Shown: piece after piece, positions 1 to 64,000 of the stretch
Layout: each line of letters starts with the position of its first letter
Numbering within the stretch: the stretch's first letter is position 1
NCBI RefSeq assembly: GCF_002844595.1
Contig: NZ_PJNW01000009.1
Span: 1 to 64,000, forward strand
DNA length: 64,000 nucleotides
Direction: 5' to 3'
From: Pleomorphomonas diazotrophica
GTDB lineage: Bacteria > Pseudomonadota > Alphaproteobacteria > Rhizobiales > Pleomorphomonadaceae
Program-made: the position numbers and the translations under genes
The notes under the pieces: generated by a model
The model's input: the letters and a program-made list of their open reading frames with translations, nothing else
What the model was told of the DNA's origin: nothing
Database searches by the model: none

Positions 1-69
1 GGCGGCGGCAAAGCCGCCACGCCGCTTCAGCCGAGGCATATCGATGCCGAGAAGACGCGCGAGTATCAT
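1..69 (-). CDS. Partial gene, possible holin-superfamily membrane protein (N-terminus only)
   Basis: A reading frame starts with ATG at 69 and runs out of the window to base 1; only 23 codons are visible, beginning MILARLLGIDMPRL. Its ATG overlaps the stop of the DUF883 gene (TGA at 68-66), the usual sign of translational coupling. In rhizobia a DUF883 gene is often followed by a phage-holin-like (DUF1469) membrane protein, which is the only basis for the name. The visible part ends before any membrane segment. Confidence 0.45.
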   Translation of the reverse strand, partial: MILARLLGIDMPRLKRRGGFAAA

Positions 70-593
70 GCCCGCGAACCACCGCGCGAGGCGAGGCCGA
101 GCAGCAGGCCGACGCCCAGAGCGATGGCCATGGCCGTTACCGGCCGCTTCGCCGCCGCTTCGGCAATCCCATCGATGCCTTCTTTGCCGAGCGAACTTGC
201 GCCGCTCAGGGCCGCGCCGAGATGATCGGCGGTGTCGGCACCGGTCGCCTTGACGGTTTCCACCGCTTCCGAGGCCTTGGTCCCGGTCTTGGCCGCGAAC
301 TCGTCCATGATGCGTTTCATTTGGGAAAGCGCCTCCTGCGCCGCTACCGCCACGTCACCCGCCTTGCCTGCCAGGTCGCTGCCGGCGGCGCCGAGGTCCT
401 GCTTAATTTTCCGGGCATTTTCAGCGACGATCTTGGCGCCGGAAGGTTCGGACATGCCGAGGTCCTCGCGGACTTCGTCTGCCGTATCGGAAATGGCTGC
501 CTTGGCCGACGAGATCGGCGGGCCAGCCTCCTTCTTGATCTTGTCGGCCGCGCCGGGACCGGTCTTCGGGGCCGAGGGGTCAGGAGTTAGCAT
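66..593 (-). CDS. DUF883/ElaB-like stress protein with C-terminal membrane anchor
   Basis: The protein is 175 residues. Residues about 20-145 are a polar, Ala/Lys/Glu-rich, probably helical region, followed by a short hydrophobic stretch near the C-terminus (around 153-168, with GVGLLLGLA) and a basic end. This is the plan of DUF883/ElaB/YgaM proteins, which anchor to the inner membrane and in Enterobacteria bind stationary-phase ribosomes; the role in alphaproteobacteria is not settled. The start ATG has an AAAGGA site 8 bases upstream. A perfect EcfG promoter lies 86 bases upstream, so it is probably part of the general stress regulon, together with the overlapping downstream gene. Confidence 0.75.
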   Translation of the reverse strand: MLTPDPSAPKTGPGAADKIKKEAGPPISSAKAAISDTADEVREDLGMSEPSGAKIVAENARKIKQDLGAAGSDLAGKAGDVAVAAQEALSQMKRIMDEFAAKTGTKASEAVETVKATGADTADHLGAALSGASSLGKEGIDGIAEAAAKRPVTAMAIALGVGLLLGLASRGGSRA

Positions 594-678
594 TGGCTTT
601 GTCCTTTCTTGTCAAAGGCTCGAGAGCGCGGGAGGCCGAGGCGTGGCCAGCCTGCTCCGATCGGGCATCCGGGGAGAC

Positions 679-703
679 AACGTCCAATGCTGCCGAGGGT
701 TCC
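679..703 (-). promoter_or_regulatory. EcfG-type stress promoter for the DUF883 operon
   Basis: On the minus strand GGAAC (703-699), a 16-base spacer and CGTT (682-679) match the alphaproteobacterial EcfG consensus exactly. It points toward the DUF883 gene starting at 593. Confidence 0.75.
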
Positions 704-735
704 CAAGTTTGGCCTTGCCTTCGGTGCGAATGCGA

Positions 736-760
736 GGAACCGGACTCTCATTGGCGCATT
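736..760 (+). promoter_or_regulatory. EcfG-like promoter candidate, one mismatch
   Basis: GGAAC (736-740), 16-base spacer and CATT (757-760) on the plus strand, upstream of the AI-2E family gene at 820. The -10 element differs from CGTT by one base, so the case is weaker than for the minus-strand site at 679-703. Confidence 0.35.
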
Positions 761-819
761 GTGAGGAATACTGCGCCGCGTTCGTTCGGGACGCGGCGCC
801 CAGTCGACGGAGTACCTCC

Positions 820-1941
820 TTGAAAGACATCGCTCGCCGGACGGTCCCTGACCGGCAACTGCCTGAGGACGGGGTAGGTGAGGAAGATTCCGGCTGGCTG
901 CAGACACGCCGGGCGCTGGCCGAGCTGTCGATCATCGGGCTGTTCGTGCTGGCCCTTCTGGTTGCCCTGCACGCCGCAGCCTCGCTGGTGGTGCCCATGG
1001 TCGCGGCGATCATCGTCGGTAGCGTCGTGGCGCATGCCGGTGATCGCGGCCAGCGCATCGGCATTTCGCCCATGGTGGCGGGACTGGCGCTGACCGCCAT
1101 ACTGGGCGCAGGCATGTTCCTGCTGATCGAGGTCATTGCCGAACCGATCTCGACGTTGATCGAGCGTCTGCCGCAGGTGTTGCCGCGCCTTGCGGGCGCC
1201 CTGAGCGATGTTCTCGAGCCGTTCACCACACTGCAGGCGCGGCTCACCGGCGGCAGCACCGGCCCCAATGGGGAAATGGCCAGTCTGGAGAAGATGCTGG
1301 GATCGCTGGATCTGGGGCTCGTCGCCGGCTTCCTCGGCGGTCTGACCCCGGCCTTCGGCGAGTTCCTGATCTTTCTCGCCACCCTGGTGTTCTATGTGGC
1401 TGGGCGGGCTCAGCTCCGGCGGCAGTCGATCCTTGCCTTCGTCGGCCGGGAAGAGCGCCTCGCCGCCATTCGCATCTTCAACGCCACGGAAGCGTCACTG
1501 ACCCGCTACTTCGGAACCACTACCATCATTTACGCCAGTGTTGGCATTGCTACCGGCCTGATCGCCCTCACGGCCGGGCTGCCGGCGCCCATCCTCTGGG
1601 GGCTGTTCGCTTTTGCCATGAGTTTTGTGCCGTTTCTGGGACCGGCCATCGTTTCGATGGCCATCGCGTCCGGTGGCCTGCTGCTCGACCGCGACGTGTT
1701 GTCCGCCCTCTGGCCGGTCGGCGCGTTTATGGTGGTCCACCTCATCTGCGAGAACGCCGTCGTTCCGGCGGTGCTGGGGCGTCGCTTCGAGATCAACCCC
1801 TTCCTCGTTTTCGTGGCGATCATCTTCTGGACGTGGATGTGGGGCGCCATCGGCGCCATTCTGGCCGTGCCGCTGCTGCTGATCGCCCGCACCATCCGCA
1901 GCGAGCTCAAGGCCGAGACGCGAGCACCGCTGCCGTCCTGA
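820..1941 (+). CDS. AI-2E family (PerM-like) membrane transporter
   Basis: The open frame begins far upstream at 232, but the first 190 or so codons lie opposite the DUF883 gene and look like shadow. I place the start at TTG 820, which has GGAG at 809-812, giving 373 residues. Hydrophobic segments follow at once (IIGLFVLALLVAL, then pairs of helices), with the family-typical late motif FVPFLGPAIV and a C-terminal helix group near WTWMWGAIGAILAVPLLLI. The family includes PerM, the Na+/H+ antiporters and AI-2 exporter TqsA, so the substrate is unknown. It is divergent from a stress-regulated gene and may share stress control. Confidence 0.8.
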   Translation: MKDIARRTVPDRQLPEDGVGEEDSGWLQTRRALAELSIIGLFVLALLVALHAAASLVVPMVAAIIVGSVVAHAGDRGQRIGISPMVAGLALTAILGAGMFLLIEVIAEPISTLIERLPQVLPRLAGALSDVLEPFTTLQARLTGGSTGPNGEMASLEKMLGSLDLGLVAGFLGGLTPAFGEFLIFLATLVFYVAGRAQLRRQSILAFVGREERLAAIRIFNATEASLTRYFGTTTIIYASVGIATGLIALTAGLPAPILWGLFAFAMSFVPFLGPAIVSMAIASGGLLLDRDVLSALWPVGAFMVVHLICENAVVPAVLGRRFEINPFLVFVAIIFWTWMWGAIGAILAVPLLLIARTIRSELKAETRAPLPS

Positions 1942-1949
1942 CATGTCAT

Positions 1950-1980
1950 GGAAAGACCGGCGGAACGCACCGGTCTTTCC
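1950..1980. terminator. Hairpin terminator between convergent genes
   Basis: GGAAAGACCGG at 1950-1960 pairs with CCGGTCTTTCC at 1970-1980 across a 9-base loop. It lies between the 3' ends of the AI-2E gene (+) and ecfG (-), so it may serve both. Confidence 0.6.
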
Positions 1981-1997
1981 ATCTTGTCGGAACGAGA

Positions 1998-2501
1998 TCA
2001 GAGATCGGCGGCACTCTGGATCGCCATGAGCTGCATCAGCTTCTGGCGTGCGCGGTTGACGCGGCTCTTGATTGTGCCGACGGCACAGCCACAGATCTCG
2101 GCCGCTTCCTCGCAGGAGAAGCCCGAGGCCCCCACCAGGATGAGCGCTTCGCGCTGATCGTCCGGAAGCTTTTCCAGGGCCGCGCGAAAGTCGGCAAGGT
2201 CGAGGTGGCCGTCCTGCGCCGGCGCCGAGACCAGCCGAGCCGCCGCCTCGCCGTCGCTGTCCTGAACCTCGCGCCGCGCCTTGCGATACTGGCTGAAATA
2301 GGTGTTGCGCATGATGGTGAACAGCCAGGCCCTGAGACTGGTGCCTGGAATGAAGCTGGCATGGGCGCCCCATGCCTTCATCACCGTCTCCTGCACGAGG
2401 TCGTCGGCGTGATCGTGGCTGCCGGAGAGGGAAATGGCGAAGGCACGCAACGACGGAAGCTCCGCCAGGAGTGCGGACTTGAAGGCCGCGAGTGCTGTCA
2501 T
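1998..2501 (-). CDS. ecfG: ECF sigma factor EcfG, general stress response
   Basis: The 167-residue protein is an extracytoplasmic-function sigma factor. Region 2 is seen in ADDLVQETVMKAW and the following LRAWLFTIMRNTYFSQYRK; region 4 in LPDDQREALILVGASGFSCEEAAEICGCAVGTIKSRVNRAR, whose C-terminal part (split here only by wording) is the -35-binding helix-turn-helix. The start ATG overlaps the nepR stop by four bases, so sigma and anti-sigma are co-translated. EcfG directs RNA polymerase to GGAAC-N16/17-CGTT promoters, three perfect copies of which occur in this window. Context (nepR, phyR, sensor kinase) makes the assignment firm. Confidence 0.95.
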   Translation of the reverse strand: MTALAAFKSALLAELPSLRAFAISLSGSHDHADDLVQETVMKAWGAHASFIPGTSLRAWLFTIMRNTYFSQYRKARREVQDSDGEAAARLVSAPAQDGHLDLADFRAALEKLPDDQREALILVGASGFSCEEAAEICGCAVGTIKSRVNRARQKLMQLMAIQSAADL

Positions 2502-2707
2502 TGATCGCCACTCCCGTCGGCGCGTTCCGACAGGCCCTCTCGCTCCTTTCGTTCGGCTTTCTCGAGCTGGTCGAGCAGCAGGGTCAACTTCTCGGGAATG
2601 GGTTCGGACAGGATCGAGCCATAAAGCTTCTTGAGCTGATCACCGAGGTGGGCCTGAATCGGCGGTTCTAGGGCGGGGCGCTCCGACGTTTCTTTTTTGT
2701 CTGACAT
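2498..2707 (-). CDS. nepR: Anti-sigma factor NepR
   Basis: I start at ATG 2707 (69 residues, MSDKKETSER...), not at the upstream in-frame 2758. The core HLGDQLKKLYGSILSEPIP followed by LTLLLDQLEKAE is the NepR signature, two helices that wrap around EcfG or, after phosphorylation, around the sigma-like domain of PhyR. The gene overlaps ecfG by four bases and is transcribed from the EcfG-type promoter at 2790-2814, giving positive feedback on the sigma factor and its own inhibitor. Confidence 0.93.
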   Translation of the reverse strand: MSDKKETSERPALEPPIQAHLGDQLKKLYGSILSEPIPEKLTLLLDQLEKAERKEREGLSERADGSGDQ

Positions 2708-2789
2708 GGCAGCTCTTTCAGGACGACTCCAAGACAACAGTCCTATCGACGATCTCACGGCGAAGACTGCATATTCGCATCTTGTGCTG

Positions 2790-2814
2790 AACGCGGATGA
2801 CAGGCTCCGGTTCC
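2790..2814 (-). promoter_or_regulatory. EcfG-dependent promoter of nepR-ecfG
   Basis: Minus strand: GGAAC (2814-2810), 16-base spacer, CGTT (2793-2790), an exact consensus match about 83 bases upstream of the nepR start. Confidence 0.8.
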
Positions 2815-2844
2815 GATCCTGTTACAAAAATATCCGCTAGACGG

Positions 2845-2869
2845 GGAACCGGTTATCCCCTCCGACGTT
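2845..2869 (+). promoter_or_regulatory. EcfG-dependent promoter of phyR
   Basis: Plus strand: GGAAC (2845-2849), 16-base spacer, CGTT (2866-2869), exact match 58 bases before the phyR start. With the site at 2790-2814 it forms a divergent, autoregulated pair. Confidence 0.8.
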
Positions 2870-2927
2870 TTTACGCAGGATAGCTTTCTGTAATTGATTA
2901 TCCGTCCAAGCGTTGGAAAGGCTTCTC

Positions 2928-3731
2928 ATGTCTATAACGGCCCTGATCGCCCCGCAGCTTCCCCTTCTCCGTCGCTATGCGCGGGCATTGAGTGGCAGTC
3001 AGGCGAGTGGCGACAGTCACGTCGTGGCGATGCTGGAACAACTGATTGCCGACCCGGAGGGTTTCGATCAGTCTCTCGATCCGCGTCTTGGCGTCTACAA
3101 GCTGTTCTCATCGGTCTGGAACGCCAATCCGATGAACTACATCAAGGTGGACGAGCTGAGCGAACGCCCGGCCGCCGACCGTCGCCTGGATGCCATCACG
3201 CCGCTGCCTCGGCAGGCTTTCCTCCTGACCGCCATGGAAGGGTTTTCTCCATTTGACGCCTCGCGCATTCTCGACGTTGGACCGGAGGCATTCTCCGCCC
3301 TGTTGTCGGAAGCGGCGCGGCAGATCGGCGAGCAGGTCGCCTCGCGCGTTCTCGTCATCGAGGACGAGCCGCTGATCGCCATGGATCTCGAAGGACTTGT
3401 CGAGGGATTGGGTCATACCGTGGTCGGCAACGCACGCACGCGGGACGAAGCGGTTGCCATGGCCCGTCGCGAGCGCCCGGGGCTCATCCTCGCCGATATT
3501 CGCCTGGCCGACGGCTCGTCGGGGCTCGATGCCGTCAACGACATTCTCACCAGCTTCGAGGTGCCGGTGATCTTCATCACGGCCTATCCGGAATCGCTGC
3601 TGACGGGCGAGCGACCCGAGCCGACCTTCCTGATCGCCAAACCGTTCCGCGAGGAGATGGTAAAGGCAGTGATCTCCCAAGCCTTGTTCTTCGACAAGGT
3701 CGCCTCGCTGCGACTGAAGGACAGTGCGTGA
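2928..3731 (+). CDS. phyR: Response regulator PhyR (anti-anti-sigma factor)
   Basis: Start ATG 2928 has GGAAAGG at 2915-2921; a TTG at 2913 is in frame but would bury that site. The 267-residue product has an EcfG-like domain in residues 1-135 (LPLLRRYARALSGSQ and, near 90-130, LPRQAFLLTAMEGFSPFDAS) and a receiver domain in about 139-260. The acidic pocket is E145/D146, the phospho-acceptor D190 in LILADIRLADG, with T218 and K238 (AKPF). When phosphorylated, PhyR exposes the sigma-like domain, binds NepR and frees EcfG. It is divergent from nepR-ecfG and followed by a likely cognate kinase gene. Confidence 0.95.
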   Translation: MSITALIAPQLPLLRRYARALSGSQASGDSHVVAMLEQLIADPEGFDQSLDPRLGVYKLFSSVWNANPMNYIKVDELSERPAADRRLDAITPLPRQAFLLTAMEGFSPFDASRILDVGPEAFSALLSEAARQIGEQVASRVLVIEDEPLIAMDLEGLVEGLGHTVVGNARTRDEAVAMARRERPGLILADIRLADGSSGLDAVNDILTSFEVPVIFITAYPESLLTGERPEPTFLIAKPFREEMVKAVISQALFFDKVASLRLKDSA

Positions 3732-3787
3732 CGTTGGTCGGTCACAGGTGAGCTTCCGATCGTCGTTCGTCTGACGCGGAGGGCAAG

Positions 3788-5173
3788 GTGCAGCCCGATG
3801 ACCTCGATACACTCAGGACGCTGGCGAGAGTCATGACCGTTGCCGCCTGCGCCTCCGTGTCGGCGGGTCTCGTGACTTATCTGTTTCGCATGCGCTACCG
3901 CGCCGGCGGGCTGATGGGAACATCCGCCTTGCTGTGCATTTTTGTGCTGGCGATTGCCGTGGGCGCCATCAGCCGGCTGTTGCCTGGAGCAACCGCCGGC
4001 GGCATCCTGCTCCTGCTGGAAGCGGTGACCGCCATCGTCGCCTTCGTCGTCGGAATCGCCATATGGCCGATGATCCCGAGGCTCGTGGGGCAGCCGACGC
4101 GCCAGGAGGCCAACGAGGCCAATGCCTTGCTCATGGAAGGACAGGCAGCGAACAGACGGCTGATCGATCAGTTGAGCGACCTCAACCGCGATCTCGAAAG
4201 CCGCGTGGCCGGGCGGACCGCCGAGCTGGAAACCGTCCAGCATCGGTTCGAGATGGCGCTCGATGGCTCGGACATCTCCATTCTGGAACTCGATGCCAGA
4301 CTCGTTTTCACCTGGGTCTACAACCCGCCCCGTCCACTGACCCAGGCCGACGTTCTTGGACGCCAGCCGGCGGATCTTCTGCCGCCGGTTGAGGCCGCCG
4401 AGCTCATCGCCATCGTCAGGCGCGTTCTGGCCGGCGGCGCGCCGGAACGTTTCGAGATTTCCTTCACATTGGGAGGGCGGCAGCGGTGGTTCGAGGGCTT
4501 CATTGAACCGGTGATCGTCAACGGCAGCGTCACCGGCGTGCTGACGGCGGCCATAGATGTTTCCCGATACAAGGAACATGAGCGGGAGATGCGCGACATC
4601 CTGCGTGAACTCACCCACCGCTCGAAAAATCTTCTGGCGGTGGTGCAGGGCATCGCACGGCAAAGCGCCGAGGGGTGCCCCGAGGCGGCTGGCTTTCTTG
4701 CTCCCTTTGGCGGCCGCTTGCTGGCGCTCTCTGCAGCCCACGAACTTCTGGTACAGAACGGTTGGCGCGGCATTCTGCTCGACGAGGTCGTGACGCGCGC
4801 CTGGGCCGATGTGGGGGGGACCTCGACCATCCGCGTCGACCTCGACGGTCCGCGCGTCCTGCTCGGTCCCGATGTCGCGCAGAACGTGATGCTGGGCGCC
4901 CACGAACTGGTGATGGCGGCAGCGAAACAGCCGCCGGATCGCGTATCGATATCATGGGCCATGCTGCCCGACGGCGGCTTCCGTCTGGAATGGCGCATGT
5001 TCGGCACCGAAGCCGTCGAGATCAGCGACTTCGGCCAGCGTCTGCTGCGTACCGTGCTGCCCGTCGTGCTCGATGGCGAGGTGACGGCGCTCGACATCTC
5101 CGAGGCTGGTTTTGCCTATGGGGTAAGGGGGCGGATCGGGCCGCAGCTTCAGCTCGCCCAGCGGTCCGCATAG
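3788..5173 (+). CDS. Membrane HRXXN-family (HWE/HisKA_2) sensor kinase with degenerate N box
   Basis: Start GTG 3788 has GGAGGG 4 bases upstream; 461 residues. About three hydrophobic segments occupy residues 15-95, followed by a coiled coil (about 105-150), a PAS-like domain (150-262) and a dimerisation helix with the phospho-acceptor H277 in ELTHRSKNLLAVVQ, the HRXXN form seen in PhyR-activating kinases. The ATP-binding domain is unusual: the family N box HELATNA.K reads HELVMAAAK here (about 372-380), so the Mg2+-binding Asn is replaced, and the later glycine-rich boxes are poor. Position beside phyR suggests a PhyK-type role, but kinase activity is uncertain; it may act as phosphatase or need a partner. 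Its 3' end overlaps rhaK by 25 bases, convergently. Confidence 0.82.
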   Translation: MQPDDLDTLRTLARVMTVAACASVSAGLVTYLFRMRYRAGGLMGTSALLCIFVLAIAVGAISRLLPGATAGGILLLLEAVTAIVAFVVGIAIWPMIPRLVGQPTRQEANEANALLMEGQAANRRLIDQLSDLNRDLESRVAGRTAELETVQHRFEMALDGSDISILELDARLVFTWVYNPPRPLTQADVLGRQPADLLPPVEAAELIAIVRRVLAGGAPERFEISFTLGGRQRWFEGFIEPVIVNGSVTGVLTAAIDVSRYKEHEREMRDILRELTHRSKNLLAVVQGIARQSAEGCPEAAGFLAPFGGRLLALSAAHELLVQNGWRGILLDEVVTRAWADVGGTSTIRVDLDGPRVLLGPDVAQNVMLGAHELVMAAAKQPPDRVSISWAMLPDGGFRLEWRMFGTEAVEISDFGQRLLRTVLPVVLDGEVTALDISEAGFAYGVRGRIGPQLQLAQRSA

Positions 5174-6522
5174 CTCTCGAGGTCAGAGAGATCGTAGATA
5201 CCGGCGACCGGTCGATCAGCCGGCAGGTCGGGGCGACCATCCCGGCCGAGTGTCAGCATGGCCGCGCCGGTCGAGGTGCCGGTGGCGCCGGCGGCCACCA
5301 GCACCGGCTGCTGGGTGAGCGACTGCAAGGCTTCGGCGAACAGCCTGTCGCGGCCGAACGGTCCTTCAAGGATGATGGGCCCGGCCGCGCCGGCAACGGC
5401 CATGGCTGACCGCGCCACCATCGCCAAATAGAGGCTGACGGCGGCGGTGCGCATGCCAGCGGCGAGCGAGGCTGGATCGGTGCTCCATCGACCCTTGCCG
5501 TCCGGAAAGGGGCCGCAGCCGGGAACGAACGTCGGGTGCACCATGACGCCTTGGTCCAGCACGGCGCGCACGTCGTCCGCGCTGGGTTTTTGGGCGCGAC
5601 CTTCCGTCAATAGATCGAACTCCCGACCGCCCATGAAGCGCGCCGACGGAACTGGATTGCCGAAAGCGTCGACATTGCAGAGACCGTCACGCCGGGCGTC
5701 GAGGGAGGAGGCATTGCCGCCGACGGCGAAGATGATCACCCAGGTGCCGGTCGAGAGCACGGTGAACGGTGGTTTGCGGCTGAGAAGATGCGGCAGCAGC
5801 GATGCGTTAGAATCGTGGATGCCGCAAAAGACCGGTGTATCCGGCGAAAGGCCGGTTCGGGCGGCGATGTCCGCCGTTACCGTGCCGAGCCGGTCGAATG
5901 CGGAGCAGAGGGGAGCGAACAGCCTGTTCCAGCCTTCCGACCTGGCGAGGGAGGAATAGTCGCGCTTCTCAGGCGCCCACAGGTCGGTATGCACCCCAAG
6001 CGAGGTTCGCTCGCTTGCCAGCACGCCGGTAAATCGGAAAGCCCAGTATTGTGGGTAGGGGACGATGGCTGTCACCTTCGCGAAGCTCTCGGGAAAGGTT
6101 CTTGCCTGCCAGAAAATCTGCGCTCCGGCGTTGAGGCCGCCGGGCAGGCGCGGGGTGAAACTCTCGGCAAAGGCAGGACGAGCCTTCGCATAGGCGTCAT
6201 CGAGGACGTCAGGCCCGTGGAACTCGTAATCAAGGATCGGCAGCGCCAATCGGTCGCCGGCCAGCAGCGTAAACGTGGCGCCGTGCGTGGTGAAGGAAAG
6301 GGCGTCGATCCGCTGGTCAGCCGTCGCCTCCTTCAGCGTATCGAGAAAGAAGGTCCACATGCCTTCGACGTCATAGTGGGGGTAGGGTGACGCATCGACG
6401 ACGGCATTCGGTCGCGTGCGGACGAACACATCGTCGCCGGTATCGAGGTCGTGGACCACCAGCTTGACGTTGGTCTTGCCCACGTCGAGAACCGCGATGA
6501 ACCTCGGCGTCGTCGGCTTCAT
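5149..6522 (-). CDS. rhaK: Rhamnulokinase, FGGY family
   Basis: The 457-residue protein belongs to the FGGY carbohydrate kinases: DVGKTNVKLVV near the N-terminus is the first phosphate-binding loop, GIHDSNASLLPHL and VLSTGTWV are the central active-site region. It should phosphorylate L-rhamnulose to L-rhamnulose 1-phosphate. It is the last gene of the rhamnose cluster, 25 bases after rhaQ, as in the rhizobial rhaRSTPQUK operon where the kinase also influences transporter activity. The similar L-fuculokinase function is the alternative; the neighbouring rhaA and rhaD genes favour rhamnulose. Confidence 0.85.
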   Translation of the reverse strand: MKPTTPRFIAVLDVGKTNVKLVVHDLDTGDDVFVRTRPNAVVDASPYPHYDVEGMWTFFLDTLKEATADQRIDALSFTTHGATFTLLAGDRLALPILDYEFHGPDVLDDAYAKARPAFAESFTPRLPGGLNAGAQIFWQARTFPESFAKVTAIVPYPQYWAFRFTGVLASERTSLGVHTDLWAPEKRDYSSLARSEGWNRLFAPLCSAFDRLGTVTADIAARTGLSPDTPVFCGIHDSNASLLPHLLSRKPPFTVLSTGTWVIIFAVGGNASSLDARRDGLCNVDAFGNPVPSARFMGGREFDLLTEGRAQKPSADDVRAVLDQGVMVHPTFVPGCGPFPDGKGRWSTDPASLAAGMRTAAVSLYLAMVARSAMAVAGAAGPIILEGPFGRDRLFAEALQSLTQQPVLVAAGATGTSTGAAMLTLGRDGRPDLPADRPVAGIYDLSDLESYADRWAS

Positions 6523-6547
6523 CTTCTTCCCCTGTCTTCGACGCGCT

Positions 6548-7564
6548 TCAGCGCGTGGCGCGGCGGCGGTTGTTGATGCGCTGCACGACGAGCGGCAAGG
6601 CGATGACCAGGATCAGCATCAGGCCCATGAAGATGCTCATGACGATGCCGGGCACGTTCAAAAGGCCAAGGCCGAAGGTGACGAGCCCCATCACAAAGGC
6701 GGCGATCACAACGCCGAGGATGTTGCCGGTACCGCCGTTGATGCCGACGCCGCCGAGCACGGCCATGGTCACCGCGTCGAGTTCCCAGCCGACGGCGATC
6801 GACGGGCGGGTCGAACCGAGCCGCGATGTCAGCATCACCGAGGCAAGGCCGGCGGCGACGCCGGTCATCAGGAAGACGATGAACTTGATGCGCCTGACCT
6901 TGACGCCCGAGAAGCTGGCCGCCAGCGCGTTGTTGCCGACGGCGTAGACCTGGCGGCCGAAGATCGTCTTGTGCAGCACGATGCCGGCGACCACTGCCAG
7001 CCCCAGGAAGGTGACGAACTCTATCGAGAAGATCCAGAAGGCATAGCCCTGGCCGAACACGGCAAAGTCGGCCGGGTAATTCTTGTAGACCTGATCGCCG
7101 AGCACGACGTAGGCGATGCCGCGATAAAGGCTCATGGTGCCGATGGTGGCGACGATGGCCGGCAGGCCGAGCTTGGCCACCAGGACGCCATTGAACAGGC
7201 CGCAGCCAAGTCCCACGCCGAGACCTGTGAGGAACAGTACCGGCGTGCCGGCGCCTGCTTCGGCGGCGGCACCCATGGCCGTCGAGGCCAGCGCGATGAT
7301 CGAAGCCACCGAGAGGTCGATCTCGCCGGTGATGATCACGAAGGTCATCGCCAGCGCCAGGATGGCCTTTTCGGTGAAGTTGAAGGTCGCGTCCGACAGA
7401 TTCCACGGATCGAGGAAATAGGGCGAGGCCAACGAGTTGGCGATGGCGATGGCGATCGCCACGGTCATGAGAAGCGTCTCCCAGCTCTTCAGGGCCCGCT
7501 TGAACGGGCTGTCGAGGCGGTCGGGAATGTGGCGCGGCGTGAGGGCGGCGGATTGGTCGCTCAT
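6548..7564 (-). CDS. rhaQ: Rhamnose ABC transporter permease
   Basis: A 338-residue inner-membrane protein of the RbsC/BPD_transp_2 family with about 8-10 hydrophobic segments. The motif ITGEIDLSVASIIALAS and the later GGVGINGGTGNILGVVIAAF are family hallmarks. Its start overlaps the end of rhaP by four bases (7561-7564), so the two permeases are probably made in equal amounts. With RhaP it should form the heterodimeric channel for L-rhamnose. Confidence 0.88.
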   Translation of the reverse strand: MSDQSAALTPRHIPDRLDSPFKRALKSWETLLMTVAIAIAIANSLASPYFLDPWNLSDATFNFTEKAILALAMTFVIITGEIDLSVASIIALASTAMGAAAEAGAGTPVLFLTGLGVGLGCGLFNGVLVAKLGLPAIVATIGTMSLYRGIAYVVLGDQVYKNYPADFAVFGQGYAFWIFSIEFVTFLGLAVVAGIVLHKTIFGRQVYAVGNNALAASFSGVKVRRIKFIVFLMTGVAAGLASVMLTSRLGSTRPSIAVGWELDAVTMAVLGGVGINGGTGNILGVVIAAFVMGLVTFGLGLLNVPGIVMSIFMGLMLILVIALPLVVQRINNRRRATR

Positions 7565-8550
7565 AGCGGAAGCTCCTTGCGGCGCAGGATGACCCGGCCC
7601 TTGACGCGCTCGCCGCGGGCATTGATGACCACGGCGGTGATGATGATCGCGCCCGAGATCGCCATCTGCCAGAAGGGCGAGATGCCGATCACCGGCAACG
7701 CATTCTTGATGATGCCGAGGAACAGTGCCCCCAGCACGACGCCGCCGACCGTGCCGACGCCGCCGATGGTCGAAACGCCGCCGATGACGCAGGCGGCGAT
7801 GGTGTCGAGCTCGAAGCCGGAGGCCACGTCGACATAGGCGACGGCATAGCGCGACACCCAGAGATAGCCGCAGAGACCGGCGACCGTGCCCGACAGCACG
7901 AAGGCGAGGAAGCGCGTCTTGCCGATGTCGATGCCGGTGTAGACGGCGGCGACCGCGTTGCCGCCGGTGGCATAGAAGGCGCGACCAAGGCCGGTGCGGG
8001 TGAACAGAACGGCGGCCAGCAGGATGGCGAGGAGGCCGGCCCAGGAGAGCACGGGCAGGCCGAGGATCAGCGTGCGCGGCAGCTCCAGGAAGGCTGGCGA
8101 CATCTCATGGGCGTTGACCCAGGCGCCGCCGGATTCGACGAAGGCAAGGCCGCGGAAGATGGTCATGGTGCCGAGCGTCACCACGATGGCCGGGATGTCC
8201 AGCCACCAGACCAGGAAGCCGTTGATGGCGCCGAGCAGCATGCCCATGCCCAAGGCGATCAGGATCAGGACCACGACCGGCAGGCCGGGCATCAGATGAT
8301 TGAGCATGGCCACCGTCATGCCGGTCAACGCCACGTTGGCCGCCACCGACAGGTCGATCGACTTGGTCAGGATCACCGCCGACTGGCCGAGCGCCATCAT
8401 GATCAGGATCGAGGTGTCGTTGAAGACACCGGCAAGGTTCTTCGGCGTCGAGAAGGCGGGGAAGCGGGCCGTGATGGCGGCGAGCAGCAGGAGACAGGCC
8501 AGCACCAGGAGCGCTTCGCGCCGCGCAAGTAGGCTGCGGATGGTGTTCAT
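7561..8550 (-). CDS. rhaP: Rhamnose ABC transporter permease
   Basis: The 329-residue paralogue of RhaQ shows the same family marks: VILTKSIDLSVAANVALTG and CVIGGVSTIGGVGTVGGVVL. It is almost wholly hydrophobic, with about 9-10 membrane segments. It lies 46 bases after rhaT and overlaps rhaQ. Two different permease genes together with one double-domain ATPase is the arrangement of the rhizobial RhaSTPQ system. Confidence 0.88.
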   Translation of the reverse strand: MNTIRSLLARREALLVLACLLLLAAITARFPAFSTPKNLAGVFNDTSILIMMALGQSAVILTKSIDLSVAANVALTGMTVAMLNHLMPGLPVVVLILIALGMGMLLGAINGFLVWWLDIPAIVVTLGTMTIFRGLAFVESGGAWVNAHEMSPAFLELPRTLILGLPVLSWAGLLAILLAAVLFTRTGLGRAFYATGGNAVAAVYTGIDIGKTRFLAFVLSGTVAGLCGYLWVSRYAVAYVDVASGFELDTIAACVIGGVSTIGGVGTVGGVVLGALFLGIIKNALPVIGISPFWQMAISGAIIITAVVINARGERVKGRVILRRKELPL

Positions 8551-8596
8551 CGGAAAAGCTCCGGGGCGGGAATGGCGGGACGAACAGAGCGACAGG

Positions 8597-10120
8597 TCAC
8601 GCGGCGGCCTCCTTGTTGCCGGTGGCGGCGCGTACCAACGTTTCCGGCGTCAGGCCCTCGCGCTCGAACACACCGGCCATCCGCCCTTCGCGCATGACAA
8701 TGACGCGGTCGCTCATGCCGAGGATCTCCGGGATCTCGCTCGACACCATGATCACGGCGAGACCCTCGACGGCGAGCTGGCTCATGAAGGCGTGCACGGC
8801 GGCCTTGGAGCCGATGTCGATGCCCTTGGTCGGCTCGTCGAGGATGATCACCTTCGGTAGCGTGGCGAGCCACTTTCCGATCACCACCTTCTGCTGGTTG
8901 CCACCCGACAGCGTGCCAACCGGCTGACTGAGCGACGCCGCCCTGAGGTCGAGACGCTCGGCATACTTGCGGGCGAGGTCGAACTCCTCGGCCATGCGCA
9001 GGAAGTTGCGGCGGCTGGTGACCTTCAATGACGGCAGCGAGATGTTGGAGACGATCGACATGGCCGTGATGGCACCGTGGCGGCCGCGCTCTTCCGGCAC
9101 GTAAACGATGCCGGCGTCGATGGCGTCGGACGGCGAGCGCACGGCGATCGGTCTACCTGACAGCGTGACTGTTCCGGCCGACGGACGGGTTACGCCGAAC
9201 AGCGCCTGGCAGACCTCCGAGCGCCCGGCGCCGACAAGACCATAGAGTCCGAGGATCTCGCCACGCCTGAGCTCCAGCGACACCTGATCGAACTCGGTCG
9301 GGTGGCAATAGCCATCGACCTTCAGCACCACGTCGCCGATCTCGGCCGGCAGCTTGGGGAAGGCCTGTGTCACGTCGCGGCCGACCATCAGCTTGACGAG
9401 ATCGTTGTGCGACACCTCGTCGAGTCGGCCGGCGCCGACCTGGCGACCGTCGCGGAACACGGCGAAATAGTCGCAGATCTGCCAGACTTCCTCGAACTTG
9501 TGGCTAATGAACAGGATGGCCTTGCCGGCCTTCTTCAACCTGTCGATGATGCCGAAAAGCTCCTCGACTTCCTTGTAGGAAAGCGCGGCCGTCGGCTCGT
9601 CCATGATGACGATGCGGGCGTCGATGGAGAGGGCGCGGGCAATCGCCACCAGATGGCGCTGGGCGATGGAGAGATCCTTGAGGCGCGTTCGCGTCGAGAT
9701 CGGCGCGTCGATGCCGTGCAGGATGGCGGCAGCGCGGGCATGCATCGCCGCCCAGTCGATCAGGCCGTAGCGGTTGCGCGGCTGATGGCCGATGTAGATG
9801 TTCTCGGCCACTGTCAACTCGTCGAACAGCACCGTTTCCTGATGGATGGCGGTGATGCCGAGCTCCTGCGCCGCCTCGGCGGTCGGAAGCTCCACCGTCT
9901 TGCCGTCGATCTCGATGTTGCCGCCGTCCGGCTGGTAGATGCCGGTCAGGATCTTGACCAGCGTTGATTTGCCGGCGCCGTTCTCGCCAATAAGGGCCGT
10001 GACATGGCCGGGGCGAAGTTCCAGCGCCACGTCGGACAGCGCCTTGACGCCCGGAAAGGTCTTGGAGATGCCCGTCATCTTCAGGATGGGCTCGGTCGTG
10101 GATGTGTCCGTTGGAAGCAT
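8597..10120 (-). CDS. rhaT: Rhamnose ABC transporter ATP-binding protein (two ABC domains)
   Basis: 507 residues with two fused ABC domains, as in RbsA/MglA. The N-terminal domain has Walker A GENGAGKST and Walker B IVIMDEPTAALS. The C-terminal domain has the usual degenerate Walker A (GLVGAGRSEV) but an intact signature LSGGNQQK and Walker B VIILDEPTKGID. It powers uptake of L-rhamnose through RhaP and RhaQ. It is separated from rhaS by 292 bases containing an inverted-repeat element, so its expression may be uncoupled from that of the binding protein. Confidence 0.9.
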   Translation of the reverse strand: MLPTDTSTTEPILKMTGISKTFPGVKALSDVALELRPGHVTALIGENGAGKSTLVKILTGIYQPDGGNIEIDGKTVELPTAEAAQELGITAIHQETVLFDELTVAENIYIGHQPRNRYGLIDWAAMHARAAAILHGIDAPISTRTRLKDLSIAQRHLVAIARALSIDARIVIMDEPTAALSYKEVEELFGIIDRLKKAGKAILFISHKFEEVWQICDYFAVFRDGRQVGAGRLDEVSHNDLVKLMVGRDVTQAFPKLPAEIGDVVLKVDGYCHPTEFDQVSLELRRGEILGLYGLVGAGRSEVCQALFGVTRPSAGTVTLSGRPIAVRSPSDAIDAGIVYVPEERGRHGAITAMSIVSNISLPSLKVTSRRNFLRMAEEFDLARKYAERLDLRAASLSQPVGTLSGGNQQKVVIGKWLATLPKVIILDEPTKGIDIGSKAAVHAFMSQLAVEGLAVIMVSSEIPEILGMSDRVIVMREGRMAGVFEREGLTPETLVRAATGNKEAAA

Positions 10121-10191
10121 GACGTTGTCAGGCGCTTTGCTGCTGGAGGCTTGGGCCCCGAGGCGGGGCTAGGACTGGGCCGCGGGCGGAC

Positions 10192-10352
10192 CCTCTTCCT
10201 GTCCCTCCCCCACAAGGGAAGGGGACCCTGCACGATCCGCCGACTGCGCCGGAGGGAAGCGCATCGGGGTGGACGACGGAGGCCGATGGAGGGAGTCCCG
10301 TTCGGCGGCGACCGGCGTCCCCTCCGCCTTGTGGGGGAGGGACAGGAAGAGG
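10192..10352. repeat. 161-bp inverted-repeat element between rhaS and rhaT
   Basis: A perfect 26-base inverted repeat forms the ends (10192-10217 and 10327-10352; the left arm starts CCTCTTCCTGTCCCTCC). The interior is GC-rich, has no credible gene and translates to the SLVGEGQEE-type peptide that common alphaproteobacterial intergenic repeats give. No transposase or target duplication is visible, so this looks like a non-autonomous palindromic repeat. In the transcript it would form a long stem between the binding-protein and ATPase genes. Confidence 0.7.
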
Positions 10353-10412
10353 TGTCTGTTCGGATGCCGGTTCCGGACCCGAACAGAACGGGCCCGGAAC
10401 ACTGTTGTCAGA

Positions 10413-11408
10413 TCAGAAGATCTTGGCGAACTCGTCGACGTTGCCGGCGTCGTAGACGAACGGGTCGGCCATCGCTGCCTCGTTGTTGGCGTCGAGCTTG
10501 ATCTTGCCCATGCGGCCGATGGAGATCTCGGCGTCCGGCTTGGCTTCGGCCTTGCCGGCCTTCAGCTCATAGGCGATGTAGGTCGCCGAATAGCCGAGGT
10601 CGATCGGATTCCAGATGGCGAAGGCCTTGGACGAGCCAGCCTTGACGTGACCGGCCATCTCCGACGGCAGTCCGAGACCGGTGACGTTGACCTTGCCGAC
10701 GAGGCCGGCGTCTTCAACGGCCTGGGCGGCGGCGACGATGCCGACCGACGTCGGGGCGATGATCGCCTTGAGGTTGGGATACTTGGCGATCAGGCCCTGC
10801 GTCTCGCGATAAGACTTGTCGGCGAGGTCGTCGCCGTAGACCGTGTCGACGAGGTTCACGTTGGCGTAGTTCGGCAGGACCTTCTTCATCTCCTCGATCC
10901 AGATGTTCTGATTGGTTGCCGTCGAGGCGGCCGAGAGGATGGCGACGTCGCCCTTTTCAGAACCGAGACCGTCGGAGGCCAGCTTGACGCACATGTTGCC
11001 GATCAGCGGGTTGGACGACGGGTTGAGGTGCATCAGGCGGCCTTCCGGCGCCACGCCCGAGTCCCAGGAGATGACGGTGATGCCGCGCTGCATGGCCTTC
11101 TTGAGGGCCGGCACCAGGGCGTCCTTGTCATTGGCCGAGATGGCGATGGCGTCGACCTTCTGGGCGATCAGCGAGTTGATGACGTCGATCTGTGCCTCGG
11201 CGGTCGAGGTGGTTGGACCGGTATAGATGATCTCGACGTCGCCGAGTTCCTTGGCTGCTTCCTGGGCGCCCTTGTGGGCGGCGTCGAAGAAGCCGTTGCC
11301 GAGCGTCTTAACGACCAGAGCGATCTTGACGGCTTCGGCATTGGCCGGACCGGCCATCAGGGCAATGGCGGCGGCCGTGGTAACGATCAGTTTCTTGAAC
11401 AGGGTCAT
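10413..11408 (-). CDS. rhaS: Rhamnose-binding periplasmic protein
   Basis: I start at ATG 11408 (331 residues), behind GGAGGAGA; the open frame extends 17 codons further but without signal features. Residues 1-22 are a signal peptide ending in GPANA. The mature part is a peripl_BP_4 (RbsB-like) fold: VKIALVVKTLGNGFFDAAHKG, the hinge KVDAIAISANDKDALVPALK, and WDSGVAPEG. It is the substrate-binding subunit for L-rhamnose, preceded by the regulator rhaR (51 bases). Confidence 0.9.
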   Translation of the reverse strand: MTLFKKLIVTTAAAIALMAGPANAEAVKIALVVKTLGNGFFDAAHKGAQEAAKELGDVEIIYTGPTTSTAEAQIDVINSLIAQKVDAIAISANDKDALVPALKKAMQRGITVISWDSGVAPEGRLMHLNPSSNPLIGNMCVKLASDGLGSEKGDVAILSAASTATNQNIWIEEMKKVLPNYANVNLVDTVYGDDLADKSYRETQGLIAKYPNLKAIIAPTSVGIVAAAQAVEDAGLVGKVNVTGLGLPSEMAGHVKAGSSKAFAIWNPIDLGYSATYIAYELKAGKAEAKPDAEISIGRMGKIKLDANNEAAMADPFVYDAGNVDEFAKIF

Positions 11409-11459
11409 CTGGGTCTCCTCCCGTTTCGACCTTCCGTCGACCGCCGCCTCTTTCCTCAA

Positions 11460-12272
11460 TCAGGCGACGGTCGGGGATTGCTGGGTGTCTTCTTTTCGGT
11501 CCGTGGACGCGACGATCAGCCCGATGCCGGCGGCTTCCACCATCCGCCGGTCGCGCTCGTCGATGCCGTCGTCCGTGATGATCGTGCTCACCCGTTCGAG
11601 CGGGCAGAGGATCAGGCTGGACCGTGTCTTGAACTTGGAACTGTCGACCAGAACGACGAGTTCGTCGGCCTGGCGCATCAGCCGCTGCTCGGACTGAATG
11701 ATCAGCGAGTCCGATTCCATGATGCCGAGCGGCGACACGCCGCGGGCGCCCATGAAGAAGCGGCGGGCGTAGAAATGGCCGGTGCCATCGCTATCGAAGG
11801 GCGACAGGATGATGTTCTGCTCGCGATAGACCGCGCCGGCCGGCAGCATCACCGTGCATTTGGAATGCTTGATCAGATGCTCGGCGATCGGGAACGAGTT
11901 GGTCATCACCTGCAGGCGCATCTGCGCGAGGAAATGCACCATCGGGAAGGTGGTGGTGCCGCCGTTGATGGTGATCGCTTCGCCGTCGTGGCAAAGCTTC
12001 ACCGCCTCGCGGGCAATGGCGCGCTTCTGCGCCGAGTTGACCGTTTCGTCGGCCCGGAACGACCGGGCGGCGAGAACGCCAATCTGCGGCGGGTGCAGCG
12101 CCTCGGCACCACCGCGCACTTTTTTCAGGCGGTTCTGGAGCGCCAGCGCGCTGATATCGCGGCGGATCGTCGCCTCGGAGGCGTCGGTCAGCTCGACGAT
12201 ATCCTGCACCGTCAGGATCGGACGTTCCTGGACGGCGGAAAGGATGATGCGATGGCGTTCGCGTTCATGCAT
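11460..12272 (-). CDS. rhaR: DeoR-family repressor of the rhamnose locus
   Basis: 270 residues with an N-terminal DeoR helix-turn-helix (LTVQDIVELTDASEATIRRD) and the C-terminal sugar-phosphate sensor domain (EAITINGGTTTFPMVHFL, then VMLPAG). In Rhizobium the DeoR-type RhaR represses the rhamnose operons. It sits between the catabolic genes rhaAD and the transporter genes. Candidate operators lie in the rhaA-rhaM intergenic region. The effector would be a rhamnose phosphate intermediate by analogy with the family. Confidence 0.85.
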   Translation of the reverse strand: MHERERHRIILSAVQERPILTVQDIVELTDASEATIRRDISALALQNRLKKVRGGAEALHPPQIGVLAARSFRADETVNSAQKRAIAREAVKLCHDGEAITINGGTTTFPMVHFLAQMRLQVMTNSFPIAEHLIKHSKCTVMLPAGAVYREQNIILSPFDSDGTGHFYARRFFMGARGVSPLGIMESDSLIIQSEQRLMRQADELVVLVDSSKFKTRSSLILCPLERVSTIITDDGIDERDRRMVEAAGIGLIVASTDRKEDTQQSPTVA

Positions 12273-12310
12273 GGTTGTCTCGGCTCCGAGGTTGGGGCTG
12301 GGACGATGGC

Positions 12311-12341
12311 GCGCCGGCGCCGCTGGGGCAAGCGCCGGCGC
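12311..12341 (-). other. Hairpin between rhaD and rhaR
   Basis: GCGCCGGCGC occurs at 12311-12320 and 12332-12341; the sequence is its own complement, so the two copies can pair across 11 bases. It has no T run and may weaken read-through from rhaAD into rhaR or stabilise the upstream message. Confidence 0.4.
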
Positions 12342-12349
12342 ACGGGAGA

Positions 12350-13195
12350 TCAGTCGGCGAGCCTCCAGCCGTCGAGAGCCATGGCCTCCGGCTGCGGCAC
12401 CACCTTGAAGCGGGCGGCAAGGTCGATCAGATCCTGCGTCGACATGGTCTGGCGCGGTCCGCCCATCGACAGCACCTTGACCAGGATCTCGGCCGCCTTC
12501 TCGGCAGTGTCGATCAGGCCGAAGGCGTCATCGAGCGTCGGACCGACGCCGAACACGCCATGGAACGGCCAGAGCACCAGCGGCCTTTTCGCGAGCAGCC
12601 GGGCGGTGGCATCGCCCATCTGGTCGGTGCCGGGCACCAGCCAGGGCATGGTGCCGACGCCGTCGGGGAACACCACCAGGCACTCGGTGGAACCTTCCCA
12701 GAGGGCGCGCGTCACGTTGGCGTCGTTCCATTGGAGCACATAAGTCAGCGCGATCAGGTTGGTGGCGTGGCAGTGCAGCACCACGCGATCGCTGCCATTG
12801 GTGGCATTCTGCCGGGCGATATGCCCCTTGAAATGGCTGGAGAATTCCGAGGTCGGCCCGCCGCCGTCGCGATAGCCCCACAGCACTTCCAGGAAGCTGC
12901 CGTCGGCACCGACGCGCACCACGCCGAGATTGTTCTCCGGGTCGAGCTGGACGTTGCGGAAGAACTTGCCGGTGCCGGTGACGATGTAGCTCTGGCCGGC
13001 GATGGCCGGCAGCGGCTCCGTCATCGGCAGCCGGCGCGGCTCGCGGATACCGGCGAGATAGGGCGCGAGGTCGTCGTCGGTCAGGCGCAGGCTGATGTTG
13101 CCGCCGTTGCGCTCGTCCCAGCCCTTGTCCCAGCAGTCCGTCGTGGCCTTCACCATCGCCTTGACGAACCAGGAATCGATCATATTCGCAGTCAT
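12350..13195 (-). CDS. rhaD: L-rhamnulose-1-phosphate aldolase, enterobacterial type
   Basis: 281 residues of the class II aldolase family. The protein closely follows E. coli RhaD (274 residues) from memory: [20 protein letters not shown] at the start, [13 protein letters not shown], the zinc ligands in [13 protein letters not shown], and [15 protein letters not shown]. It cleaves L-rhamnulose 1-phosphate to dihydroxyacetone phosphate and L-lactaldehyde. Rhizobial loci normally carry a longer bifunctional aldolase/dehydrogenase, so this is a different ancestry. The gene follows rhaA by six bases. No lactaldehyde dehydrogenase or reductase gene is in the window. Confidence 0.93.
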
Positions 13196-13201
13196 AGTGG
13201 C

Positions 13202-14470
13202 TCAGGACTCCCGCTTGGCGAGCACGTCGCGCTCGTAAGCCTTGACAATGTCGAACCAGGCGGCGCCGACCGGCACGTTCCGGCTTTCGCAATAGTGATC
13301 CCAGACGGCGCCCCAAGGGCTCGTCTTGTGTTCCTCGAACAGCGCCATGCGCAGCGCATAATCGCCGGACGCTTCGGCGGCCTTGAGCTTGGCCGCCGGC
13401 TCCAGCATGGCCTTCATGAGCGCCTTGCGCATGTTGCGCATGCCGATCACCCAGGCGGCGATGCGGTTGATCGACGCGTCGAAATAGTCGAGGCCGATGG
13501 CCGTGCGGTCGAGCATCTTGCCGCGCACCAGCTCGTTGGCGATGGCCTGCAGCTCGTCGTCGAACAGCACGACGTGGTCGCTGTCCCAGCGCATGGGACG
13601 CGACACGTGCAGCAGCACGCGGTCGACAAACTGGAAGACGGCCGACAGCTTGTCGGACACCACCTCGGTCGGGTGGAAATGGCCGGCGTCGAGGCAGAGC
13701 ATGGTGCCGCGCGTCGCCGCGTAGCCCATGTAGAACTCGTTGGAGCCGACCGTGTACGCTTCTGCGCCGATGCCGAACAGCTTGCTTTCGACGGCGTCGT
13801 AGTGGAATGCCGTGGAGATCTTCTCCGCGATCACCTCATCGAGGGCGTCCTTCAGCGTTTCGCGCGGCCCGTAGCGGTCGAACGGATAGTCTTTCGAGCC
13901 ATCGGGAATCCAGATGTTCATCACCGACGCCTTGCCGAGAGACCGGCCGAAATGCTCGGACACCTTGCGGCTGGCCTTGCAATGGTCGATCCAGAACTGG
14001 CGGATGCCGGCATCGGGATGGCTGAGCGTGCGATTGTCGGCGCTTTTAGGGTGCGAGAAGCACGACGGGTTGAAGTCGAGGCCGAGGCCGCGCTCCTTCG
14101 CCCAGTCGACCCAGCGCTGGAAGTGCCTGGGCTCGATGGCATCGCGTTCCACCTTGCGATCGGCTTCGAGGTAGAGAGCATGCAGGTTGAGCCGCTTGGC
14201 GCCGGGGATCAACGACATCGCCTTGTCGAGGTCGGCGCGCAGCTGATCGGCATTACGGGCGCGGCCGGGATAGTTGCCGGACACCTGGATGCCGCCGGTG
14301 AGCTCGCCATCGGGATTCTCGAAGCCCTTGACGTCGTCGCCCTGCCAGCAGTGCATCGACACGGGAACGGCATCGAGCTTGGCGAGAACCGCCTCGGTGT
14401 CGATGCCGTCGCGGGCAAAGTGCTCGCGGGCCAGTTCATAGGCTTTGGTGATCGGCGATTGTTCGGACAT
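13202..14470 (-). CDS. rhaA: L-rhamnose isomerase, enterobacterial RhaA type
   Basis: Start ATG 14470 has GGAGGAAA upstream; 422 residues (E. coli RhaA 419). Recognisable blocks are [51 protein letters not shown] with metal ligands, and [17 protein letters not shown]. The enzyme interconverts L-rhamnose and L-rhamnulose using Mn2+/Zn2+. It is the first gene of the minus-strand operon and faces rhaM across a 354-base promoter region. Rhizobia more often use the unrelated-length type II RhaI. Confidence 0.95.
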
Positions 14471-14530
14471 GACCGGCGGTTTCCTCCCATTGGCTCCGCT
14501 GCGAGATAACAATCATATTTCGTCATAAAC

Positions 14531-14544
14531 GATCAAGTGTGATC
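14531..14544. promoter_or_regulatory. Operator candidate upstream of rhaA
   Basis: GATCAAGTGTGATC is a 5-4-5 inverted repeat (GATCA/TGATC) 61 bases before the rhaA start, a plausible RhaR (DeoR) site. The rest of the 354-base rhaA-rhaM gap is AT-richer than its surroundings and holds no gene. Confidence 0.4.
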
Positions 14545-14760
14545 ATGGCTATGGGTTTCGGCCATCTCACTTGAGTCGACGGCATGGTTCACCATTTCTC
14601 TATTGAAAACATGGAAATATTCGGGAGATCCCTCAGATCTTGGCGTAGGATTGCGTATCGACAAAAGTTCTAGGGAGCAGTTGGAAACCACACCCTACTG
14701 GTCAAATGGTCGTTGTGGGATTGAAAGTGATCGGATTTGCGTAAAGTGCACACTGGAATC

Positions 14761-14789
14761 GACCGGATGAGATTGAATATGATCCGGTC
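14761..14789. promoter_or_regulatory. Operator candidate upstream of rhaM
   Basis: GACCGGAT (14761-14768) and ATCCGGTC (14782-14789) form a perfect 8-base inverted repeat with a 13-base spacer, 36 bases before the rhaM start. GATCGGAT nearby (14729-14736) resembles the half site. Confidence 0.45.
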
Positions 14790-14824
14790 AAGGCGCGATG
14801 CCGCGTCGGCAGGGAGGAAACACC

Positions 14825-15139
14825 GTGATCAGAAAAGCCTTCGTCATGTGGGTCAATCCGGACGCCCACGCCGAATACAAGCGGCGCCATGACGAGATCT
14901 GGCCGGAGCTGGCAACCGTGCTCAAGGCGCACGGGGCTCACAACTACGCCATCTATCTCGATCCGAAGACGTCGATGCTGTTTGCAACTGTCGAGATTGA
15001 ATCCGAGGAACGCTGGAATGCCGTCGCCTCGACGGTTGTCTGCCAGAAGTGGTGGAAATACATGGCCGACATCATGCCGTCCAACCCGGACAACAGTCCG
15101 AGATCTTCGGACCTCCGCGAGGTGTTCTTTCTCGACTGA
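14825..15139 (+). CDS. rhaM: L-rhamnose mutarotase, enterobacterial type
   Basis: I choose GTG 14825, preceded by GGGAGGAAA, which gives 104 residues, exactly the length of E. coli RhaM. The sequence tracks that protein closely: [28 protein letters not shown] with catalytic H22, HNYAIYLD with Y41, and [20 protein letters not shown]. It equilibrates alpha and beta anomers of L-rhamnose, supplying the form RhaA uses. It is divergent from rhaA and likely co-regulated. Confidence 0.94.
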
Positions 15140-15145
15140 CGACGA

Positions 15146-15787
15146 TCAGGCGGCGAAGCCGTCCAGGAACAGGGCGACCGACGTCTTCACCCAATCCCGC
15201 CGCTCGGCCGGAGCGAATGCGTCCCTGAGGCCGAGCAGGATCTGGCGCTGTGCCTCGTTGACGGTGCCGCGCAGGAGATTCGCCGCCGTCTCGGTGTTGC
15301 CGGGTCGCAGAAAGCCGTTTCTCTGATGCTCGCGCACCCAGGCCTCGAAGGCTCCGGTGATGCGGGCCGTCGCCTGCCGATAGCTTTCCGCCAGCGCCGG
15401 CACCTGCTGCCCCTCGGCTGCGATGAGGCGGGTAAGGCGCACCGCCTCGTCCGACAGAGCCAGATCGGTGTAGCCGGAAAGCAACGCCTCAAGGCTGGCG
15501 CGCGGATCGGCCTTGGTTCCTCGCGCCGCGTCAAGGCTGCCGAACGCCGCGTCGATCCGCGCTTCCATTGCCTGCTTGAGCAGGTCCTCCTTGGCGGCGA
15601 ACAGCCGGTAGAGCGTCCGTGTCGATACGCCGGCGTCGCGGGCTATGGTGTCGATGCCGGTGCGGATGTAGCCCGTCTCCAGGAAGGCGCGCGCCGCCGC
15701 CGCGATGATCAGGGCGCGCGTCTCATCCTCGCTTCGGAGCGGCGGTCGGCCGGGGCCGCGCGTAGGGACCTGATTGCTGTCGACCAT
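15146..15787 (-). CDS. TetR-family repressor of the adjacent efflux genes
   Basis: The start is ATG 15787 (213 residues); the frame continues open far upstream only because it runs opposite the efflux genes. The N-terminal helix-turn-helix is IDTIARDAGVSTRTLYRLFAAKEDLL (recognition helix within STRTLYRLF). The C-terminal ligand domain is of the AcrR type. Divergence from the HlyD/ABC-2 set with 90 bases between start codons makes it the likely local repressor. Confidence 0.88.
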   Translation of the reverse strand: MVDSNQVPTRGPGRPPLRSEDETRALIIAAAARAFLETGYIRTGIDTIARDAGVSTRTLYRLFAAKEDLLKQAMEARIDAAFGSLDAARGTKADPRASLEALLSGYTDLALSDEAVRLTRLIAAEGQQVPALAESYRQATARITGAFEAWVREHQRNGFLRPGNTETAANLLRGTVNEAQRQILLGLRDAFAPAERRDWVKTSVALFLDGFAA

Positions 15788-15804
15788 GACTGTGTTCCTC
15801 TTCC

Positions 15805-15833
15805 TTGACACAGGGTGGCGTCCGGAAATAAAG
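15805..15833 (+). promoter_or_regulatory. Sigma-70 promoter candidate of the efflux genes
   Basis: TTGACA at 15805-15810 and ATAAAG at 15828-15833 with a 17-base spacer, inside the TetR/HlyD divergent region. A start site near 15840 would exclude the GTG at 15815 as translation start of the HlyD gene. Confidence 0.45.
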
Positions 15834-15877
15834 AAAACAATGATTTTCCAAATTTTCGCAAGCCAAATCCGGCACGG

Positions 15878-16900
15878 ATGTGGCTGCGGCCCAAAAGGAT
15901 GAGATCCGTGTCTGCTTGGCGTCCCCTCGTAATTGCCGGTTTGGCCGCTGCCGGCCTTGGGCTTTCCGTCGTCTGGGCGGTCGATCATCCCGAGCCGCTG
16001 ATGCTGCAAGGCGAGGTGGAGGCAACACGCGTCGATCTCGCCGCCCGCGTCGCCGGCCGCGTCGTCAGGACGCCGGTAGATATCGGCGACCGGGTTGCCG
16101 CCGGCGACTTGGTGATCGAGCTCGACAGCCCGGCTCTCAGGGCCGGGCTCGATACCTCGAAGGCGGCGCTCGCCGTCGCCAACTCCAACCGCGACCTCGC
16201 CTTCTCGACGCGGCAGGAGATGATCGACGCCCGCCGGGCCGAACGGGAGAAGGCCGAAGCCGACGTGCTCCTGGCGCAGAAGACCTATGATCGGGTCAGT
16301 CAGTTGCAGGAGCGTTCCTTTGCTTCCGAACAGGTGCTCGACGAGGCATCCAACAAGCTCAACGCGGCGCTGAAGGCCCGCGCCGCCACCGAGGCCAACC
16401 TGCAGCTCGCCATCAAGGGAAACAGTCCCGAGCAGAAGGCGGTGGCGGTGGCGCAGGTCGAGCAGGCCGCCGCCGCCGTCGCCCAGATCGAGACCGACCT
16501 TGCCGAACTCACCGTGAAGGTACCGATGGCCGGCGAGGTGACGGCGCGTACCGCCGAAATCGGCGAGCTGTTCGGCGCCGGCACGCCGCTGATCTCCATC
16601 GTCGACGTCGACAACGCCTGGTTCACCTTCAATGTGCGCGAGGATCTCCTGCATGGCCTTGCGGTGGGCGACGCGCTGAAAGTGCGTGTGCCGGCATTGG
16701 GTGGTCGCGAGATCGAGACGCATGTCACCGTCATCAACGCGCAGGGCTCCTACGCCAACTGGCGCGCCACCAAGGCGACCGGCGACTTCGACCTTCGCAC
16801 TTTCGAGGTGCGGGCGCGTCCCGCCGGGCCGGTCGAGGGGCTGCGTCCCGGCATGAGCGGGCTGATCGATTGGTCCGGGCCTCGGCTGATGGATCGCTGA
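15878..16900 (+). CDS. HlyD-type membrane fusion protein
   Basis: 340 residues from ATG 15878 (ATG 15899 is an alternative; neither has a good ribosome site). One N-terminal membrane helix (PLVIAGLAAAGLGLSVVW), then a biotinyl-lipoyl half motif (VDLAARVAGRVVRTPVDIGD), a long alpha-helical hairpin (about 95-210, rich in Ala/Glu/Gln) and a beta-barrel region (VPMAGEVTARTAEIGELFGAG). This is the YhiI/EmrA plan: a periplasmic adaptor linking an inner-membrane exporter with an outer-membrane channel. Three bases separate it from the first permease gene. Confidence 0.88.
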   Translation: MWLRPKRMRSVSAWRPLVIAGLAAAGLGLSVVWAVDHPEPLMLQGEVEATRVDLAARVAGRVVRTPVDIGDRVAAGDLVIELDSPALRAGLDTSKAALAVANSNRDLAFSTRQEMIDARRAEREKAEADVLLAQKTYDRVSQLQERSFASEQVLDEASNKLNAALKARAATEANLQLAIKGNSPEQKAVAVAQVEQAAAAVAQIETDLAELTVKVPMAGEVTARTAEIGELFGAGTPLISIVDVDNAWFTFNVREDLLHGLAVGDALKVRVPALGGREIETHVTVINAQGSYANWRATKATGDFDLRTFEVRARPAGPVEGLRPGMSGLIDWSGPRLMDR

Positions 16901-16903
16901 GCG

Positions 16904-18103
16904 ATGGCGCGACGGGCCCATCCTGCGGCCGGCTTCCGGCGGGTTCTCCTCGCCGAGTTGCGGCAGATCGGCGCGCGGCCGGGACTGATGTTCATGCTTG
17001 CGCCGTTCCCGCTGCTGCTGTTCGTGCTGCTGGCGGCGGTGTTCCAGCTTGGCCTGCCGCGCAACCTGCCCATTGCGATTATCGATCAGGATCGCTCGAC
17101 CCTGTCGCGGCAGATGGTGCGCATTGTCGATGCGACGCCGGAAGTGGCTGTCGCCTTTGAGGAGGCGACTCTGAGCGAGGGACGGCAACGTCTTCTCTCG
17201 GGGGAAGCCTATGCCGTGGTGCTGATCCCGCCCCGCACCGAGCGTGACGTGCTGGCCGGCCGCCGGCCTGAAGTGGTGCTCTTCTACAACAACCAGTACA
17301 TGACGCCCGGCAGCCTCGTCGCCCGCTCGGTCGGCGGCGCCCTCGGCACGGTGGCGGCCGGCATCTCGGTCGAGGCGCGCGTCGCCCGCGGCGCCGACGT
17401 GGAAAGCGCCACTCAGGCGGTCAACCCCGTGCCGATCCGCCAGAGCGCCCTGTTCAACCCCAGCCTCGAATATGTCCAGTTCCTGCTGGCGGCGGTGATG
17501 CCGACGGTGCTTCAGATCTTCATCGGCGCCAGCGCCGCGCTGTCCTTCTCCCGCGACCGGCAGGGTATCGCCGGCCTCGGCAAGTCGCTCCGGCTCGGAG
17601 GAACCCTTGTGAGAACGGCGGTCGGCAAGCTGGCGCCGTATACGCTCGCCTATCTTCTGGTGCTCTGGGGCGCCGATGCACTGCTGTTCGGCCCGATGGG
17701 GGCTCGCTTCGGCGGCAGCCTGCCGTTTCACCTCGCCTACGGTGTCGTCTTCGTGCTGGCCTCTCAGATGCTCGGCGCCGCGGCGGCGCTTGTCGCTCGC
17801 GACACGGTGTCGGCGCTCGCCGCGGTCGGCGTCATCACCGGCCCGGCCTTCGGCTTCACCGGCCTTACCTTTCCGCGCCTCTCCATGAACGGCTTTTCGG
17901 ACGTCTGGGCCGATCTGCTGCCGGTGACGCATTACCTTGAACTGCGCACCGACAACATCCTGCGCGGTGCCCCGCTTGATATTTCCGTGCCGGCTTTCCT
18001 CTGGCTGGCGGCGCTGGCCCTCGTCTATGGCGGGGTGACGCTGCTGCTCCTTTGGCGCCATGGCCGGCCAAGCCAGGTCACGGCCACGGAGGCTGGCCAA
18101 TGA
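16904..18103 (+). CDS. ABC-2 type export permease (first)
   Basis: 399 residues. An N-terminal membrane helix (MLAPFPLLLFVLLAAVFQ) is followed by a periplasmic domain of about 150 residues starting NLPIAIIDQDRSTLSRQMVRIVDATP and by five or six C-terminal helices, the ABC2_membrane_3 (YhhJ/DrrB-like) topology. It should form a half channel with the next gene. No ATP-binding gene is in the cluster, which is unusual for this family. Confidence 0.85.
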   Translation: MARRAHPAAGFRRVLLAELRQIGARPGLMFMLAPFPLLLFVLLAAVFQLGLPRNLPIAIIDQDRSTLSRQMVRIVDATPEVAVAFEEATLSEGRQRLLSGEAYAVVLIPPRTERDVLAGRRPEVVLFYNNQYMTPGSLVARSVGGALGTVAAGISVEARVARGADVESATQAVNPVPIRQSALFNPSLEYVQFLLAAVMPTVLQIFIGASAALSFSRDRQGIAGLGKSLRLGGTLVRTAVGKLAPYTLAYLLVLWGADALLFGPMGARFGGSLPFHLAYGVVFVLASQMLGAAAALVARDTVSALAAVGVITGPAFGFTGLTFPRLSMNGFSDVWADLLPVTHYLELRTDNILRGAPLDISVPAFLWLAALALVYGGVTLLLLWRHGRPSQVTATEAGQ

Positions 18104-19218
18104 TCGCCGCCGTCTTCCGTGAGATCGTCGCGGCCCTCCTGGCCATCTGGACCGACAAGGGCGCCCGCTCGACAATGCTGGGCGCGACGCTGTTCTTCTC
18201 GGTGTTCTTTCCGCAGCCCTACCTAAACGAGGTGGTGCGCGACATGCCCTTGGCCATCGTCGATCAGGACGGCTCGACGCTGAGCCGCGAACTGATCCGC
18301 CGCATCGACGCCGCCGACGCGGTGGCCGTCGCCCGTTACGCGCCCGATATGTCCTCGGCCCGCTTGCTGTTTCTGAAGCGCGAAGTCCATGGCATCGTTA
18401 TCGTGCCGCCGCAGTTCGAGCGCGACCTGCTCGCCGGTCGTGCCGCGCCGATCGCCGCTTTTTCCGACGGCGGCTATTTCCTGCTGAACTCGGTGATGTC
18501 GTCGGCGCTGTCCAACGCGGCGCGTAGCCTCGGGGCCGAGGTGCAAGTCGGGCGGCTGACGGCGTCCGGCGTCGACATGGCCCAGGCTCTCGCGGTCGTC
18601 GAGCCGTTGCGCGTTACCACCGTGCCTCTGTTCAACCCGACCGGTGGCTATGCGAGTTTCGTCCTGCCGGCCGTCTTCGTGCTGATCCTGCAGCAGACGC
18701 TGTTGATGGGCATCGGCAACCTCAAGGCCGGCCGTCGCTCGGCCGGCGGGCTGTCGACCTTTGCCGACGCTCTTGTCTATGTCGGGCTCTACAGCCTGTG
18801 GGCCGGCGTCGTGCTGGTCCTGCTTCCCTGGGTCTATCGCCTGCCGCGCATCGGCGACGTCGCCGTCATGTATGCGGTGGTCGTGCCCTTTCTTGCCGCC
18901 GTCACGGCGATGGGTATTGCCGTAGCCCGGCTCATTCCCACCAAGGAGGGCGTGATCTTCTTTCTGGTGGTCCTGGGCATGCCGCTGTTCTTCCTGTCTG
19001 GCGTCTCCTGGCCCGCTGAGGCGATGCCATGGCTGCTGCATGCCCTGGCCTTTGCCATCCCCTCGACCACGGCGGTGCCGGCCCTGGTGCGCGTCAACCA
19101 GATGGGCGCCGATCTCCAGTCGGTCGAAGCGACGATCCTGACCCAGCTTGCCCTTTGCCTAGCCTACACGACTCTCGCCGTAACGGTGGACTGGGTGAAG
19201 AGGAAACCTTCAGCCTGA
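18100..19218 (+). CDS. ABC-2 type export permease (second)
   Basis: 372 residues from ATG 18100, which overlaps the stop of the first permease (ATGA). The topology repeats that of its neighbour: N-terminal helix, periplasmic domain with LAIVDQDGSTLSRELIRRIDAADAVAV, then a C-terminal membrane block. The IxDQDxSTLSR motif is shared by both proteins, pointing to gene duplication and heterodimer formation. An ATPase must come from elsewhere, or the genes work in another way. Confidence 0.85.
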   Translation: MIAAVFREIVAALLAIWTDKGARSTMLGATLFFSVFFPQPYLNEVVRDMPLAIVDQDGSTLSRELIRRIDAADAVAVARYAPDMSSARLLFLKREVHGIVIVPPQFERDLLAGRAAPIAAFSDGGYFLLNSVMSSALSNAARSLGAEVQVGRLTASGVDMAQALAVVEPLRVTTVPLFNPTGGYASFVLPAVFVLILQQTLLMGIGNLKAGRRSAGGLSTFADALVYVGLYSLWAGVVLVLLPWVYRLPRIGDVAVMYAVVVPFLAAVTAMGIAVARLIPTKEGVIFFLVVLGMPLFFLSGVSWPAEAMPWLLHALAFAIPSTTAVPALVRVNQMGADLQSVEATILTQLALCLAYTTLAVTVDWVKRKPSA

Positions 19219-19281
19219 CGCCGCTTGCGTGCCGGGGCCGTTTCGGACCACACTCGGAAAAACACTGAGGAGAGGTGCGAT

Positions 19282-21060
19282 ATGGCAGTGGCGGGTCTCG
19301 GGTCGACGATCGGCCCGGTGGTGGTGCTCCTCTCGGCCGGCGTCCTGGCGGTGCCGCTGTTCCGCCGCCTCGGCCTTGGCTCGGTGCTGGGTTATTTCGC
19401 GGCCGGCGCCCTGGTCGGTCCCTCGGCCTTCGGCCTGTTCTCCGATCCTGCCGCCATGCTGCACGTGTCCGAGCTCGGCGTCGTCATGTTCTTGTTCCTG
19501 ATCGGTCTGGAACTGAGGCCCCAGAAGCTCTGGGCGATGCGCACCCAGATATTCGGCCTCGGCCTTGCCCAGGTGGCCGTCTGCATCGGCTTGCTGACCG
19601 CGGTCGCCATCCTCCTGTTTGGCCTCCCGCCGATTCCCGCCTTCATCGCCGGCGCCGGCTTTGTGCTGTCGTCGACCGCCGTGATCATGTCCATGCTTCA
19701 GGAGCGGGGCGAACTCGCCGGTCCCGATGGGCAGAAGGCAGTGTCGATCCTGTTGTTCGAGGACTTGTCGATCGTGCCGCTTCTCGCCCTCGTGGCGTGG
19801 CTGTCGCCGATCAGCCACGGCGACAGTGGATGGATCGGCATCGGCCTTGGCGTTGCGGCGGTGGCGGCGCTGCTCCTGGCCGGCCGCTTCCTGATCGATC
19901 CCTTCTTCGGCCTGCTGGCCCGCGCCCGCGCCCGCGAGGTGCTGACGGCCGGCGCTTTGCTGGTCGTTCTCGGCGCGGCCTTGCTGATGGAACGGGTCGG
20001 CCTCTCGATGGCCATGGGCACCTTCCTAGCCGGTGTCATGCTGTCGGGATCGAGCTATCGTCATCAGGTCGAGGCCGACGTCGAACCCTTCAAGGGCCTG
20101 TTGATGGGCCTGTTCTTCCTCGCCGTCGGCATGTCGCTCGATGTCCGCGTCGTCGTCGAGCGCTGGCCGCTGCTCATCGGCCTGCTCCTCGCCTTCGTCG
20201 TCGTGAAGGCGATCGGCATCTACGCAGTGGCGCGCCTTTTCCGCTCAAACCATCGCTCCGCCTTCCGCCGGGCGCTGATGTTTGCCCAGGGCGGCGAGTT
20301 CGCCTTCGTACTCTACACGGCGGCGGCGAGCGGTGGCGTCATTGCGCCCGAAGACGCCGCCCTGTTCTCGACGGTGATCATCCTGTCCATGGCCTTGACG
20401 CCGCTGGTGCTCGTGGTCGCCGGTCACTTCCGCCGTGAGGAGGAGAAGTCGCTCGACGGCGTCGAGGAGGCGCGCGATCTGCGCGGCAGGGTGCTGCTGA
20501 TCGGCTTTGGCCGGTTCGGCCAGATCGCCGCGCAGCTGCTGCTGTCGCGCGGCGTCGACGTCTCGATGATCGAAAGTGACCCCGACCGCATCCGTGAGGC
20601 GGGCCGGTTCGGTTTCCGTGTCTTCTATGGCGACGGCACCCGGCTCGATGCGCTGGAGCATTCCGGCGCCGCCGAGGCGGAGGTGATCATGGTCTGCGTC
20701 GACGACCGCAAGGCGGCCAACCGCATCGTCGAGCTGGTCAAGGCGAACTTCCCGCTGGCCCGGCTGCTGGTGCGGGCCTACGACCGCGTCCACTCGATCG
20801 AGCTGATCCGCGCCGGCGTCGATGTGGAGGTGCGCGAGACCTTTGACGCCGCGCTGCGCATGGGCGCCGAGGGACTGCGGGCCCTTGGCTGCAGCGAGGA
20901 GCGGATGACCGAGGCACTCACCACCATCCGCCGGCTAGACGCCGAGCGGCTGCTGGCGCAAGTGCAGGGCGGCGTGATGGCCGGCCGCGAGAACCTGACG
21001 ACGCGGCCGGTGCCGGAGCCCCTTACGGCGCCCCGGAAACTTGCGACCGAAGAGGCCTGA
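19282..21060 (+). CDS. Kef-type monovalent cation:proton antiporter (CPA2) with RCK domain
   Basis: Start ATG 19282 with GAGGAGAGG upstream; 592 residues. Residues 1-390 form about 12 membrane helices, including GYFAAGALVGPSAFGLF and LSSTAVIMSMLQERGE of the exchanger fold. A Rossmann RCK/TrkA-N domain begins near residue 400 (LRGRVLLIGFGRFGQIAAQLLLSRG). This is the KefB/KefC/YbaL type: potassium efflux coupled to proton entry, gated by nucleotide or glutathione adducts. No KefF/KefG-like quinone reductase subunit is adjacent. Its stop lies two bases from the thiM stop, convergent with no room for a terminator. Confidence 0.88.
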   Translation: MAVAGLGSTIGPVVVLLSAGVLAVPLFRRLGLGSVLGYFAAGALVGPSAFGLFSDPAAMLHVSELGVVMFLFLIGLELRPQKLWAMRTQIFGLGLAQVAVCIGLLTAVAILLFGLPPIPAFIAGAGFVLSSTAVIMSMLQERGELAGPDGQKAVSILLFEDLSIVPLLALVAWLSPISHGDSGWIGIGLGVAAVAALLLAGRFLIDPFFGLLARARAREVLTAGALLVVLGAALLMERVGLSMAMGTFLAGVMLSGSSYRHQVEADVEPFKGLLMGLFFLAVGMSLDVRVVVERWPLLIGLLLAFVVVKAIGIYAVARLFRSNHRSAFRRALMFAQGGEFAFVLYTAAASGGVIAPEDAALFSTVIILSMALTPLVLVVAGHFRREEEKSLDGVEEARDLRGRVLLIGFGRFGQIAAQLLLSRGVDVSMIESDPDRIREAGRFGFRVFYGDGTRLDALEHSGAAEAEVIMVCVDDRKAANRIVELVKANFPLARLLVRAYDRVHSIELIRAGVDVEVRETFDAALRMGAEGLRALGCSEERMTEALTTIRRLDAERLLAQVQGGVMAGRENLTTRPVPEPLTAPRKLATEEA

Positions 21061-21062
21061 TC

Positions 21063-21869
21063 TCAGATGGAGCGTATCGCCGCGTTGGTCTTGAGGCCTT
21101 CAAGATCCAGCGCGTAGAGTGCGTCGCAGAGCTCCTGCGGCAGGAAGCCTGGACCCTTCACCCGCTTGCCGGCAATGGCGCCGGCCGCCGCGTAGACGGC
21201 GAGCGCCGCCACCGTGCCTTCGAAGGCCGGTGCGACGGCGACGAAGGCGCCGACGAGACCGGTCAGGGAGCAGCCGAGCGCCGTCGAGAGTGGCATCAGC
21301 TCATGGCCGCCTTCGATGGCGACCGTACGGGTCCCGTCGGTGACGTAGTCGACCTCGCCGGTCACCGCAACCACCGCGCCGCTCGATTTGGCGAGCGCGA
21401 CGGCGCTGTCGAGAGCGGCGTTGGAACTTGCCGAGCTGTCGACGCCCTTCGAGGCGAGGCCCGCAACACCGGAAAGCGCCATGATCTCCGAGGCGTTGCC
21501 ACGGATCACCGTCGGCCCCATGGCGACGAGGTCTGCGGCCGCCGTGTTGCGAAGACGGGTCGCGCCGACAGCGACGGGGTCGAACACGATGGGCTTGCCG
21601 GCCGCCTTGTAGACGGCAGCCGCCAGCTTCATGCCGGCGATCCAGTCGGACGACAGCGTGCCGATGTTCAGCGTCAGGGCGCGGGCGATACGGCCGAAAT
21701 CCTCGACCTCGTCCATGGAATGCACCATCGCCGGCGAGGCGCCGGCGGCGAGCAGCACGTTGGCGGCGATGGTCATCGCCACGAAATTGGTGATGTTGTG
21801 CACCAGTGGACGTTCGGTGCGCACCTTCTCATGAAGGGCGTGAACGTCGGCAAGCGTCAGGGTGGTCAT
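21063..21869 (-). CDS. thiM: Hydroxyethylthiazole kinase
   Basis: 268 residues from ATG 21869 with AAGGAG upstream. VRTERPLVHNITNFVAMTIAANVLLA (first part of the substrate site), PIVFDPVAVGATRLR, VIRGNASEIMAL and the C-terminal GCSLTGLVGAFVAV anion hole are those of ThiM. It phosphorylates 4-methyl-5-hydroxyethylthiazole with ATP in thiamine salvage. The gene stands alone, without thiE or thiD, and is controlled by the TPP riboswitch at 21939-22030. Confidence 0.94.
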   Translation of the reverse strand: MTTLTLADVHALHEKVRTERPLVHNITNFVAMTIAANVLLAAGASPAMVHSMDEVEDFGRIARALTLNIGTLSSDWIAGMKLAAAVYKAAGKPIVFDPVAVGATRLRNTAAADLVAMGPTVIRGNASEIMALSGVAGLASKGVDSSASSNAALDSAVALAKSSGAVVAVTGEVDYVTDGTRTVAIEGGHELMPLSTALGCSLTGLVGAFVAVAPAFEGTVAALAVYAAAGAIAGKRVKGPGFLPQELCDALYALDLEGLKTNAAIRSI

Positions 21870-21938
21870 CGCGGGCTCCTTGCGCGAAGATCGCCCGCGG
21901 ACAAGAAGACGTGTGGCTGCCGGACGGGCCGGGCCGCT

Positions 21939-22030
21939 CGCCTCAATCCCTCCGCCGGCATGATCCGGATCAGGTTCGTGGGGTTGGATCGCTCCTCTCA
22001 GTCCGGCATGCCGGACACCCCCTTGAGACG
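21939..22030 (-). ncRNA. TPP riboswitch (thi-box) upstream of thiM
   Basis: On the minus strand the leader contains GGGGTG, CTGAGA, then CCAACCCCACGAACCTGATC and ATGCCGGCGGAGGGA, the conserved blocks of the THI element. The ends pair (TCTCAAG with ATTGAGG) to form stem P1. It lies 70 bases upstream of the thiM start, so TPP binding should reduce thiM expression. Confidence 0.93.
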
Positions 22031-22095
22031 GCGTGAGCATAGGCGGGGGAGGGGGGAAGCGCAAGAATGTCGCCCGGGATCACTTCCGGACAAAC

Positions 22096-23295
22096 CTAAA
22101 TCCTGATGATGTCGACCGCTTCCCCGATTTCCGCCGCTGGCGCGAACTCGCGTCGCACGATCAGCGCATTGGCGGCGGCGATCATCGACAACAGCGCGGA
22201 GTCCTGGTTGGCAACGGGGGTGACGATGAGCCGGCCGGCCTCGACCGAGAGACGGGCGCGCAGGAAATCGCGGCGCATGTCGTTGGCGCGGAGCGGGGCC
22301 GTGACGATGGCGGTTTCGGCCACCGGCAGCACATCGTCGCGGCCGAGCATCGCCCTGACGAGAGGCGCCAGAAACAGCAGGCCGGTGACCAGCGTCGACA
22401 CCGGGTTGCCGGGCAGGCCGAGAGCATGGACGCGACCGAGACGCCCGTGCATCAGCGGCTTGCCGGGACGCATGGCGATTTTCCAGAAACCGGGTTCCAT
22501 CCCCTCGGCGGCGAAGGCCGGGCGGGTGTGGTCGTGATCGCCGACCGAGACGCCGCCCATCACCACGACGACGTTGGCGCCGCCGGTCATCGCCGAGCGG
22601 ATTCGGTCCCGGAGCGCCGAAAGATCGTCGGGCGCAATGCCCATGTCGATCGCCTCGCCGCCGGCATCGTCGACCAGCCTTGCGAGCGCCACCGTCGACG
22701 ATGCGACAATCTGATGGGACAGGGCATTCGTGCCCGGCTTCACCAGCTCGTCGCCCGAGGCGATCAGCGCCACGCGCGGCCGCCGCCGCACCGGCAGGCG
22801 GGCATGGTTCATGGCGGCGGCGAGCCCCAGCGCACCGAAGCCGAGCCGCGTACCGGCGAAAAGCCCGGTCTCGCCCTCGATGAAGTCGGCGCCGCGCTTG
22901 CGAATATAGGCGCCGGAGGGGGCGCGCGTCGCGAAGCGGACCCGGTCGTCCTCTCGTTCGGCGTCTTCCTGGAGGGCGACCCGGTCGGCGCCTTCGGGCA
23001 CCGGCGCGCCGGTGAAGATGCGCACTGCCTCGCCGGAGGCGAGCGATCGGCCGAAAGCATGGCCGGCGGCGGCTTCGCCAACGACGCTATACCAGCCGTC
23101 CGAAGCGACATCCTTGCCGAGGGCGTAGCCATCCATGGTCGAAACGTCGACCGGTGGTTGGGTGCGCAAGGCGGCGAGATCGGCGGCCAGCGTCCGCCCG
23201 CCGGCCTCGGCAAGCTCTACCCATTCCGTTTCCGTGGCGGTGACGCCGGCCAGCAGCGCCGCCTGGGCTTCGTCAACGGGCATCAGCGCCATCAT
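22096..23295 (-). CDS. moeA: Molybdopterin molybdenumtransferase
   Basis: 399 residues (the second ATG at 23292 is equally possible behind GGAG). MoeA blocks: [49 protein letters not shown], and [16 protein letters not shown] followed by [10 protein letters not shown]. It inserts molybdate into adenylated molybdopterin to make Moco. It is the last gene of the dihydroorotase-moaC-moeA run, 12 bases after moaC. Confidence 0.95.
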
Positions 23296-23307
23296 GCTTC
23301 TCCGGTC

Positions 23308-23790
23308 CTACTTGTCCGCAAGCCAGCGGCCCGATTTGCCGCCATCCTTCTCGATAAGGCGGATGGCTTCGATGCGCACGCCCTTCTCGACGGCTTTCAC
23401 CATGTCATAGACGGTGAGGCAGGCGACGGACACGGCTGTCAACGCTTCCATCTCGACGCCGGTGTTGCCGGTGCAGCGGACGATGGCGGTGATCTCGAGG
23501 CCGGGCAGGGTCGGGTCTGGCGAGATGTCGATGGCCGCCTTGCTGATCGGCAGCGGGTGGCAGAGCGGGATCAGCTCCGACGTCTTCTTGGCGGCCATGA
23601 TGCCGGCGAGGCGGGCGGTGGCGATGACGTCGCCCTTCGGCGCCCGGCCATCGACGATCAGCGCCAGCGTTTCGGCCTTCATCACCACCTTGCCGCCGGC
23701 GATGGCGGTACGGGCAGTGATCGCCTTGTCGCTGACGTCGACCATGTGGGCGGCGCCCTTCTCGTCGAGGTGGCTGAGAGACTGGGTCAT
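23308..23790 (-). CDS. moaC: Cyclic pyranopterin monophosphate synthase
   Basis: 160 residues from ATG 23790, one base after the dihydroorotase stop. The family motifs are [28 protein letters not shown] with catalytic residues, and [24 protein letters not shown]. The enzyme converts the MoaA product into cPMP, step one of molybdopterin synthesis. Close spacing to moeA indicates one transcript; moaA is not in the window. Confidence 0.95.
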
Positions 23791-23791
23791 G

Positions 23792-25123
23792 TCAGGCTCC
23801 CCGCGGCAGCGCTTCAACGAAGCGCACCGGCTCGCCGGTTGACGGCGTCACGAGGTCGCCCTCCCACATCACCCTCCGGCCACGCACGACGGTGCCGACA
23901 GGCCAGCCGGTGACCTCGACGCCGTCATAAGGCGTCCAGCCGCAACGGGAGGCGATCCACTCGTTGCGAATGGTCTCACGTCGCTTCATGTCGACGATGG
24001 TGAAGTCGGCGTCGTAGCCGACGGCGATGCGGCCCTTTCGTGCCATGCCGAAAATGCGCGCCGGCCCGGCCGAGGTTAGGTCGACAAGGCGCTGCAGCGT
24101 CAGCCGGCCGGCGTTGACATGGTCGAGCATGATCGGCACCAGCGTCTGGACGCCGGTCATACCCGAGGGGCTGTCGGGGTAGGGCTTGGCCTTCTCCTCA
24201 AGGGTATGCGGCGCATGATCGGAACCGAGCACGTCGGCGATGCCTTGCGCCAGGCCCTGCCAGATCCGGTCGCGGTGGGCGGCCGAGCGGACGGGCGGGT
24301 TCATCTGCACGAGCGTTCCGAGCCGTTGATGGTCGGCCTCCGTCAGCGTCAGGTGATGCGGCGTGACTTCAACCGTGGCGACATCCTTGTGGTCTTTCAG
24401 GAAGTCCATCTCGTCGCCGGTGGAGATATGCAGCACGTGGATGCGGGCGCCCTTGTCGCGGGCGATGCGAACGAGGCGCTGGGTCGATTTCAGCGCCGCC
24501 TCAACGTCGCGCCATACGGGATGGCTCGACGGATCGCCGGCGATGCGCAGTGGTTTGCGCTCATTCAGCCGCATCTCGTCTTCCGAGTGGAAGGCGGCAC
24601 GGCGGCGCGTGGCACCGAGAATGGCGGCGACGCCCTCGTCGTCGGCGACCAGCAGATCGCCGGTCGAGGAGCCCATGAACACCTTGATGCCGGCCGCGCC
24701 GGGCAGCCGTTCGAGCTCGGGAATGTCGCGCACGTTGCCATGCGTGCCGCCCACCCAGAAGGCGAAATCGCAGTGCATGCGATGGGTGCCGGCTGCCACC
24801 TTGTCGGCAAGGCGCTCGGCGGATGTCGTCAGCGGATTGGTGTTGGGCATCTCGAAGACCGCGGTCACTCCGCCCATCACGGCGGCGCGGGAACCGGTTT
24901 CGAGGTCTTCCTTGTGTGTGGCGCCGGGTTCACGGAAGTGCACCTGGCTATCGACGACGCCGGGCAGGATGGTGAGGCCGGTGCAATCGATCGTCTCGCC
25001 GGCCGATGCCCGGGAGAGGCTGCCGATCTCCGCAATTCGGCCGTCGCGCAGGCCGACGTCGCGTTCGCCGATGCCGTCGTGGTTGACGACAGTTCCGTTT
25101 CTAAGGACGGTGTCGAAAGTCAT
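23792..25123 (-). CDS. pyrC: Dihydroorotase (class I, PyrC/AllB group)
   Basis: 443 residues. The zinc-binding start [11 protein letters not shown] (HxH), the loop [13 protein letters not shown] carrying the carbamylated Lys, and [13 protein letters not shown] with the catalytic Asp mark a cyclic amidohydrolase of the dihydroorotase/allantoinase group. Rhizobial genomes annotate this form as dihydroorotase (pyrimidine synthesis). No pyrB lies beside it, so allantoinase or hydantoinase activity cannot be fully excluded. It heads a tight run with moaC and moeA. Confidence 0.82.
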
Positions 25124-25159
25124 GGAGGCGTGGTCCTGTGCGAGTGGCCTGCGGCCGGC

Positions 25160-25184
25160 GGAAAGACCTCTTATCGGTCTTTCC
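25160..25184. other. Hairpin upstream of pyrC
   Basis: GGAAAGACC (25160-25168) pairs with GGTCTTTCC (25176-25184) across 7 bases, 37 bases before the pyrC start and downstream of tpiA on the same strand. The stem is like the terminator at 1950-1980. It may end tpiA transcripts or act in the pyrC leader; no T run follows on the minus strand. Confidence 0.45.
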
Positions 25185-25200
25185 CCTTATTCGCTAGATG

Positions 25201-25339
25201 ACCCCTCTTCGCCTTCCTGGTAGGAAGACGGCGCCGCTCGCGCTCCGGCGAGACCGACCATCGATCCGGCACGCGGCCCCGAGAGGCCGGTCGTCTCGAC
25301 AAGCTCTCTTCCCATTCTCGGGAAGAGCTGGAGAGGGGT
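25201..25339. repeat. GC-rich palindromic intergenic element between tpiA and pyrC
   Basis: The segment is bounded by ACCCCTCT (25201-25208) and AGAGGGGT (25332-25339) and contains internal short stems such as CTTCC/GGAAG and GGCCCCGAGAGGCC. It holds no credible gene. It resembles in style the element at 10192-10352 but I see no long identity. The remainder of the 295-base gap (25340-25418) shows nothing recognisable. Confidence 0.35.
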
Positions 25340-25418
25340 GGCGGCCCGCCCTCCTGGCGGTACATGCAGTGTCAGCTCCGGCACGCCCTCGAAAGGCAGC
25401 GCGCCGGAGCCGATAGTA

Positions 25419-26162
<744 letters not shown>

Positions 26163-26321
26163 GCTCTCGTTCCTTCGATATGCGTTGCGTGGGCGTGGAT
26201 CATCCCGAACCGGGCCCGGCGTGACTCTCCTCGGAGCGGCCTGGAAGATGATCTTGTAGGCGAAAACCCGCAAGCGCATTTATATCCGGCGGGTGCAAAA
26301 CGCTAGCAAGGGCTATTGACT

Positions 26322-26816
26322 ATGAAGGCACTGGAGACGGTCGTTGAGCGTATCATTCTGGGAAGCCGCTGGATTCTCGTCGTCTTTCTCATCGGTCTTT
26401 CCGTGGCGCTTGCCGTCTACGGTCTGTCCTTCGGCGTCAAGCTCTGGAAGGTCATCGGCAGCGTCTTCGTCTATGACGACGCAGAGATGATTCTCGCCAT
26501 GCTTGGCCTCATCGATGCAGCGCTTGTCGCGAGCCTGCTCGTCATGGTGATGATCGCTTCCTACGAAAACTTCGTCGGTCGCTTCGATGATCACGACGCC
26601 GAACTTCATTGGCTCGGAAAACTCGACAGCGGCAGCCTGAAGATCAAGGTCGCCTCCTCGATCGTTGCCATCTCCTCCATCCATCTGCTGCAGGTCTTCC
26701 TGAACGCCAGCCAATACACGGACAACCAGATCATGTGGCAGGTGATCATGCACATCACCTTCGTGGTGTCGGCGCTGATGCTCGGCGTGCTCGACAAGAT
26801 CATGGCCAAGCATTGA
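26322..26816 (+). CDS. UPF0114 (YqhA) family membrane protein
   Basis: 164 residues from ATG 26322, with AAGGG at 26308-26312; a TTG at 26316 is in frame. Four hydrophobic segments are visible: WILVVFLIGLSVALAVYGL, ILAMLGLIDAALVASLLVMV, a weaker one near VASSIVAISSIHLLQVFL, and VIMHITFVVSALMLGVLDKI. The motif ASYENFVGRF is typical of the family. Function is unknown; the family is inner-membrane and widespread. Confidence 0.85.
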   Translation: MKALETVVERIILGSRWILVVFLIGLSVALAVYGLSFGVKLWKVIGSVFVYDDAEMILAMLGLIDAALVASLLVMVMIASYENFVGRFDDHDAELHWLGKLDSGSLKIKVASSIVAISSIHLLQVFLNASQYTDNQIMWQVIMHITFVVSALMLGVLDKIMAKH

Positions 26817-26968
26817 TCGAGGCCGGAATCCGGCGCTTTATCAGGCAAAACCGGCGCTTGCGGCACGGAGCCGGCGCCCCTATGATCCCGCGCGCCGAAG
26901 CGGTCCCTGCGAGACCGGTGGCGTGACTGGGATGGACGGGCGCGCGCGCCCCCGAGACGGACGACATA

Positions 26969-28861
26969 ATGCTTGATTCAATGCGCCGCGGGGCGAACAC
27001 ACTGCCCGCGAAACTCTTTCTGGGCCTTTTGACGCTGTCCTTCATCGGCTGGGGCGTCGGCTCCCGGCTCGGGGCTTCGCATACCGATACGCTCGCCACG
27101 GTGGGAAACACCAAGATCACGCTCGGCGAATTCCAGCTCGCCTATCAGCGTCAGTCGCAGACGCTCGCCCGTCAGCTCGGGCAGGCGATGACGCCCGACA
27201 TGGCCCGCGCCATCGGCCTGCCGCAGGGCATCCTCAGCTCGTTGATGGCCGAGGCGACCGTGGCGGACATGGCCGCCGCAACGGGGCTGGGCGTCTCCGA
27301 AGACCGTCTCGCCCAAGGCATCGCCAACGATCCGCAGTTGAGGCCGCCGGGAGCGCAGAGCTTCAATCGAGACTACTTCACCCAGCTCCTCGGTCAGTCC
27401 GGCCTCAACGAAGCGATGTTCATCGCCCAGCGCCGTACCTCGGAGCTGCAGTGGCAGTTGACGTCGGGTCTCGTTGGCGGCGTGGCTGCCCCGAAGGCCC
27501 TCGTCGGCGCCATCTATCGGCACGACAACGAGGCGCGTGACATCCGCTACCTCACCCTGGCCCGTGCCCAGGTGGAACCGATCGGCAAGCCGGCCGACGA
27601 CGTGCTCGCCAAGTGGTACGACGAGAACAAGGCCAGCTTCCGGGCGCCGGAGTTCCGCACCATCGAGGTGTTTGCCCTGACCCCGGATGCCATCGCCGAT
27701 CCCTCGGCGGTCACCGACGAGGAGGTTTCGCGCGAATACGAGCGGACCAAGGCCCAATATGGCGCCCCCGAGATGCGCCGCATCCAGCAGCTGTTCTACG
27801 CGAAGCCGGAAGAGGCGGCCGCCGCGGCCGAAAAACTCAAGGCGGGCACGAGCTTCGACCAGCTCATCACCGACGCTGGCGCCAAGCCGGAGGATGTGGA
27901 TCTCGGTCTGCTCACCCGCGACAAGATGGCCGATCAGGCCGTCGCCGAGGCGGCTTTCGGTCTCGCGCTCAACGTCCCGAGCCAGCCGGTGACCTCCTCC
28001 TTCGGCACCGTCTTGCTGCGTGTCACCGAGATCCAGCCGGCCCACACCAAGACGCTGGCCGAGGTGGCGCCCGACATCCGCAAGGCGATCGCCACCAAGG
28101 CCGCCGAACGTTCCGTGCTGGAAACCCACGATGAGATCGAAGACGCCCTGGCCGGCGGCGCGACCTTGCAGGAGGTGGCGAACCGCTTCCGTTTGAAGCT
28201 CGTCACCGCCGAGGTGGATCCCGAGGGCAATGGCGCCGACGATCAGCCGGTGGCGGGCCTGCCCGAGCAGGCGGAGCTTCTCAAGGCCGCTTTCGCCGCC
28301 GACGAGGGCGGCGAGAACGAGCCGCTGTCGGTCAACCATGGCTTCATCTGGTACAACGTCGCCAAGGTGACGCCGGGCCGCGAGCGCCCGCTCGACGAAG
28401 TGAAGGATAAGGCGATCATCGCCTGGACCGACGCCGAGGCGCAGGTTCGCCTGACGGCCAAGGCCGAGGAGATGGCGAAGGCGCTGAAGGCCGGCACGTC
28501 GATCGACGACCTTGCCAAGACGGCGTTGGTGGAAGTGGAGACGGCGTCGGGCGTGACGCGCAAGGCTGGCGACGCCGGTTTGGGCGTTGATGGCGTGAAT
28601 GCGGCTTTCGCCGGCCCCAAGGGACATGTCGCCGCCATTCCGGGGTTGGATGGCACGCGCATCGTGCTCACGGTCGCCGAGGTGGTCAACCCGCCGATGC
28701 CGGAAGGTGCGGGCGATGCGGTCGTCATCGCCGATCGGGCTGCGGCCGACATGGGGCAGGACCTTTATGCCCAGTATATCGCTGCGGCACAGGAGGAACT
28801 GGGCACCACCGTCAACCAGTCGCTGTTCAACGCGGCGGTCGGTACCAGCAACGCCAACTGA
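26969..28861 (+). CDS. ppiD: Peptidyl-prolyl cis-trans isomerase D (periplasmic folding factor)
   Basis: 630 residues, usual PpiD length. One N-terminal membrane anchor ([17 protein letters not shown]), then a SurA_N-like chaperone region starting [18 protein letters not shown], and a parvulin domain around residues 240-350 ([32 protein letters not shown]) which looks weakly conserved, as in many PpiD proteins whose isomerase domain is inactive. It helps newly exported proteins fold at the Sec exit. The downstream trpD-trpC genes follow in the common rhizobial order. Confidence 0.88.
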
Positions 28862-28869
28862 GGTGGATT

Positions 28870-28922
28870 CTCTGGCCTTCGGGCCAGAGTTCCGCAGTCC
28901 ACGCCTGGGGGATCGGGCGTGG
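28870..28922 (+). terminator. Tandem hairpins between ppiD and trpD
   Basis: CTCTGGCC (28870-28877) pairs with GGCCAGAG (28882-28889) across a TTCG tetraloop, and CCACGCC (28899-28905) pairs with GGCGTGG (28916-28922). The first is a compact stem likely to end or protect the ppiD message. I see no Trp-rich leader peptide. Confidence 0.45.
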
Positions 28923-28989
28923 GCTGAGGTTTTCGGAACCGTCCGGCGATGCGTGGCAATCCGCTGGAGATCGCACAACGGGGGTAGCG

Positions 28990-30003
28990 ATGGCCGATTT
29001 CAAGACCTTGATCGCCAAGGTAGCCTCCGGAGCCAGCCTGAGCCGGGAGGAGGCGACGGCGGCCTTCGACATCATGATGACCGGCGAGGCGACGCCGTCG
29101 CAGATCGGCGGCTTTCTGATGGCGCTCCGGGTGCGCGGGGAAACGGTCGAGGAAATCGCCGGTGCCGTGTCGTCCATGCGTTCGCGCATGCTGACGGTGG
29201 AGGCGCCCGCTGACGCGGTCGACATCGTCGGCACCGGCGGGGACGCCTCCGGCAGCCTCAACATCTCCACCGCCTCGGCCCTGGTGGCGGCCGGTGCCGG
29301 TCTCTCGGTCGCCAAGCATGGCAATCGGGCTCTGTCGTCGAAATCGGGTGCCGCCGACGTGCTGATGGCGCTCGGCGTGAAGGTCGACATCGAACCGAAG
29401 GTCATCTCAGCGTGCATTCGCCAGGCGGGGGTCGGCTTCATGTTCGCGCCGGTGCATCACTCGGCGATGAAGCATGTCGGTCCGAGCCGCGTCGAACTCG
29501 GCACGCGCACCATCTTCAACATCCTCGGCCCGCTGTCCAACCCGGCCGGCGTGCGGCGGCAGTTGGTCGGCGTCTTTGCGCGCCAATGGCTGCTGCCGGT
29601 GGCCGAAACGCTGGCTGCCCTTGGATCCGAAGCGGTGTGGGTGGTGCACGGCTCCGACGGCCTCGACGAGATGACGCTGTCCGGTCCGACCTATGTGGCG
29701 GAACTGAAGAACGGCGCGGTGCGCAGCTTCGAGGTTACTCCGGATGACGCCGGCCTGCCGCACCACTCGCCGGAAGCGGTGCGCGGCGGTTCGGCCGAGG
29801 ACAACGCCCAGGCGCTCCGCGCCTTGCTCGACGGCGTGACCGGCGCCTACCGTGACACGGTGTTGCTCAACGTCGCCGCCGCCCTGATGATCGCCGAGCG
29901 GGTGCCGACGCTGAAAGACGGCGTGACGCTGGCCGCCGATGCCATCGACAGCGGTCGCGCTCGCACCGCTCTCGACCGACTGATCGCCCGTTCCAACGCC
30001 TGA
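28990..30003 (+). CDS. trpD: Anthranilate phosphoribosyltransferase
   Basis: 337 residues. [20 protein letters not shown] is the PRPP/Mg2+ loop; [35 protein letters not shown] and [13 protein letters not shown] complete the active site. It transfers phosphoribose from PRPP to anthranilate in tryptophan synthesis. Four bases separate it from trpC. Many alphaproteobacteria continue this run with moaC-moeA, which here lie elsewhere (22096-23790). Confidence 0.97.
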
Positions 30004-30007
30004 GGAC

Positions 30008-30802
30008 ATGCCAGTGGCCGACATTCTCGCCCGCATCGAGGCCTACAAGCGCCAGGAGATCGCTGCTGCCGAGGCCGCGATTCCGCCTGCCGAGATCAGG
30101 GCGATGGCCGCCGATCAGGCCCCGCCGCGCGGCTTCCGGGCCGCCATCCAGAAGAAGCATGCCGAGGGGCGCTACGCGCTGATCGCCGAGATCAAGAAGG
30201 CCAGCCCGTCCAAGGGGCTCATCCGGCCGGATTTCGATCCGCCGGCCTTGGCGCGTGCCTATGAGGAGGGTGGGGCGGCCTGCCTGTCGGTGCTGACCGA
30301 CGCGCCGTCCTTTCAAGGGCATCCGGATTATCTCAAGGCCGCACGCGCCGCGACGGCGCTGCCCGCGCTCCGCAAGGATTTCCTGTTTACGCCCTATCAG
30401 GTCTACGAGGCGCGCGCCTGGGGCGCCGACTGCATCCTGATCATTCTCGCCTCGGTCGATGACGACACGGCGAAACGTCTCGAGGACACCGCCTTCGAGC
30501 TCGGCATGGACGTGCTCCTCGAGGTGCATGATGCCGCCGAGCTGGAGCGGGCGCTGAAGCTGCGGTCGCCGCTTCTCGGCATCAACAACCGCAACCTCCG
30601 CACCTTTGAAACGCGGCTCGAAACGACGGAAGAGCTGGCGAAGAACGTGCCGGCCGACCGCATTCTGGTCGCCGAGTCCGGCCTGTTCACGCCGGCCGAC
30701 CTTGCGCGCCTCGCGCGCGTCGGCGCCCGCACCTTCCTGATCGGCGAGAGTCTGATGCGGCAGGCCGACGTCGCGGCGGCAACCAAAGCGTTGCTTGCCT
30801 GA
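30008..30802 (+). CDS. trpC: Indole-3-glycerol phosphate synthase
   Basis: 264 residues. [16 protein letters not shown] carries the catalytic Lys, [25 protein letters not shown] the next strand, [17 protein letters not shown] and [12 protein letters not shown] the phosphate end of the TIM barrel. It closes the ring of carboxyphenylamino-deoxyribulose phosphate to indole glycerol phosphate. It is monofunctional, not fused to TrpF. A strong hairpin follows at once. Confidence 0.97.
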
Positions 30803-30804
30803 AT

Positions 30805-30840
30805 CCAGGGTTCGTTCGACACGTCGAACGAACCCTGGAA
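30805..30840. terminator. Strong bidirectional hairpin after trpC
   Basis: Perfect 16-base arms (30805-30820 starting TCCAGGGTTCG, and 30825-30840) with loop CACG separate trpC (+) from the convergent gene ending at 30851. Confidence 0.75.
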
Positions 30841-30850
30841 CAGGCTGTCG

Positions 30851-31288
30851 TCAGCCGGTCAGCACCATGTGCGGGCGGCCGTTCGACGTCTTGGACGGGC
30901 TGATGCCTTCCTCGTCGATGGTGGCAGTGACGCGCTTGCGGAACGCCGAGAAGCTCTCGAAGTCGACCACATCCACCGGCTCGTCGAAATCGACGGTGAT
31001 GGTGTAGTAGCCCGGAACCGAGGTGGCCGCCTTCAGCGCCAGCACGGTGCCCTCGAAAGCCTTGCCGAGATAGGTTCCCTTCACCCGGTCGCCCGGGTTC
31101 CAGGCACGGCGCGGCGGCTCGTTGCCGGCCTTGGCATAGAGCGTGTTCCAGTCGGCAAAGCCATGTTGCTTGGCGATCAGTTCCAGCGACTTCGAATGGC
31201 TGATCTCGCTGCCGGCTTCGGCAAGCGAGCTTCTGAGACGGCGAGCTTGGGCTTTCAGCTCGTCGAGCGTCGGGAGTGGGGACGACAT
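30851..31288 (-). CDS. Glyoxalase-superfamily (Glyoxalase_8-like) small protein
   Basis: 145 residues from ATG 31288 with GGAGAA upstream; in-frame ATG at 31315 is less likely. The N-terminal half has LPTLDELKAQARRLRSSL, SHSKSLELIAKQHGFADWNTL, found in proteins named glyoxalase superfamily in alphaproteobacteria. The C-terminal half (PGDRVKGTYLGKAFEGTVLALK and YYTITVDFDEPVDVVDFESF) is a small beta domain. No metal site typical of glyoxalase I is evident and the function is not established. Confidence 0.65.
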   Translation of the reverse strand: MSSPLPTLDELKAQARRLRSSLAEAGSEISHSKSLELIAKQHGFADWNTLYAKAGNEPPRRAWNPGDRVKGTYLGKAFEGTVLALKAATSVPGYYTITVDFDEPVDVVDFESFSAFRKRVTATIDEEGISPSKTSNGRPHMVLTG

Positions 31289-31487
31289 GACCGTTCTCCG
31301 TATGGCATCGGACATGACCGTAAGCAGGGTGCCCGCATTGCCGAGAGGTCTCGATGCCGTGTAACGGAAGCGATCGACGGGAACTTCACCATGGCTTGCG
31401 CCGGCGGGCGGCAGGGGTCCCTCACCCAGGGCGGTCATCTAGGAGCAGCGGTCCGACTTGTCAAGGTGGCGGCCCCCGAACGCCAAA

Positions 31488-31510
31488 AGGCCGGGCTTTC
31501 GGCCCGGCCT
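31488..31510 (-). terminator. Intrinsic terminator of fabI
   Basis: AGGCCGGGC/GCCCGGCCT 9-base arms with a 5-base loop; on the minus strand the stem is followed by TTTT. It lies 22 bases after the fabI stop. Confidence 0.8.
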
Positions 31511-31532
31511 CTTTGATCTGAGTTCGGCCTGC

Positions 31533-32351
31533 TCAGTCCTTGACGACCGAAATGTCCGGCGCGTCCACCGCCTTCATGCCGACGGTGTGATAGCCGCTGT
31601 CGACATGCAGCACCTCGCCGGTGACGGCGCGGCTGAGATCGGACAGGAGATAGAGCGAGCTGTCACCCACCTCTTCGATGGTGACGGTACGGCGCAGCGG
31701 CGCGTTATACTCGTTCCACTTCAGGATGTAGCGGAAGTCACCGATGCCCGAGGCAGCCAGCGTCTTGATCGGACCGGCCGAAAGGGCGTTGACGCGGATG
31801 TTCTGCGGGCCGAGGTCGACGGCGAGATACTTGACCGACGCTTCCAGCGCCGCCTTGGCGACGCCCATCACGTTGTAGTTGGGCATGACCTTCTCGGCGC
31901 CGTAATAGGTCAGCGTCAGCATCGAGCCGCCGTCGGTCATCAGCTTCTCGGCGCGCCGGGCGACGGCCGTGAAGGAATAGACCGAGATCAGCATGGTCTT
32001 CTGGAAATTGCCTTCGGTGGTGTCGACGTAGCGGCCGGTCAGTTCGTCCTTGTCCGAGAAGCCGATGGCATGCACCAGGAAGTCGATCTTACCCCATTTC
32101 TCGGCAAGCGTCGCGAAGACGGCGTCGATGGTGTCGGCCTCGGCCACGTCGCAATGGCCCACCACCAGCGCGCCGAGCTCGGCGGCTAGCGGTTCGACAC
32201 GCTTCCTCAGCGCATCTCCCTGATAGGTCAACGCGATCTCGGCTCCGGCGGCGTGGAGCGACTTGGCAATTCCCCAGGCGATGGAACGGTTGTTGGCCAA
32301 TCCCATGATCAGGCCACGCTTGCCCGCCATCAGCCCCACAGCACCTGCCAT
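31533..32351 (-). CDS. fabI: Enoyl-ACP reductase (NADH)
   Basis: 272 residues, the standard FabI length. Start ATG 32351 (the frame is open to 32588). GLANNRSIAWGIAKSL is the FabI-type NAD site, FLVHAIGFSDK and the catalytic pair Tyr-x6-Lys lies in YNVMGVAKAALE; INVRALSAGPIKT-type sequence appears as RVNALSAGPIKTLAASGI. It reduces trans-2-enoyl-ACP in fatty acid synthesis and is the target of triclosan in other species. It is transcribed alone and terminated at 31488-31510. Confidence 0.96.
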   Translation of the reverse strand: MAGAVGLMAGKRGLIMGLANNRSIAWGIAKSLHAAGAEIALTYQGDALRKRVEPLAAELGALVVGHCDVAEADTIDAVFATLAEKWGKIDFLVHAIGFSDKDELTGRYVDTTEGNFQKTMLISVYSFTAVARRAEKLMTDGGSMLTLTYYGAEKVMPNYNVMGVAKAALEASVKYLAVDLGPQNIRVNALSAGPIKTLAASGIGDFRYILKWNEYNAPLRRTVTIEEVGDSSLYLLSDLSRAVTGEVLHVDSGYHTVGMKAVDAPDISVVKD

Positions 32352-32502
32352 TTTGTAACCCCGCCTAATCAAATTCGGATGTCGTGCTCGTATGACACAA
32401 GCATTATGACAATAGCAAGTCGCGGAGCGGCGCGTCGGACACCCCCTTCGTGACCGCCGCCGGCCCTCGACGGCAGGGGGTGAGGGCTGTAGGTTCCGCC
32501 GC

Positions 32503-33913
<1,411 letters not shown>

Positions 33914-33930
<17 letters not shown>

Positions 33931-34603
33931 ACAACAGCCAGCGCCCGTCGGCGGCGATTTCGAGGCGATAGAACTCGTAGGAGCCGACCGCCCGCATTTC
34001 CTCCATGTCGCCGGCGGTCAGCACGCGATAGGCCTCGACAAGCTGGCGGCGGTCGAGGGCATTGGGCGGCAGCTCGGCGAAATAGGGCCAGATGTAGCGG
34101 ACTTGTGGCGTCCCCCCGCCCTTCACCACCCATCCAGCGTCGAGCACGTCGAGCAGGATGGCCAGCACCTCGAGCCCGGCGGTATCGCCGGAGGCCGCCT
34201 TCAGAATGTCGATCGGGTCGCCCTCGCCGGTCGGCGAGAATACCGGCGGCGGACTGGAAAGGCCGATCACCGCCCGCATCTGCGTCTCGTCGCCCGACCG
34301 GGCGGCGGCAATGATCTTCTCGCGCATGGAGGCCACGGCCGGCGGCAGCGTCGAGAGATCGTAATGCACCTCGGGAATGGCGTTGGCCGGCTCCTCGCCC
34401 GAAGGGTTCGCCGGGTCGGCCTCGGGCGGCGCGCCCAGCTCATCACCGCCGGGAATGCTGAAGCCGAAGCCATTGCCGCCCGTCGAGCGGTCCGTTTCTG
34501 GAGAGGACTGGAGCCCGAAGGCTGAGGCTGTCGGGACGGCGTACAACAACAGGCCCGCCGTGATCGCCGCTGCGAACAAAGGCGCTCCGATTGAAATCCG
34601 CAT
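33914..34603 (-). CDS. Exported hypothetical protein
   Basis: 229 residues from ATG 34603 with GGGGGAAG upstream. Residues 1-27 form a signal peptide (GAPLFAAAITAGLLLYAVPTASA). A Pro/Gly/Glu-rich linker (about 30-75) precedes a folded domain with SMREKIIAAARSGDETQMRAVI and VRYIWPYFAELPPNAL; the C-terminus reads FYRLEIAADGRWLLFMAGE. This resembles conserved rhizobial periplasmic proteins of unknown role. I cannot assign a function. Confidence 0.7.
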
Positions 34604-34640
34604 GTCTTCCCCCGACCTCGCGCGGCGGTCCCGTCCCGCC

Positions 34641-34919
34641 TTACTGCAGGGTGCGCAGCAGCGTGTAGCCGCCCGAGGAGATCTTCTCCGGAAGCTCGGC
34701 AACCAGCCGGGCAACGCTTTCCTCGCCGAAACACTCGACGAGTGTCGTCAGGGCGGCAAAGAGGGCGGCATGGGCAACCGCGTCGACGGGAATGCCGTCA
34801 TCGTCGGCATCGTCGAAAGCGCGCTCCATGTGCGACATGGCCCGATGCTTGAAATTGTCGCTTACCGTCGCCTCGACCGGCTCCAGCAGCTCGTCCCGCA
34901 TATCCGACATCGGCCCCAT
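34641..34919 (-). CDS. Small conserved hypothetical protein
   Basis: 92 residues from ATG 34919 (GAAGG 5 bases upstream); ATG 34910 is an alternative. It is acidic and soluble: RDELLEPVEATVSDNFKHRA, AFDDADDDGIPVDAVAHAAL, and CFGEESVARLVAELPEKI. No domain recognised. A CtrA-like site lies about 140 bases upstream. Confidence 0.6.
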   Translation of the reverse strand: MGPMSDMRDELLEPVEATVSDNFKHRAMSHMERAFDDADDDGIPVDAVAHAALFAALTTLVECFGEESVARLVAELPEKISSGGYTLLRTLQ

Positions 34920-35052
34920 CCGCACCTTCGGGAATCGGCTTGCAGCACGAGAGGCCGCCAGCGATCCGCATCATCAACGAGGTCACACTATCATCGTTCG
35001 GCCAAGACGCAACGCCAACCGTTAAAGAGCGTTAACGAGTTTGAAGAACTGC

Positions 35053-35071
35053 GGTTAACGGATTGGTAACC
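35053..35071 (-). promoter_or_regulatory. CtrA-like binding site candidate
   Basis: Minus strand GGTTACCAATCCGTTAACC contains TTAC-N7-TTAAC, one mismatch from the CtrA consensus TTAA-N7-TTAAC. A second pair TTAA-N6-TTAAC lies at 35022-35036 with spacing one base short. Both lie upstream of the small gene starting at 34919. Confidence 0.35.
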
Positions 35072-35072
35072 A

Positions 35073-35471
35073 TCAGCGGGCGGGCGGAAGCGGCGAATCG
35101 CCGGTCCGGCCAAAGCGTTGGTCGAGTCGATCGGAGAGCTGGGCCCCCTCAGCAAAATAGCGCTGGAGCACGCCGCGTGCCGACGCAGTACAGGTTCTGT
35201 GGGCAATCGAGAAGGTTCGTTGACCGCGATTGAAGGCTTCGACATAGGGACGGCGCGCCGGCCCCTCGAGGCCCTGGGCGTCGAGGAGGGCGGCCATCTT
35301 GGCGCGCCAGTCGGCGGCGGTGGGGCTGCCGCACAAACTGTCGAGATAGGCGGCCGCACCGAGCACTTCAGACAGGCGAAGCACATCGGCCTGATAGGGT
35401 GGGGCCGCGTCGGCGGCAAAAAGCGGCGTCGCCGAGGCAAGCGTCACGAACACGGCCAGACTCTTCAGCAA
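35073..35471 (-). CDS. TIGR02301-family exported protein
   Basis: I choose TTG 35471, which has AGGGAG 5 bases upstream and yields a clean signal peptide (LKSLAVFVTLASATPLFA); the frame extends upstream to 35543 without one. The mature part, about 110 residues, has LRLSEVLGAAAYLDSLCG, WRAKMAALLDAQG and a conserved pair of cysteines (LCG, HRTC). This matches the TIGR02301 family of rhizobial proteins of unknown function. It is probably periplasmic. Confidence 0.7.
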   Translation of the reverse strand: MLKSLAVFVTLASATPLFAADAAPPYQADVLRLSEVLGAAAYLDSLCGSPTAADWRAKMAALLDAQGLEGPARRPYVEAFNRGQRTFSIAHRTCTASARGVLQRYFAEGAQLSDRLDQRFGRTGDSPLPPAR

Positions 35472-35539
35472 AAGACGCTCCCTGTCGCCTCGAACCTTCC
35501 GACATTGTGGACCGTCCGCCCGGACAGGGCAAGGATGCC

Positions 35540-35977
35540 TCACCCCTCGGCGAGGGCCTTGGTGCGATCGATGAATTCGGCGAGCTTGGGCGTGAGGCTG
35601 AGGCCGCCGAGCTCGCTCATAGGGACGAAGCGGGCAGAGAGCGCATCGGAGGCGGCCACCGGTTCGGCGTTGGCGGCTGCCGTCGCCGCGAACACGATCA
35701 GCACGTAATGGCGGAAGGTGTCGCCATCCCCGCCTGTGAGAATCACTTCATGAACCAGCGGAACGCCAGCGATGGTGATCCTGAGGCCGGTCTCCTCGAA
35801 CACCTCGCGACGAGCGGCATCCTCAAGGCCCTCGCCCCATTCGAGATGGCCGCCGGGAAAGCTCCAGAGGCCGCCGGACGGATCGCCGGAGCGCTCCACC
35901 AGCAGCACCTCGCCGCCGCGCCAGACGCCGACGCTGACGCCGACACGCGGCTGACGGACGATGGAGCGGGAGGGCAT
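35540..35977 (-). CDS. NUDIX hydrolase
   Basis: 145 residues from ATG 35977. The NUDIX box GGHLEWGEGLEDAARREVFEETGL (GX5EX7REUXEEXGU, read here across residues about 40-62) is intact. The flanking WRGGEVLLVERSGDPSGGLW fits the MutT/ADP-ribose group with nucleoside diphosphate substrates. The gene is four bases from the upstream hypothetical gene, so they are probably co-transcribed. Confidence 0.88.
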   Translation of the reverse strand: MPSRSIVRQPRVGVSVGVWRGGEVLLVERSGDPSGGLWSFPGGHLEWGEGLEDAARREVFEETGLRITIAGVPLVHEVILTGGDGDTFRHYVLIVFAATAAANAEPVAASDALSARFVPMSELGGLSLTPKLAEFIDRTKALAEG

Positions 35978-35981
35978 GGGC

Positions 35982-36506
35982 TCAGTCGAACAGCGCGTCG
36001 ACGGCCGACTGGGCGTCGCCGGTGTCCTCGGTGACCATGGACGCCACCGGAGACCCGTTGATGAGGCCCATGGCATGGGCGAGCAGCGGCTTGATTCGCA
36101 TCTCCGACAGGTCGCTCAGCGCCTCGATCGGCAGCGCGTCCATCGGCGCCTCGACGATCATCCGCTGCAAGTCGCCCATGGCGGCGTCGATCTTGGCGAC
36201 GGTATCGTCGAAGGCCCGCCGACGCTCCGGATCCGAGGCTTCATAGGCGGCGATGGCGAGGTCGCGTTCCTTGAAGTGGGACTGGCGGAAATGGTCGACA
36301 TAAGAGCAGGGCTGCCAGGCGACCACGTCGGGCGCGCAGTCCGGCATCATCGGCAGCATGTCGATCAGCATCACCACTTCGTTGAAATGGTTGAGATAGT
36401 CGGTCGCGAGCCATGTATCGGGATGGATGTTGGCCGCAGCGAGCCGGTCCGGAGAGAAATCGGTCTCCGGTCTCACGAGCTCGTCCGTGCCTGCCGTGCC
36501 CCCCAA
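35982..36506 (-). CDS. Conserved hypothetical protein
   Basis: I propose TTG 36506 (GGGGG 5-9 bases upstream), giving 174 residues; TTG 36521 is the alternative. Recognisable stretches are LATDYLNHFNEVVMLIDMLP, WQPCSYVDHFRQSHFKERDL and FDDTVAKIDAAMGDLQRMI. It is soluble, acidic and mostly helical. The family occurs in rhizobia without an assigned function. It lies upstream of the NUDIX gene and divergent from the SOS-associated peptidase gene. Confidence 0.65.
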   Translation of the reverse strand: MGGTAGTDELVRPETDFSPDRLAAANIHPDTWLATDYLNHFNEVVMLIDMLPMMPDCAPDVVAWQPCSYVDHFRQSHFKERDLAIAAYEASDPERRRAFDDTVAKIDAAMGDLQRMIVEAPMDALPIEALSDLSEMRIKPLLAHAMGLINGSPVASMVTEDTGDAQSAVDALFD

Positions 36507-36525
36507 TTTTTCCCCCGCCAAGAGA

Positions 36526-36602
36526 ATTTCGCTATCTGAAACATACAGCGGTCAAGGTTGCCAAATACCTTACGCCGGCATTTGTTTCGCTATAGCCGAA
36601 AC
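36526..36602. promoter_or_regulatory. Repeated palindromic motif in a divergent promoter region
   Basis: GTTTCG (36584-36589) and CGAAAC (36597-36602) form a 6-7-6 inverted repeat; a related copy TTTCGCTATCTGAAAC lies at 36527-36542. Both share TTTCGCTAT. They lie between the start codons 36506 (-) and 36648 (+). They do not match the alphaproteobacterial LexA box GTTC-N7-GTTC. Confidence 0.4.
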
Positions 36603-36647
36603 TGCTACCGTTATCTTCACAAAACAGTCGGTTATCGAGGTCGACAT

Positions 36648-37424
36648 ATGTGCGGTCGCTTTGTGCTCATCGAGTCTCTCAGGATGATGCAAAACCTGTT
36701 CGGGTTTCCTCCTCCCCCAGGTTTTGACAAGCGCCTTCTCGACATGGGGCACCGCTACAATATCGCGCCGACGCAGCCCATCGCGGTTGTCGATGCCGGC
36801 CTCGACGGAACCCGGCATGCGCACCTCGTGCGTTGGGGACTCATCCCGTCCTGGACGAAGGACGCCAAGACGCAGTCGCTGCTGTTCAACGCCCGCTCGG
36901 AAACGGCTGCCGACAAGCCATCCTTCCGCAACGCGATGCGTCATCGCCGCTGCCTCGTTCCCGCCTCCGGCTTCTATGAGTGGCGGCGGATGGGAACGGC
37001 CAAGATGCCTTACTACATTCGCCCCCGCGACGGCTCGACCATGGCCTTTGCCGGCCTCTCCGAAACCTGGCTAGGCCCTGACGGCAGCGAGATCGACACC
37101 GGTGCCATCCTCACTACCGCGGCCAACAGGTTGATGTCCGTGCTGCACGACCGCATGCCCGTCATCCTTGATCCCCGGGATTGGGATGAATGGCTCGACT
37201 GCGGCAACCGCCGCCCTAGCGACGTCGCCCATCTGCTACGGCCGGCGGCCGACGAACTCCTGGAAGCCGTTCCGGTCAGCGAGCGGGCCAACAGCGTCGC
37301 CAACGATGACGAGGCGCTGATCGCGCCGCTCGCCGAACCGCTGACCGTCGACGCAGAACCCTCAGAGACACAGACCGGTCCGGCTCCGGACGACGAACCG
37401 CCGGCGCAAGGCAATCTGTTCTGA
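36648..37424 (+). CDS. SOS response-associated peptidase (YedK/HMCES family)
   Basis: 258 residues from ATG 36648, so that Cys2 follows the initiator Met (MCGRFVL), as needed for the thiazolidine crosslink these enzymes form with abasic sites in single-stranded DNA. NARSETAADKPSFRNAMRHR and CLVPASGFYEWRR, with the conserved Asn and Glu, complete the active site. The last 40 residues are an acidic, Pro-rich tail beyond the family core. GAGG lies before the start. It ends three bases from purN, convergent. Confidence 0.9.
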   Translation: MCGRFVLIESLRMMQNLFGFPPPPGFDKRLLDMGHRYNIAPTQPIAVVDAGLDGTRHAHLVRWGLIPSWTKDAKTQSLLFNARSETAADKPSFRNAMRHRRCLVPASGFYEWRRMGTAKMPYYIRPRDGSTMAFAGLSETWLGPDGSEIDTGAILTTAANRLMSVLHDRMPVILDPRDWDEWLDCGNRRPSDVAHLLRPAADELLEAVPVSERANSVANDDEALIAPLAEPLTVDAEPSETQTGPAPDDEPPAQGNLF

Positions 37425-37427
37425 CCG

Positions 37428-38078
37428 TTACCGCGCAGAGAAAAGCCGGGCCGTCTCGTCGACGGCATCCGCCGCGATGTCCACGGTCTCGCCGTTGACT
37501 GTTGCCTTGCCTTCGGCGATCAGCCGCAGGGCCAGCGGATAGAGCCGGTGCTCGGCCGTCAGCAGGCGGGCGGCAAGACTATCCGGCGTGTCGCCGGAGA
37601 GCACCGGTATCGCCGCTTGGGCGACGATCGGCCCGACATCCATCTCGGCTCGCACGAAATGCACCGTGCAACCGGTCAGCTTGACGCCGTCCGCCAGCGC
37701 CCGCTCGTGGGTATGCAGCCCCTTGTAGGAGGGCAGCAGAGACGGATGGATGTTGATCAGCCGGTTGTGCCAGCGCTCGATGAAGGCGGGCGAGACGATG
37801 CGCATGAAGCCGGCGAGGCAGACGAAGTCAACGGCGTGGGCGACGAGCGCCTCGGTCACCGCCGCCTCGAACTCGGCCTTTGAAGTATACGCCTTGTGAT
37901 CGATCAGCAGGGCGGGAATGCCGCGCTCGCGGGCGAACTCGAGCCCCTTGGCGTCAGGCCGGTTGGAGAGGACGCAGCAAACCTCGGCCGGAAAGGCCGG
38001 GTCCCGCGCCGCCTCGACCAGCGCCGCCATGTTGGACCCGCGTCCCGAAATCAGAATGCCGACCTTGAGCTTGCCCAT
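37428..38078 (-). CDS. purN: Phosphoribosylglycinamide formyltransferase
   Basis: 216 residues from ATG 38078; GTG 38090 with AAGGA upstream is an alternative. VGILISGRGSNMAALVEA, FVCLAGFMRIVSP, and NIHPSLLPSYKGLHTHERAL carry the Asn, His and Asp of the PurN active site. It uses 10-formyltetrahydrofolate to formylate GAR in purine synthesis. It follows purM closely, the usual pairing. Confidence 0.96.
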   Translation of the reverse strand: MGKLKVGILISGRGSNMAALVEAARDPAFPAEVCCVLSNRPDAKGLEFARERGIPALLIDHKAYTSKAEFEAAVTEALVAHAVDFVCLAGFMRIVSPAFIERWHNRLINIHPSLLPSYKGLHTHERALADGVKLTGCTVHFVRAEMDVGPIVAQAAIPVLSGDTPDSLAARLLTAEHRLYPLALRLIAEGKATVNGETVDIAADAVDETARLFSAR

Positions 38079-38102
38079 CACGCGTCCCACTCGTCCTTCT
38101 TT

Positions 38103-39167
38103 TCAAAGCGCCAGCGCGCCCTCGAACAGCGTGCGCGGTCCCTCGGGGTCGGCGACCATCTCGCCGAACCGGACGACGGTCTCTCCGGCCGCTGTAAGCG
38201 CGGTGGCGACGCGGTCGGCATCCTCGGGGGCAACGACGGCGATCATGCCGATACCGCAGTTGAAGGTGCGAACCAGCTCCGCCTGATCGAGCCCGCCGAC
38301 CTTGGCCAGCCAGCCGAACACCTTGGGTACCTTGACCGCCGAAAGGTCGACGCGCGCCGACAGCCCCTCCGGCAGGACGCGCGGAATGTTATCGACGAAG
38401 CCGCCGCCGGTGATATGGGCCAGCGCCTTGATGGCGCCGGTCTCCTTCTGGACGGTGAGGATCGGCTTCACATAGATGCGGGTCGGCACCGTCAGCGCCG
38501 CGCCGAGCGTCTCGTCCGCCGAGAAGGGCGAAGGATCGGCATAGGAGAGGCCGGACAGCTCGACGATCTTCCGGACCAGCGAGAAGCCGTTGGAATGAAC
38601 GCCGGAGGACGCGATGCCCAAGATGACGTCGCCCGCCTGCACGGTGTTGCGGGGCAGCACGCCGTCGCGCTCCACGGCGCCGACGGCAAAGCCGGCGAGG
38701 TCATAGTCGCCGTCCTTGTACATGCCGGGCATCTCCGCCGTTTCGCCGCCGATCAGCGCGCAGCCGGCCATCTTGCATCCCTCGGCGATGCCGGCCACCA
38801 CTTCGGTCGCGGTATCGACCGAAAGACGGCCGGTGGCGAAGTAATCGAGGAAGAACAGCGGCTCGGCGCCCTGGACCACCAGGTCGTTGACGCTCATCGC
38901 CACGAGGTCGATGCCGACGAAGCCGTGGATGCCTGCCTCGATCGCCACGGCCAGCTTGGTGCCGACGCCGTCGTTGGCCGCCACAAGCACCGGGTCGCGG
39001 AATTTGCAGGCGGCAAGGTCGAACAGGCCGCCGAAGCCGCCGATATCGGCATCGGCGCCAATTCGCCGCGTCGCCTTGACCAGCGGCTTGATGCGGTCGA
39101 CGAGAGCGTTTCCGGCGTCGATGTCGACGCCAGCATCGCGATAGGTGAGCCCGTTCTTGCCGTTCAT
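38103..39167 (-). CDS. purM: Phosphoribosylaminoimidazole synthetase (AIR synthetase)
   Basis: 354 residues from ATG 39167. [21 protein letters not shown] begins the family; [27 protein letters not shown] and [13 protein letters not shown] form the ATP/FGAM site, and [16 protein letters not shown] the C-terminal half. It cyclises FGAM to AIR. It is divergent from the CDP-alcohol phosphatidyltransferase gene, the common rhizobial order. Confidence 0.97.
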
Positions 39168-39352
39168 GGAGCCACGCGCCTCCGCTTCATTGGATATCCG
39201 GCAAGAAGCCGAAACGGCGCAAAATGACAAGTCCAAACTGCGCCTTTCCCGCCTCTCATGACCTGAAAACCGCAGACTTGGCCGGAGGTCGGTCTTGGAA
39301 AGCGCAGCGACGATGCTCAAATGATCGGGACGATCTTCAGCCGGGGACGCTC

Positions 39353-39898
39353 TTGACCATACCCAATCTCATTACGCTGGCCCGCCTGGTTGCTGTTCCC
39401 GCTGTGATCCTGCTACTGCTCGACGGTGATTTCGGCTGGGCCTTCGCCGTCTTTGTGATTGCCGGCATTTCCGACGGTGTCGATGGCGCCATCGCCCGTC
39501 ACGTGCCGGGGCAGGCGAGCGAGCTCGGCCGCCTACTCGATCCGGTGGCCGACAAGGCGTTGCTGGTGTCCATCTTCGTGGTGTTGGCGGCCACCGGTCA
39601 TGCGCCGATGTGGCTCACCGTGCTTGTCGTCAGCCGCGACGTGCTGATCGTCGGCGGCGTCATTCTCTCCTGGCTGGCCTCCAAGCCGGTGCCGATCGTG
39701 CCGCTCTTGATCTCTAAGGCCAACACGGCGGCTCAGATCCTCTATGCCGCCCTGTTGCTCGGTGCGCTCGGCCTGGCATGGCAGTTGGAGCCGCTTGTGG
39801 ATATCATGGGCTGGCTCGTGGCGGCCTTGACCCTTGTCTCGGCTGCCGCCTACGTCAGGGGCTGGCTTGCATTCATGCAAGGTGAGGGTGGCGCGTGA
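39353..39898 (+). CDS. CDP-alcohol phosphatidyltransferase family protein
   Basis: I choose TTG 39353 (GGGGAC 6 bases upstream), giving 181 residues that begin [18 protein letters not shown], as such proteins usually do; the frame is open to 39224 but the extra part is not membrane-like. The family motif D-x2-DG-x2-AR-x8-G-x3-D-x3-D is present in [10 protein letters not shown]...[10 protein letters not shown]. About five membrane helices. It could be PgsA-like or cardiolipin-synthase-like. It overlaps the next gene by four bases. Confidence 0.85.
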
Positions 39899-41016
39899 AG
39901 CTCAGGAATACGGTTCTCTTCTGGACGGGCGCGGCCTTGGCCTTCGGCCTGCTGCTTTATGTCTTCTCCTCGATCCTGCTGCCGTTTGTCGCGGGCATGG
40001 CGCTCGCCTATCTGCTCGATCCGGTTGCCGACCGTCTGGAACGCCTCGGTCTATCGCGAACGCTGGCCACGGCGCTGATCCTCGTCCTGTTCGTCCTCCT
40101 GGCGCTGCTGGCGCTGATGATCATCGTCCCCGTTCTGGGCAGCCAGCTTCAGGGCCTGATCACCAACATGCCGGCCTATCTCGACGCCGCCCAGCGCTGG
40201 TTGAGCCACGAGGCGGGAACGCGCCTGTTCCGGGCGTTGCGCATCTCGGCGACTGACATCCGCGGCTCGCTCGGCGCTCTCTTCAGCAACGGCTCGGCGA
40301 TCATGACCACGCTGCTGTCGTCGGTGTGGAACGGCGGCCAGACCCTGATTTCCATCATTTCGCTTCTGGTGGTCACGCCGGTCGTTGCCTTCTACATGCT
40401 GCTCGACTGGGATCGCATGGTCGCAACCGTTGACGACAACCTGCCGCGCCATCACCGCGAGACGATCCGGGCTCTGGCGCGGGAGATGAACGCCGGCGTC
40501 GCCAACTTCGTGCGCGGGCAGGTGTCGGTGTCGGCCTTGCTCGGCCTTTTCTATGCGGTGTCACTGTCGCTGGCCGGTCTGTCCTTCGGCCTGCTGATCG
40601 GCCTTGTCGCCGGTCTCATCAGCTTCATTCCCTACCTGGGCTCGATCGTTGGCGGCGGCCTTGCCATCGGCGTGGCGCTTTATCAATTCTGGCCGGACTG
40701 GACGTGGATCGCCGTCATTGCCGGCATCTTCGCCGCCGGCCAGTTCATCGAGGGCAACATCCTCCAGCCTAAGCTGATCGGATCGTCGGTCGGTCTGCAC
40801 CCGGTTTGGCTGATGTTCGCCCTGTTCGCCTTCGGCACGCTGTTCGGCTTCGTCGGCCTTCTGGTCGCCGTGCCGGCCGCCGCTTCGGTGGCCGTGCTGG
40901 TCCGCTTCGCCTTCGCAAAATACCGGGAAAGCGCCTTCTACAGCCTCGACCCTTGCAGCCCCACCCATCCCGTGGCAGGCGAGATCGTCGTTCCACCCAA
41001 GGACGCAACGCCATGA
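39895..41016 (+). CDS. AI-2E family (PerM-like) membrane transporter (second copy)
   Basis: 373 residues from GTG 39895, coupled to the preceding stop. Eight or so helices including LALLALMIIVPVLGSQL, the pre-helix VVAFYMLLDWDRM, and the family core LISFIPYLGSIVGGGLAIG. It is a distant paralogue of the protein at 820-1941. In rhizobia this copy sits in a conserved operon before hdaA. Substrate unknown. Confidence 0.87.
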   Translation: MKLRNTVLFWTGAALAFGLLLYVFSSILLPFVAGMALAYLLDPVADRLERLGLSRTLATALILVLFVLLALLALMIIVPVLGSQLQGLITNMPAYLDAAQRWLSHEAGTRLFRALRISATDIRGSLGALFSNGSAIMTTLLSSVWNGGQTLISIISLLVVTPVVAFYMLLDWDRMVATVDDNLPRHHRETIRALAREMNAGVANFVRGQVSVSALLGLFYAVSLSLAGLSFGLLIGLVAGLISFIPYLGSIVGGGLAIGVALYQFWPDWTWIAVIAGIFAAGQFIEGNILQPKLIGSSVGLHPVWLMFALFAFGTLFGFVGLLVAVPAAASVAVLVRFAFAKYRESAFYSLDPCSPTHPVAGEIVVPPKDATP

Positions 41017-41696
41017 GCCGCTCCAGACCGCGCCAGTTGCCGCTCACCATGCCGCATCAGGCCGCCATGAGCCGCGAGGACTTCGTGGTCGGCGAGGGCA
41101 ATCGCGAGGCGGCCGCCTTCATCGACGCCTGGCCCGACTGGCCGGCTTCGGTGGTGCTGCTGATCGGCCCGAACGGCTCGGGAAAGTCGCATCTCGTCAA
41201 CATCTGGGCGACGAAGAGCCGCGCTGCCGTCGTCGCGGCCGCCGATCTCGCGTCCGCCGACCCTACGGTTCTCGTCGGTACCGGCGCCGTCGCGGTGGAG
41301 GATGCCGACGATCCGGCCCTCGACGAGAAGGCGCTGTTCCATCTGCTCAATGCGGCACGCGGCCGCGGCGCCTCGGTACTGATCACCGCCCACGCCGTGC
41401 CCTCGGTGTGGGGCGTGACGCTGCCCGATCTTCTGTCGCGTCTCCGCGCCGCCCAACCGGCCTTCCTCGGACCGCCAGATGACGCCTTGCTGGAAAAGGT
41501 GATTATCAAGCTGCTCGCCGACCGTCAGCTTGCCATCGATGCCGGCGTGCTCGACTATATCCTGCTGCGCATGGAGCGGTCCTGTGCCGCCGCCTGCGAA
41601 CTCGTCGAGGCGCTCGACCGGGAATCGCTGGCCCGCGGCCGCCGCATCACCAAGGCGATCGCCGCCGAGGTGCTGGCGCCCGAGGGTGAAGCGTGA
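41013..41696 (+). CDS. hdaA: HdaA, DnaA-related regulator of replication initiation
   Basis: 227 residues from ATG 41013, overlapping the previous stop. It is a DnaA-like AAA+ protein without the DNA-binding domain IV. The N-terminus has a probable clamp-binding motif (RQLPLTMPH), and Walker A is GPNGSGKSHLV. In alphaproteobacteria HdaA with the beta clamp stimulates DnaA-ATP hydrolysis and prevents extra rounds of initiation. The purM-adjacent context matches other rhizobia. Confidence 0.9.
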   Translation: MSRSRPRQLPLTMPHQAAMSREDFVVGEGNREAAAFIDAWPDWPASVVLLIGPNGSGKSHLVNIWATKSRAAVVAAADLASADPTVLVGTGAVAVEDADDPALDEKALFHLLNAARGRGASVLITAHAVPSVWGVTLPDLLSRLRAAQPAFLGPPDDALLEKVIIKLLADRQLAIDAGVLDYILLRMERSCAAACELVEALDRESLARGRRITKAIAAEVLAPEGEA

Positions 41697-41752
41697 GCTC
41701 CACTTGCGCCGTCACGAAGGCGTCATCGAGATCGCCTGAGGCCGTAGACAAA

Positions 41753-41770
41753 CTGTCACATAGCTGGTGC
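41753..41770 (+). promoter_or_regulatory. Weak Pho-box candidate before ppk
   Basis: CTGTCAC-ATAG-CTGGTGC resembles the Pho box CTGTCAT-N4-CTGTCAT in the first half (6 of 7) but poorly in the second. It lies 88 bases upstream of the ppk start. Confidence 0.3.
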
Positions 41771-41857
41771 ATGGATCAGGACCGTGGGCTAGACTGACCG
41801 CCGGTGGTCGGTCTGCCCGGAGCCGGGGTGCAGCCCCGCGAGCGTGAGGTCGTGGAG

Positions 41858-44065
41858 ATGAGCGAGACGGAAGCTGCCGTGAGCGAGATGATCGAGGCCG
41901 AAGCCGAGGCCCTACCGGCGATGACCCTGGACTCGCCCGAGCGGTTCGTGAACCGTGAAATCTCCTGGCTGGGCTTCAACCGCCGCGTTCTGGAAGAATC
42001 GCAGAACGCCAGCCATCCGCTCCTGGAACGGCTTCGCTTCCTGTCGATCTCGGCTGCCAATCTCGATGAGTTCTTCATGGTGCGTTTCGCCGGCATCAAG
42101 GGCCAGGTGCGCGAGCGCGTCACCACCCGATCCGATGACGGCCTGACGCCATCCGAGCAGATGGCGGTGATCTCCGAGGCTGCGGCCCGTCTCGCCGACG
42201 CCCAGCAGGCCCGCTGGCGCGACCTGCGCACCGAAATCCAGAAGGCCGGCATCCTCCTCGTCGATCCCGACAAGCTCAAGGGCGGCGACGAGGTCTGGCT
42301 CGAGGACTATTTCCTGTCGTCCATCTTCCCGGTGCTGACTCCGCTTGCCGTCGACCCGGCGCATCCCTTCCCCTTCATTCCCAACCTCGGTTTCTCGATC
42401 GTCCTCGATCTCGTCAGGGTGCGCGGCAACGAGAGCATGGTGGCCCTCATCCGAATGGCCGCCAAGATCGACCGTTTCGTTCGCCTGCCCGACGATGGCG
42501 CCCATCCCGGCGTGACGCGCTTCATCCTGCTGGAGCAGGTGGTGACGATGTTCATCGGCCGCCTGTTCCCGGGCTACACCGTGCGCGGGCAGGGCAGCTT
42601 CCGCATCCTGCGCGACAGCGACCTTGAAGTGGAAGAAGAGGCCGAGGATCTGGTTCGCCTGTTCGAGAGCGCCCTGAAACGCCGCCGCAAGGGGCTGGTC
42701 ATCCGCGCCGAGTTCGAGCGCTCGACGCCGGTGGCGCTACGCCAGTTGGTCACCGAGGCTGTCGGCTGCATGCCTGACGAGGTCCAGCTCCTCGACGAGC
42801 TGCTTGCCCTCAACGATCTCAGCCAGCTCGTCAGTCTCGACCGGCCAGATCTCAAGTTCGAGCCCTACGCGCCCCGCTATCCCGAGCGCATTCGCGAGCA
42901 TGCCGGCGATGCCTTCGCCGCCATTCGCCAGAAGGACCTCATCGTCCACCACCCTTACGAGTCCTTCGACGTGGTGGTGCAGTTCCTGCGGCAGGCGGCG
43001 GCCGATCCCGAGGTCGTCGCCATCAAGCAGACGCTCTACCGCACCTCCAACGACAGCCCGATCGTCCGCGCGCTGATCGAGGCGGCGGAGGCGGGCAAGT
43101 CGGTGACGGCGCTGGTCGAGCTCAAGGCGCGCTTCGACGAGGAGGCCAACATCCGCTGGGCGCGCGATCTCGAACGCGCCGGCGTGCAGGTGGTCTTCGG
43201 CTTCTTCGAGCTGAAGACCCATGCCAAGATGTCGCTGGTGGTGCGCCGTGAAGGGCAGCAGCTCACGTCCTACTGCCACCTCGGAACCGGCAACTACCAT
43301 CCGATCACCGCCAAGATCTACACCGACCTCAGCTACTTCACGGCCAACAAGACCATCGCCCAGGACGTGGCGCGCATCTTCAACTTCATCACCGGCTATG
43401 CCGAGCCGCAGTCGCTCAACGCGCTGGCCATGAGCCCGCTGACGTTGAGGAAGACCATCATCGACTGCATCGGCCAGGAGATCGACCACGCGCGGGCCGG
43501 CCGCCCCGGCCAGATCTGGATGAAGATGAACTCGCTGGTCGACGCCGACATCATCGACGCGCTTTATGAGGCGAGCCAGGCCGGCGTGTCGATCGATCTG
43601 GTCGTGCGCGGCATCTGCTGCCTCAGACCGGGGATTCCCGGCTTCTCCGACAATATCCGCGTCAAGTCGATCGTCGGCCGTTTCCTGGAGCACAGCCGAA
43701 TTTTCTGCTTCGGCAACGGCCAGCCATTGCCTAACCCACGCGCCACGGTCTACATCGGGTCCGCCGACATGATGCCGCGCAACCTCGACCGCCGCGTCGA
43801 GGTGCTGGTGCCCCTGACAACGGAGACCGTGCACGCCCAGGCCGTCGACCAGATCATGGTGGCCAACCTCCGCGACAACCAGCAGAGCTGGCGTTTGTTG
43901 CCGGATGGTAGCCACGAACGCATCGTGCCGGAGCCGGGCGAAGAGCCCTTCAACGCGCACCGCTACTTCATGACCCATCCATCTCTATCGGGACGTGGAC
44001 ACTCGCTTGAAAAAGACGCACCCAAGTCTATTGCCGGACGGAACGAAAAGCACCTGTCGATGTGA
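41858..44065 (+). CDS. ppk: Polyphosphate kinase 1
   Basis: 735 residues from ATG 41858 (GAGG 8 bases upstream); a GTG at 41804 is in frame. [20 protein letters not shown] opens the N domain; [34 protein letters not shown] (autophosphorylated His) and [19 protein letters not shown] mark the two phospholipase-D-like C domains. It makes long-chain polyphosphate from ATP, reversibly. The ppx gene overlaps its 3' end by 71 bases, so synthesis and breakdown enzymes are made together. Confidence 0.96.
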
Positions 44066-45569
44066 GGCCCCCGGGCGTCTGCCCGGTCATGGCCCGGTAT
44101 CGGTCATCGACATCGGCTCCAACTCCGTCCGCCTTGTCGTCTACGAGCGCCTCTCGCGGGCGCCGACCATGCTGTTCAACGAAAAGATGCTGGCCGGCCT
44201 CGGCAAGGGGCTGGCGGCGACCGGCCGGATGAACCAGGAATCGGTGGATCAGGCGCTGGCCGCCATCCGCCGCTTCAAGCTCCTGGCCGAGCAGAGCGGC
44301 TCGGTGGAGACCTATATCCTGGCTACCGCCGCCGCTCGCGACGCGGCCAACGGCCCCGAGTTTCTGGCCGCCGTCGAAGAGATCTGCGGCGTCGAGGTCC
44401 ATTTGCTGTCAGGCTCCGACGAGGCTCGGCTGTCGGCGCTGGGCGTCATGTCGGGCATGAACCGGCCGGAAGGCATCGTCGGCGATCTCGGCGGCGGCAG
44501 CCTGGAGCTCATCCGTATCGAGAACGGCGCGGTCGGTAACGGCCGCACCTATCCGCTCGGCGGCATCCGCCTGCTGGAAGCCTCGGAAGGCTCGATCCGC
44601 AAGGCCGAGAAGATCGTCGCCGACGCGCTTGAGCCGGCCATCGTGCAGATGCCCTGTGCCGGGCTGCCCTTCTTCGCGGTGGGTGGCACCTGGCGCTCGC
44701 TGGCGCTTCTCCACATGTACGAGACGGGCTATCCGCTGCATGTCATGCACAACTACGCGATCCCGGCCGAGGAAGCGCTGGAGTTCGCCCGGGTGGTCGC
44801 CCGCCGCGATACCGATAGCATCGACCAGATCGACGTGGTCTCAAGGTCCCGCCGGGGGCTGCTGCCCTATGGCGCCCTCGTGCTCGAACAGGTGATCCGG
44901 GCGATCCGCCCCTCGCACGTGGTGATTTCCGCTCTCGGCGTGCGCGAAGGCTATCTCTATGAGCGTCTCACCGCCGAGGAGCGCGCCAAGGACCCGCTTA
45001 TCGAGGCGGCGTCCGAACTCAACTGGGTCCGCTCGCGTTCGCCGCGCCATGCCAAGGAGCTCGTCTCCTGGTCGGAAGCGGCTTTCTCGCTGCTCGGCAT
45101 CGAGGAGACCGAGGACGAGAGGCGGCTGCGGACGGCGGCCTGCCTCGTCTCCGATATCGGCTGGCGCGCCCATCCTGACTATCGCGGCGAGCAGAGCCTC
45201 GGCATCCTGTCCAACGCCGCCTTCGTGGGCATTGATCACCCCGGCCGGGCCTATCTGGCGCTCGCGGTCTTCTACCGCCATGTCGGGCTGATCGATGATG
45301 CCGTGTCGCCGCGCATTCGCGAACTGGCCTCGACCCGGCTCAAGGAGCGGGCGCGGACGCTGGGTGCCGTGCTGCGCGTCGCCTATCTGGTCACAGCGTC
45401 CATGCCCGACGTGCTGCCGCGCACCAAGCTGTCGACCGACGGCGATCGGCTGGTTCTCAACCTTCCCGGCGATCTCGGCGATCTCTCGGGCGATCGGCTT
45501 CTGAAGCGTGTCGTTCAGCTCGCCAAGGTGGGCGGCCTCAAGGACGGCGTGATCCGCATCGCCGGATAA
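43995..45569 (+). CDS. ppx: Exopolyphosphatase (Ppx/GppA family)
   Basis: Up to 524 residues from GTG 43995, inside the end of ppk; the true start may be later because residues 1-33 are not conserved. [17 protein letters not shown] and [17 protein letters not shown] are the two phosphate loops of the acetate kinase/Hsp70-like fold. The C-terminal half is helical and HD-like. It removes terminal phosphate from polyphosphate or acts on (p)ppGpp. A good terminator follows. Confidence 0.9.
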
Positions 45570-45579
45570 TCAAGGCGCG

Positions 45580-45603
45580 AAGGGCACCCACCGGGGTGCC
45601 CTT
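45580..45603 (+). terminator. Intrinsic terminator of ppk-ppx
   Basis: AAGGGCACCC (45580-45589) pairs with GGGTGCCCTT (45594-45603), loop ACCG, followed by TTCTCTCT. Eleven bases after the ppx stop. Confidence 0.8.
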
Positions 45604-45629
45604 TCTCTCTGGGAAAGCCGGTCGACAGC

Positions 45630-46778
45630 TTACCGGTCGATGGCGATGATCTTCTTGCCATCGAAGGTGATGGCGAGCCGGCCGCGCTTCAGCTTGAGGG
45701 CCAGTTCGCCGAACATCTCCCGTCGCCAGCCACGCATGGCCGGCACGTCGGCCTCGTCGGACACGGCGATGTCCTCGAGGTCGTCGGTTGTGGCGATCAC
45801 CTTGGCGGCAACGCCCTCGGCTTCCGACACCAGTTTCAGGAGCACCTTCATCAGGTCGACGGCGGCGCCGGTGCCTTCCGGCATCTGGCGGTGACGCGGC
45901 AACTTCGGCCAGTCTTCCTTGGGCGTCTCAAGGGCGCGGCGCACTGCGGCGAGGATTTCCTCGCCTGAGCGCGAGCGCTCCCAGCCCTTCGGGATGGTGC
46001 GGAGCTGGCCCAGCGCCTCGGCGGTGGTCGGCGCTTGCGTGGCGACCTCATAGATGCAGTCGTCCTTGATGACGCGCGACCGCGGCACGTCGCGGCCCTG
46101 CGCCTCGCGCTCGCGCCAGGCGGCCACTTCCTTCAGAATGATCAGCTCGCGCGGCTTCTTGACGCGCATCTTGAGCCGCTGCCACGCCTCGTCGGGGTCG
46201 GTGCGGTAGGTGTCCTCGGAGGTAAGCACCCGCATTTCCTCGGCCACCCAGTCGGTGCGGCCGGCTTTCGCGAGATTGTCCCGGAGGTGGAGATAGACGT
46301 CGCGGAGATGGGTGACGTCGGCCTCTGCATAGTCGACCTGGCTTTGGCTGAGCGGCCGGCGCGACCAATCGGTGAAGCGGTTCGACTTGTCGAGCACGAC
46401 GCCGGTCACCCGCGACACCAACTGGTCGTAGGAGATGGAATCGCCGAAGCCGCAGACCATCGCCGCCACCTGCGTGTCGAACAAGGGCACCGGCACGAAG
46501 CCGCCGAGGTGCCAGACGATCTCGATGTCCTGCCGGGCTGCGTGGAAGACCTTCAGCACCGCCTCATTGCGCATCAGCTCAAAGAAGGGGGCAAGGTCGA
46601 GGCCGGGCGCCAGCGCATCGACCACGAACACCTGTTCGGGACTGGCGAGCTGCACGACGCACAGCTTCGGCCAGAAGGTGCTTTCCCGGAGAAATTCGGT
46701 ATCGACGGTGACGAAGTCGAAACGGGCGAGATGAGCGCAGGCCTCGGCGAGCGCGGAAGTGGTGGTGATCATCGACAT
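45630..46778 (-). CDS. rnd: Ribonuclease D
   Basis: 382 residues from ATG 46778 (GTG 46784 and ATG 46772 are alternatives). The DEDD exonuclease motifs are [12 protein letters not shown] (Exo I), [12 protein letters not shown] (Exo II) and [12 protein letters not shown] (Exo III with Tyr). A HRDC domain follows around residues 205-290 ([20 protein letters not shown]). It trims tRNA and other RNA 3' ends. It is convergent with ppx. Confidence 0.94.
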
Positions 46779-46853
46779 GAGCACCGTCTATAGCGCAGGC
46801 CGAGTGCTTTGTCGCCCGCTCAGCCTTACGAAATGCACCCGATCCCCGAGGCA

Positions 46854-48293
46854 TTATCGGCGCTCCGCAAAGGCGGCGAGAGCCCGTTTTCGCCCTTCGT
46901 CGTGGTCGACGATCGGCGGTGGGTAGAGGAGAGGGTCCGGGCGCAACAGCGGTGGGGCCTCCCAGGGGCGGTGCAGGAGACGATCCGGCAGCTGGGCGAG
47001 TTCCGGCACGAAGCGGCGGACGTAGCCGCCGCCAGGGTCGAACTTCTCGCCCTGTGTGATCGGGTTGAAAACGCGGAAATAGGGCGCGGCATCGGCGCCG
47101 GTTCCCGCCACCCACTGCCAGCCGAAGGGATTGGAGGCAAGGTCGGCGTCGACGAGCGTGTCCCAGAACCATTGCTCGCCCAGGCGCCAGTGGATCAGCA
47201 GATGCTTGACGAGGAAGGAGGCGGTGATCATGCGCACGCGGTTGTGCATGGAGCCGGTTTGCCAGAGTTCGCGCATACCGGCGTCAACGATGGGGTAGCC
47301 GGTATGACCTGTCGTCCAGGCGCTCAGGGCTACGGCGTCCTCTTGCCAGGCAAATCGCTCGAAGCCGGTTTGGAAGTTGCGGGTTGCGAGGTCCGGGAAC
47401 ACGGACAGCAGATGCCAGGCGAACTCCCGCCAGCCAACTTCGGCCAGGAACTTCTCAGCTGCCTCGACCGGTGTCGATCCGGAGTCCTGTGCCTTCATCA
47501 CCTCGTGGGCAACGCGCGCGACGGCGATCTCGCCGAAGCGCAGATGCGGCGACAGACGGGATGAGGCGCCGGCGGCCGGAACGTCGCGCTCCGCGGCATA
47601 GCGGGAGAGGCCGTCGTCAAGGAAAGCGACAAGCCGCGCCTTGGCGCCGGCCTCGCCCGGCGTCCAGCTTTCGGCAAGTCCAGCCGACCAATCGGGCCGT
47701 GTGGGATGGAGGTCGAACGAAGCAAGCGGTTCGGAGGCAACCGCCGTCTTGAAGAATGCAATGGTCTCCGGTCGCCGGCGAAGCTGGGCTTTGGGCGCGA
47801 GATGCGGCCGATGTGCCCTCCAGAATGGCGTGAAGACGCGGAAGGGGCCGCCCGTCTTGGTCTGGATCGCGCCCGGCTCGAACAGCAGCCACGCCGCGTG
47901 GCTCACTACGGCGACACCTCGCTGGCGTAGCATGGCGGTCAAGGTGTCATCAACATCGCTGCCCGCTTGATCATAACGGCGGTTGAAGTGCAGGGCGGTG
48001 GCGCCGACGCTTGCGGCAACCTCGGGCAGGATGCGGCGCGGATCGCCGCGTCTCAGGATCAGCTGGCCGCCGAGGCGGTTGAGATCGCGGTCGAGAGACG
48101 CAAGGCTCTTGTCGAGCCACCAACGGCTGGCGCCGCCGAGCGGCCGTCGCTCCGTGTCCTCTTCGAGCACGAATAGACACAGCACCGGCTGGCCCGACGT
48201 GACTGCCGCGTCGAGCGCCGGGTGGTCGGCGAGCCGCAGATCATCGCGGAACCACACGATCACCGGTACCGAGCCACTTATCTCCGTGCTCAT
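46854..48293 (-). CDS. phrB: Deoxyribodipyrimidine photolyase (class I CPD type)
   Basis: 479 residues from ATG 48293 with AAAGGAAG upstream. VIVWFRDDLRLADHPAL starts the photolyase domain; the FAD domain has GYPIVDAGMRELWQTG, MHNRVRMITASFLVKHLLI and FNPITQGEKFDPGG. It repairs cyclobutane pyrimidine dimers with blue light. The antenna pocket cannot be assigned by eye. It is divergent from sdaA. Confidence 0.95.
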   Translation of the reverse strand: MSTEISGSVPVIVWFRDDLRLADHPALDAAVTSGQPVLCLFVLEEDTERRPLGGASRWWLDKSLASLDRDLNRLGGQLILRRGDPRRILPEVAASVGATALHFNRRYDQAGSDVDDTLTAMLRQRGVAVVSHAAWLLFEPGAIQTKTGGPFRVFTPFWRAHRPHLAPKAQLRRRPETIAFFKTAVASEPLASFDLHPTRPDWSAGLAESWTPGEAGAKARLVAFLDDGLSRYAAERDVPAAGASSRLSPHLRFGEIAVARVAHEVMKAQDSGSTPVEAAEKFLAEVGWREFAWHLLSVFPDLATRNFQTGFERFAWQEDAVALSAWTTGHTGYPIVDAGMRELWQTGSMHNRVRMITASFLVKHLLIHWRLGEQWFWDTLVDADLASNPFGWQWVAGTGADAAPYFRVFNPITQGEKFDPGGGYVRRFVPELAQLPDRLLHRPWEAPPLLRPDPLLYPPPIVDHDEGRKRALAAFAERR

Positions 48294-48396
48294 GTCACTT
48301 CCTTTTGGTCGCTCTTGCCAGCCGGCCGAAAACCACCCCATATGGCCAAGAATATCCGTGCGTCACAAGGCGCCCAACGGAGGAGATCGCCGGGCC

Positions 48397-49803
48397 TTGC
48401 TCTCGCCATCCGACATTCTGCCGGTCGCAGCCGATGATCGCCCGCCGGCGGCCTTCGGCGAGTTGTTCAAGATCGGCATCGGCCCGTCGTCATCGCATAC
48501 CGTCGGGCCGATGCGGGCGGCGTTTGTCTTCATGCAGGATTTGCAGCCGAGACTGTCCGAGGTTGCCCGCATCACCGCTACCGCCTTTGGTTCGCTCGCC
48601 TGGACGGGCAAGGGGCACGCCACCGACAAGGCTCTGATCCTCGGCCTCGCCGGTTTTCGCCCCGACGACATCGATCCCGATCTCGCTGACGACAGGCTGG
48701 CCGACATCGTCGCGGCACGGTGCCTGACCCTTGCCGGCGGCCGGCAGATTGGCTTCGACCCCGATCGCGACATTGTCTTCGACTGTGTGGCGACCTTCGA
48801 GCGCCATCCCAACGCCATGCGGTTTGTCGCCCATGACGCGTCCGGTGCCGAGCTCCTGTCGGAAGTCTGGTATTCGGTTGGCGGTGGTTTCGTGGTGCGC
48901 GAGGGCGAGTCGGAGGGAGACGCCGGCAAGACGCCGCTGCCTTGGCGCTACGGCACCGCCGCGGAACTGCTGGCGCTGTCAGCGGCCACCGGTCGTTCCA
49001 TCGCCGATATCGCTCTGGATAACGAGCGGGCGCGCAAGCCGGACGAGGATTGCCTTTCCGCTGTCGATCGCATCGCCGAGGCCATGTTCGCCTGCATTGA
49101 CCGCGGGCTCGCGCGCGATGGCGAACTCACGGGCGGCCTCGGCGTGCGCCGGCGGGCGCGCCAGCTTTATGAGCGCATCCAGGCGCGCGAAGCCGGCAAC
49201 GACCGTTCGCCGATGGTGGTGATGGACTACGTCTCCTGCTTTGCCATCGCCGTCAACGAGGAGAATGCCGCCGGCGGCCGCATCGTCACCGCTCCGACCA
49301 ACGGCGCTGCCGGCGTGGTGCCGGCCGTGCTCCGTTACTATCGTGATTTCTGTGGCGGCGAGCCAGACGATCTGCGCCGCTTCCTGCTGACGGCCGCGGC
49401 CATCGGCGGCCTCATCAAGCGCAACGCATCGATCTCCGGCGCCGAAGTCGGCTGCCAGGGCGAGGTGGGGTCGGCGGCGGCCATGGCGGCGGCCGGCCTC
49501 TGCGCTGCGCTTGGCGGCACACCGGCTCAGGTGGAGAATGCCGCCGAGATCGCCATCGAGCATCACCTCGGCATGACCTGCGATCCGGTTGGCGGTCTCG
49601 TGCAGATCCCCTGCATCGAGCGCAACGCCTTCGGGGCCATCAAGGCCATCAACGCCGCCTCATTGGCGCTGGCCGGCGACGGCCGTCACGTCGTGAGCCT
49701 CGACGCCGCCCTCGAGACCATGCGCCAGACCGGCCTCGACATGCAGTCGAAATACAAGGAAACCTCGCTCGGCGGCCTCGCGGTCAACGTCACCGCCTGC
49801 TGA
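48397..49803 (+). CDS. sdaA: L-serine dehydratase (4Fe-4S, single chain)
   Basis: I choose TTG 48397, behind GGAGGAGA (10 bases), giving 468 residues; the frame is open to 47983 but that part is opposite the photolyase gene. [22 protein letters not shown] is the N-terminal mark. The catalytic domain has [18 protein letters not shown] and three cluster cysteines in [22 protein letters not shown] and QIPCIERN. It deaminates L-serine to pyruvate and ammonia. It is probably oxygen-sensitive like other members. Confidence 0.93.
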
Positions 49804-49866
49804 TCACCGTTGGCGGGCCGGTCTGTTCCTCGAAGTCGATAGAGGGTGGTGGGTTTGCTGAACCCA

Positions 49867-50319
49867 TCATGATTTCGGATCGGCACCAGGAATCTCTTCC
49901 ATGATGGTGTCGGCGAACTTGCGCATCAGCCGCACGAGGTCGTCGAACTCTTCGCGTGTCCAGTTCCGGAGCGCCTCCCGGCCGATGCGCTCGCGCGCCG
50001 CGTCGAGCAGATCGGTTGTGGCCTTGCCTTTCTCCGTCACCACCGCCTCGTGGACCCGCCGGTCGGTGGCGCTGGGCTGCCGCATCACCAGACCGAGGCT
50101 TTCAAGCTTGGCCACCTGCCGGCTCACGGTGGTGTAGTCGCGGCCGGATCGCTCGGCGAGATCGACGACGCCGATCGGCCCGAAGCGCTCGATGCCGACC
50201 AATAGCGGAAACAGCGCCCGATCGAGTGGAATGCCGGCTTCGCTGATCAGCGCGTCGTCGCGCTGCGGCCGGTTCATGACGCCGATGATGTCGAGCAGGG
50301 CGACATGCAACTGGCGCAT
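49867..50319 (-). CDS. MarR-family transcriptional regulator
   Basis: 150 residues from ATG 50319; further in-frame starts exist upstream but lie in the promoter region. IGVVDLAERSGRDYTTVSRQVAKLESLGLV is the winged helix (recognition helix in DYTTVSRQVAKL) followed by the wing RQPSATDRRVHEAVVT. It is divergent from a quinone oxidoreductase gene, the usual arrangement for a redox or phenolic-responsive MarR. It has no cysteine, so OhrR-type oxidation sensing is unlikely. A short stem TGGGTT/AACCCA at 49850-49866 abuts its stop and may be a terminator. Confidence 0.88.
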   Translation of the reverse strand: MRQLHVALLDIIGVMNRPQRDDALISEAGIPLDRALFPLLVGIERFGPIGVVDLAERSGRDYTTVSRQVAKLESLGLVMRQPSATDRRVHEAVVTEKGKATTDLLDAARERIGREALRNWTREEFDDLVRLMRKFADTIMEEIPGADPKS

Positions 50320-50353
50320 CTTTTCTGAATTAAGTGTATTTTGCACTCTTTTC

Positions 50354-50390
50354 TTGACCGCCTTCGCCGGATTGGATATATGCGCATTAT
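50354..50390 (+). promoter_or_regulatory. Promoter with overlapping palindromic operator
   Basis: TTGACC (50354-50359), 17-base spacer and TATATG (50377-50382) form a sigma-70 promoter. ATATGCGCATTAT at 50378-50390 is a near-perfect palindrome covering the -10 element, a likely MarR operator. Confidence 0.55.
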
Positions 50391-50422
50391 ACACATAACT
50401 GAAGGACGGAAGGAATACCGAC

Positions 50423-51367
50423 ATGAAGGCCGCCATCGTCCGAGCCCCTGGGGTCGCGCCCGTCTACGGTGACTTTGCCGAACCGCAGCCGACCGACGAC
50501 CTGATCCGGGTGACGGTCGTTGCCGCCGCGCTCAGCCACGTGACCCGCGCCCGTGCAACTGGGCGCCATTACAGCTCGTCGGGGGACTTTCCCTTCGTCC
50601 CCGGCATCGACGGCGTCGGCCTTGCTGACGATGGCCGCCAGGTCTACTTCGCCATGCCCGAGGCACCGCACGGCGCGCTGGCCGAGCAGACCCTGGTGCG
50701 GGCCGACCGCTGCATCGACCTGCCCGACGGCCTCGACGCCACGATGGCCGCGGCGATCGCCAACCCCGGCATGTCGTCCTGGGCGGCGCTGACCGAACGG
50801 GCCAAGTTGAAGCCGGGCGAGACGGTGCTGGTCAACGGCGCGACCGGCGCCTCCGGACGCCTGGCGGTCAAGATCGCGCGGCACCTCGGCGCGGCAAGGG
50901 TGATCGCCACCGGTCGCAACGCCGCGGTGCTCGCCGAGGTCGGGGCTGACGAGGCCATTGTTCTGGAAGGCGAAGCCGACGCACTGGAGCGCCGCTTCAT
51001 GGCGGTCTTTGCCGAGGGCGTCGACGTGGTGGTCGACTATCTCTGGGGCATGAGCGCCGAGCGACTGCTGATCGCCGCCGCCAAGGCCGGCCGCGACGCT
51101 GCGCCGCTCCGCTTCGTCGAAGTGGGATCGATGAGCGGCGAGACCATCACCCTGCCGAGCGCCGTGTTGCGCGCTTCGGCCATCGAGCTGATGGGCAGCG
51201 GCGTCGGCTCGGTCCCCCTCGACCGGATGATGGTGGCCGCGAGAGACCTTCTGCGCGAGGCGGTGCCGGTCGGGTTGACCATTCCCGTCCGGCAGGTGCC
51301 GCTGTGGGTCGTCGAGCAGGCTTGGGCTGCACCGGATGACGGCCGCCGTGTCGTCTTCACCCCCTGA
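50423..51367 (+). CDS. Zinc-independent quinone oxidoreductase-like MDR protein
   Basis: 314 residues. It belongs to the medium-chain reductase group: FVPGIDGVGLADDGR in the GroES-like domain and the nucleotide loop VNGATGASGRLAVKIARHLGA (GxxGxxG). The catalytic zinc ligands of alcohol dehydrogenases are absent. Probably an NAD(P)H-dependent quinone or enone reductase under the divergent MarR regulator. Its end overlaps the convergent permease gene by 11 bases. Confidence 0.83.
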   Translation: MKAAIVRAPGVAPVYGDFAEPQPTDDLIRVTVVAAALSHVTRARATGRHYSSSGDFPFVPGIDGVGLADDGRQVYFAMPEAPHGALAEQTLVRADRCIDLPDGLDATMAAAIANPGMSSWAALTERAKLKPGETVLVNGATGASGRLAVKIARHLGAARVIATGRNAAVLAEVGADEAIVLEGEADALERRFMAVFAEGVDVVVDYLWGMSAERLLIAAAKAGRDAAPLRFVEVGSMSGETITLPSAVLRASAIELMGSGVGSVPLDRMMVAARDLLREAVPVGLTIPVRQVPLWVVEQAWAAPDDGRRVVFTP

Positions 51368-52607
51368 GCGCTTCCACCGGCGACTGGCGATAGGCGAGGG
51401 CGGCCGGCAGGGCCGCCATCAACGCCGCGATGGCGAGAAACGCTACCGCCAGCATGGCATCGGCGGACGTGAACTCCACCGACAGGCGCACGCCGCTTTG
51501 GGCGGTGAACAGCCCGGCGAGGACGCTCGCCGCGCCATAGCCCAGGCCGAAGCCTGCGCCGACACCGACTGCCACGAGGAGCAACAGCTCCAGCCAGACG
51601 ATGCCGAACACGGCGAGACGAGGCGCGCCGAAAGCTCTGAGAGCGCCGATCTGCTTTCGCCGCTGGGCGATATGAATGACGACGATCAGCATCAGGGCTG
51701 CGGCCACAAGCGCCTGTGCGCCGTAGGCGATATACATCAGCACGGCCCGCGCATCGCCCAGCGTCGCGTAGAGCCCGGTCAGCACCTCGGCCGGGAAGAC
51801 GGCGCGCGTTCCGTCCTCGGTGCGATAGGCTTGCCGCAGCGCATAGGCATCGGCGATGGTCTTTGGCTTCACCAACACGGCCGGCAGGCCGGGCACGTCG
51901 TGGTCGAAGCGCTCGTCGAGCGGCGCGTCGGCGTCGATATGGCCGTGGTCGTGGTGGTCCTCGCCAGCCTCGTCCTCATGCTCCTCGCCTTCGTGTTGCT
52001 CCTCACCGAGACCATGGACATGCCAGACCGCCTGGATGGGCACGAGGATGGCCCGGTCCCAGGCCGTGCCTGTCGGCTGAAGCTTGCCGACCACGTGATA
52101 GGCGCTGTCCGCATGCGTCTCGCCGCCTTCGCCGGCCGTGCCGTGCATCGGGTTCACTTCGGCGCCGATCGGAAGGTCGACGCCCGAGCCGACAACCGCC
52201 TCGCCCTCATGGGCGAACATCTCGCCCGCGATGAACCCGGTCGTGGTGCCTGAGATCAGCGCCGTGGTGGTACCGACGATCGGGTAACCCTTGAAGTTGT
52301 CGCCGAAGCCGATCGGTGCCGCCCAGGCGACGCGCGGGTCGGCGACGAGCTTGGTCAGCACCTCGCCGGGCATCAGCGGCAACGCCGCTGGCTGGAGGAA
52401 GACGGACGACAGAACGAGCTGTGTTTCCGAGCCCGGCGCACCGATGATGAGATCGAACTTGTCGGCAGCACGTGCCGAACCAAGGCGCAGCGCGCGCTCC
52501 TGCAACGTCACGGCGACACCGAGCGCAGTGGCGAGCGCCACCAGCAGCACGATCACCAGCGAAGCGGCCCAGAGGCGACGCAGATCGGCAAAGACGAAGC
52601 GGATCAC
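51357..52607 (-). CDS. FtsX/MacB-type ABC permease with histidine-rich periplasmic loop
   Basis: Start GTG 52607 with GGAGG upstream, coupled to the ATPase stop (GTGA); 416 residues. One N-terminal helix (AASLVIVLLVALATALGVAV), a large periplasmic domain (about 40-290) and three C-terminal helices ending YRQSPVEALRG, the FtsX/MacB topology. Residues about 196-236 carry nine histidines and many Asp/Glu (for example EDHHDHGHIDAD), a likely metal-binding insertion. With the ATPase and the DUF3299 protein it forms a three-gene unit probably acting on a divalent metal or a metalloprotein; direction of transport is unknown. Confidence 0.82.
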   Translation of the reverse strand: MIRFVFADLRRLWAASLVIVLLVALATALGVAVTLQERALRLGSARAADKFDLIIGAPGSETQLVLSSVFLQPAALPLMPGEVLTKLVADPRVAWAAPIGFGDNFKGYPIVGTTTALISGTTTGFIAGEMFAHEGEAVVGSGVDLPIGAEVNPMHGTAGEGGETHADSAYHVVGKLQPTGTAWDRAILVPIQAVWHVHGLGEEQHEGEEHEDEAGEDHHDHGHIDADAPLDERFDHDVPGLPAVLVKPKTIADAYALRQAYRTEDGTRAVFPAEVLTGLYATLGDARAVLMYIAYGAQALVAAALMLIVVIHIAQRRKQIGALRAFGAPRLAVFGIVWLELLLLVAVGVGAGFGLGYGAASVLAGLFTAQSGVRLSVEFTSADAMLAVAFLAIAALMAALPAALAYRQSPVEALRG

Positions 52608-53290
52608 GGCGAAACCTCCTCGGCGGTATCGGCGACGACCTGACCGGTGGCGAGGCGGATGCGCCGGTCGAGCCGCTCGGTCAGCCGCTCGTCGTGGCTG
52701 ATGACGATCAGCGTGGCGCCTTCCTGGTCGGCGAGTTCGATGAGCAGTCGGCCGACTTCGGCGCCGGCTTCCGCGTCGAGGCTGGCGGTGGGTTCGTCGG
52801 CGATGATCACGCCGGGTCGGCGCAAGAGGGCGCGCGCCACCGCGACACGCTGCATCTCGCCGCGCGACATGGTTTCGACCGGTTGGCTGGGCCGCGTCAG
52901 GCCGACGCGGGCAAGAAGCTCGTGGGCGCGGGCCTTGACCTCCGCCGTGACGGCGCGGGCGAGCCGGGCCGGCAGCAGTACGTTGTCGATGGCGGCGAGA
53001 CCGGGAAACAGGTGAAACTCCTGCATGACCAGGCCGACGTTCGCGGCGCGCCAGCGGTCGCGACGGCTTTCCGACAGTGTGGTGATGTCGGTGTCGCGCC
53101 AACGGATCGCGCCGCTGTCCGGCCGCTCAAGGCCCGAGACGAGGTTGACGAAGGTGCTCTTGCCCGAACCGGATGCACCGGTGACGGCAAGCCGGCCGCC
53201 GGCCGGAATTGCCAGCTCATCGATGGAGAGCACCGGCTGGGCGAGGCCTGGGAAGGAGATGGAGACACCCGAAAGGGCAAGCGGCAGCAT
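52604..53290 (-). CDS. ABC transporter ATPase (LolD/MacB-like)
   Basis: 228 residues. Walker A GASGSGKST, Q loop in VGLVMQEFHLFPGL, Walker B VIIADEPTASLD, and the H loop VISHDERL are intact. The signature is MSRGEMQR instead of LSGGQ, a variant seen in this subfamily. It is translationally coupled to the FtsX-type permease and lies three bases after the DUF3299 gene. It should drive a mechanotransmission-type transporter rather than a classic importer. Confidence 0.87.
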   Translation of the reverse strand: MLPLALSGVSISFPGLAQPVLSIDELAIPAGGRLAVTGASGSGKSTFVNLVSGLERPDSGAIRWRDTDITTLSESRRDRWRAANVGLVMQEFHLFPGLAAIDNVLLPARLARAVTAEVKARAHELLARVGLTRPSQPVETMSRGEMQRVAVARALLRRPGVIIADEPTASLDAEAGAEVGRLLIELADQEGATLIVISHDERLTERLDRRIRLATGQVVADTAEEVSP

Positions 53291-53293
53291 GGC

Positions 53294-53743
53294 TCACACT
53301 GTCTCGAAGGAGGAGTGGACAAGGCGCAGAAGGCTGACGAAGCCGGTCTCGGGATCGGTCCAGGAGCCGACCTCCAGCATGCCAGTCACCTCGATCAGCC
53401 TGGATGGCGGCACGAAAGTGGTCTTCTCGTCGATGTAGACGACCACGATGTTGCTCGGCCAGTCGGCGTCCGAGGAACAGAAGGGGCAGAGCGCCATCGG
53501 GATTTCGGTCAGCACGAAGAACGTCGCTTCTGCCTTGAGCGGCGGCGCCATGAAACCCCGCATCGACACCGTCTTGCCGTCGAGCGCCTTCACCTTGTCG
53601 GAAAAGGCGAGGCCGAGCACGCTGACCTTGCCGTAGAGCTCGTCGAGGGTCAGCCTATCGCCCGCCTCGGCGGCACCGACACACGAGAGGGCAGCGAGCC
53701 CGGCGAGGAAGGTCCGGCGACTGACCGCCGCTATCTGCGCCAT
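53294..53743 (-). CDS. Tat-exported DUF3299 protein
   Basis: 149 residues from ATG 53743 with GGAG 6 bases upstream. The N-terminus has the twin-arginine signal SRRTFLAGLAALSCVGAAEA. The mature part resembles DUF3299: VSMRGFMAPPLKAEATFFVL, the CxxC pair in LCPFCSSDADWP, and a C-terminal OB-like strand set (LIEVTGMLEVGSW). CxxC and export suggest a metal or thiol-redox role. Such proteins occur beside FtsX-type ABC genes in zinc-responsive operons (the zrg operon of Vibrio is the case I recall), but the DUF2796 partner is missing here. Confidence 0.72.
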   Translation of the reverse strand: MAQIAAVSRRTFLAGLAALSCVGAAEAGDRLTLDELYGKVSVLGLAFSDKVKALDGKTVSMRGFMAPPLKAEATFFVLTEIPMALCPFCSSDADWPSNIVVVYIDEKTTFVPPSRLIEVTGMLEVGSWTDPETGFVSLLRLVHSSFETV

Positions 53744-53761
53744 GAAGATCTCCGCGTGCAC

Positions 53762-53801
53762 AAAAACTGCGGGCCGGACGGCCGTCGACCGCCCGGCCCG
53801 C
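53762..53801 (-). terminator. Intrinsic terminator of phoA
   Basis: GCGGGCCGG (53769-53777) and CCGGCCCGC (53793-53801) pair; on the minus strand the stem is followed by AGTTTTTG. It ends 18 bases before the DUF3299 start. Confidence 0.8.
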
Positions 53802-53818
53802 GATGATCAGGTGGGGGC

Positions 53819-55561
53819 TTACTGCTTCACGCCGAGGGCGAGCGTGTCGGCGAGCACCTTGTAGACGTCGCTTTCTTCCATGTAGCCCTTGAACTCGTCG
53901 GCGCCGGGGCCGGCGGCCTGCAGCACGACGTCGTCAACGGTGTGGGTGCCGGTCGACTCGTCCTTCGGCAGGTTACCTTCGACGAAGATGGCGCCCGGAA
54001 CATCCTTGTACTTGTCGTTGGCGACATACTCGCCCTTCTCGTTCTTCACCGCCGGCTCGAACGGCCCGTCGAGCTTCGGGTTGAAGGTCTCGTAGTGGTC
54101 CGGGTAGTTCGAGACGAACATGGCAAGGCGACGGCCGGCGTCGATCTTGTCGGGGTAGCCGTCCTTGTTCTCGTCCGTATAGGTCGGGAAGCCGGCGTTG
54201 GAACCGACCTGGAACTTCTCGCGACCTTCCTTGCCGATGGTGTCGTCGATGATACCGACGATCGACACGCCGTGGGTATGGTCGCCGGTGACGACGATCA
54301 GCGTGTCGGGATTCTTGGCCTGGAACTCGCGGGCCAGCGCAACCGTCTGGTCGAACTCGATGGTGTCGAACACGGCGCGCTCCATGTCGAGCGGATGGCT
54401 GGCCTTGTCGATGCAGGAGGCCTCGACCATCAGGAAGAAGCCCTCGGGATTCTTGGAGAGGTTGTCGAGGGCGACCTTGGTCATCTCGACCAGACCCGGC
54501 TGATTCGGGAACTTCTCGACGCTGCCCTTCTTGAGCTGCATGCGATCGAGGGCATAGTCCATGTTGCCGGTGTGGAACAGGCCGAGCAGCTTGTCCGAGC
54601 CGGCAGCCGTGGCAAGTTCGGCCTTGTCGGTGGCGAGCTTGTAGCCGGCCTCCTGGAACAGCTTGATATAGTCCTTGTCGTCCTTGCGCTTGGAGCCCGG
54701 CACGTCCTTCGACAGGAAGTAGGCCGAGCCGCCGCCCAGCACCACTTCCGGCTTGACGTCGTAGAGCATGCCGACGATGTCGGCCTTGTCGTCGCGCTTG
54801 CGGGTATGGGCGACCACCGCGGCAGGGGTGGCGTCTTCGACTTCCGACGTCACCACGAGGCCGATCGACTTCTTGGTGGTGCGGCGCAGCGCTTCGGCGA
54901 TGGTCTCCACCCGCGGATCGTCCTGCGTCGGCGGCGTGCGGTCGGCGTAGACGCCGAGGGCGTTGATCGCCGTCTTGTGGCCGGTCATGTAGGCCGACAT
55001 GGTGTTGGCCGAGTCGGTGTTGATGGCGTTGGTGGCCGAAGTGCCGATGAAGGCCATGTGGTCGAGGTCGTCCATGGCGAGGCGGCCGTTGGCCTTGCCC
55101 TCGGTCATGCCCTTGGCCATCAGGCGGGCGGCGGTGCGATGGGCGACGGAGAGGCCGTCGCCGAGCAGGAAGATGATGTTCTTGGCCTTGGGGGCCTCGG
55201 GCGTGGCGTAGACGTCCCAGGTGACCGACTTCTTCTCGTCGCCCGCCGAGACTTCCACCGTGTAGGCGCCGGCCTTGTCGATCTTCACGCCGCGCAGCAG
55301 CACGGCCGAACCGAGGGCAGCGTCGTCCTTGCCCTTCTCGGAGGCGATGAACTCCACGTCGCCGCCGAGCGCCGCCTTGTAGTCGGCGCCGTTGACGGCG
55401 ATCTTGACGTCCTCGGCCTTCACCGAGCCGTCGAACTCGACCTTGAAGTCAAAGGGAGAGCCGGCAAGGATGGTCGCCCGGTCGAGCGGAAAGACGGTGG
55501 CCGCACCGGCCGTGCCGATCAGAGCGGTACTGGCGGCGAGCGCCAGAAGAAGAGTGTGCAT
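53819..55561 (-). CDS. phoA: Alkaline phosphatase
   Basis: 580 residues from ATG 55561 with AAGGGG upstream. A signal peptide (residues 1-20) is followed by an extra Ig-like domain of about 100 residues (FPLDRATILAGSPFDFKVEF), which makes it longer than E. coli PhoA (471). The catalytic core has NIIFLLGDGLS, the nucleophile Ser in NTDSANTMSAYMTG, FFLMVEASCIDKASHPLD, and VVTGDHTHG. It is a periplasmic Zn/Mg phosphomonoesterase. Three Pho-box-like repeats lie upstream. Confidence 0.93.
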   Translation of the reverse strand: MHTLLLALAASTALIGTAGAATVFPLDRATILAGSPFDFKVEFDGSVKAEDVKIAVNGADYKAALGGDVEFIASEKGKDDAALGSAVLLRGVKIDKAGAYTVEVSAGDEKKSVTWDVYATPEAPKAKNIIFLLGDGLSVAHRTAARLMAKGMTEGKANGRLAMDDLDHMAFIGTSATNAINTDSANTMSAYMTGHKTAINALGVYADRTPPTQDDPRVETIAEALRRTTKKSIGLVVTSEVEDATPAAVVAHTRKRDDKADIVGMLYDVKPEVVLGGGSAYFLSKDVPGSKRKDDKDYIKLFQEAGYKLATDKAELATAAGSDKLLGLFHTGNMDYALDRMQLKKGSVEKFPNQPGLVEMTKVALDNLSKNPEGFFLMVEASCIDKASHPLDMERAVFDTIEFDQTVALAREFQAKNPDTLIVVTGDHTHGVSIVGIIDDTIGKEGREKFQVGSNAGFPTYTDENKDGYPDKIDAGRRLAMFVSNYPDHYETFNPKLDGPFEPAVKNEKGEYVANDKYKDVPGAIFVEGNLPKDESTGTHTVDDVVLQAAGPGADEFKGYMEESDVYKVLADTLALGVKQ

Positions 55562-55623
55562 GAATCTGCCCCTTGGAAATTGGATCGCGTCGAAAAGCGC
55601 GCGGCCCTTGGTAGGCAGGGGGC

Positions 55624-55652
55624 ATGAAGCAAACATGACGGCCAGATGAATG
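55624..55652 (-). promoter_or_regulatory. Triple Pho-box-like direct repeats upstream of phoA
   Basis: On the minus strand three 7-mers with 11-base period: CATTCAT, CCGTCAT, GCTTCAT, separated by CTGG and GTTT. This fits PhoB sites (CTGTCAT, 11-base spacing). The last lies 63 bases before the phoA start. Confidence 0.65.
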
Positions 55653-55705
55653 CTGCGTGAACGTAAATACTTGATAAGTTTGGAAAAGTTATAAGGTACT
55701 GAGTG

Positions 55706-55729
55706 CCGGCCGGGCGTGTGCCCGGCCGG
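55706..55729 (-). terminator. Hairpin terminator after the SDR gene
   Basis: CCGGCCGGGC and GCCCGGCCGG pair with loop GTGT, 8 bases after the SDR stop on the minus strand. Confidence 0.65.
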
Positions 55730-55737
55730 AAGATGGA

Positions 55738-56709
55738 TCAAAAACGCTCGCCGACCAGTTCCTCGCTTTTGCTCCACAGCGCCTTGGCGCGATCGGGGTC
55801 AAGCGCGTAGGAGCGGACGCCCTCGGCAACTGGGTTGATCAGGCCGTCGGTAACCTCTGAAACATGGCAGTTCTCGCAATAGCGACCACCGATTTCCTCG
55901 GCATCGGCGACAATGCCCGCCCAGACCGATGTGGCGGCGCCTTGCGGAATGGTCTTCCACTTGTAGGGCGGCTTGCCCTCGGCGGCGAGGTCGGCGTTGA
56001 TGCGCTCGATCATCGCCTTCAGCGTGTCGAGGCCGATATGTCGACCGAGCTCGGTGTTGATGCCGCCCGGATGCAGCGCGGTGGCGCGCACGCCGCGCGC
56101 CCTGTGACGGCGATCGAATTCCACCGCGAACAGGATGTTGGAGGTCTTCGAGCGACCGTAAGCGACCCACGGATCGTAGGGCGTGCGCTCGAAGTTCGGA
56201 TCGTCGAGGTCGACGTCGGCGAAGCGATGGCCGGAGGAAGCGACGTTGACGAGCCGGCCGCCCGGCGCGATCAGCCCGGCGATGCGGTTGACGAACAGGA
56301 AGTGGCCGAGGTGGTTGGTGCCGAACTGCGTCTCGAAGCCGTCGGCGGTGTGGCCGAACGGTGCGGCCATGACGCCGGCGTTGGCGATGACGACATCGAA
56401 CGCCCTGTTATCGGCAATGAGCTTGTCGGTGGCTGCGCGAATGCTGGCGAACGAGGCGAGGTCGAGTTCGATCAGCTCGAAGTTGCCTTTGCCTTGCGTG
56501 ATGGCGGCGCGCACCGGCGCCGTTGCTGCCTCGGCCTTCTTGAGGTCGCGTGCCGCCCCGACCACCGAGGCGCCGTGAGCCACCAGTGCGCGCGCGGTCT
56601 CGACGCCGAGGCCGGCGGACACGCCGGTGATGAGAATACGCTTGCCGGAAAGATCGACCCCGGCGAGCACATCGTCGGTGGTGGAGGTTGCTCCGAATTT
56701 TGCGGTCAT
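55738..56709 (-). CDS. Short-chain dehydrogenase/reductase
   Basis: 323 residues from ATG 56709, which has GGAG 6 bases upstream; ATG 56721 is in frame. ITGVSAGLGVETARAL is the NAD(P) loop, VIANAGVMAAPFG the structural motif, and YGRSKTSNILFA the catalytic Tyr-Lys pair. It resembles the retinol dehydrogenase/WW-domain oxidoreductase-like SDRs. Substrate unknown. It is divergent from a TetR gene which probably controls it. Confidence 0.85.
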   Translation of the reverse strand: MTAKFGATSTTDDVLAGVDLSGKRILITGVSAGLGVETARALVAHGASVVGAARDLKKAEAATAPVRAAITQGKGNFELIELDLASFASIRAATDKLIADNRAFDVVIANAGVMAAPFGHTADGFETQFGTNHLGHFLFVNRIAGLIAPGGRLVNVASSGHRFADVDLDDPNFERTPYDPWVAYGRSKTSNILFAVEFDRRHRARGVRATALHPGGINTELGRHIGLDTLKAMIERINADLAAEGKPPYKWKTIPQGAATSVWAGIVADAEEIGGRYCENCHVSEVTDGLINPVAEGVRSYALDPDRAKALWSKSEELVGERF

Positions 56710-56794
56710 ATCTGTCTCCATGTGCCGAGATCACCCCGCAAAACCGGGCGAACCATTGCTCGTCAGCCAGTTCTGATATAAAAGAGGAGGGCAT

Positions 56795-56825
56795 CTCCGT
56801 TTTTAAATACGGAGGCACCCTCCGT
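56795..56825. promoter_or_regulatory. TetR operator candidate in the SDR/TetR intergenic region
   Basis: CTCCGT-N8-ACGGAG at 56795-56814 is a perfect inverted repeat with an AT-rich centre, and a third CTCCGT follows at 56820-56825. It lies between the divergent starts 56709 and 56848. Confidence 0.6.
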
Positions 56826-56847
56826 TTATCAAGAGGTTCACGCGGAC

Positions 56848-57438
56848 GTGATCGACAGCGCCGAAAAGCCAACCCGCAAGCCACGCGCCGACGCCGAGCG
56901 CAACCGTTTCAGGCTGATCGACGCCGCCAAGGCGGTGTTCGCCGAAAGGGGAGGGGCTACCAGCCTTGAGGAAGTGGCGAGAAGGGCGGGGGTCGGCATC
57001 GGCACGCTCTACCGGCATTTCCCGACGCGCGACGCCTTGATCGAGGCGGTCTATCGCAACGAAAGCGAACAGTTGGTCCGGGCGGCCTCGGAGCTTGCCG
57101 CCAGCCGGTCACCGGTCGAGGCGCTGAGAGAATGGATGCGCCTCTTCTTCCGCTACATGTCCATCAAGAACGGCATGATGGAACTCTTGGATTCGCTTGC
57201 CGACGGCAAGTCATCGCTCTATGCCGCGTCCGGCGCCGCCACCAAGCAGACGATCGACCGTCTGGTGGGCAACGCCGTCGCCGCCGGTGACATCGGCATC
57301 GATACCGAGCCGATCGATCTGCTGCGGGCGCTCGCCGGCATGGTCCAGTTCAGCGGCGGGCGTGACAACGAGGAGGCTGCGGCCGCCGCCATCATCGACA
57401 TCATGATTTCCGGCCTGCAGGCGAAGCGGCCAAGCTGA
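56848..57438 (+). CDS. TetR-family repressor
   Basis: 196 residues from GTG 56848 with AAGAGG upstream. The helix-turn-helix is TSLEEVARRAGVGIGTLYRHFPTRDALI (recognition helix GTLYRHF). The C-terminal domain (REWMRLFFRYMSIKNGMMELL) is of the TetR_C_33/SbtR type. The palindrome between it and the SDR gene is the likely operator, so it should repress both itself and the SDR. Confidence 0.87.
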   Translation: MIDSAEKPTRKPRADAERNRFRLIDAAKAVFAERGGATSLEEVARRAGVGIGTLYRHFPTRDALIEAVYRNESEQLVRAASELAASRSPVEALREWMRLFFRYMSIKNGMMELLDSLADGKSSLYAASGAATKQTIDRLVGNAVAAGDIGIDTEPIDLLRALAGMVQFSGGRDNEEAAAAAIIDIMISGLQAKRPS

Positions 57439-57449
57439 CCGCGGCTAAA

Positions 57450-57493
57450 GCAACTCCAGCAAAAGTGGGAACCGGTTTTCCGTCCGGAGTTGC
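57450..57493. repeat. Rhizobial-type palindromic intergenic repeat
   Basis: GCAACTCC (57450-57457) and GGAGTTGC (57486-57493) enclose AAAAGTGGGAACCGGTTTTCC, the core common in short palindromic repeats of Rhizobiales intergenic regions. No copy elsewhere in the window. Confidence 0.6.
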
Positions 57494-57508
57494 GTGAAAA
57501 CAAAAGAT

Positions 57509-57548
57509 TAGAGCATGTTGGCGAACCAGAGTTCGCCAACATGCTCTA
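57509..57548. terminator. Perfect hairpin between convergent tetR and ABC ATPase genes
   Basis: 18-base perfect arms (57509-57526 and 57531-57548; left arm begins TAGAGCATGTTGG) with loop CAGA. The right arm includes the stop codon of the ATPase gene. It can serve both strands. Confidence 0.75.
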
Positions 57549-58628
57549 GATGCGCCGCTCGGTTTGGGCGTCGAATACCGACAAGCGACCGAGATCGAAG
57601 CCGACGGTGACGGGCTCTCCGAGCTTGGGCAGCATGTCCGTGGGGAACTTGCCGACGATCTCCTCTCCGCCCATTGCCAGCACCACGAGATTGTCCGAGC
57701 CGGTGTGCTCGATCAGCGTCGGCTTGAGCGTCAGAACAAAGGCTTCGCTGCCGGTCACCGGCTGGATGGACTCGGGGCGCAGGCCGACCACCACCGCCTG
57801 TCCATTGGCGGGCGCTGTCTCGAAGGCATAACCATCGAGCGGTATCGTCGCGGCACCGACATCGGCCGATACGCGATTGCCGTCGACACGGAGATGTCCC
57901 TTCATGAAGTTCATGCCGGGATTGCCGAGGAAGTCGGCGACGAACAGGTTGACCGGCCGATGATAGACTTCCTCCGGCTTGCCGACCTGCTGGATCTCGC
58001 CGGCCTTCATCACCACCATGCGCGTTGCAAGCGTCATCGCCTCGAGCTGGTCGTGGGTGACGTAGATCGCCGTCGTGCCCAGCGACTGGTGCAGCTTCTT
58101 GATCTCGGTGCGCATGCTGGCGCGCAGCTTGGCGTCGAGATTGGAGAGCGGCTCGTCGAAGAGAAACACCTTGGGATCGCGCACCAGGGCCCGGCCGATG
58201 GCGACGCGCTGCCGCTGGCCGCCGGACAGCTGGCTCGGCCGCCGGTCCAGCAGGTGGTCGATGTGCAGCATGCGCGCCTTCTCCTCGACCAGCGGCCGGA
58301 TCTCGGCCATCGGCTTGCCGCGCATCCTGAGGCCGAACTCCATGTTGCTGCGCACGCTCATGGTCGGATAGAGCGCGTAGGACTGAAACACCATGGCGAT
58401 ATCGCGGTCCTTGGGCTCGACGTCGGTGACGTCCCGGCCGCCGATCTCGATCGCTCCCGAGCTCAACCGATCAAGGCCCGCGACGATGTGCAGCAGGGTG
58501 GACTTGCCGCAGCCCGACGGCCCCAGGAGCACGATGAACTCGCCGCGCTCGATTTCGAGGTTGATGTCCTTCAGCACCCTCAGCGAACCGTAGTTCTTGT
58601 TGCAGTTGGAAATCCGGATGTCGATCAT
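57546..58628 (-). CDS. Sugar ABC transporter ATPase (UgpC/MsmK/MalK type)
   Basis: 360 residues from ATG 58628; the open frame runs to 59309 only as shadow of the permease. Walker [11 protein letters not shown] loop VFQSYALYP, signature LSGGQRQR, Walker [13 protein letters not shown] and the C-terminal TOBE regulatory domain (about 235-360) are complete. It energises the two permeases upstream. Such ATPases are sometimes shared between sugar systems. Confidence 0.93.
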
Positions 58629-58633
58629 GACGG

Positions 58634-59548
58634 TCAACCCTTGACGGCCCCGGCGGTCATGCCACGCAGGAAGTAGCGGCCGAGCAGGATGTAGAGGATG
58701 AGGGTGGGGGCGGCGGCGATCACCGTCGCGGCCATGTGGACGTTGTATTCCTTCACCCCGAAGTTGGAGTTGACGAGGTTGTTGAGGGCCACCGTCATCG
58801 GCGCGCTCGACGGGTTGGAGAAGGAGACGGCGAACAGGAAGTCGTTCCAGATGCCGGTGAACTGCAGGATCAGCGCCACCACGATCACCGAGGGCGACAG
58901 CGGCAAGACGATGCGGAAGAAGATCCAGAAGAAGCCGGCGCCGTCGATGCGCGCCGCCTTGATCAGGTCGTTGGGCACCGACAGGAAGAAGTTGCGGAAC
59001 AGCATGGTGGTGATGGGGATGCCGTAGATCACGTGGATCAGGACAAGGCCCTCCACCGAGCCGAACAGGCCGAGCGTGCGGAGCGTCACGGCGACCGGCG
59101 CCAGCACCACCTGGAACGGCACGAAGTTGCCGGCGACCAGCGCGGCGAACACGAAGCGGGCGCCCGGAAACGGCCATTTGGCCAGCGCATAGCCGTTGAT
59201 GGCGCCGATCATCACCGAGATCAGAACGGCAGGGATGGTCATCACCATCGAGTTGCCGAAATAGCCCTTGAGGCCGCCGCAGGTGATGCCGATGCAGGCT
59301 TCGCCCCAAGCGGTCACCCAGGCCTGGGCCGTCGGCTCGTGCGGGAGCGACATCAACCCGCCCGACTGGATCTCCGGCATCGTCTTGAAGGACGTGCTGA
59401 GCAGGATGTAGAGCGGCCCGGCGAAGAAGAAGGCGACGAGGGCAAGCAGAAGGTAAAGCACCGTCCGTTTCAGGATGGCTTTACTGCGCCGGGATGTCAG
59501 CCAGCCGGACCGGGCGGGCCGGGGCATTGCGTCTGTCGGGGCCGACAT
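58634..59548 (-). CDS. Sugar ABC transporter permease, MalG type
   Basis: 304 residues, six membrane helices. The EAA loop is IKAARIDGAGFFWIFFRIVLPL, which contacts the ATPase. Start ATG overlaps the stop of the preceding permease by one base (TGATG). Of the carbohydrate uptake family 1 (CUT1), glucose/beta-glucoside-like by context. Confidence 0.9.
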   Translation of the reverse strand: MSAPTDAMPRPARSGWLTSRRSKAILKRTVLYLLLALVAFFFAGPLYILLSTSFKTMPEIQSGGLMSLPHEPTAQAWVTAWGEACIGITCGGLKGYFGNSMVMTIPAVLISVMIGAINGYALAKWPFPGARFVFAALVAGNFVPFQVVLAPVAVTLRTLGLFGSVEGLVLIHVIYGIPITTMLFRNFFLSVPNDLIKAARIDGAGFFWIFFRIVLPLSPSVIVVALILQFTGIWNDFLFAVSFSNPSSAPMTVALNNLVNSNFGVKEYNVHMAATVIAAAPTLILYILLGRYFLRGMTAGAVKG

Positions 59549-60420
59549 CAGGCGCGCTCCCTCGTTTCAGCGTAGAGATAGGGGATCAGGATCGCCAGCA
59601 CGGTGCAGAGCATCACCACGGCCGAGGCGGCCGACAGGCCGAGATTGGTGCGGCGGAAGGCCATGTCGAACATGAACACCGACGGCAGATCGGACGATAC
59701 GCCGGGGCCGCCGTTGGTCAGCGCCACCACGAGGTCGAAGGCCCGGACGATCGACAGCGACAAGAGCACGACGACGGTGAGGAACACCGGCGCCAGCATC
59801 GGGATGACGATGAAGACGTAGACCCGCCAGGCCGGAATGCCGTCGACCGCCGCCGCTTTCCAGATGTCCTCATCGATGCCGCGCAGGCCGGCGAGGAACA
59901 GCGCCATGACGAGGCCGCAGCCCTGCCAGAAGGCGGCCACTACCAGCGCCCAGATGACGGTGTCCGGGTTGGTCAGCCAGTCGAGGCGGAAGCTCGTGAA
60001 CCCGAGCTGATGCACCATCACCTCGATGCCCAAGGTCGGGTTGAGCAGCCACTGCCAGATGATGCCGGTCACCACGAAGGACATCGCCATCGGATACATG
60101 ACGATCGACCGAAAGAAGCTTTCGGCCCGGATGCGCTGGTCGATCAGGATGGCGATCACGAGGCCGAGCGAAATGGTGACGAGCAGGAACAGCCCGCCGA
60201 ACAGGAACATGTTGGTGAAGGCGACATGCCAGCGCGGCGTATGGAACAGACGCCAGTATTGTTCCAGCCCGACGAAATTGTCGAAGCGCGGGAAGGCCTT
60301 GCTGTTGGTGGTGGAGACAGCGGCCGTATAGGCGATGAAGCCATAGAGAAAGATCGCGATCAGCGCCAGGGACGGCGACAGGGCGATCTGCGACACGTGC
60401 CGCTGGAGAAATCTGCGCAT
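59548..60420 (-). CDS. Sugar ABC transporter permease, MalF type
   Basis: 290 residues, six membrane helices. The EAA loop reads IWKAAAVDGIPAWRVYVFIVIPM. It pairs with the MalG-type protein. A strong hairpin lies between it and the binding-protein gene, which usually allows the binding protein to be made in excess. Confidence 0.9.
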   Translation of the reverse strand: MRRFLQRHVSQIALSPSLALIAIFLYGFIAYTAAVSTTNSKAFPRFDNFVGLEQYWRLFHTPRWHVAFTNMFLFGGLFLLVTISLGLVIAILIDQRIRAESFFRSIVMYPMAMSFVVTGIIWQWLLNPTLGIEVMVHQLGFTSFRLDWLTNPDTVIWALVVAAFWQGCGLVMALFLAGLRGIDEDIWKAAAVDGIPAWRVYVFIVIPMLAPVFLTVVVLLSLSIVRAFDLVVALTNGGPGVSSDLPSVFMFDMAFRRTNLGLSAASAVVMLCTVLAILIPYLYAETRERA

Positions 60421-60451
60421 GATCGGGGCCTTCGCTTCGCGGATCGGAGGC

Positions 60452-60475
60452 GGGCCGGCGGAGATCCGCCGGCCC
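60452..60475 (-). other. Hairpin between binding-protein and permease genes
   Basis: GGGCCGGCGG and CCGCCGGCCC arms around a 4-base loop, no T run. Typical of mRNA-stabilising or partial-termination stems after sugar-binding-protein genes. Confidence 0.55.
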
Positions 60476-60490
60476 GTCTTGTCGATGCTG

Positions 60491-61717
60491 TCAGCGGGTT
60501 GCCGCCACGGCGTCGGCCATGGCGGTCATGCCTTCCTCAGGCGTCATGTTGCTGTGCAGGAAGGTGGTCATCTGGTCGACCAGCGCGCCGATGCCGGTGG
60601 CGTCGGTCACGTTGTCGGGCACCAGGAACAGGTGACCTTCCGCCGCCTCGCCCATGGCGATCTGGGCGCAGGCGTCGAAGCCGGTCTTGTCGACGTCGAG
60701 ACGCGGCGGGATCGAGCCCTTGCGCAGGCTGAACTCCTTCTGCACCACTGGGTCCATGATGGTCGTGGCCAGCGCCAGTTGGGCCTCGCGCGCCGCCGGG
60801 TCCTTGACGGCGGTCATGGCGAAGGCGTCGGTGCCGAACACCAGCGTCTTGCCGCCGGCCGGGAACACCTCGCAGGCAATGTCCTTGCCCGGAACCTTGT
60901 TCGCGGCCACGAACTCGCCCTTCAGCCAGTCGCCCATGATCATGTAGGCCGCCTTGCCGCTGATCAGCATGCCGCCGGTGATGTTCCAGTCACGGCTCGG
61001 GCTGCCGGGGTCGACGAGGTCGCGCACCTTGGCGAAGGTCTGGAAGGCCTTCAACATCTCCGGGCTGCGCAGCGCGGCGTCGTCGAGGTCGTAGGTGACC
61101 TTGGTCAGGAAATCGCGGCCGCCGACGTCGATCAGGATGCTCTCGAAGACGAAGATTTCCTGCCAGGACTGGCCGCCGAGAGCCAGCGGGATATAACCCT
61201 TGGCGCGGATCTTGTCGGCCGAAGCGATCAGCTCGTCCCAGGTCTTCGGCATGGCAATGCCGACATCGTCGAGCACCGCCTGGTTGCCCCACAGCCAGTT
61301 GTGGCCATGGATGCTCATCGGCGCCGTGACATACTTGCCCTCGAACTTGGCGTTGTCGGCGATCACCTTGGGCAGGAGCTTGTCCCAGTCCTTGGCCGCC
61401 GCGTCGATGTCGTTGAGCTGGCCTTCCTCGGCCAGCGCCATCAGCGGGGCGCCCACCTGCCACTGCATGGACGTCGGCGGATCACCGCCGAGGATCCGGG
61501 TGCGCGCCACCATGCGGGCCGCTTCGCCGCCGGCCACCGGATTGTCCTTCCAGGTGTTGCCGGTCTTCTCATAGGCTTCGACCAGGATCTTCAGCGCCGC
61601 TGCCTCACCGCCGGTGGTCCACCAATGGATCACTTCGGCGGTTCCGGCGAACACCGGCGTGGTCGTCGTCAGGGCGAAGGCCATCGCCGAGCCCAGCACT
61701 CCAAGCTTGGTAAGCAT
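60491..61717 (-). CDS. Sugar ABC transporter periplasmic binding protein
   Basis: 408 residues with AAGGAGGAG before the start. Signal peptide 1-24 (FALTTTTPVFA). The mature protein is an extracellular solute-binding family 1 member: VIHWWTTGGEAAALKILVEAYE, AAYMIMGDWLKGE, VFGTDAFAMTAVKDPAAR. It resembles glucose/mannose-binding proteins (GtsA-like). With the GH1 gene upstream it may import glucose, cellobiose or other beta-glucosides. Confidence 0.9.
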   Translation of the reverse strand: MLTKLGVLGSAMAFALTTTTPVFAGTAEVIHWWTTGGEAAALKILVEAYEKTGNTWKDNPVAGGEAARMVARTRILGGDPPTSMQWQVGAPLMALAEEGQLNDIDAAAKDWDKLLPKVIADNAKFEGKYVTAPMSIHGHNWLWGNQAVLDDVGIAMPKTWDELIASADKIRAKGYIPLALGGQSWQEIFVFESILIDVGGRDFLTKVTYDLDDAALRSPEMLKAFQTFAKVRDLVDPGSPSRDWNITGGMLISGKAAYMIMGDWLKGEFVAANKVPGKDIACEVFPAGGKTLVFGTDAFAMTAVKDPAAREAQLALATTIMDPVVQKEFSLRKGSIPPRLDVDKTGFDACAQIAMGEAAEGHLFLVPDNVTDATGIGALVDQMTTFLHSNMTPEEGMTAMADAVAATR

Positions 61718-61834
61718 TTCTCTCCTCCTTCATCGCGGCCCGACACTCCCTTCGGACCCCTCCAAAACACTCATTGATATCGGCCGCCAAAACGCAGCCC
61801 GATGGAACGAAAACGCCGTGACTTCCGTCTCCGG

Positions 61835-63172
61835 TCACCCCTTCAGAAAATCGGTGAACCAGCGACCGCTGTCCTTCATGGTCCGCTTCTGGGTGGGGAA
61901 ATCGACGTGAACCAGGCCGAAGCGCTTGGAATAGCCTTCCGCCCATTCAAAGTTGTCGAGCAGGCTCCAGACGAAATAGCCGGTGAGGTCGACGCCGCCG
62001 TCCATCGCGGCTTTCAGTGCGTCGATGTGCCGGTGGATGTAGACGGCCCGACGCTCGTCGTGGATCGCGCCATCCGCGCTGACCTCGTCGGGATAGGTGG
62101 CGCCATTCTCGGTGATGGCGATGGGCACCGGCTGATAGTCGCGTTTGACGCGCAGGAGCAGCTCGGTCAGTCCCTCGGGATAGACTTCCCAGCCGAAGCC
62201 GGTGACGTCGGTTGCGTCCGGCTCGACGACGCGGGACCGCATTGGCCCGCCCTTGGGATCGTTGGCGACGATCTCGCGGAAATAGTAGTTGATGCCGAGG
62301 AAGTCGGTCTTGCCGGCGATGGTCGCGAGATCTCCCTCGACGATATCGGGCGCGGCGGTGCCGAGCTCGCGCAGCACGTCCTCCGGGTAGCCGCGACCAT
62401 GCAACGGATCGAGGAACCAGCGGTTTCTGAGACCGTCATGACGGATGGCAGCCAAGTGATCGGCCTCGGAGTCCGATGCGGTGTGGATCGGGTGCAGGCT
62501 GAGCGCGATGCCGCATTGGGCGGCGGCGACATTGGCGCGGAGCACCGGCAGCGCCAGGCCATGCGACAGGAGAACGTGGTGGGTGGCCTGCATGGCCGCG
62601 GCAAGATCGCGTTTGCCGGGGGCGAACTCGCCCTCGTAATAGCCTTTGATGGTGCTGCACCAGGGCTCGTTATGGGTGATCCAGCGCTTGACCCGGTCGC
62701 CGAGACGGCGGGACACCACATCGGCAAAATCGGCGAAGGCCAGGGCAGTCTCGCGGCGTGGCCAGCCGCCGGCATCCTCGAGTGGCTGCGGCAGGTCCCA
62801 GTGGTAAAGCGTCAGCCAGGGCTCGACGCCGCGTTCGAGAAGGCCGTCGACGAGGCGATCATAGAAGACGAGGCCGGCCTCGTTCACAGCGCCGGTTCCG
62901 GTCGGCAGAATGCGCGGCCAGGACACCGAGAAGCGATAGGCTCCGACGCCGAGCGCCTTGATGAGATCGAGGTCTTCTTCGAGATGATGATAGTGGTCGC
63001 AGGCGAGCGTCGGCCTGTCGCCATTCCGGATGCGCCCGGGTTCGGCGGCAAAGCTGTCCCAGACCGACGCACGGCGACCGTCGATGTCCGACGCGCCCTC
63101 GATCTGCAAGGCGGATGTGGACACGCCCCATCTGAAATCCCCGGGAAACTGCGCGCGAGTGGAACGAGGCAT
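61835..63172 (-). CDS. Beta-glucosidase, glycoside hydrolase family 1
   Basis: 445 residues from ATG 63172; TTG 63208 is in frame but lies in the operator region. FRWGVSTSALQIEGASDIDG starts the TIM barrel; the acid/base Glu is in WITHNEPWCS and the nucleophile Glu in AITENGATYPDEV. No signal peptide, so it acts in the cytoplasm on imported beta-glucosides. It is the first gene of the minus-strand operon with the ABC transporter. Confidence 0.95.
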   Translation of the reverse strand: MPRSTRAQFPGDFRWGVSTSALQIEGASDIDGRRASVWDSFAAEPGRIRNGDRPTLACDHYHHLEEDLDLIKALGVGAYRFSVSWPRILPTGTGAVNEAGLVFYDRLVDGLLERGVEPWLTLYHWDLPQPLEDAGGWPRRETALAFADFADVVSRRLGDRVKRWITHNEPWCSTIKGYYEGEFAPGKRDLAAAMQATHHVLLSHGLALPVLRANVAAAQCGIALSLHPIHTASDSEADHLAAIRHDGLRNRWFLDPLHGRGYPEDVLRELGTAAPDIVEGDLATIAGKTDFLGINYYFREIVANDPKGGPMRSRVVEPDATDVTGFGWEVYPEGLTELLLRVKRDYQPVPIAITENGATYPDEVSADGAIHDERRAVYIHRHIDALKAAMDGGVDLTGYFVWSLLDNFEWAEGYSKRFGLVHVDFPTQKRTMKDSGRWFTDFLKG

Positions 63173-63200
63173 TCTGACAACCGCCGTTGATGACTGGGTA

Positions 63201-63224
63201 CATTTCAATTAATTAAATGAAATG
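63201..63224. promoter_or_regulatory. ROK operator candidate before the GH1 gene
   Basis: A 24-base near-palindrome with one mismatched pair: CATTTCA at 63201-63207 and TGAAATG at 63218-63224 around a TTAATTAA core. Centre 41 bases upstream of the GH1 start. Confidence 0.6.
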
Positions 63225-63399
63225 CAGAGTGAGTCAAGGCGGATAATTTTGCACACCGAAATTTATTCACCGGAACCAGCCGTCTCTTGGAAGTGAGGGC
63301 GAATCTTCCCTGTTTCTGCGGCCATCCAGCCTGTTGATAGAGCTGAGGAACCGATGTTGATGCCATCAGGAAACCTCCGGGCTGTTGAAATGGTCAGGT

Positions 63400-63419
63400 T
63401 TTCATTTCTATAAATGAAA
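63400..63419. promoter_or_regulatory. ROK operator candidate before the repressor gene
   Basis: TTTCATTT (63400-63407) and AAATGAAA (63412-63419) with a 4-base centre; the half AAATGAAA is shared with the site at 63201-63224. Centre 51 bases before the repressor start. The 287-base gap holds nothing else I recognise. Confidence 0.6.
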
Positions 63420-63459
63420 CGAACCGAGCGAGCCTGCTCTTCGTAACGGAAGCGTCCCC

Positions 63460-64000
63460 ATGCCCTCCCTGAAGGGAAATCAGAGCACGTCGCGTACTCT
63501 CAACCGATTGTTGCTCCTCAATCATTTGCGGCGGCATGGACCTACGGCGCGTTCGGACATCGCGGCGGCGACCGGCCTCAGTCCGGCAGCGATCTCCTAT
63601 GTGTCGTCCGAACTCCTGGAACAGCAGGTCATCACCGAGCGCGACGCGGTGGCCGACGGCGGCCGGCGGCGGATGACGCGGCTCGACCTCAACTACGCCG
63701 GCCACGTGTCGCTGGGCGTCAAGCTGATGGAACACAGCCTCAGGGCAACGCTCACCGATCTCGGCACCAACGTCGTCGACACGCTGACGGCAGAGGTCGA
63801 CGCGCGCTCGCCAGACGCGGTGGCGAGGGCAACCGCCGACGCGCTCGAACAGCTGCTCGGTCGCTCCGGACAGGACAAGCGACGCCTGATCGGCATCGGC
63901 CTTGCCATGCCCGGCCAGCACGACGCCGAGCGTGGCATCTGCCTGCGCTGCGACCGGTTCGGCTGGAAGGATGTGCCGATCGCCGCGCTGATCGCCGAAC
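63460..64000 (+). CDS. ROK-family repressor (NagC/XylR type), cut by the window end
   Basis: From ATG 63460 the frame stays open to the last base (180 codons). The N-terminal winged helix shows SRTLNRLLLLNHLRRHGPTA and SDIAAATGLSPAAISYVSSE; the ROK domain begins with YAGHVSLGVKLMEHSLRATL and contains LIGIGLAMPGQHD. Such regulators sense sugars and control adjacent transport and glycosidase genes. Divergent position and shared palindromes indicate that it controls the beta-glucoside operon. The C-terminal half lies outside the window. Confidence 0.88.
   Translation, partial: MPSLKGNQSTSRTLNRLLLLNHLRRHGPTARSDIAAATGLSPAAISYVSSELLEQQVITERDAVADGGRRRMTRLDLNYAGHVSLGVKLMEHSLRATLTDLGTNVVDTLTAEVDARSPDAVARATADALEQLLGRSGQDKRRLIGIGLAMPGQHDAERGICLRCDRFGWKDVPIAALIAE

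What the first reader, a model, noticed from the sequence alone, without database searches (positions are those of the whole stretch)
51357..53743. Three-gene transport unit: Tat-exported DUF3299 protein, ATPase, FtsX-type permease with His-rich loop
The permease carries nine histidines and many acidic residues within residues about 196-236 of its periplasmic domain, and the DUF3299 protein has CxxC and a twin-arginine signal. Together with a MacB/LolD-like ATPase this looks like a poorly described metal-linked ABC machine. The zrg zinc operon of Vibrio is the nearest thing I recall, but the DUF2796 protein is absent.
Basis: partly seen in the sequence, partly recalled or inferred. Interest (0 to 1): 0.6.

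Follow-up and report, generated by a model that had tools for sequence, protein, structure and literature searches.

The report
Phosphatase operon with zinc-linked ABC machine
The three genes are the tail of a widely conserved four-gene unit that starts with an alkaline phosphatase of the zinc-dependent kind and looks switched on by phosphate shortage, so this zinc-linked membrane machine may help supply the phosphatase with its metal.

Summary
The three genes are real and where stated (minus strand, 51357-53743); the nine histidines at residues 196-236 are exact. A PhoA-type alkaline phosphatase (53819-55561), with the PhoA metal-ligand motifs, lies directly upstream on the same strand in 130 of 133 loci, and in Deinococcus and Thermus plasmids. 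Four half-sites spaced exactly 11 bp precede it (55661-55624): a tandem Pho-box-like array, kept across relatives (71 of 94 upstreams against 26 of 1880 shuffles). So the unit looks phosphate-controlled; 7 of 94 upstreams also carry a Zur-like palindrome, but not the window's.

The ABC pair is homologous to the ZrgB/ZrgC (PA4065/PA4064) machine of zinc operons; three permease histidines (H155, H165, H198) are kept in both groups. [quoted passage not shown] The small protein misses the Pfam DUF3299 model, but the solved DUF3299 protein PA4066 ranks first for its predicted fold; it carries CPFC.

Best explanation: a zinc-handling machine recruited into the phosphate response to provision the exported phosphatase. 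Gene order, regulatory signal and homology are shown; zinc, direction of transfer and the role of ATP are inferred. New variant of a known kind.

The parts
55624..55661 (-). tandem Pho-box-like array: TTCAC, TTCAT, GTCAT, TTCAT, each 11 bp apart; first bases 100, 89, 78 and 67 bp before the phosphatase start codon
   Evidence: sequence; the only four-fold array of this kind on either strand of the 64-kb window, none in 200 plain shuffles of one strand; same register in seven genus relatives (where the printed positions are 12 bp too far upstream)
53819..55561 (-). PhoA-type alkaline phosphatase, 580 aa, Sec-type leader by eye (MHTLLLALAASTALIGTAGAA), one cysteine
   Evidence: PF00245 4.8e-73 (run on 579 residues without the first Met); metal-ligand motifs line up with solved bacterial phosphatases; length and cysteine count
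53762..53801 (-). G+C-rich hairpin followed by TTTTT between the phosphatase and the small protein; possible terminator or attenuator
53294..53743 (-). DUF3299-like, OB-fold protein with twin-arginine-type leader
53477..53488 (-). CPFC motif (residues 86-89) of the small protein; in 52 of 53 family members, CPFH in L063
52604..53290 (-). ATPase of the LolD/MacB class, homologous to the ATPase of ZrgA/DUF3299 operons
51357..52607 (-). FtsX-type permease, homologous to the permease of ZrgA/DUF3299 operons (ZrgB/PA4065 type); model: one long N-terminal helix, a large domain, three long C-terminal helices
51900..52022 (-). His/acid-rich loop, residues 196-236 (nine His); clade-specific expansion
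   Evidence: low model confidence at residues 201-220 (pLDDT about 60)
52143..52145 (-). conserved H155 of the permease
   Evidence: 69 of 69 aligned permeases
52113..52115 (-). conserved H165 of the permease
   Evidence: 67 of 69 aligned permeases
52014..52016 (-). conserved H198 of the permease, inside the first turn of the His-rich stretch
   Evidence: 69 of 69 aligned permeases

Best explanation
A phosphate-starvation operon: PhoB (inferred) turns on an exported alkaline phosphatase of the two-zinc PhoA family together with a ZrgB/ZrgC-type ABC machine and a DUF3299-like CPFC protein. The machine handles zinc at the periplasmic face of the membrane and so provisions the phosphatase, which, if exported unfolded by Sec as its leader suggests, must get its zinc outside the cytoplasm. 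Proposed steps: the CPFC protein and the permease's histidines (H155, H165, H198; in this clade also the His-rich loop as a local store) bind zinc; ATP use by the LolD/MacB-like pair drives a shape change in the periplasmic domain that passes zinc on to newly exported phosphatase. Shown here: the four-gene unit, the Pho-box-like array, homology to the zinc-operon machine, the conserved histidines and CPFC, and the phosphatase's metal-ligand motifs. Inferred: that the metal is zinc, that the phosphatase receives it, and how ATP is used.
For: (1) Phosphatase directly upstream, same strand: 50 of 53 loci, 130 of 133 after adding 80 named genomes, with 436-853 bp from its stop to the small protein's stop in all 130. 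At least nine of the 80 repeat contigs already held (equal contig lengths). Same order in 8 of 11 plasmid records opened: Paracoccus, Azospirillum, Ensifer, Qingshengfaniella, D. radiodurans MP1, Thermus, Roseomonas, Cereibacter (small protein confirmed by profile). (2) Same 397 genomes: 81 of 82 with the small protein also have this phosphatase family, which occurs in 114; genus member G010 lacks both. (3) Pho-box score 11 or more of 14: 71 of 94 against 26 of 1880. (4) Zinc context of the machine: ZrgA in 14 of 20 true DUF3299 loci (three checked by Pfam), a P. aeruginosa plasmid, ZnuA at L256 and L259, MerC plus a TonB receptor at L261; the V. cholerae and V. parahaemolyticus operons are zinc-regulated (passages). 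(5) Link case L225: phosphatase-ZrgA-ATPase-permease-DUF3299 in one run. (6) Two of the three loci without PhoA have another hydrolase with an export leader beside the machine: a PF01663 phosphodiesterase (L063), an M20/M28 peptidase (L073). (7) Zur-like palindromes before the phosphatase in 7 of 94 against 3 of 4700 shuffles. (8) H155/H165/H198 in 69, 67 and 69 of 69 permeases.
Against: No metal was measured. The phosphatase family does not need the machine: 33 of 114 genomes with it lack the small protein, and of 20 phosphatase loci without the small protein that were read (19 from those genomes, one a second copy in G212), 19 show no permease of this family over 60 bits. L072 has the trio with no hydrolase seen upstream (by eye); L250 and L251 have the small protein with neither ABC pair nor phosphatase. 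None of the 20 true DUF3299 loci has the phosphatase. No Zur-like site in the window (best 9 of 12). In the distant clade only 10 of 22 upstreams reach Pho score 11. A terminator-like hairpin separates the phosphatase from the trio, so co-transcription is not proven. The His-rich loop and the twin-arginine leader are not universal. Whether the three histidines meet in space could not be measured (no coordinates readable).
Confidence: 0.5

Rival explanations
1. Zinc importer: the machine brings zinc into the cytoplasm, as proposed for ZrgABC, and is co-induced with the phosphatase because making much of a zinc enzyme drains the cell's zinc.
For: Homology to the ZrgBC type, whose operon supports growth at low zinc in V. 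cholerae (passages); some operons carry Zur-like sites.
Against: Permease model matches LolE, MacB and YbbP, a class not known for import (recalled); no ZrgA match in the genome; the genome already has two ZnuA-type binding proteins.
Confidence: 0.2
2. MacB-like exporter of a metal chelate or metallophore, as argued for PA4064/PA4065 (pyochelin-cobalt export).
For: Fold class; PA4065 mutant data in P. aeruginosa (passages). An HlyD-type adaptor gene of a neighbouring ABC set lies just before the phosphatase in Azospirillum, and a biotin/lipoyl-binding protein before a DUF3299-type machine in Ruegeria.
Against: No adaptor annotated within the four-gene unit in the eight records; does not explain the fixed phosphatase neighbour. 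Adaptors elsewhere in the genome were not searched.
Confidence: 0.1
3. Lol/YbbAP-like extraction machine that frees or folds the phosphatase (or lipids) at the inner membrane, with no metal role.
For: LolE, MacB and YbbP among the best structural matches; fixed linkage to one exported enzyme family.
Against: ZrgA, ZnuA, MerC and Zur-like contexts of the same machine, conserved histidines, CPFC.
Confidence: 0.12
4. Thiol-redox partner: the CPFC protein forms disulfides in the phosphatase.
For: CPFC; a redoxin gene inside the L073 unit; 20 of 130 relatives' phosphatases have four cysteines, so disulfides are possible there.
Against: The window phosphatase has one cysteine, and 105 of 130 have none or one, so no internal disulfide is possible; the small protein has an OB fold, not thioredoxin.
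Confidence: 0.03

Closest known systems
ZrgABCDE of Vibrio / PA4063-PA4066 of Pseudomonas aeruginosa (DUF2796-ATPase-permease-DUF3299)
   Same: Homologous permease and ATPase: the window-family profile finds 16 permeases of alphaproteobacterial DUF3299 loci at 1.5e-54 to 1.7e-65 and the one on a P. aeruginosa plasmid at 1.4e-59; the three histidines are kept in the 16; DUF3299 fold
   Different: No ZrgA; DUF3299 motif GACIHVPPPP replaced by CPFC; alkaline phosphatase in front; Pho-box-like array and no recognisable Zur site in the window
LolCDE / MacB / YbbAP (mechanotransmission ABC class)
   Same: Fold and topology, LolD-like ATPase
   Different: Single permease gene split from the ATPase, conserved histidines, DUF3299-like partner, phosphatase neighbour
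E. coli PhoA (PF00245)
   Same: Family and metal-ligand motifs; Pho-type control (recalled for E. coli)
   Different: About 120 extra N-terminal residues before the domain, one cysteine, downstream ABC machine

Membership tests
Zrg (ZrgABCDE / PA4063-4066) zinc system | ZrgA (PF10986, DUF2796) periplasmic zinc protein | tested here: not met
   0 matches in the window's genome while 57 of 397 order genomes match
Zrg (ZrgABCDE / PA4063-4066) zinc system | ZrgB-type permease and ZrgC-type ATPase, split genes | tested here: met
Zrg (ZrgABCDE / PA4063-4066) zinc system | Zur-controlled expression | tested here: inconclusive
   No Zur-like palindrome in the window; 7 of 94 relatives' upstreams have one. 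Consensus recalled; control: 6 of 14 ZrgA upstreams reach 10 of 12 for TGTTATNNNATAACA against 2 of 280 shuffles
DUF3299 (PF11736) | Match to the Pfam model | tested here: not met
DUF3299 (PF11736) | Shared fold and remote homology | tested here: met
   4hsp (PA4066) is Foldseek rank 1, E 8.6e-6, TM 0.57, rmsd 5.6; VIA Z 9.4, rmsd 3.4, 113 aligned, a tie with other OB folds at up to 9.2 over 84-91 residues, so the fold alone shows an OB fold; homology rests on hhalign 74.9%, E 2.6e-5 and eight places hit by both models
PhoA alkaline phosphatase (PF00245) | Family model and zinc/magnesium ligand motifs | tested here: met
   ligand identities recalled; the C-terminal HT position rests on a weak second segment (0.3 bits)
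Pho regulon | Tandem 11-bp Pho-box repeats before the gene | tested here: met
   Before a PstS-like gene of this genome (below its family cut-off) the best score is 11 of 14, about what 1560 bp can give by chance, and the strict array test found none, so that check is inconclusive
Pho regulon | PhoB binding and induction at low phosphate | not testable with these tools
   needs experiment
MacAB-TolC exporter | MacA adaptor and TolC partner | tested here: inconclusive
   no adaptor annotated inside the unit in eight records; genome not searched

The most novel reading that the evidence does not exclude
An ATP-driven periplasmic metal insertase: an ABC machine of the Lol/MacB class that does not move its cargo across the membrane but loads zinc into a newly exported enzyme, fixed in operons with alkaline phosphatase (and in single cases next to other exported hydrolases), found in Pseudomonadota and Deinococcota. 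The ZrgBC/PA4064-4065 systems would then be members of the same insertase family.
Probability: 0.25. Interest if true: 0.85.

Novelty: new variant of a known kind. Interest (0 to 1): 0.62.

Why it matters
How periplasmic zinc enzymes get their metal is poorly understood (recalled), and whether the PA4063-4066/Zrg machine imports zinc or exports a chelate is argued both ways in print (passages). A natural version of the machine tied to one easily measured enzyme gives a direct assay (phosphatase activity and zinc content) for what the machine does, and would link phosphate and zinc nutrition in soil and root-associated bacteria and Deinococcus.

Tried and rejected
His-rich loop as the conserved core: rejected. 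DUF3299 by Pfam: not met, replaced by fold and profile evidence. Zur control of the window's unit: no site. A Zur-like site between phosphatase and small protein: none above shuffles. A profile search of solved-structure sequences with the small-protein family found nothing; the fold search did. Recurrent upstream 'clusters' 3, 7, 42 and 45 turned out to be other frames of the phosphatase gene, which is how it was noticed. Internal disulfides in the window's phosphatase: rejected (one cysteine); open for the 20 four-cysteine relatives. A strict Pho-box scan of the genome gave 7 sites against 2 in the reversed control and did not help; the PstS check was inconclusive. Geometry of H155/H165/H198: model coordinates are not readable here, so untested. 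Print: DUF3299 is in 4 held papers; ZrgA with alkaline phosphatase 0 papers; alkaline phosphatase with FtsX, Pho regulon, operon and permease 0; wider searches listed nothing whose title or abstract start describes this unit. Of those four only the listings were seen, two of them cut at 12 of 30 and 12 of 22 papers and one at 20 of 29; most subscription papers are not held.
Full report
WHAT IS THERE. The window comes from a Pleomorphomonas-like genome (Hyphomicrobiales; nearest named locus P. oryzae, 92% for the small protein). On the minus strand lie, in reading order: a Pho-box-like array (55661-55624), an alkaline phosphatase (55561-53819), a hairpin with a T run, the small protein (53743-53294), the ATPase (53290-52604) and the permease (52607-51357).

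CONSERVATION OF THE UNIT. The small protein was found in 82 of 397 genomes of the order, at 83 places. I read 52 of those places with flanks, plus the window; 30 were not read. All 52 have ATPase and permease beside it; the order differs in L063, and in L073 an extra gene lies between. The phosphatase is upstream on the same strand in 50 of these 53 loci. Adding 80 loci from named genomes (the best 80 of 569 relatives, so biased to the near clade) gives 130 of 133, all on the same strand with 436-853 bp from the phosphatase's stop to the small protein's stop. At least nine of the 80 repeat contigs already held (equal contig lengths). ATPase and permease are present in 132 of 133; L203 ends at a contig edge. 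Without phosphatase: L063, L072, L073. Of 60 plasmid records matched by the permease I opened 11: eight show the same four genes, in Paracoccus, Azospirillum, Ensifer, Qingshengfaniella, Roseomonas, Cereibacter and, outside the phylum, Deinococcus radiodurans MP1 and Thermus; three (P. aeruginosa, Catenovulum, Ruegeria) show DUF3299-type machines without it. Class and phylum searches gave 16 of 240 and 8 of 239 genomes with a match, window included, many of them weak. Of nine strong new places, five have the phosphatase adjacent, two lie on contigs too short to tell (L247, L249), and two (L250, L251) have neither phosphatase nor ABC genes. In L246 and L249 the ATPase is on the other strand.

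CO-OCCURRENCE. In the same 397 genomes the phosphatase family occurs in 114 (E up to 1e-20); 81 of the 82 genomes with the small protein are among them. Of 36 genomes whose phosphatase is at least 57% identical to the window's, 35 have the small protein; the exception G011 has a fragment on a fragmented assembly. The reverse does not hold: 33 of 114 phosphatase genomes lack the small protein. I read 20 phosphatase loci without it (19 from those genomes, one a second copy in G212): 19 show no permease of this family over 60 bits.

REGULATION. The Pho box is two 11-bp direct repeats; the E. coli core is CTGTCAT (review PMC4415409, passages). Of 94 upstreams left after removing near-copies, 71 score 11 or more of 14, against 26 of 1880 dinucleotide-type shuffles. 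The window itself scores 11 and has four half-sites spaced exactly 11 bp, in the same register as seven genus relatives; it is the only four-fold array in the 64 kb, and none arose in 200 plain shuffles of one strand. The distant clade is weaker (10 of 22 reach 11). A check before a PstS-like gene of this genome was inconclusive. Zur-like palindromes, tested with consensus forms that I recalled, reach 11 of 12 in 7 of 94 upstreams against 3 of 4700 shuffles; as a control 6 of 14 ZrgA upstreams reach 10 against 2 of 280 shuffles for the first form. The window has none.

THE MACHINE. I read 20 true DUF3299 loci in other Alphaproteobacteria. The window-family permease profile scores over 100 bits in 16 of them; a ZrgA-like cluster is in 14, three of which I checked by Pfam; none has the phosphatase. 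H155, H165 and H198 are kept in 69, 67 and 69 of 69 permeases, 16 of them from DUF3299 loci. The His-rich loop is expanded in the window's clade, and separately in L073. The permease model (pLDDT 90) matches LolE, MacB and YbbP.

THE SMALL PROTEIN. No Pfam family beyond a sub-threshold leader match. Its model (pLDDT 88) has 4hsp, the DUF3299 protein PA4066, as Foldseek rank 1 (8.6e-6, TM 0.57). VIA gives Z 9.4, rmsd 3.4 over 113 residues, but other OB folds reach 9.2, a tie. Profile comparison with 19 DUF3299 sequences gives 74.9%, E 2.6e-5, and eight places are hit by both the Pfam model and the family profile. CPFC is in 52 of 53 members, twin arginines in 49 of 53.

THE PHOSPHATASE. PF00245, 4.8e-73. 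Motifs around the PhoA metal ligands (GDG, TDSA, DATPA, VExxxIDKxxH, DHxH, and weakly HT) line up with solved bacterial phosphatases; which residues bind metal is recalled. It has a Sec-type leader by eye and one cysteine; of 130 relatives 105 have none or one, 20 have four.

CONTEXT SAYING ZINC. Machines of the DUF3299 type sit with ZrgA, with ZnuA (L256, L259), with MerC and a TonB receptor (L261) and about 100 bp from a carbonic anhydrase (L262). In L225 a phosphatase of the window's family is followed by ZrgA, ATPase, permease and DUF3299. Of the three loci lacking PhoA, L063 has a PF01663 phosphodiesterase and L073 an M20/M28 peptidase; both families are typically metal-dependent hydrolases (recalled). 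L072 shows neither.

WHAT IS IN PRINT. The zrg operon supports growth at low zinc in V. cholerae, zrgE single mutants had no effect, and the ZrgB periplasmic domain is noted as MacB-like (PMC9820375, abstract and passages). PA4064-4065 is argued to be an exporter of pyochelin-cobalt (PMC11481552, abstract and passages). The zrg operon is strongly induced by zinc lack in V. parahaemolyticus (PMC9817125, passages). I found no held paper on the phosphatase unit (listings only).

VERDICT. A real four-gene unit spread over two phyla, with a phosphate-control signal and the pedigree of a zinc-operon machine. That it provisions the phosphatase with zinc is the best reading (0.5); that it inserts the metal using ATP is the boldest reading not excluded (0.25).

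Noticed in passing
L062, L064-L068, L070, L071, L074-L078 (downstream of the permease); before the phosphatase in L216: A PCu(A)C-family protein (PF04314 confirmed for L064 and L066; others by similarity) follows the permease in much of the non-His-rich clade; it ends in a His-rich tail and the usual copper ligands look missing by eye.
   Followed up: partly
window 53762-53801 and the gap after the phosphatase in relatives: The stretch after the phosphatase stop folds strongly in most of the loci printed, with differing sequence and often no T run; no shuffled control was run. It may set phosphatase output above machine output.
   Followed up: partly
L256 1865-5225, L259 5543-9068: ZnuA (PF01297) directly before a MacB-type ATPase-permease-DUF3299 set: a zinc-binding protein paired with a non-ZnuB permease.
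   Followed up: partly
L073 2889-7460: Same machine with an M20/M28 peptidase upstream and a redoxin gene between the CPFC protein and the ATPase; its permease has its own His-rich loop (11 His).
   Followed up: partly
L261 2140-8215: DUF1826 - MerC - ATPase - permease - DUF3299 - TonB receptor run.
   Followed up: no
L262 2319-3083: Carbonic anhydrase (PF00484) about 100 bp before the ATPase of a DUF3299-type machine.
   Followed up: no
L250, L251: Small CPFC-family proteins with no ABC genes or phosphatase nearby.
   Followed up: no
window 49867-51367: MarR-family regulator gene beside a zinc-binding-dehydrogenase-like gene that runs head-on into the permease end.
   Followed up: no
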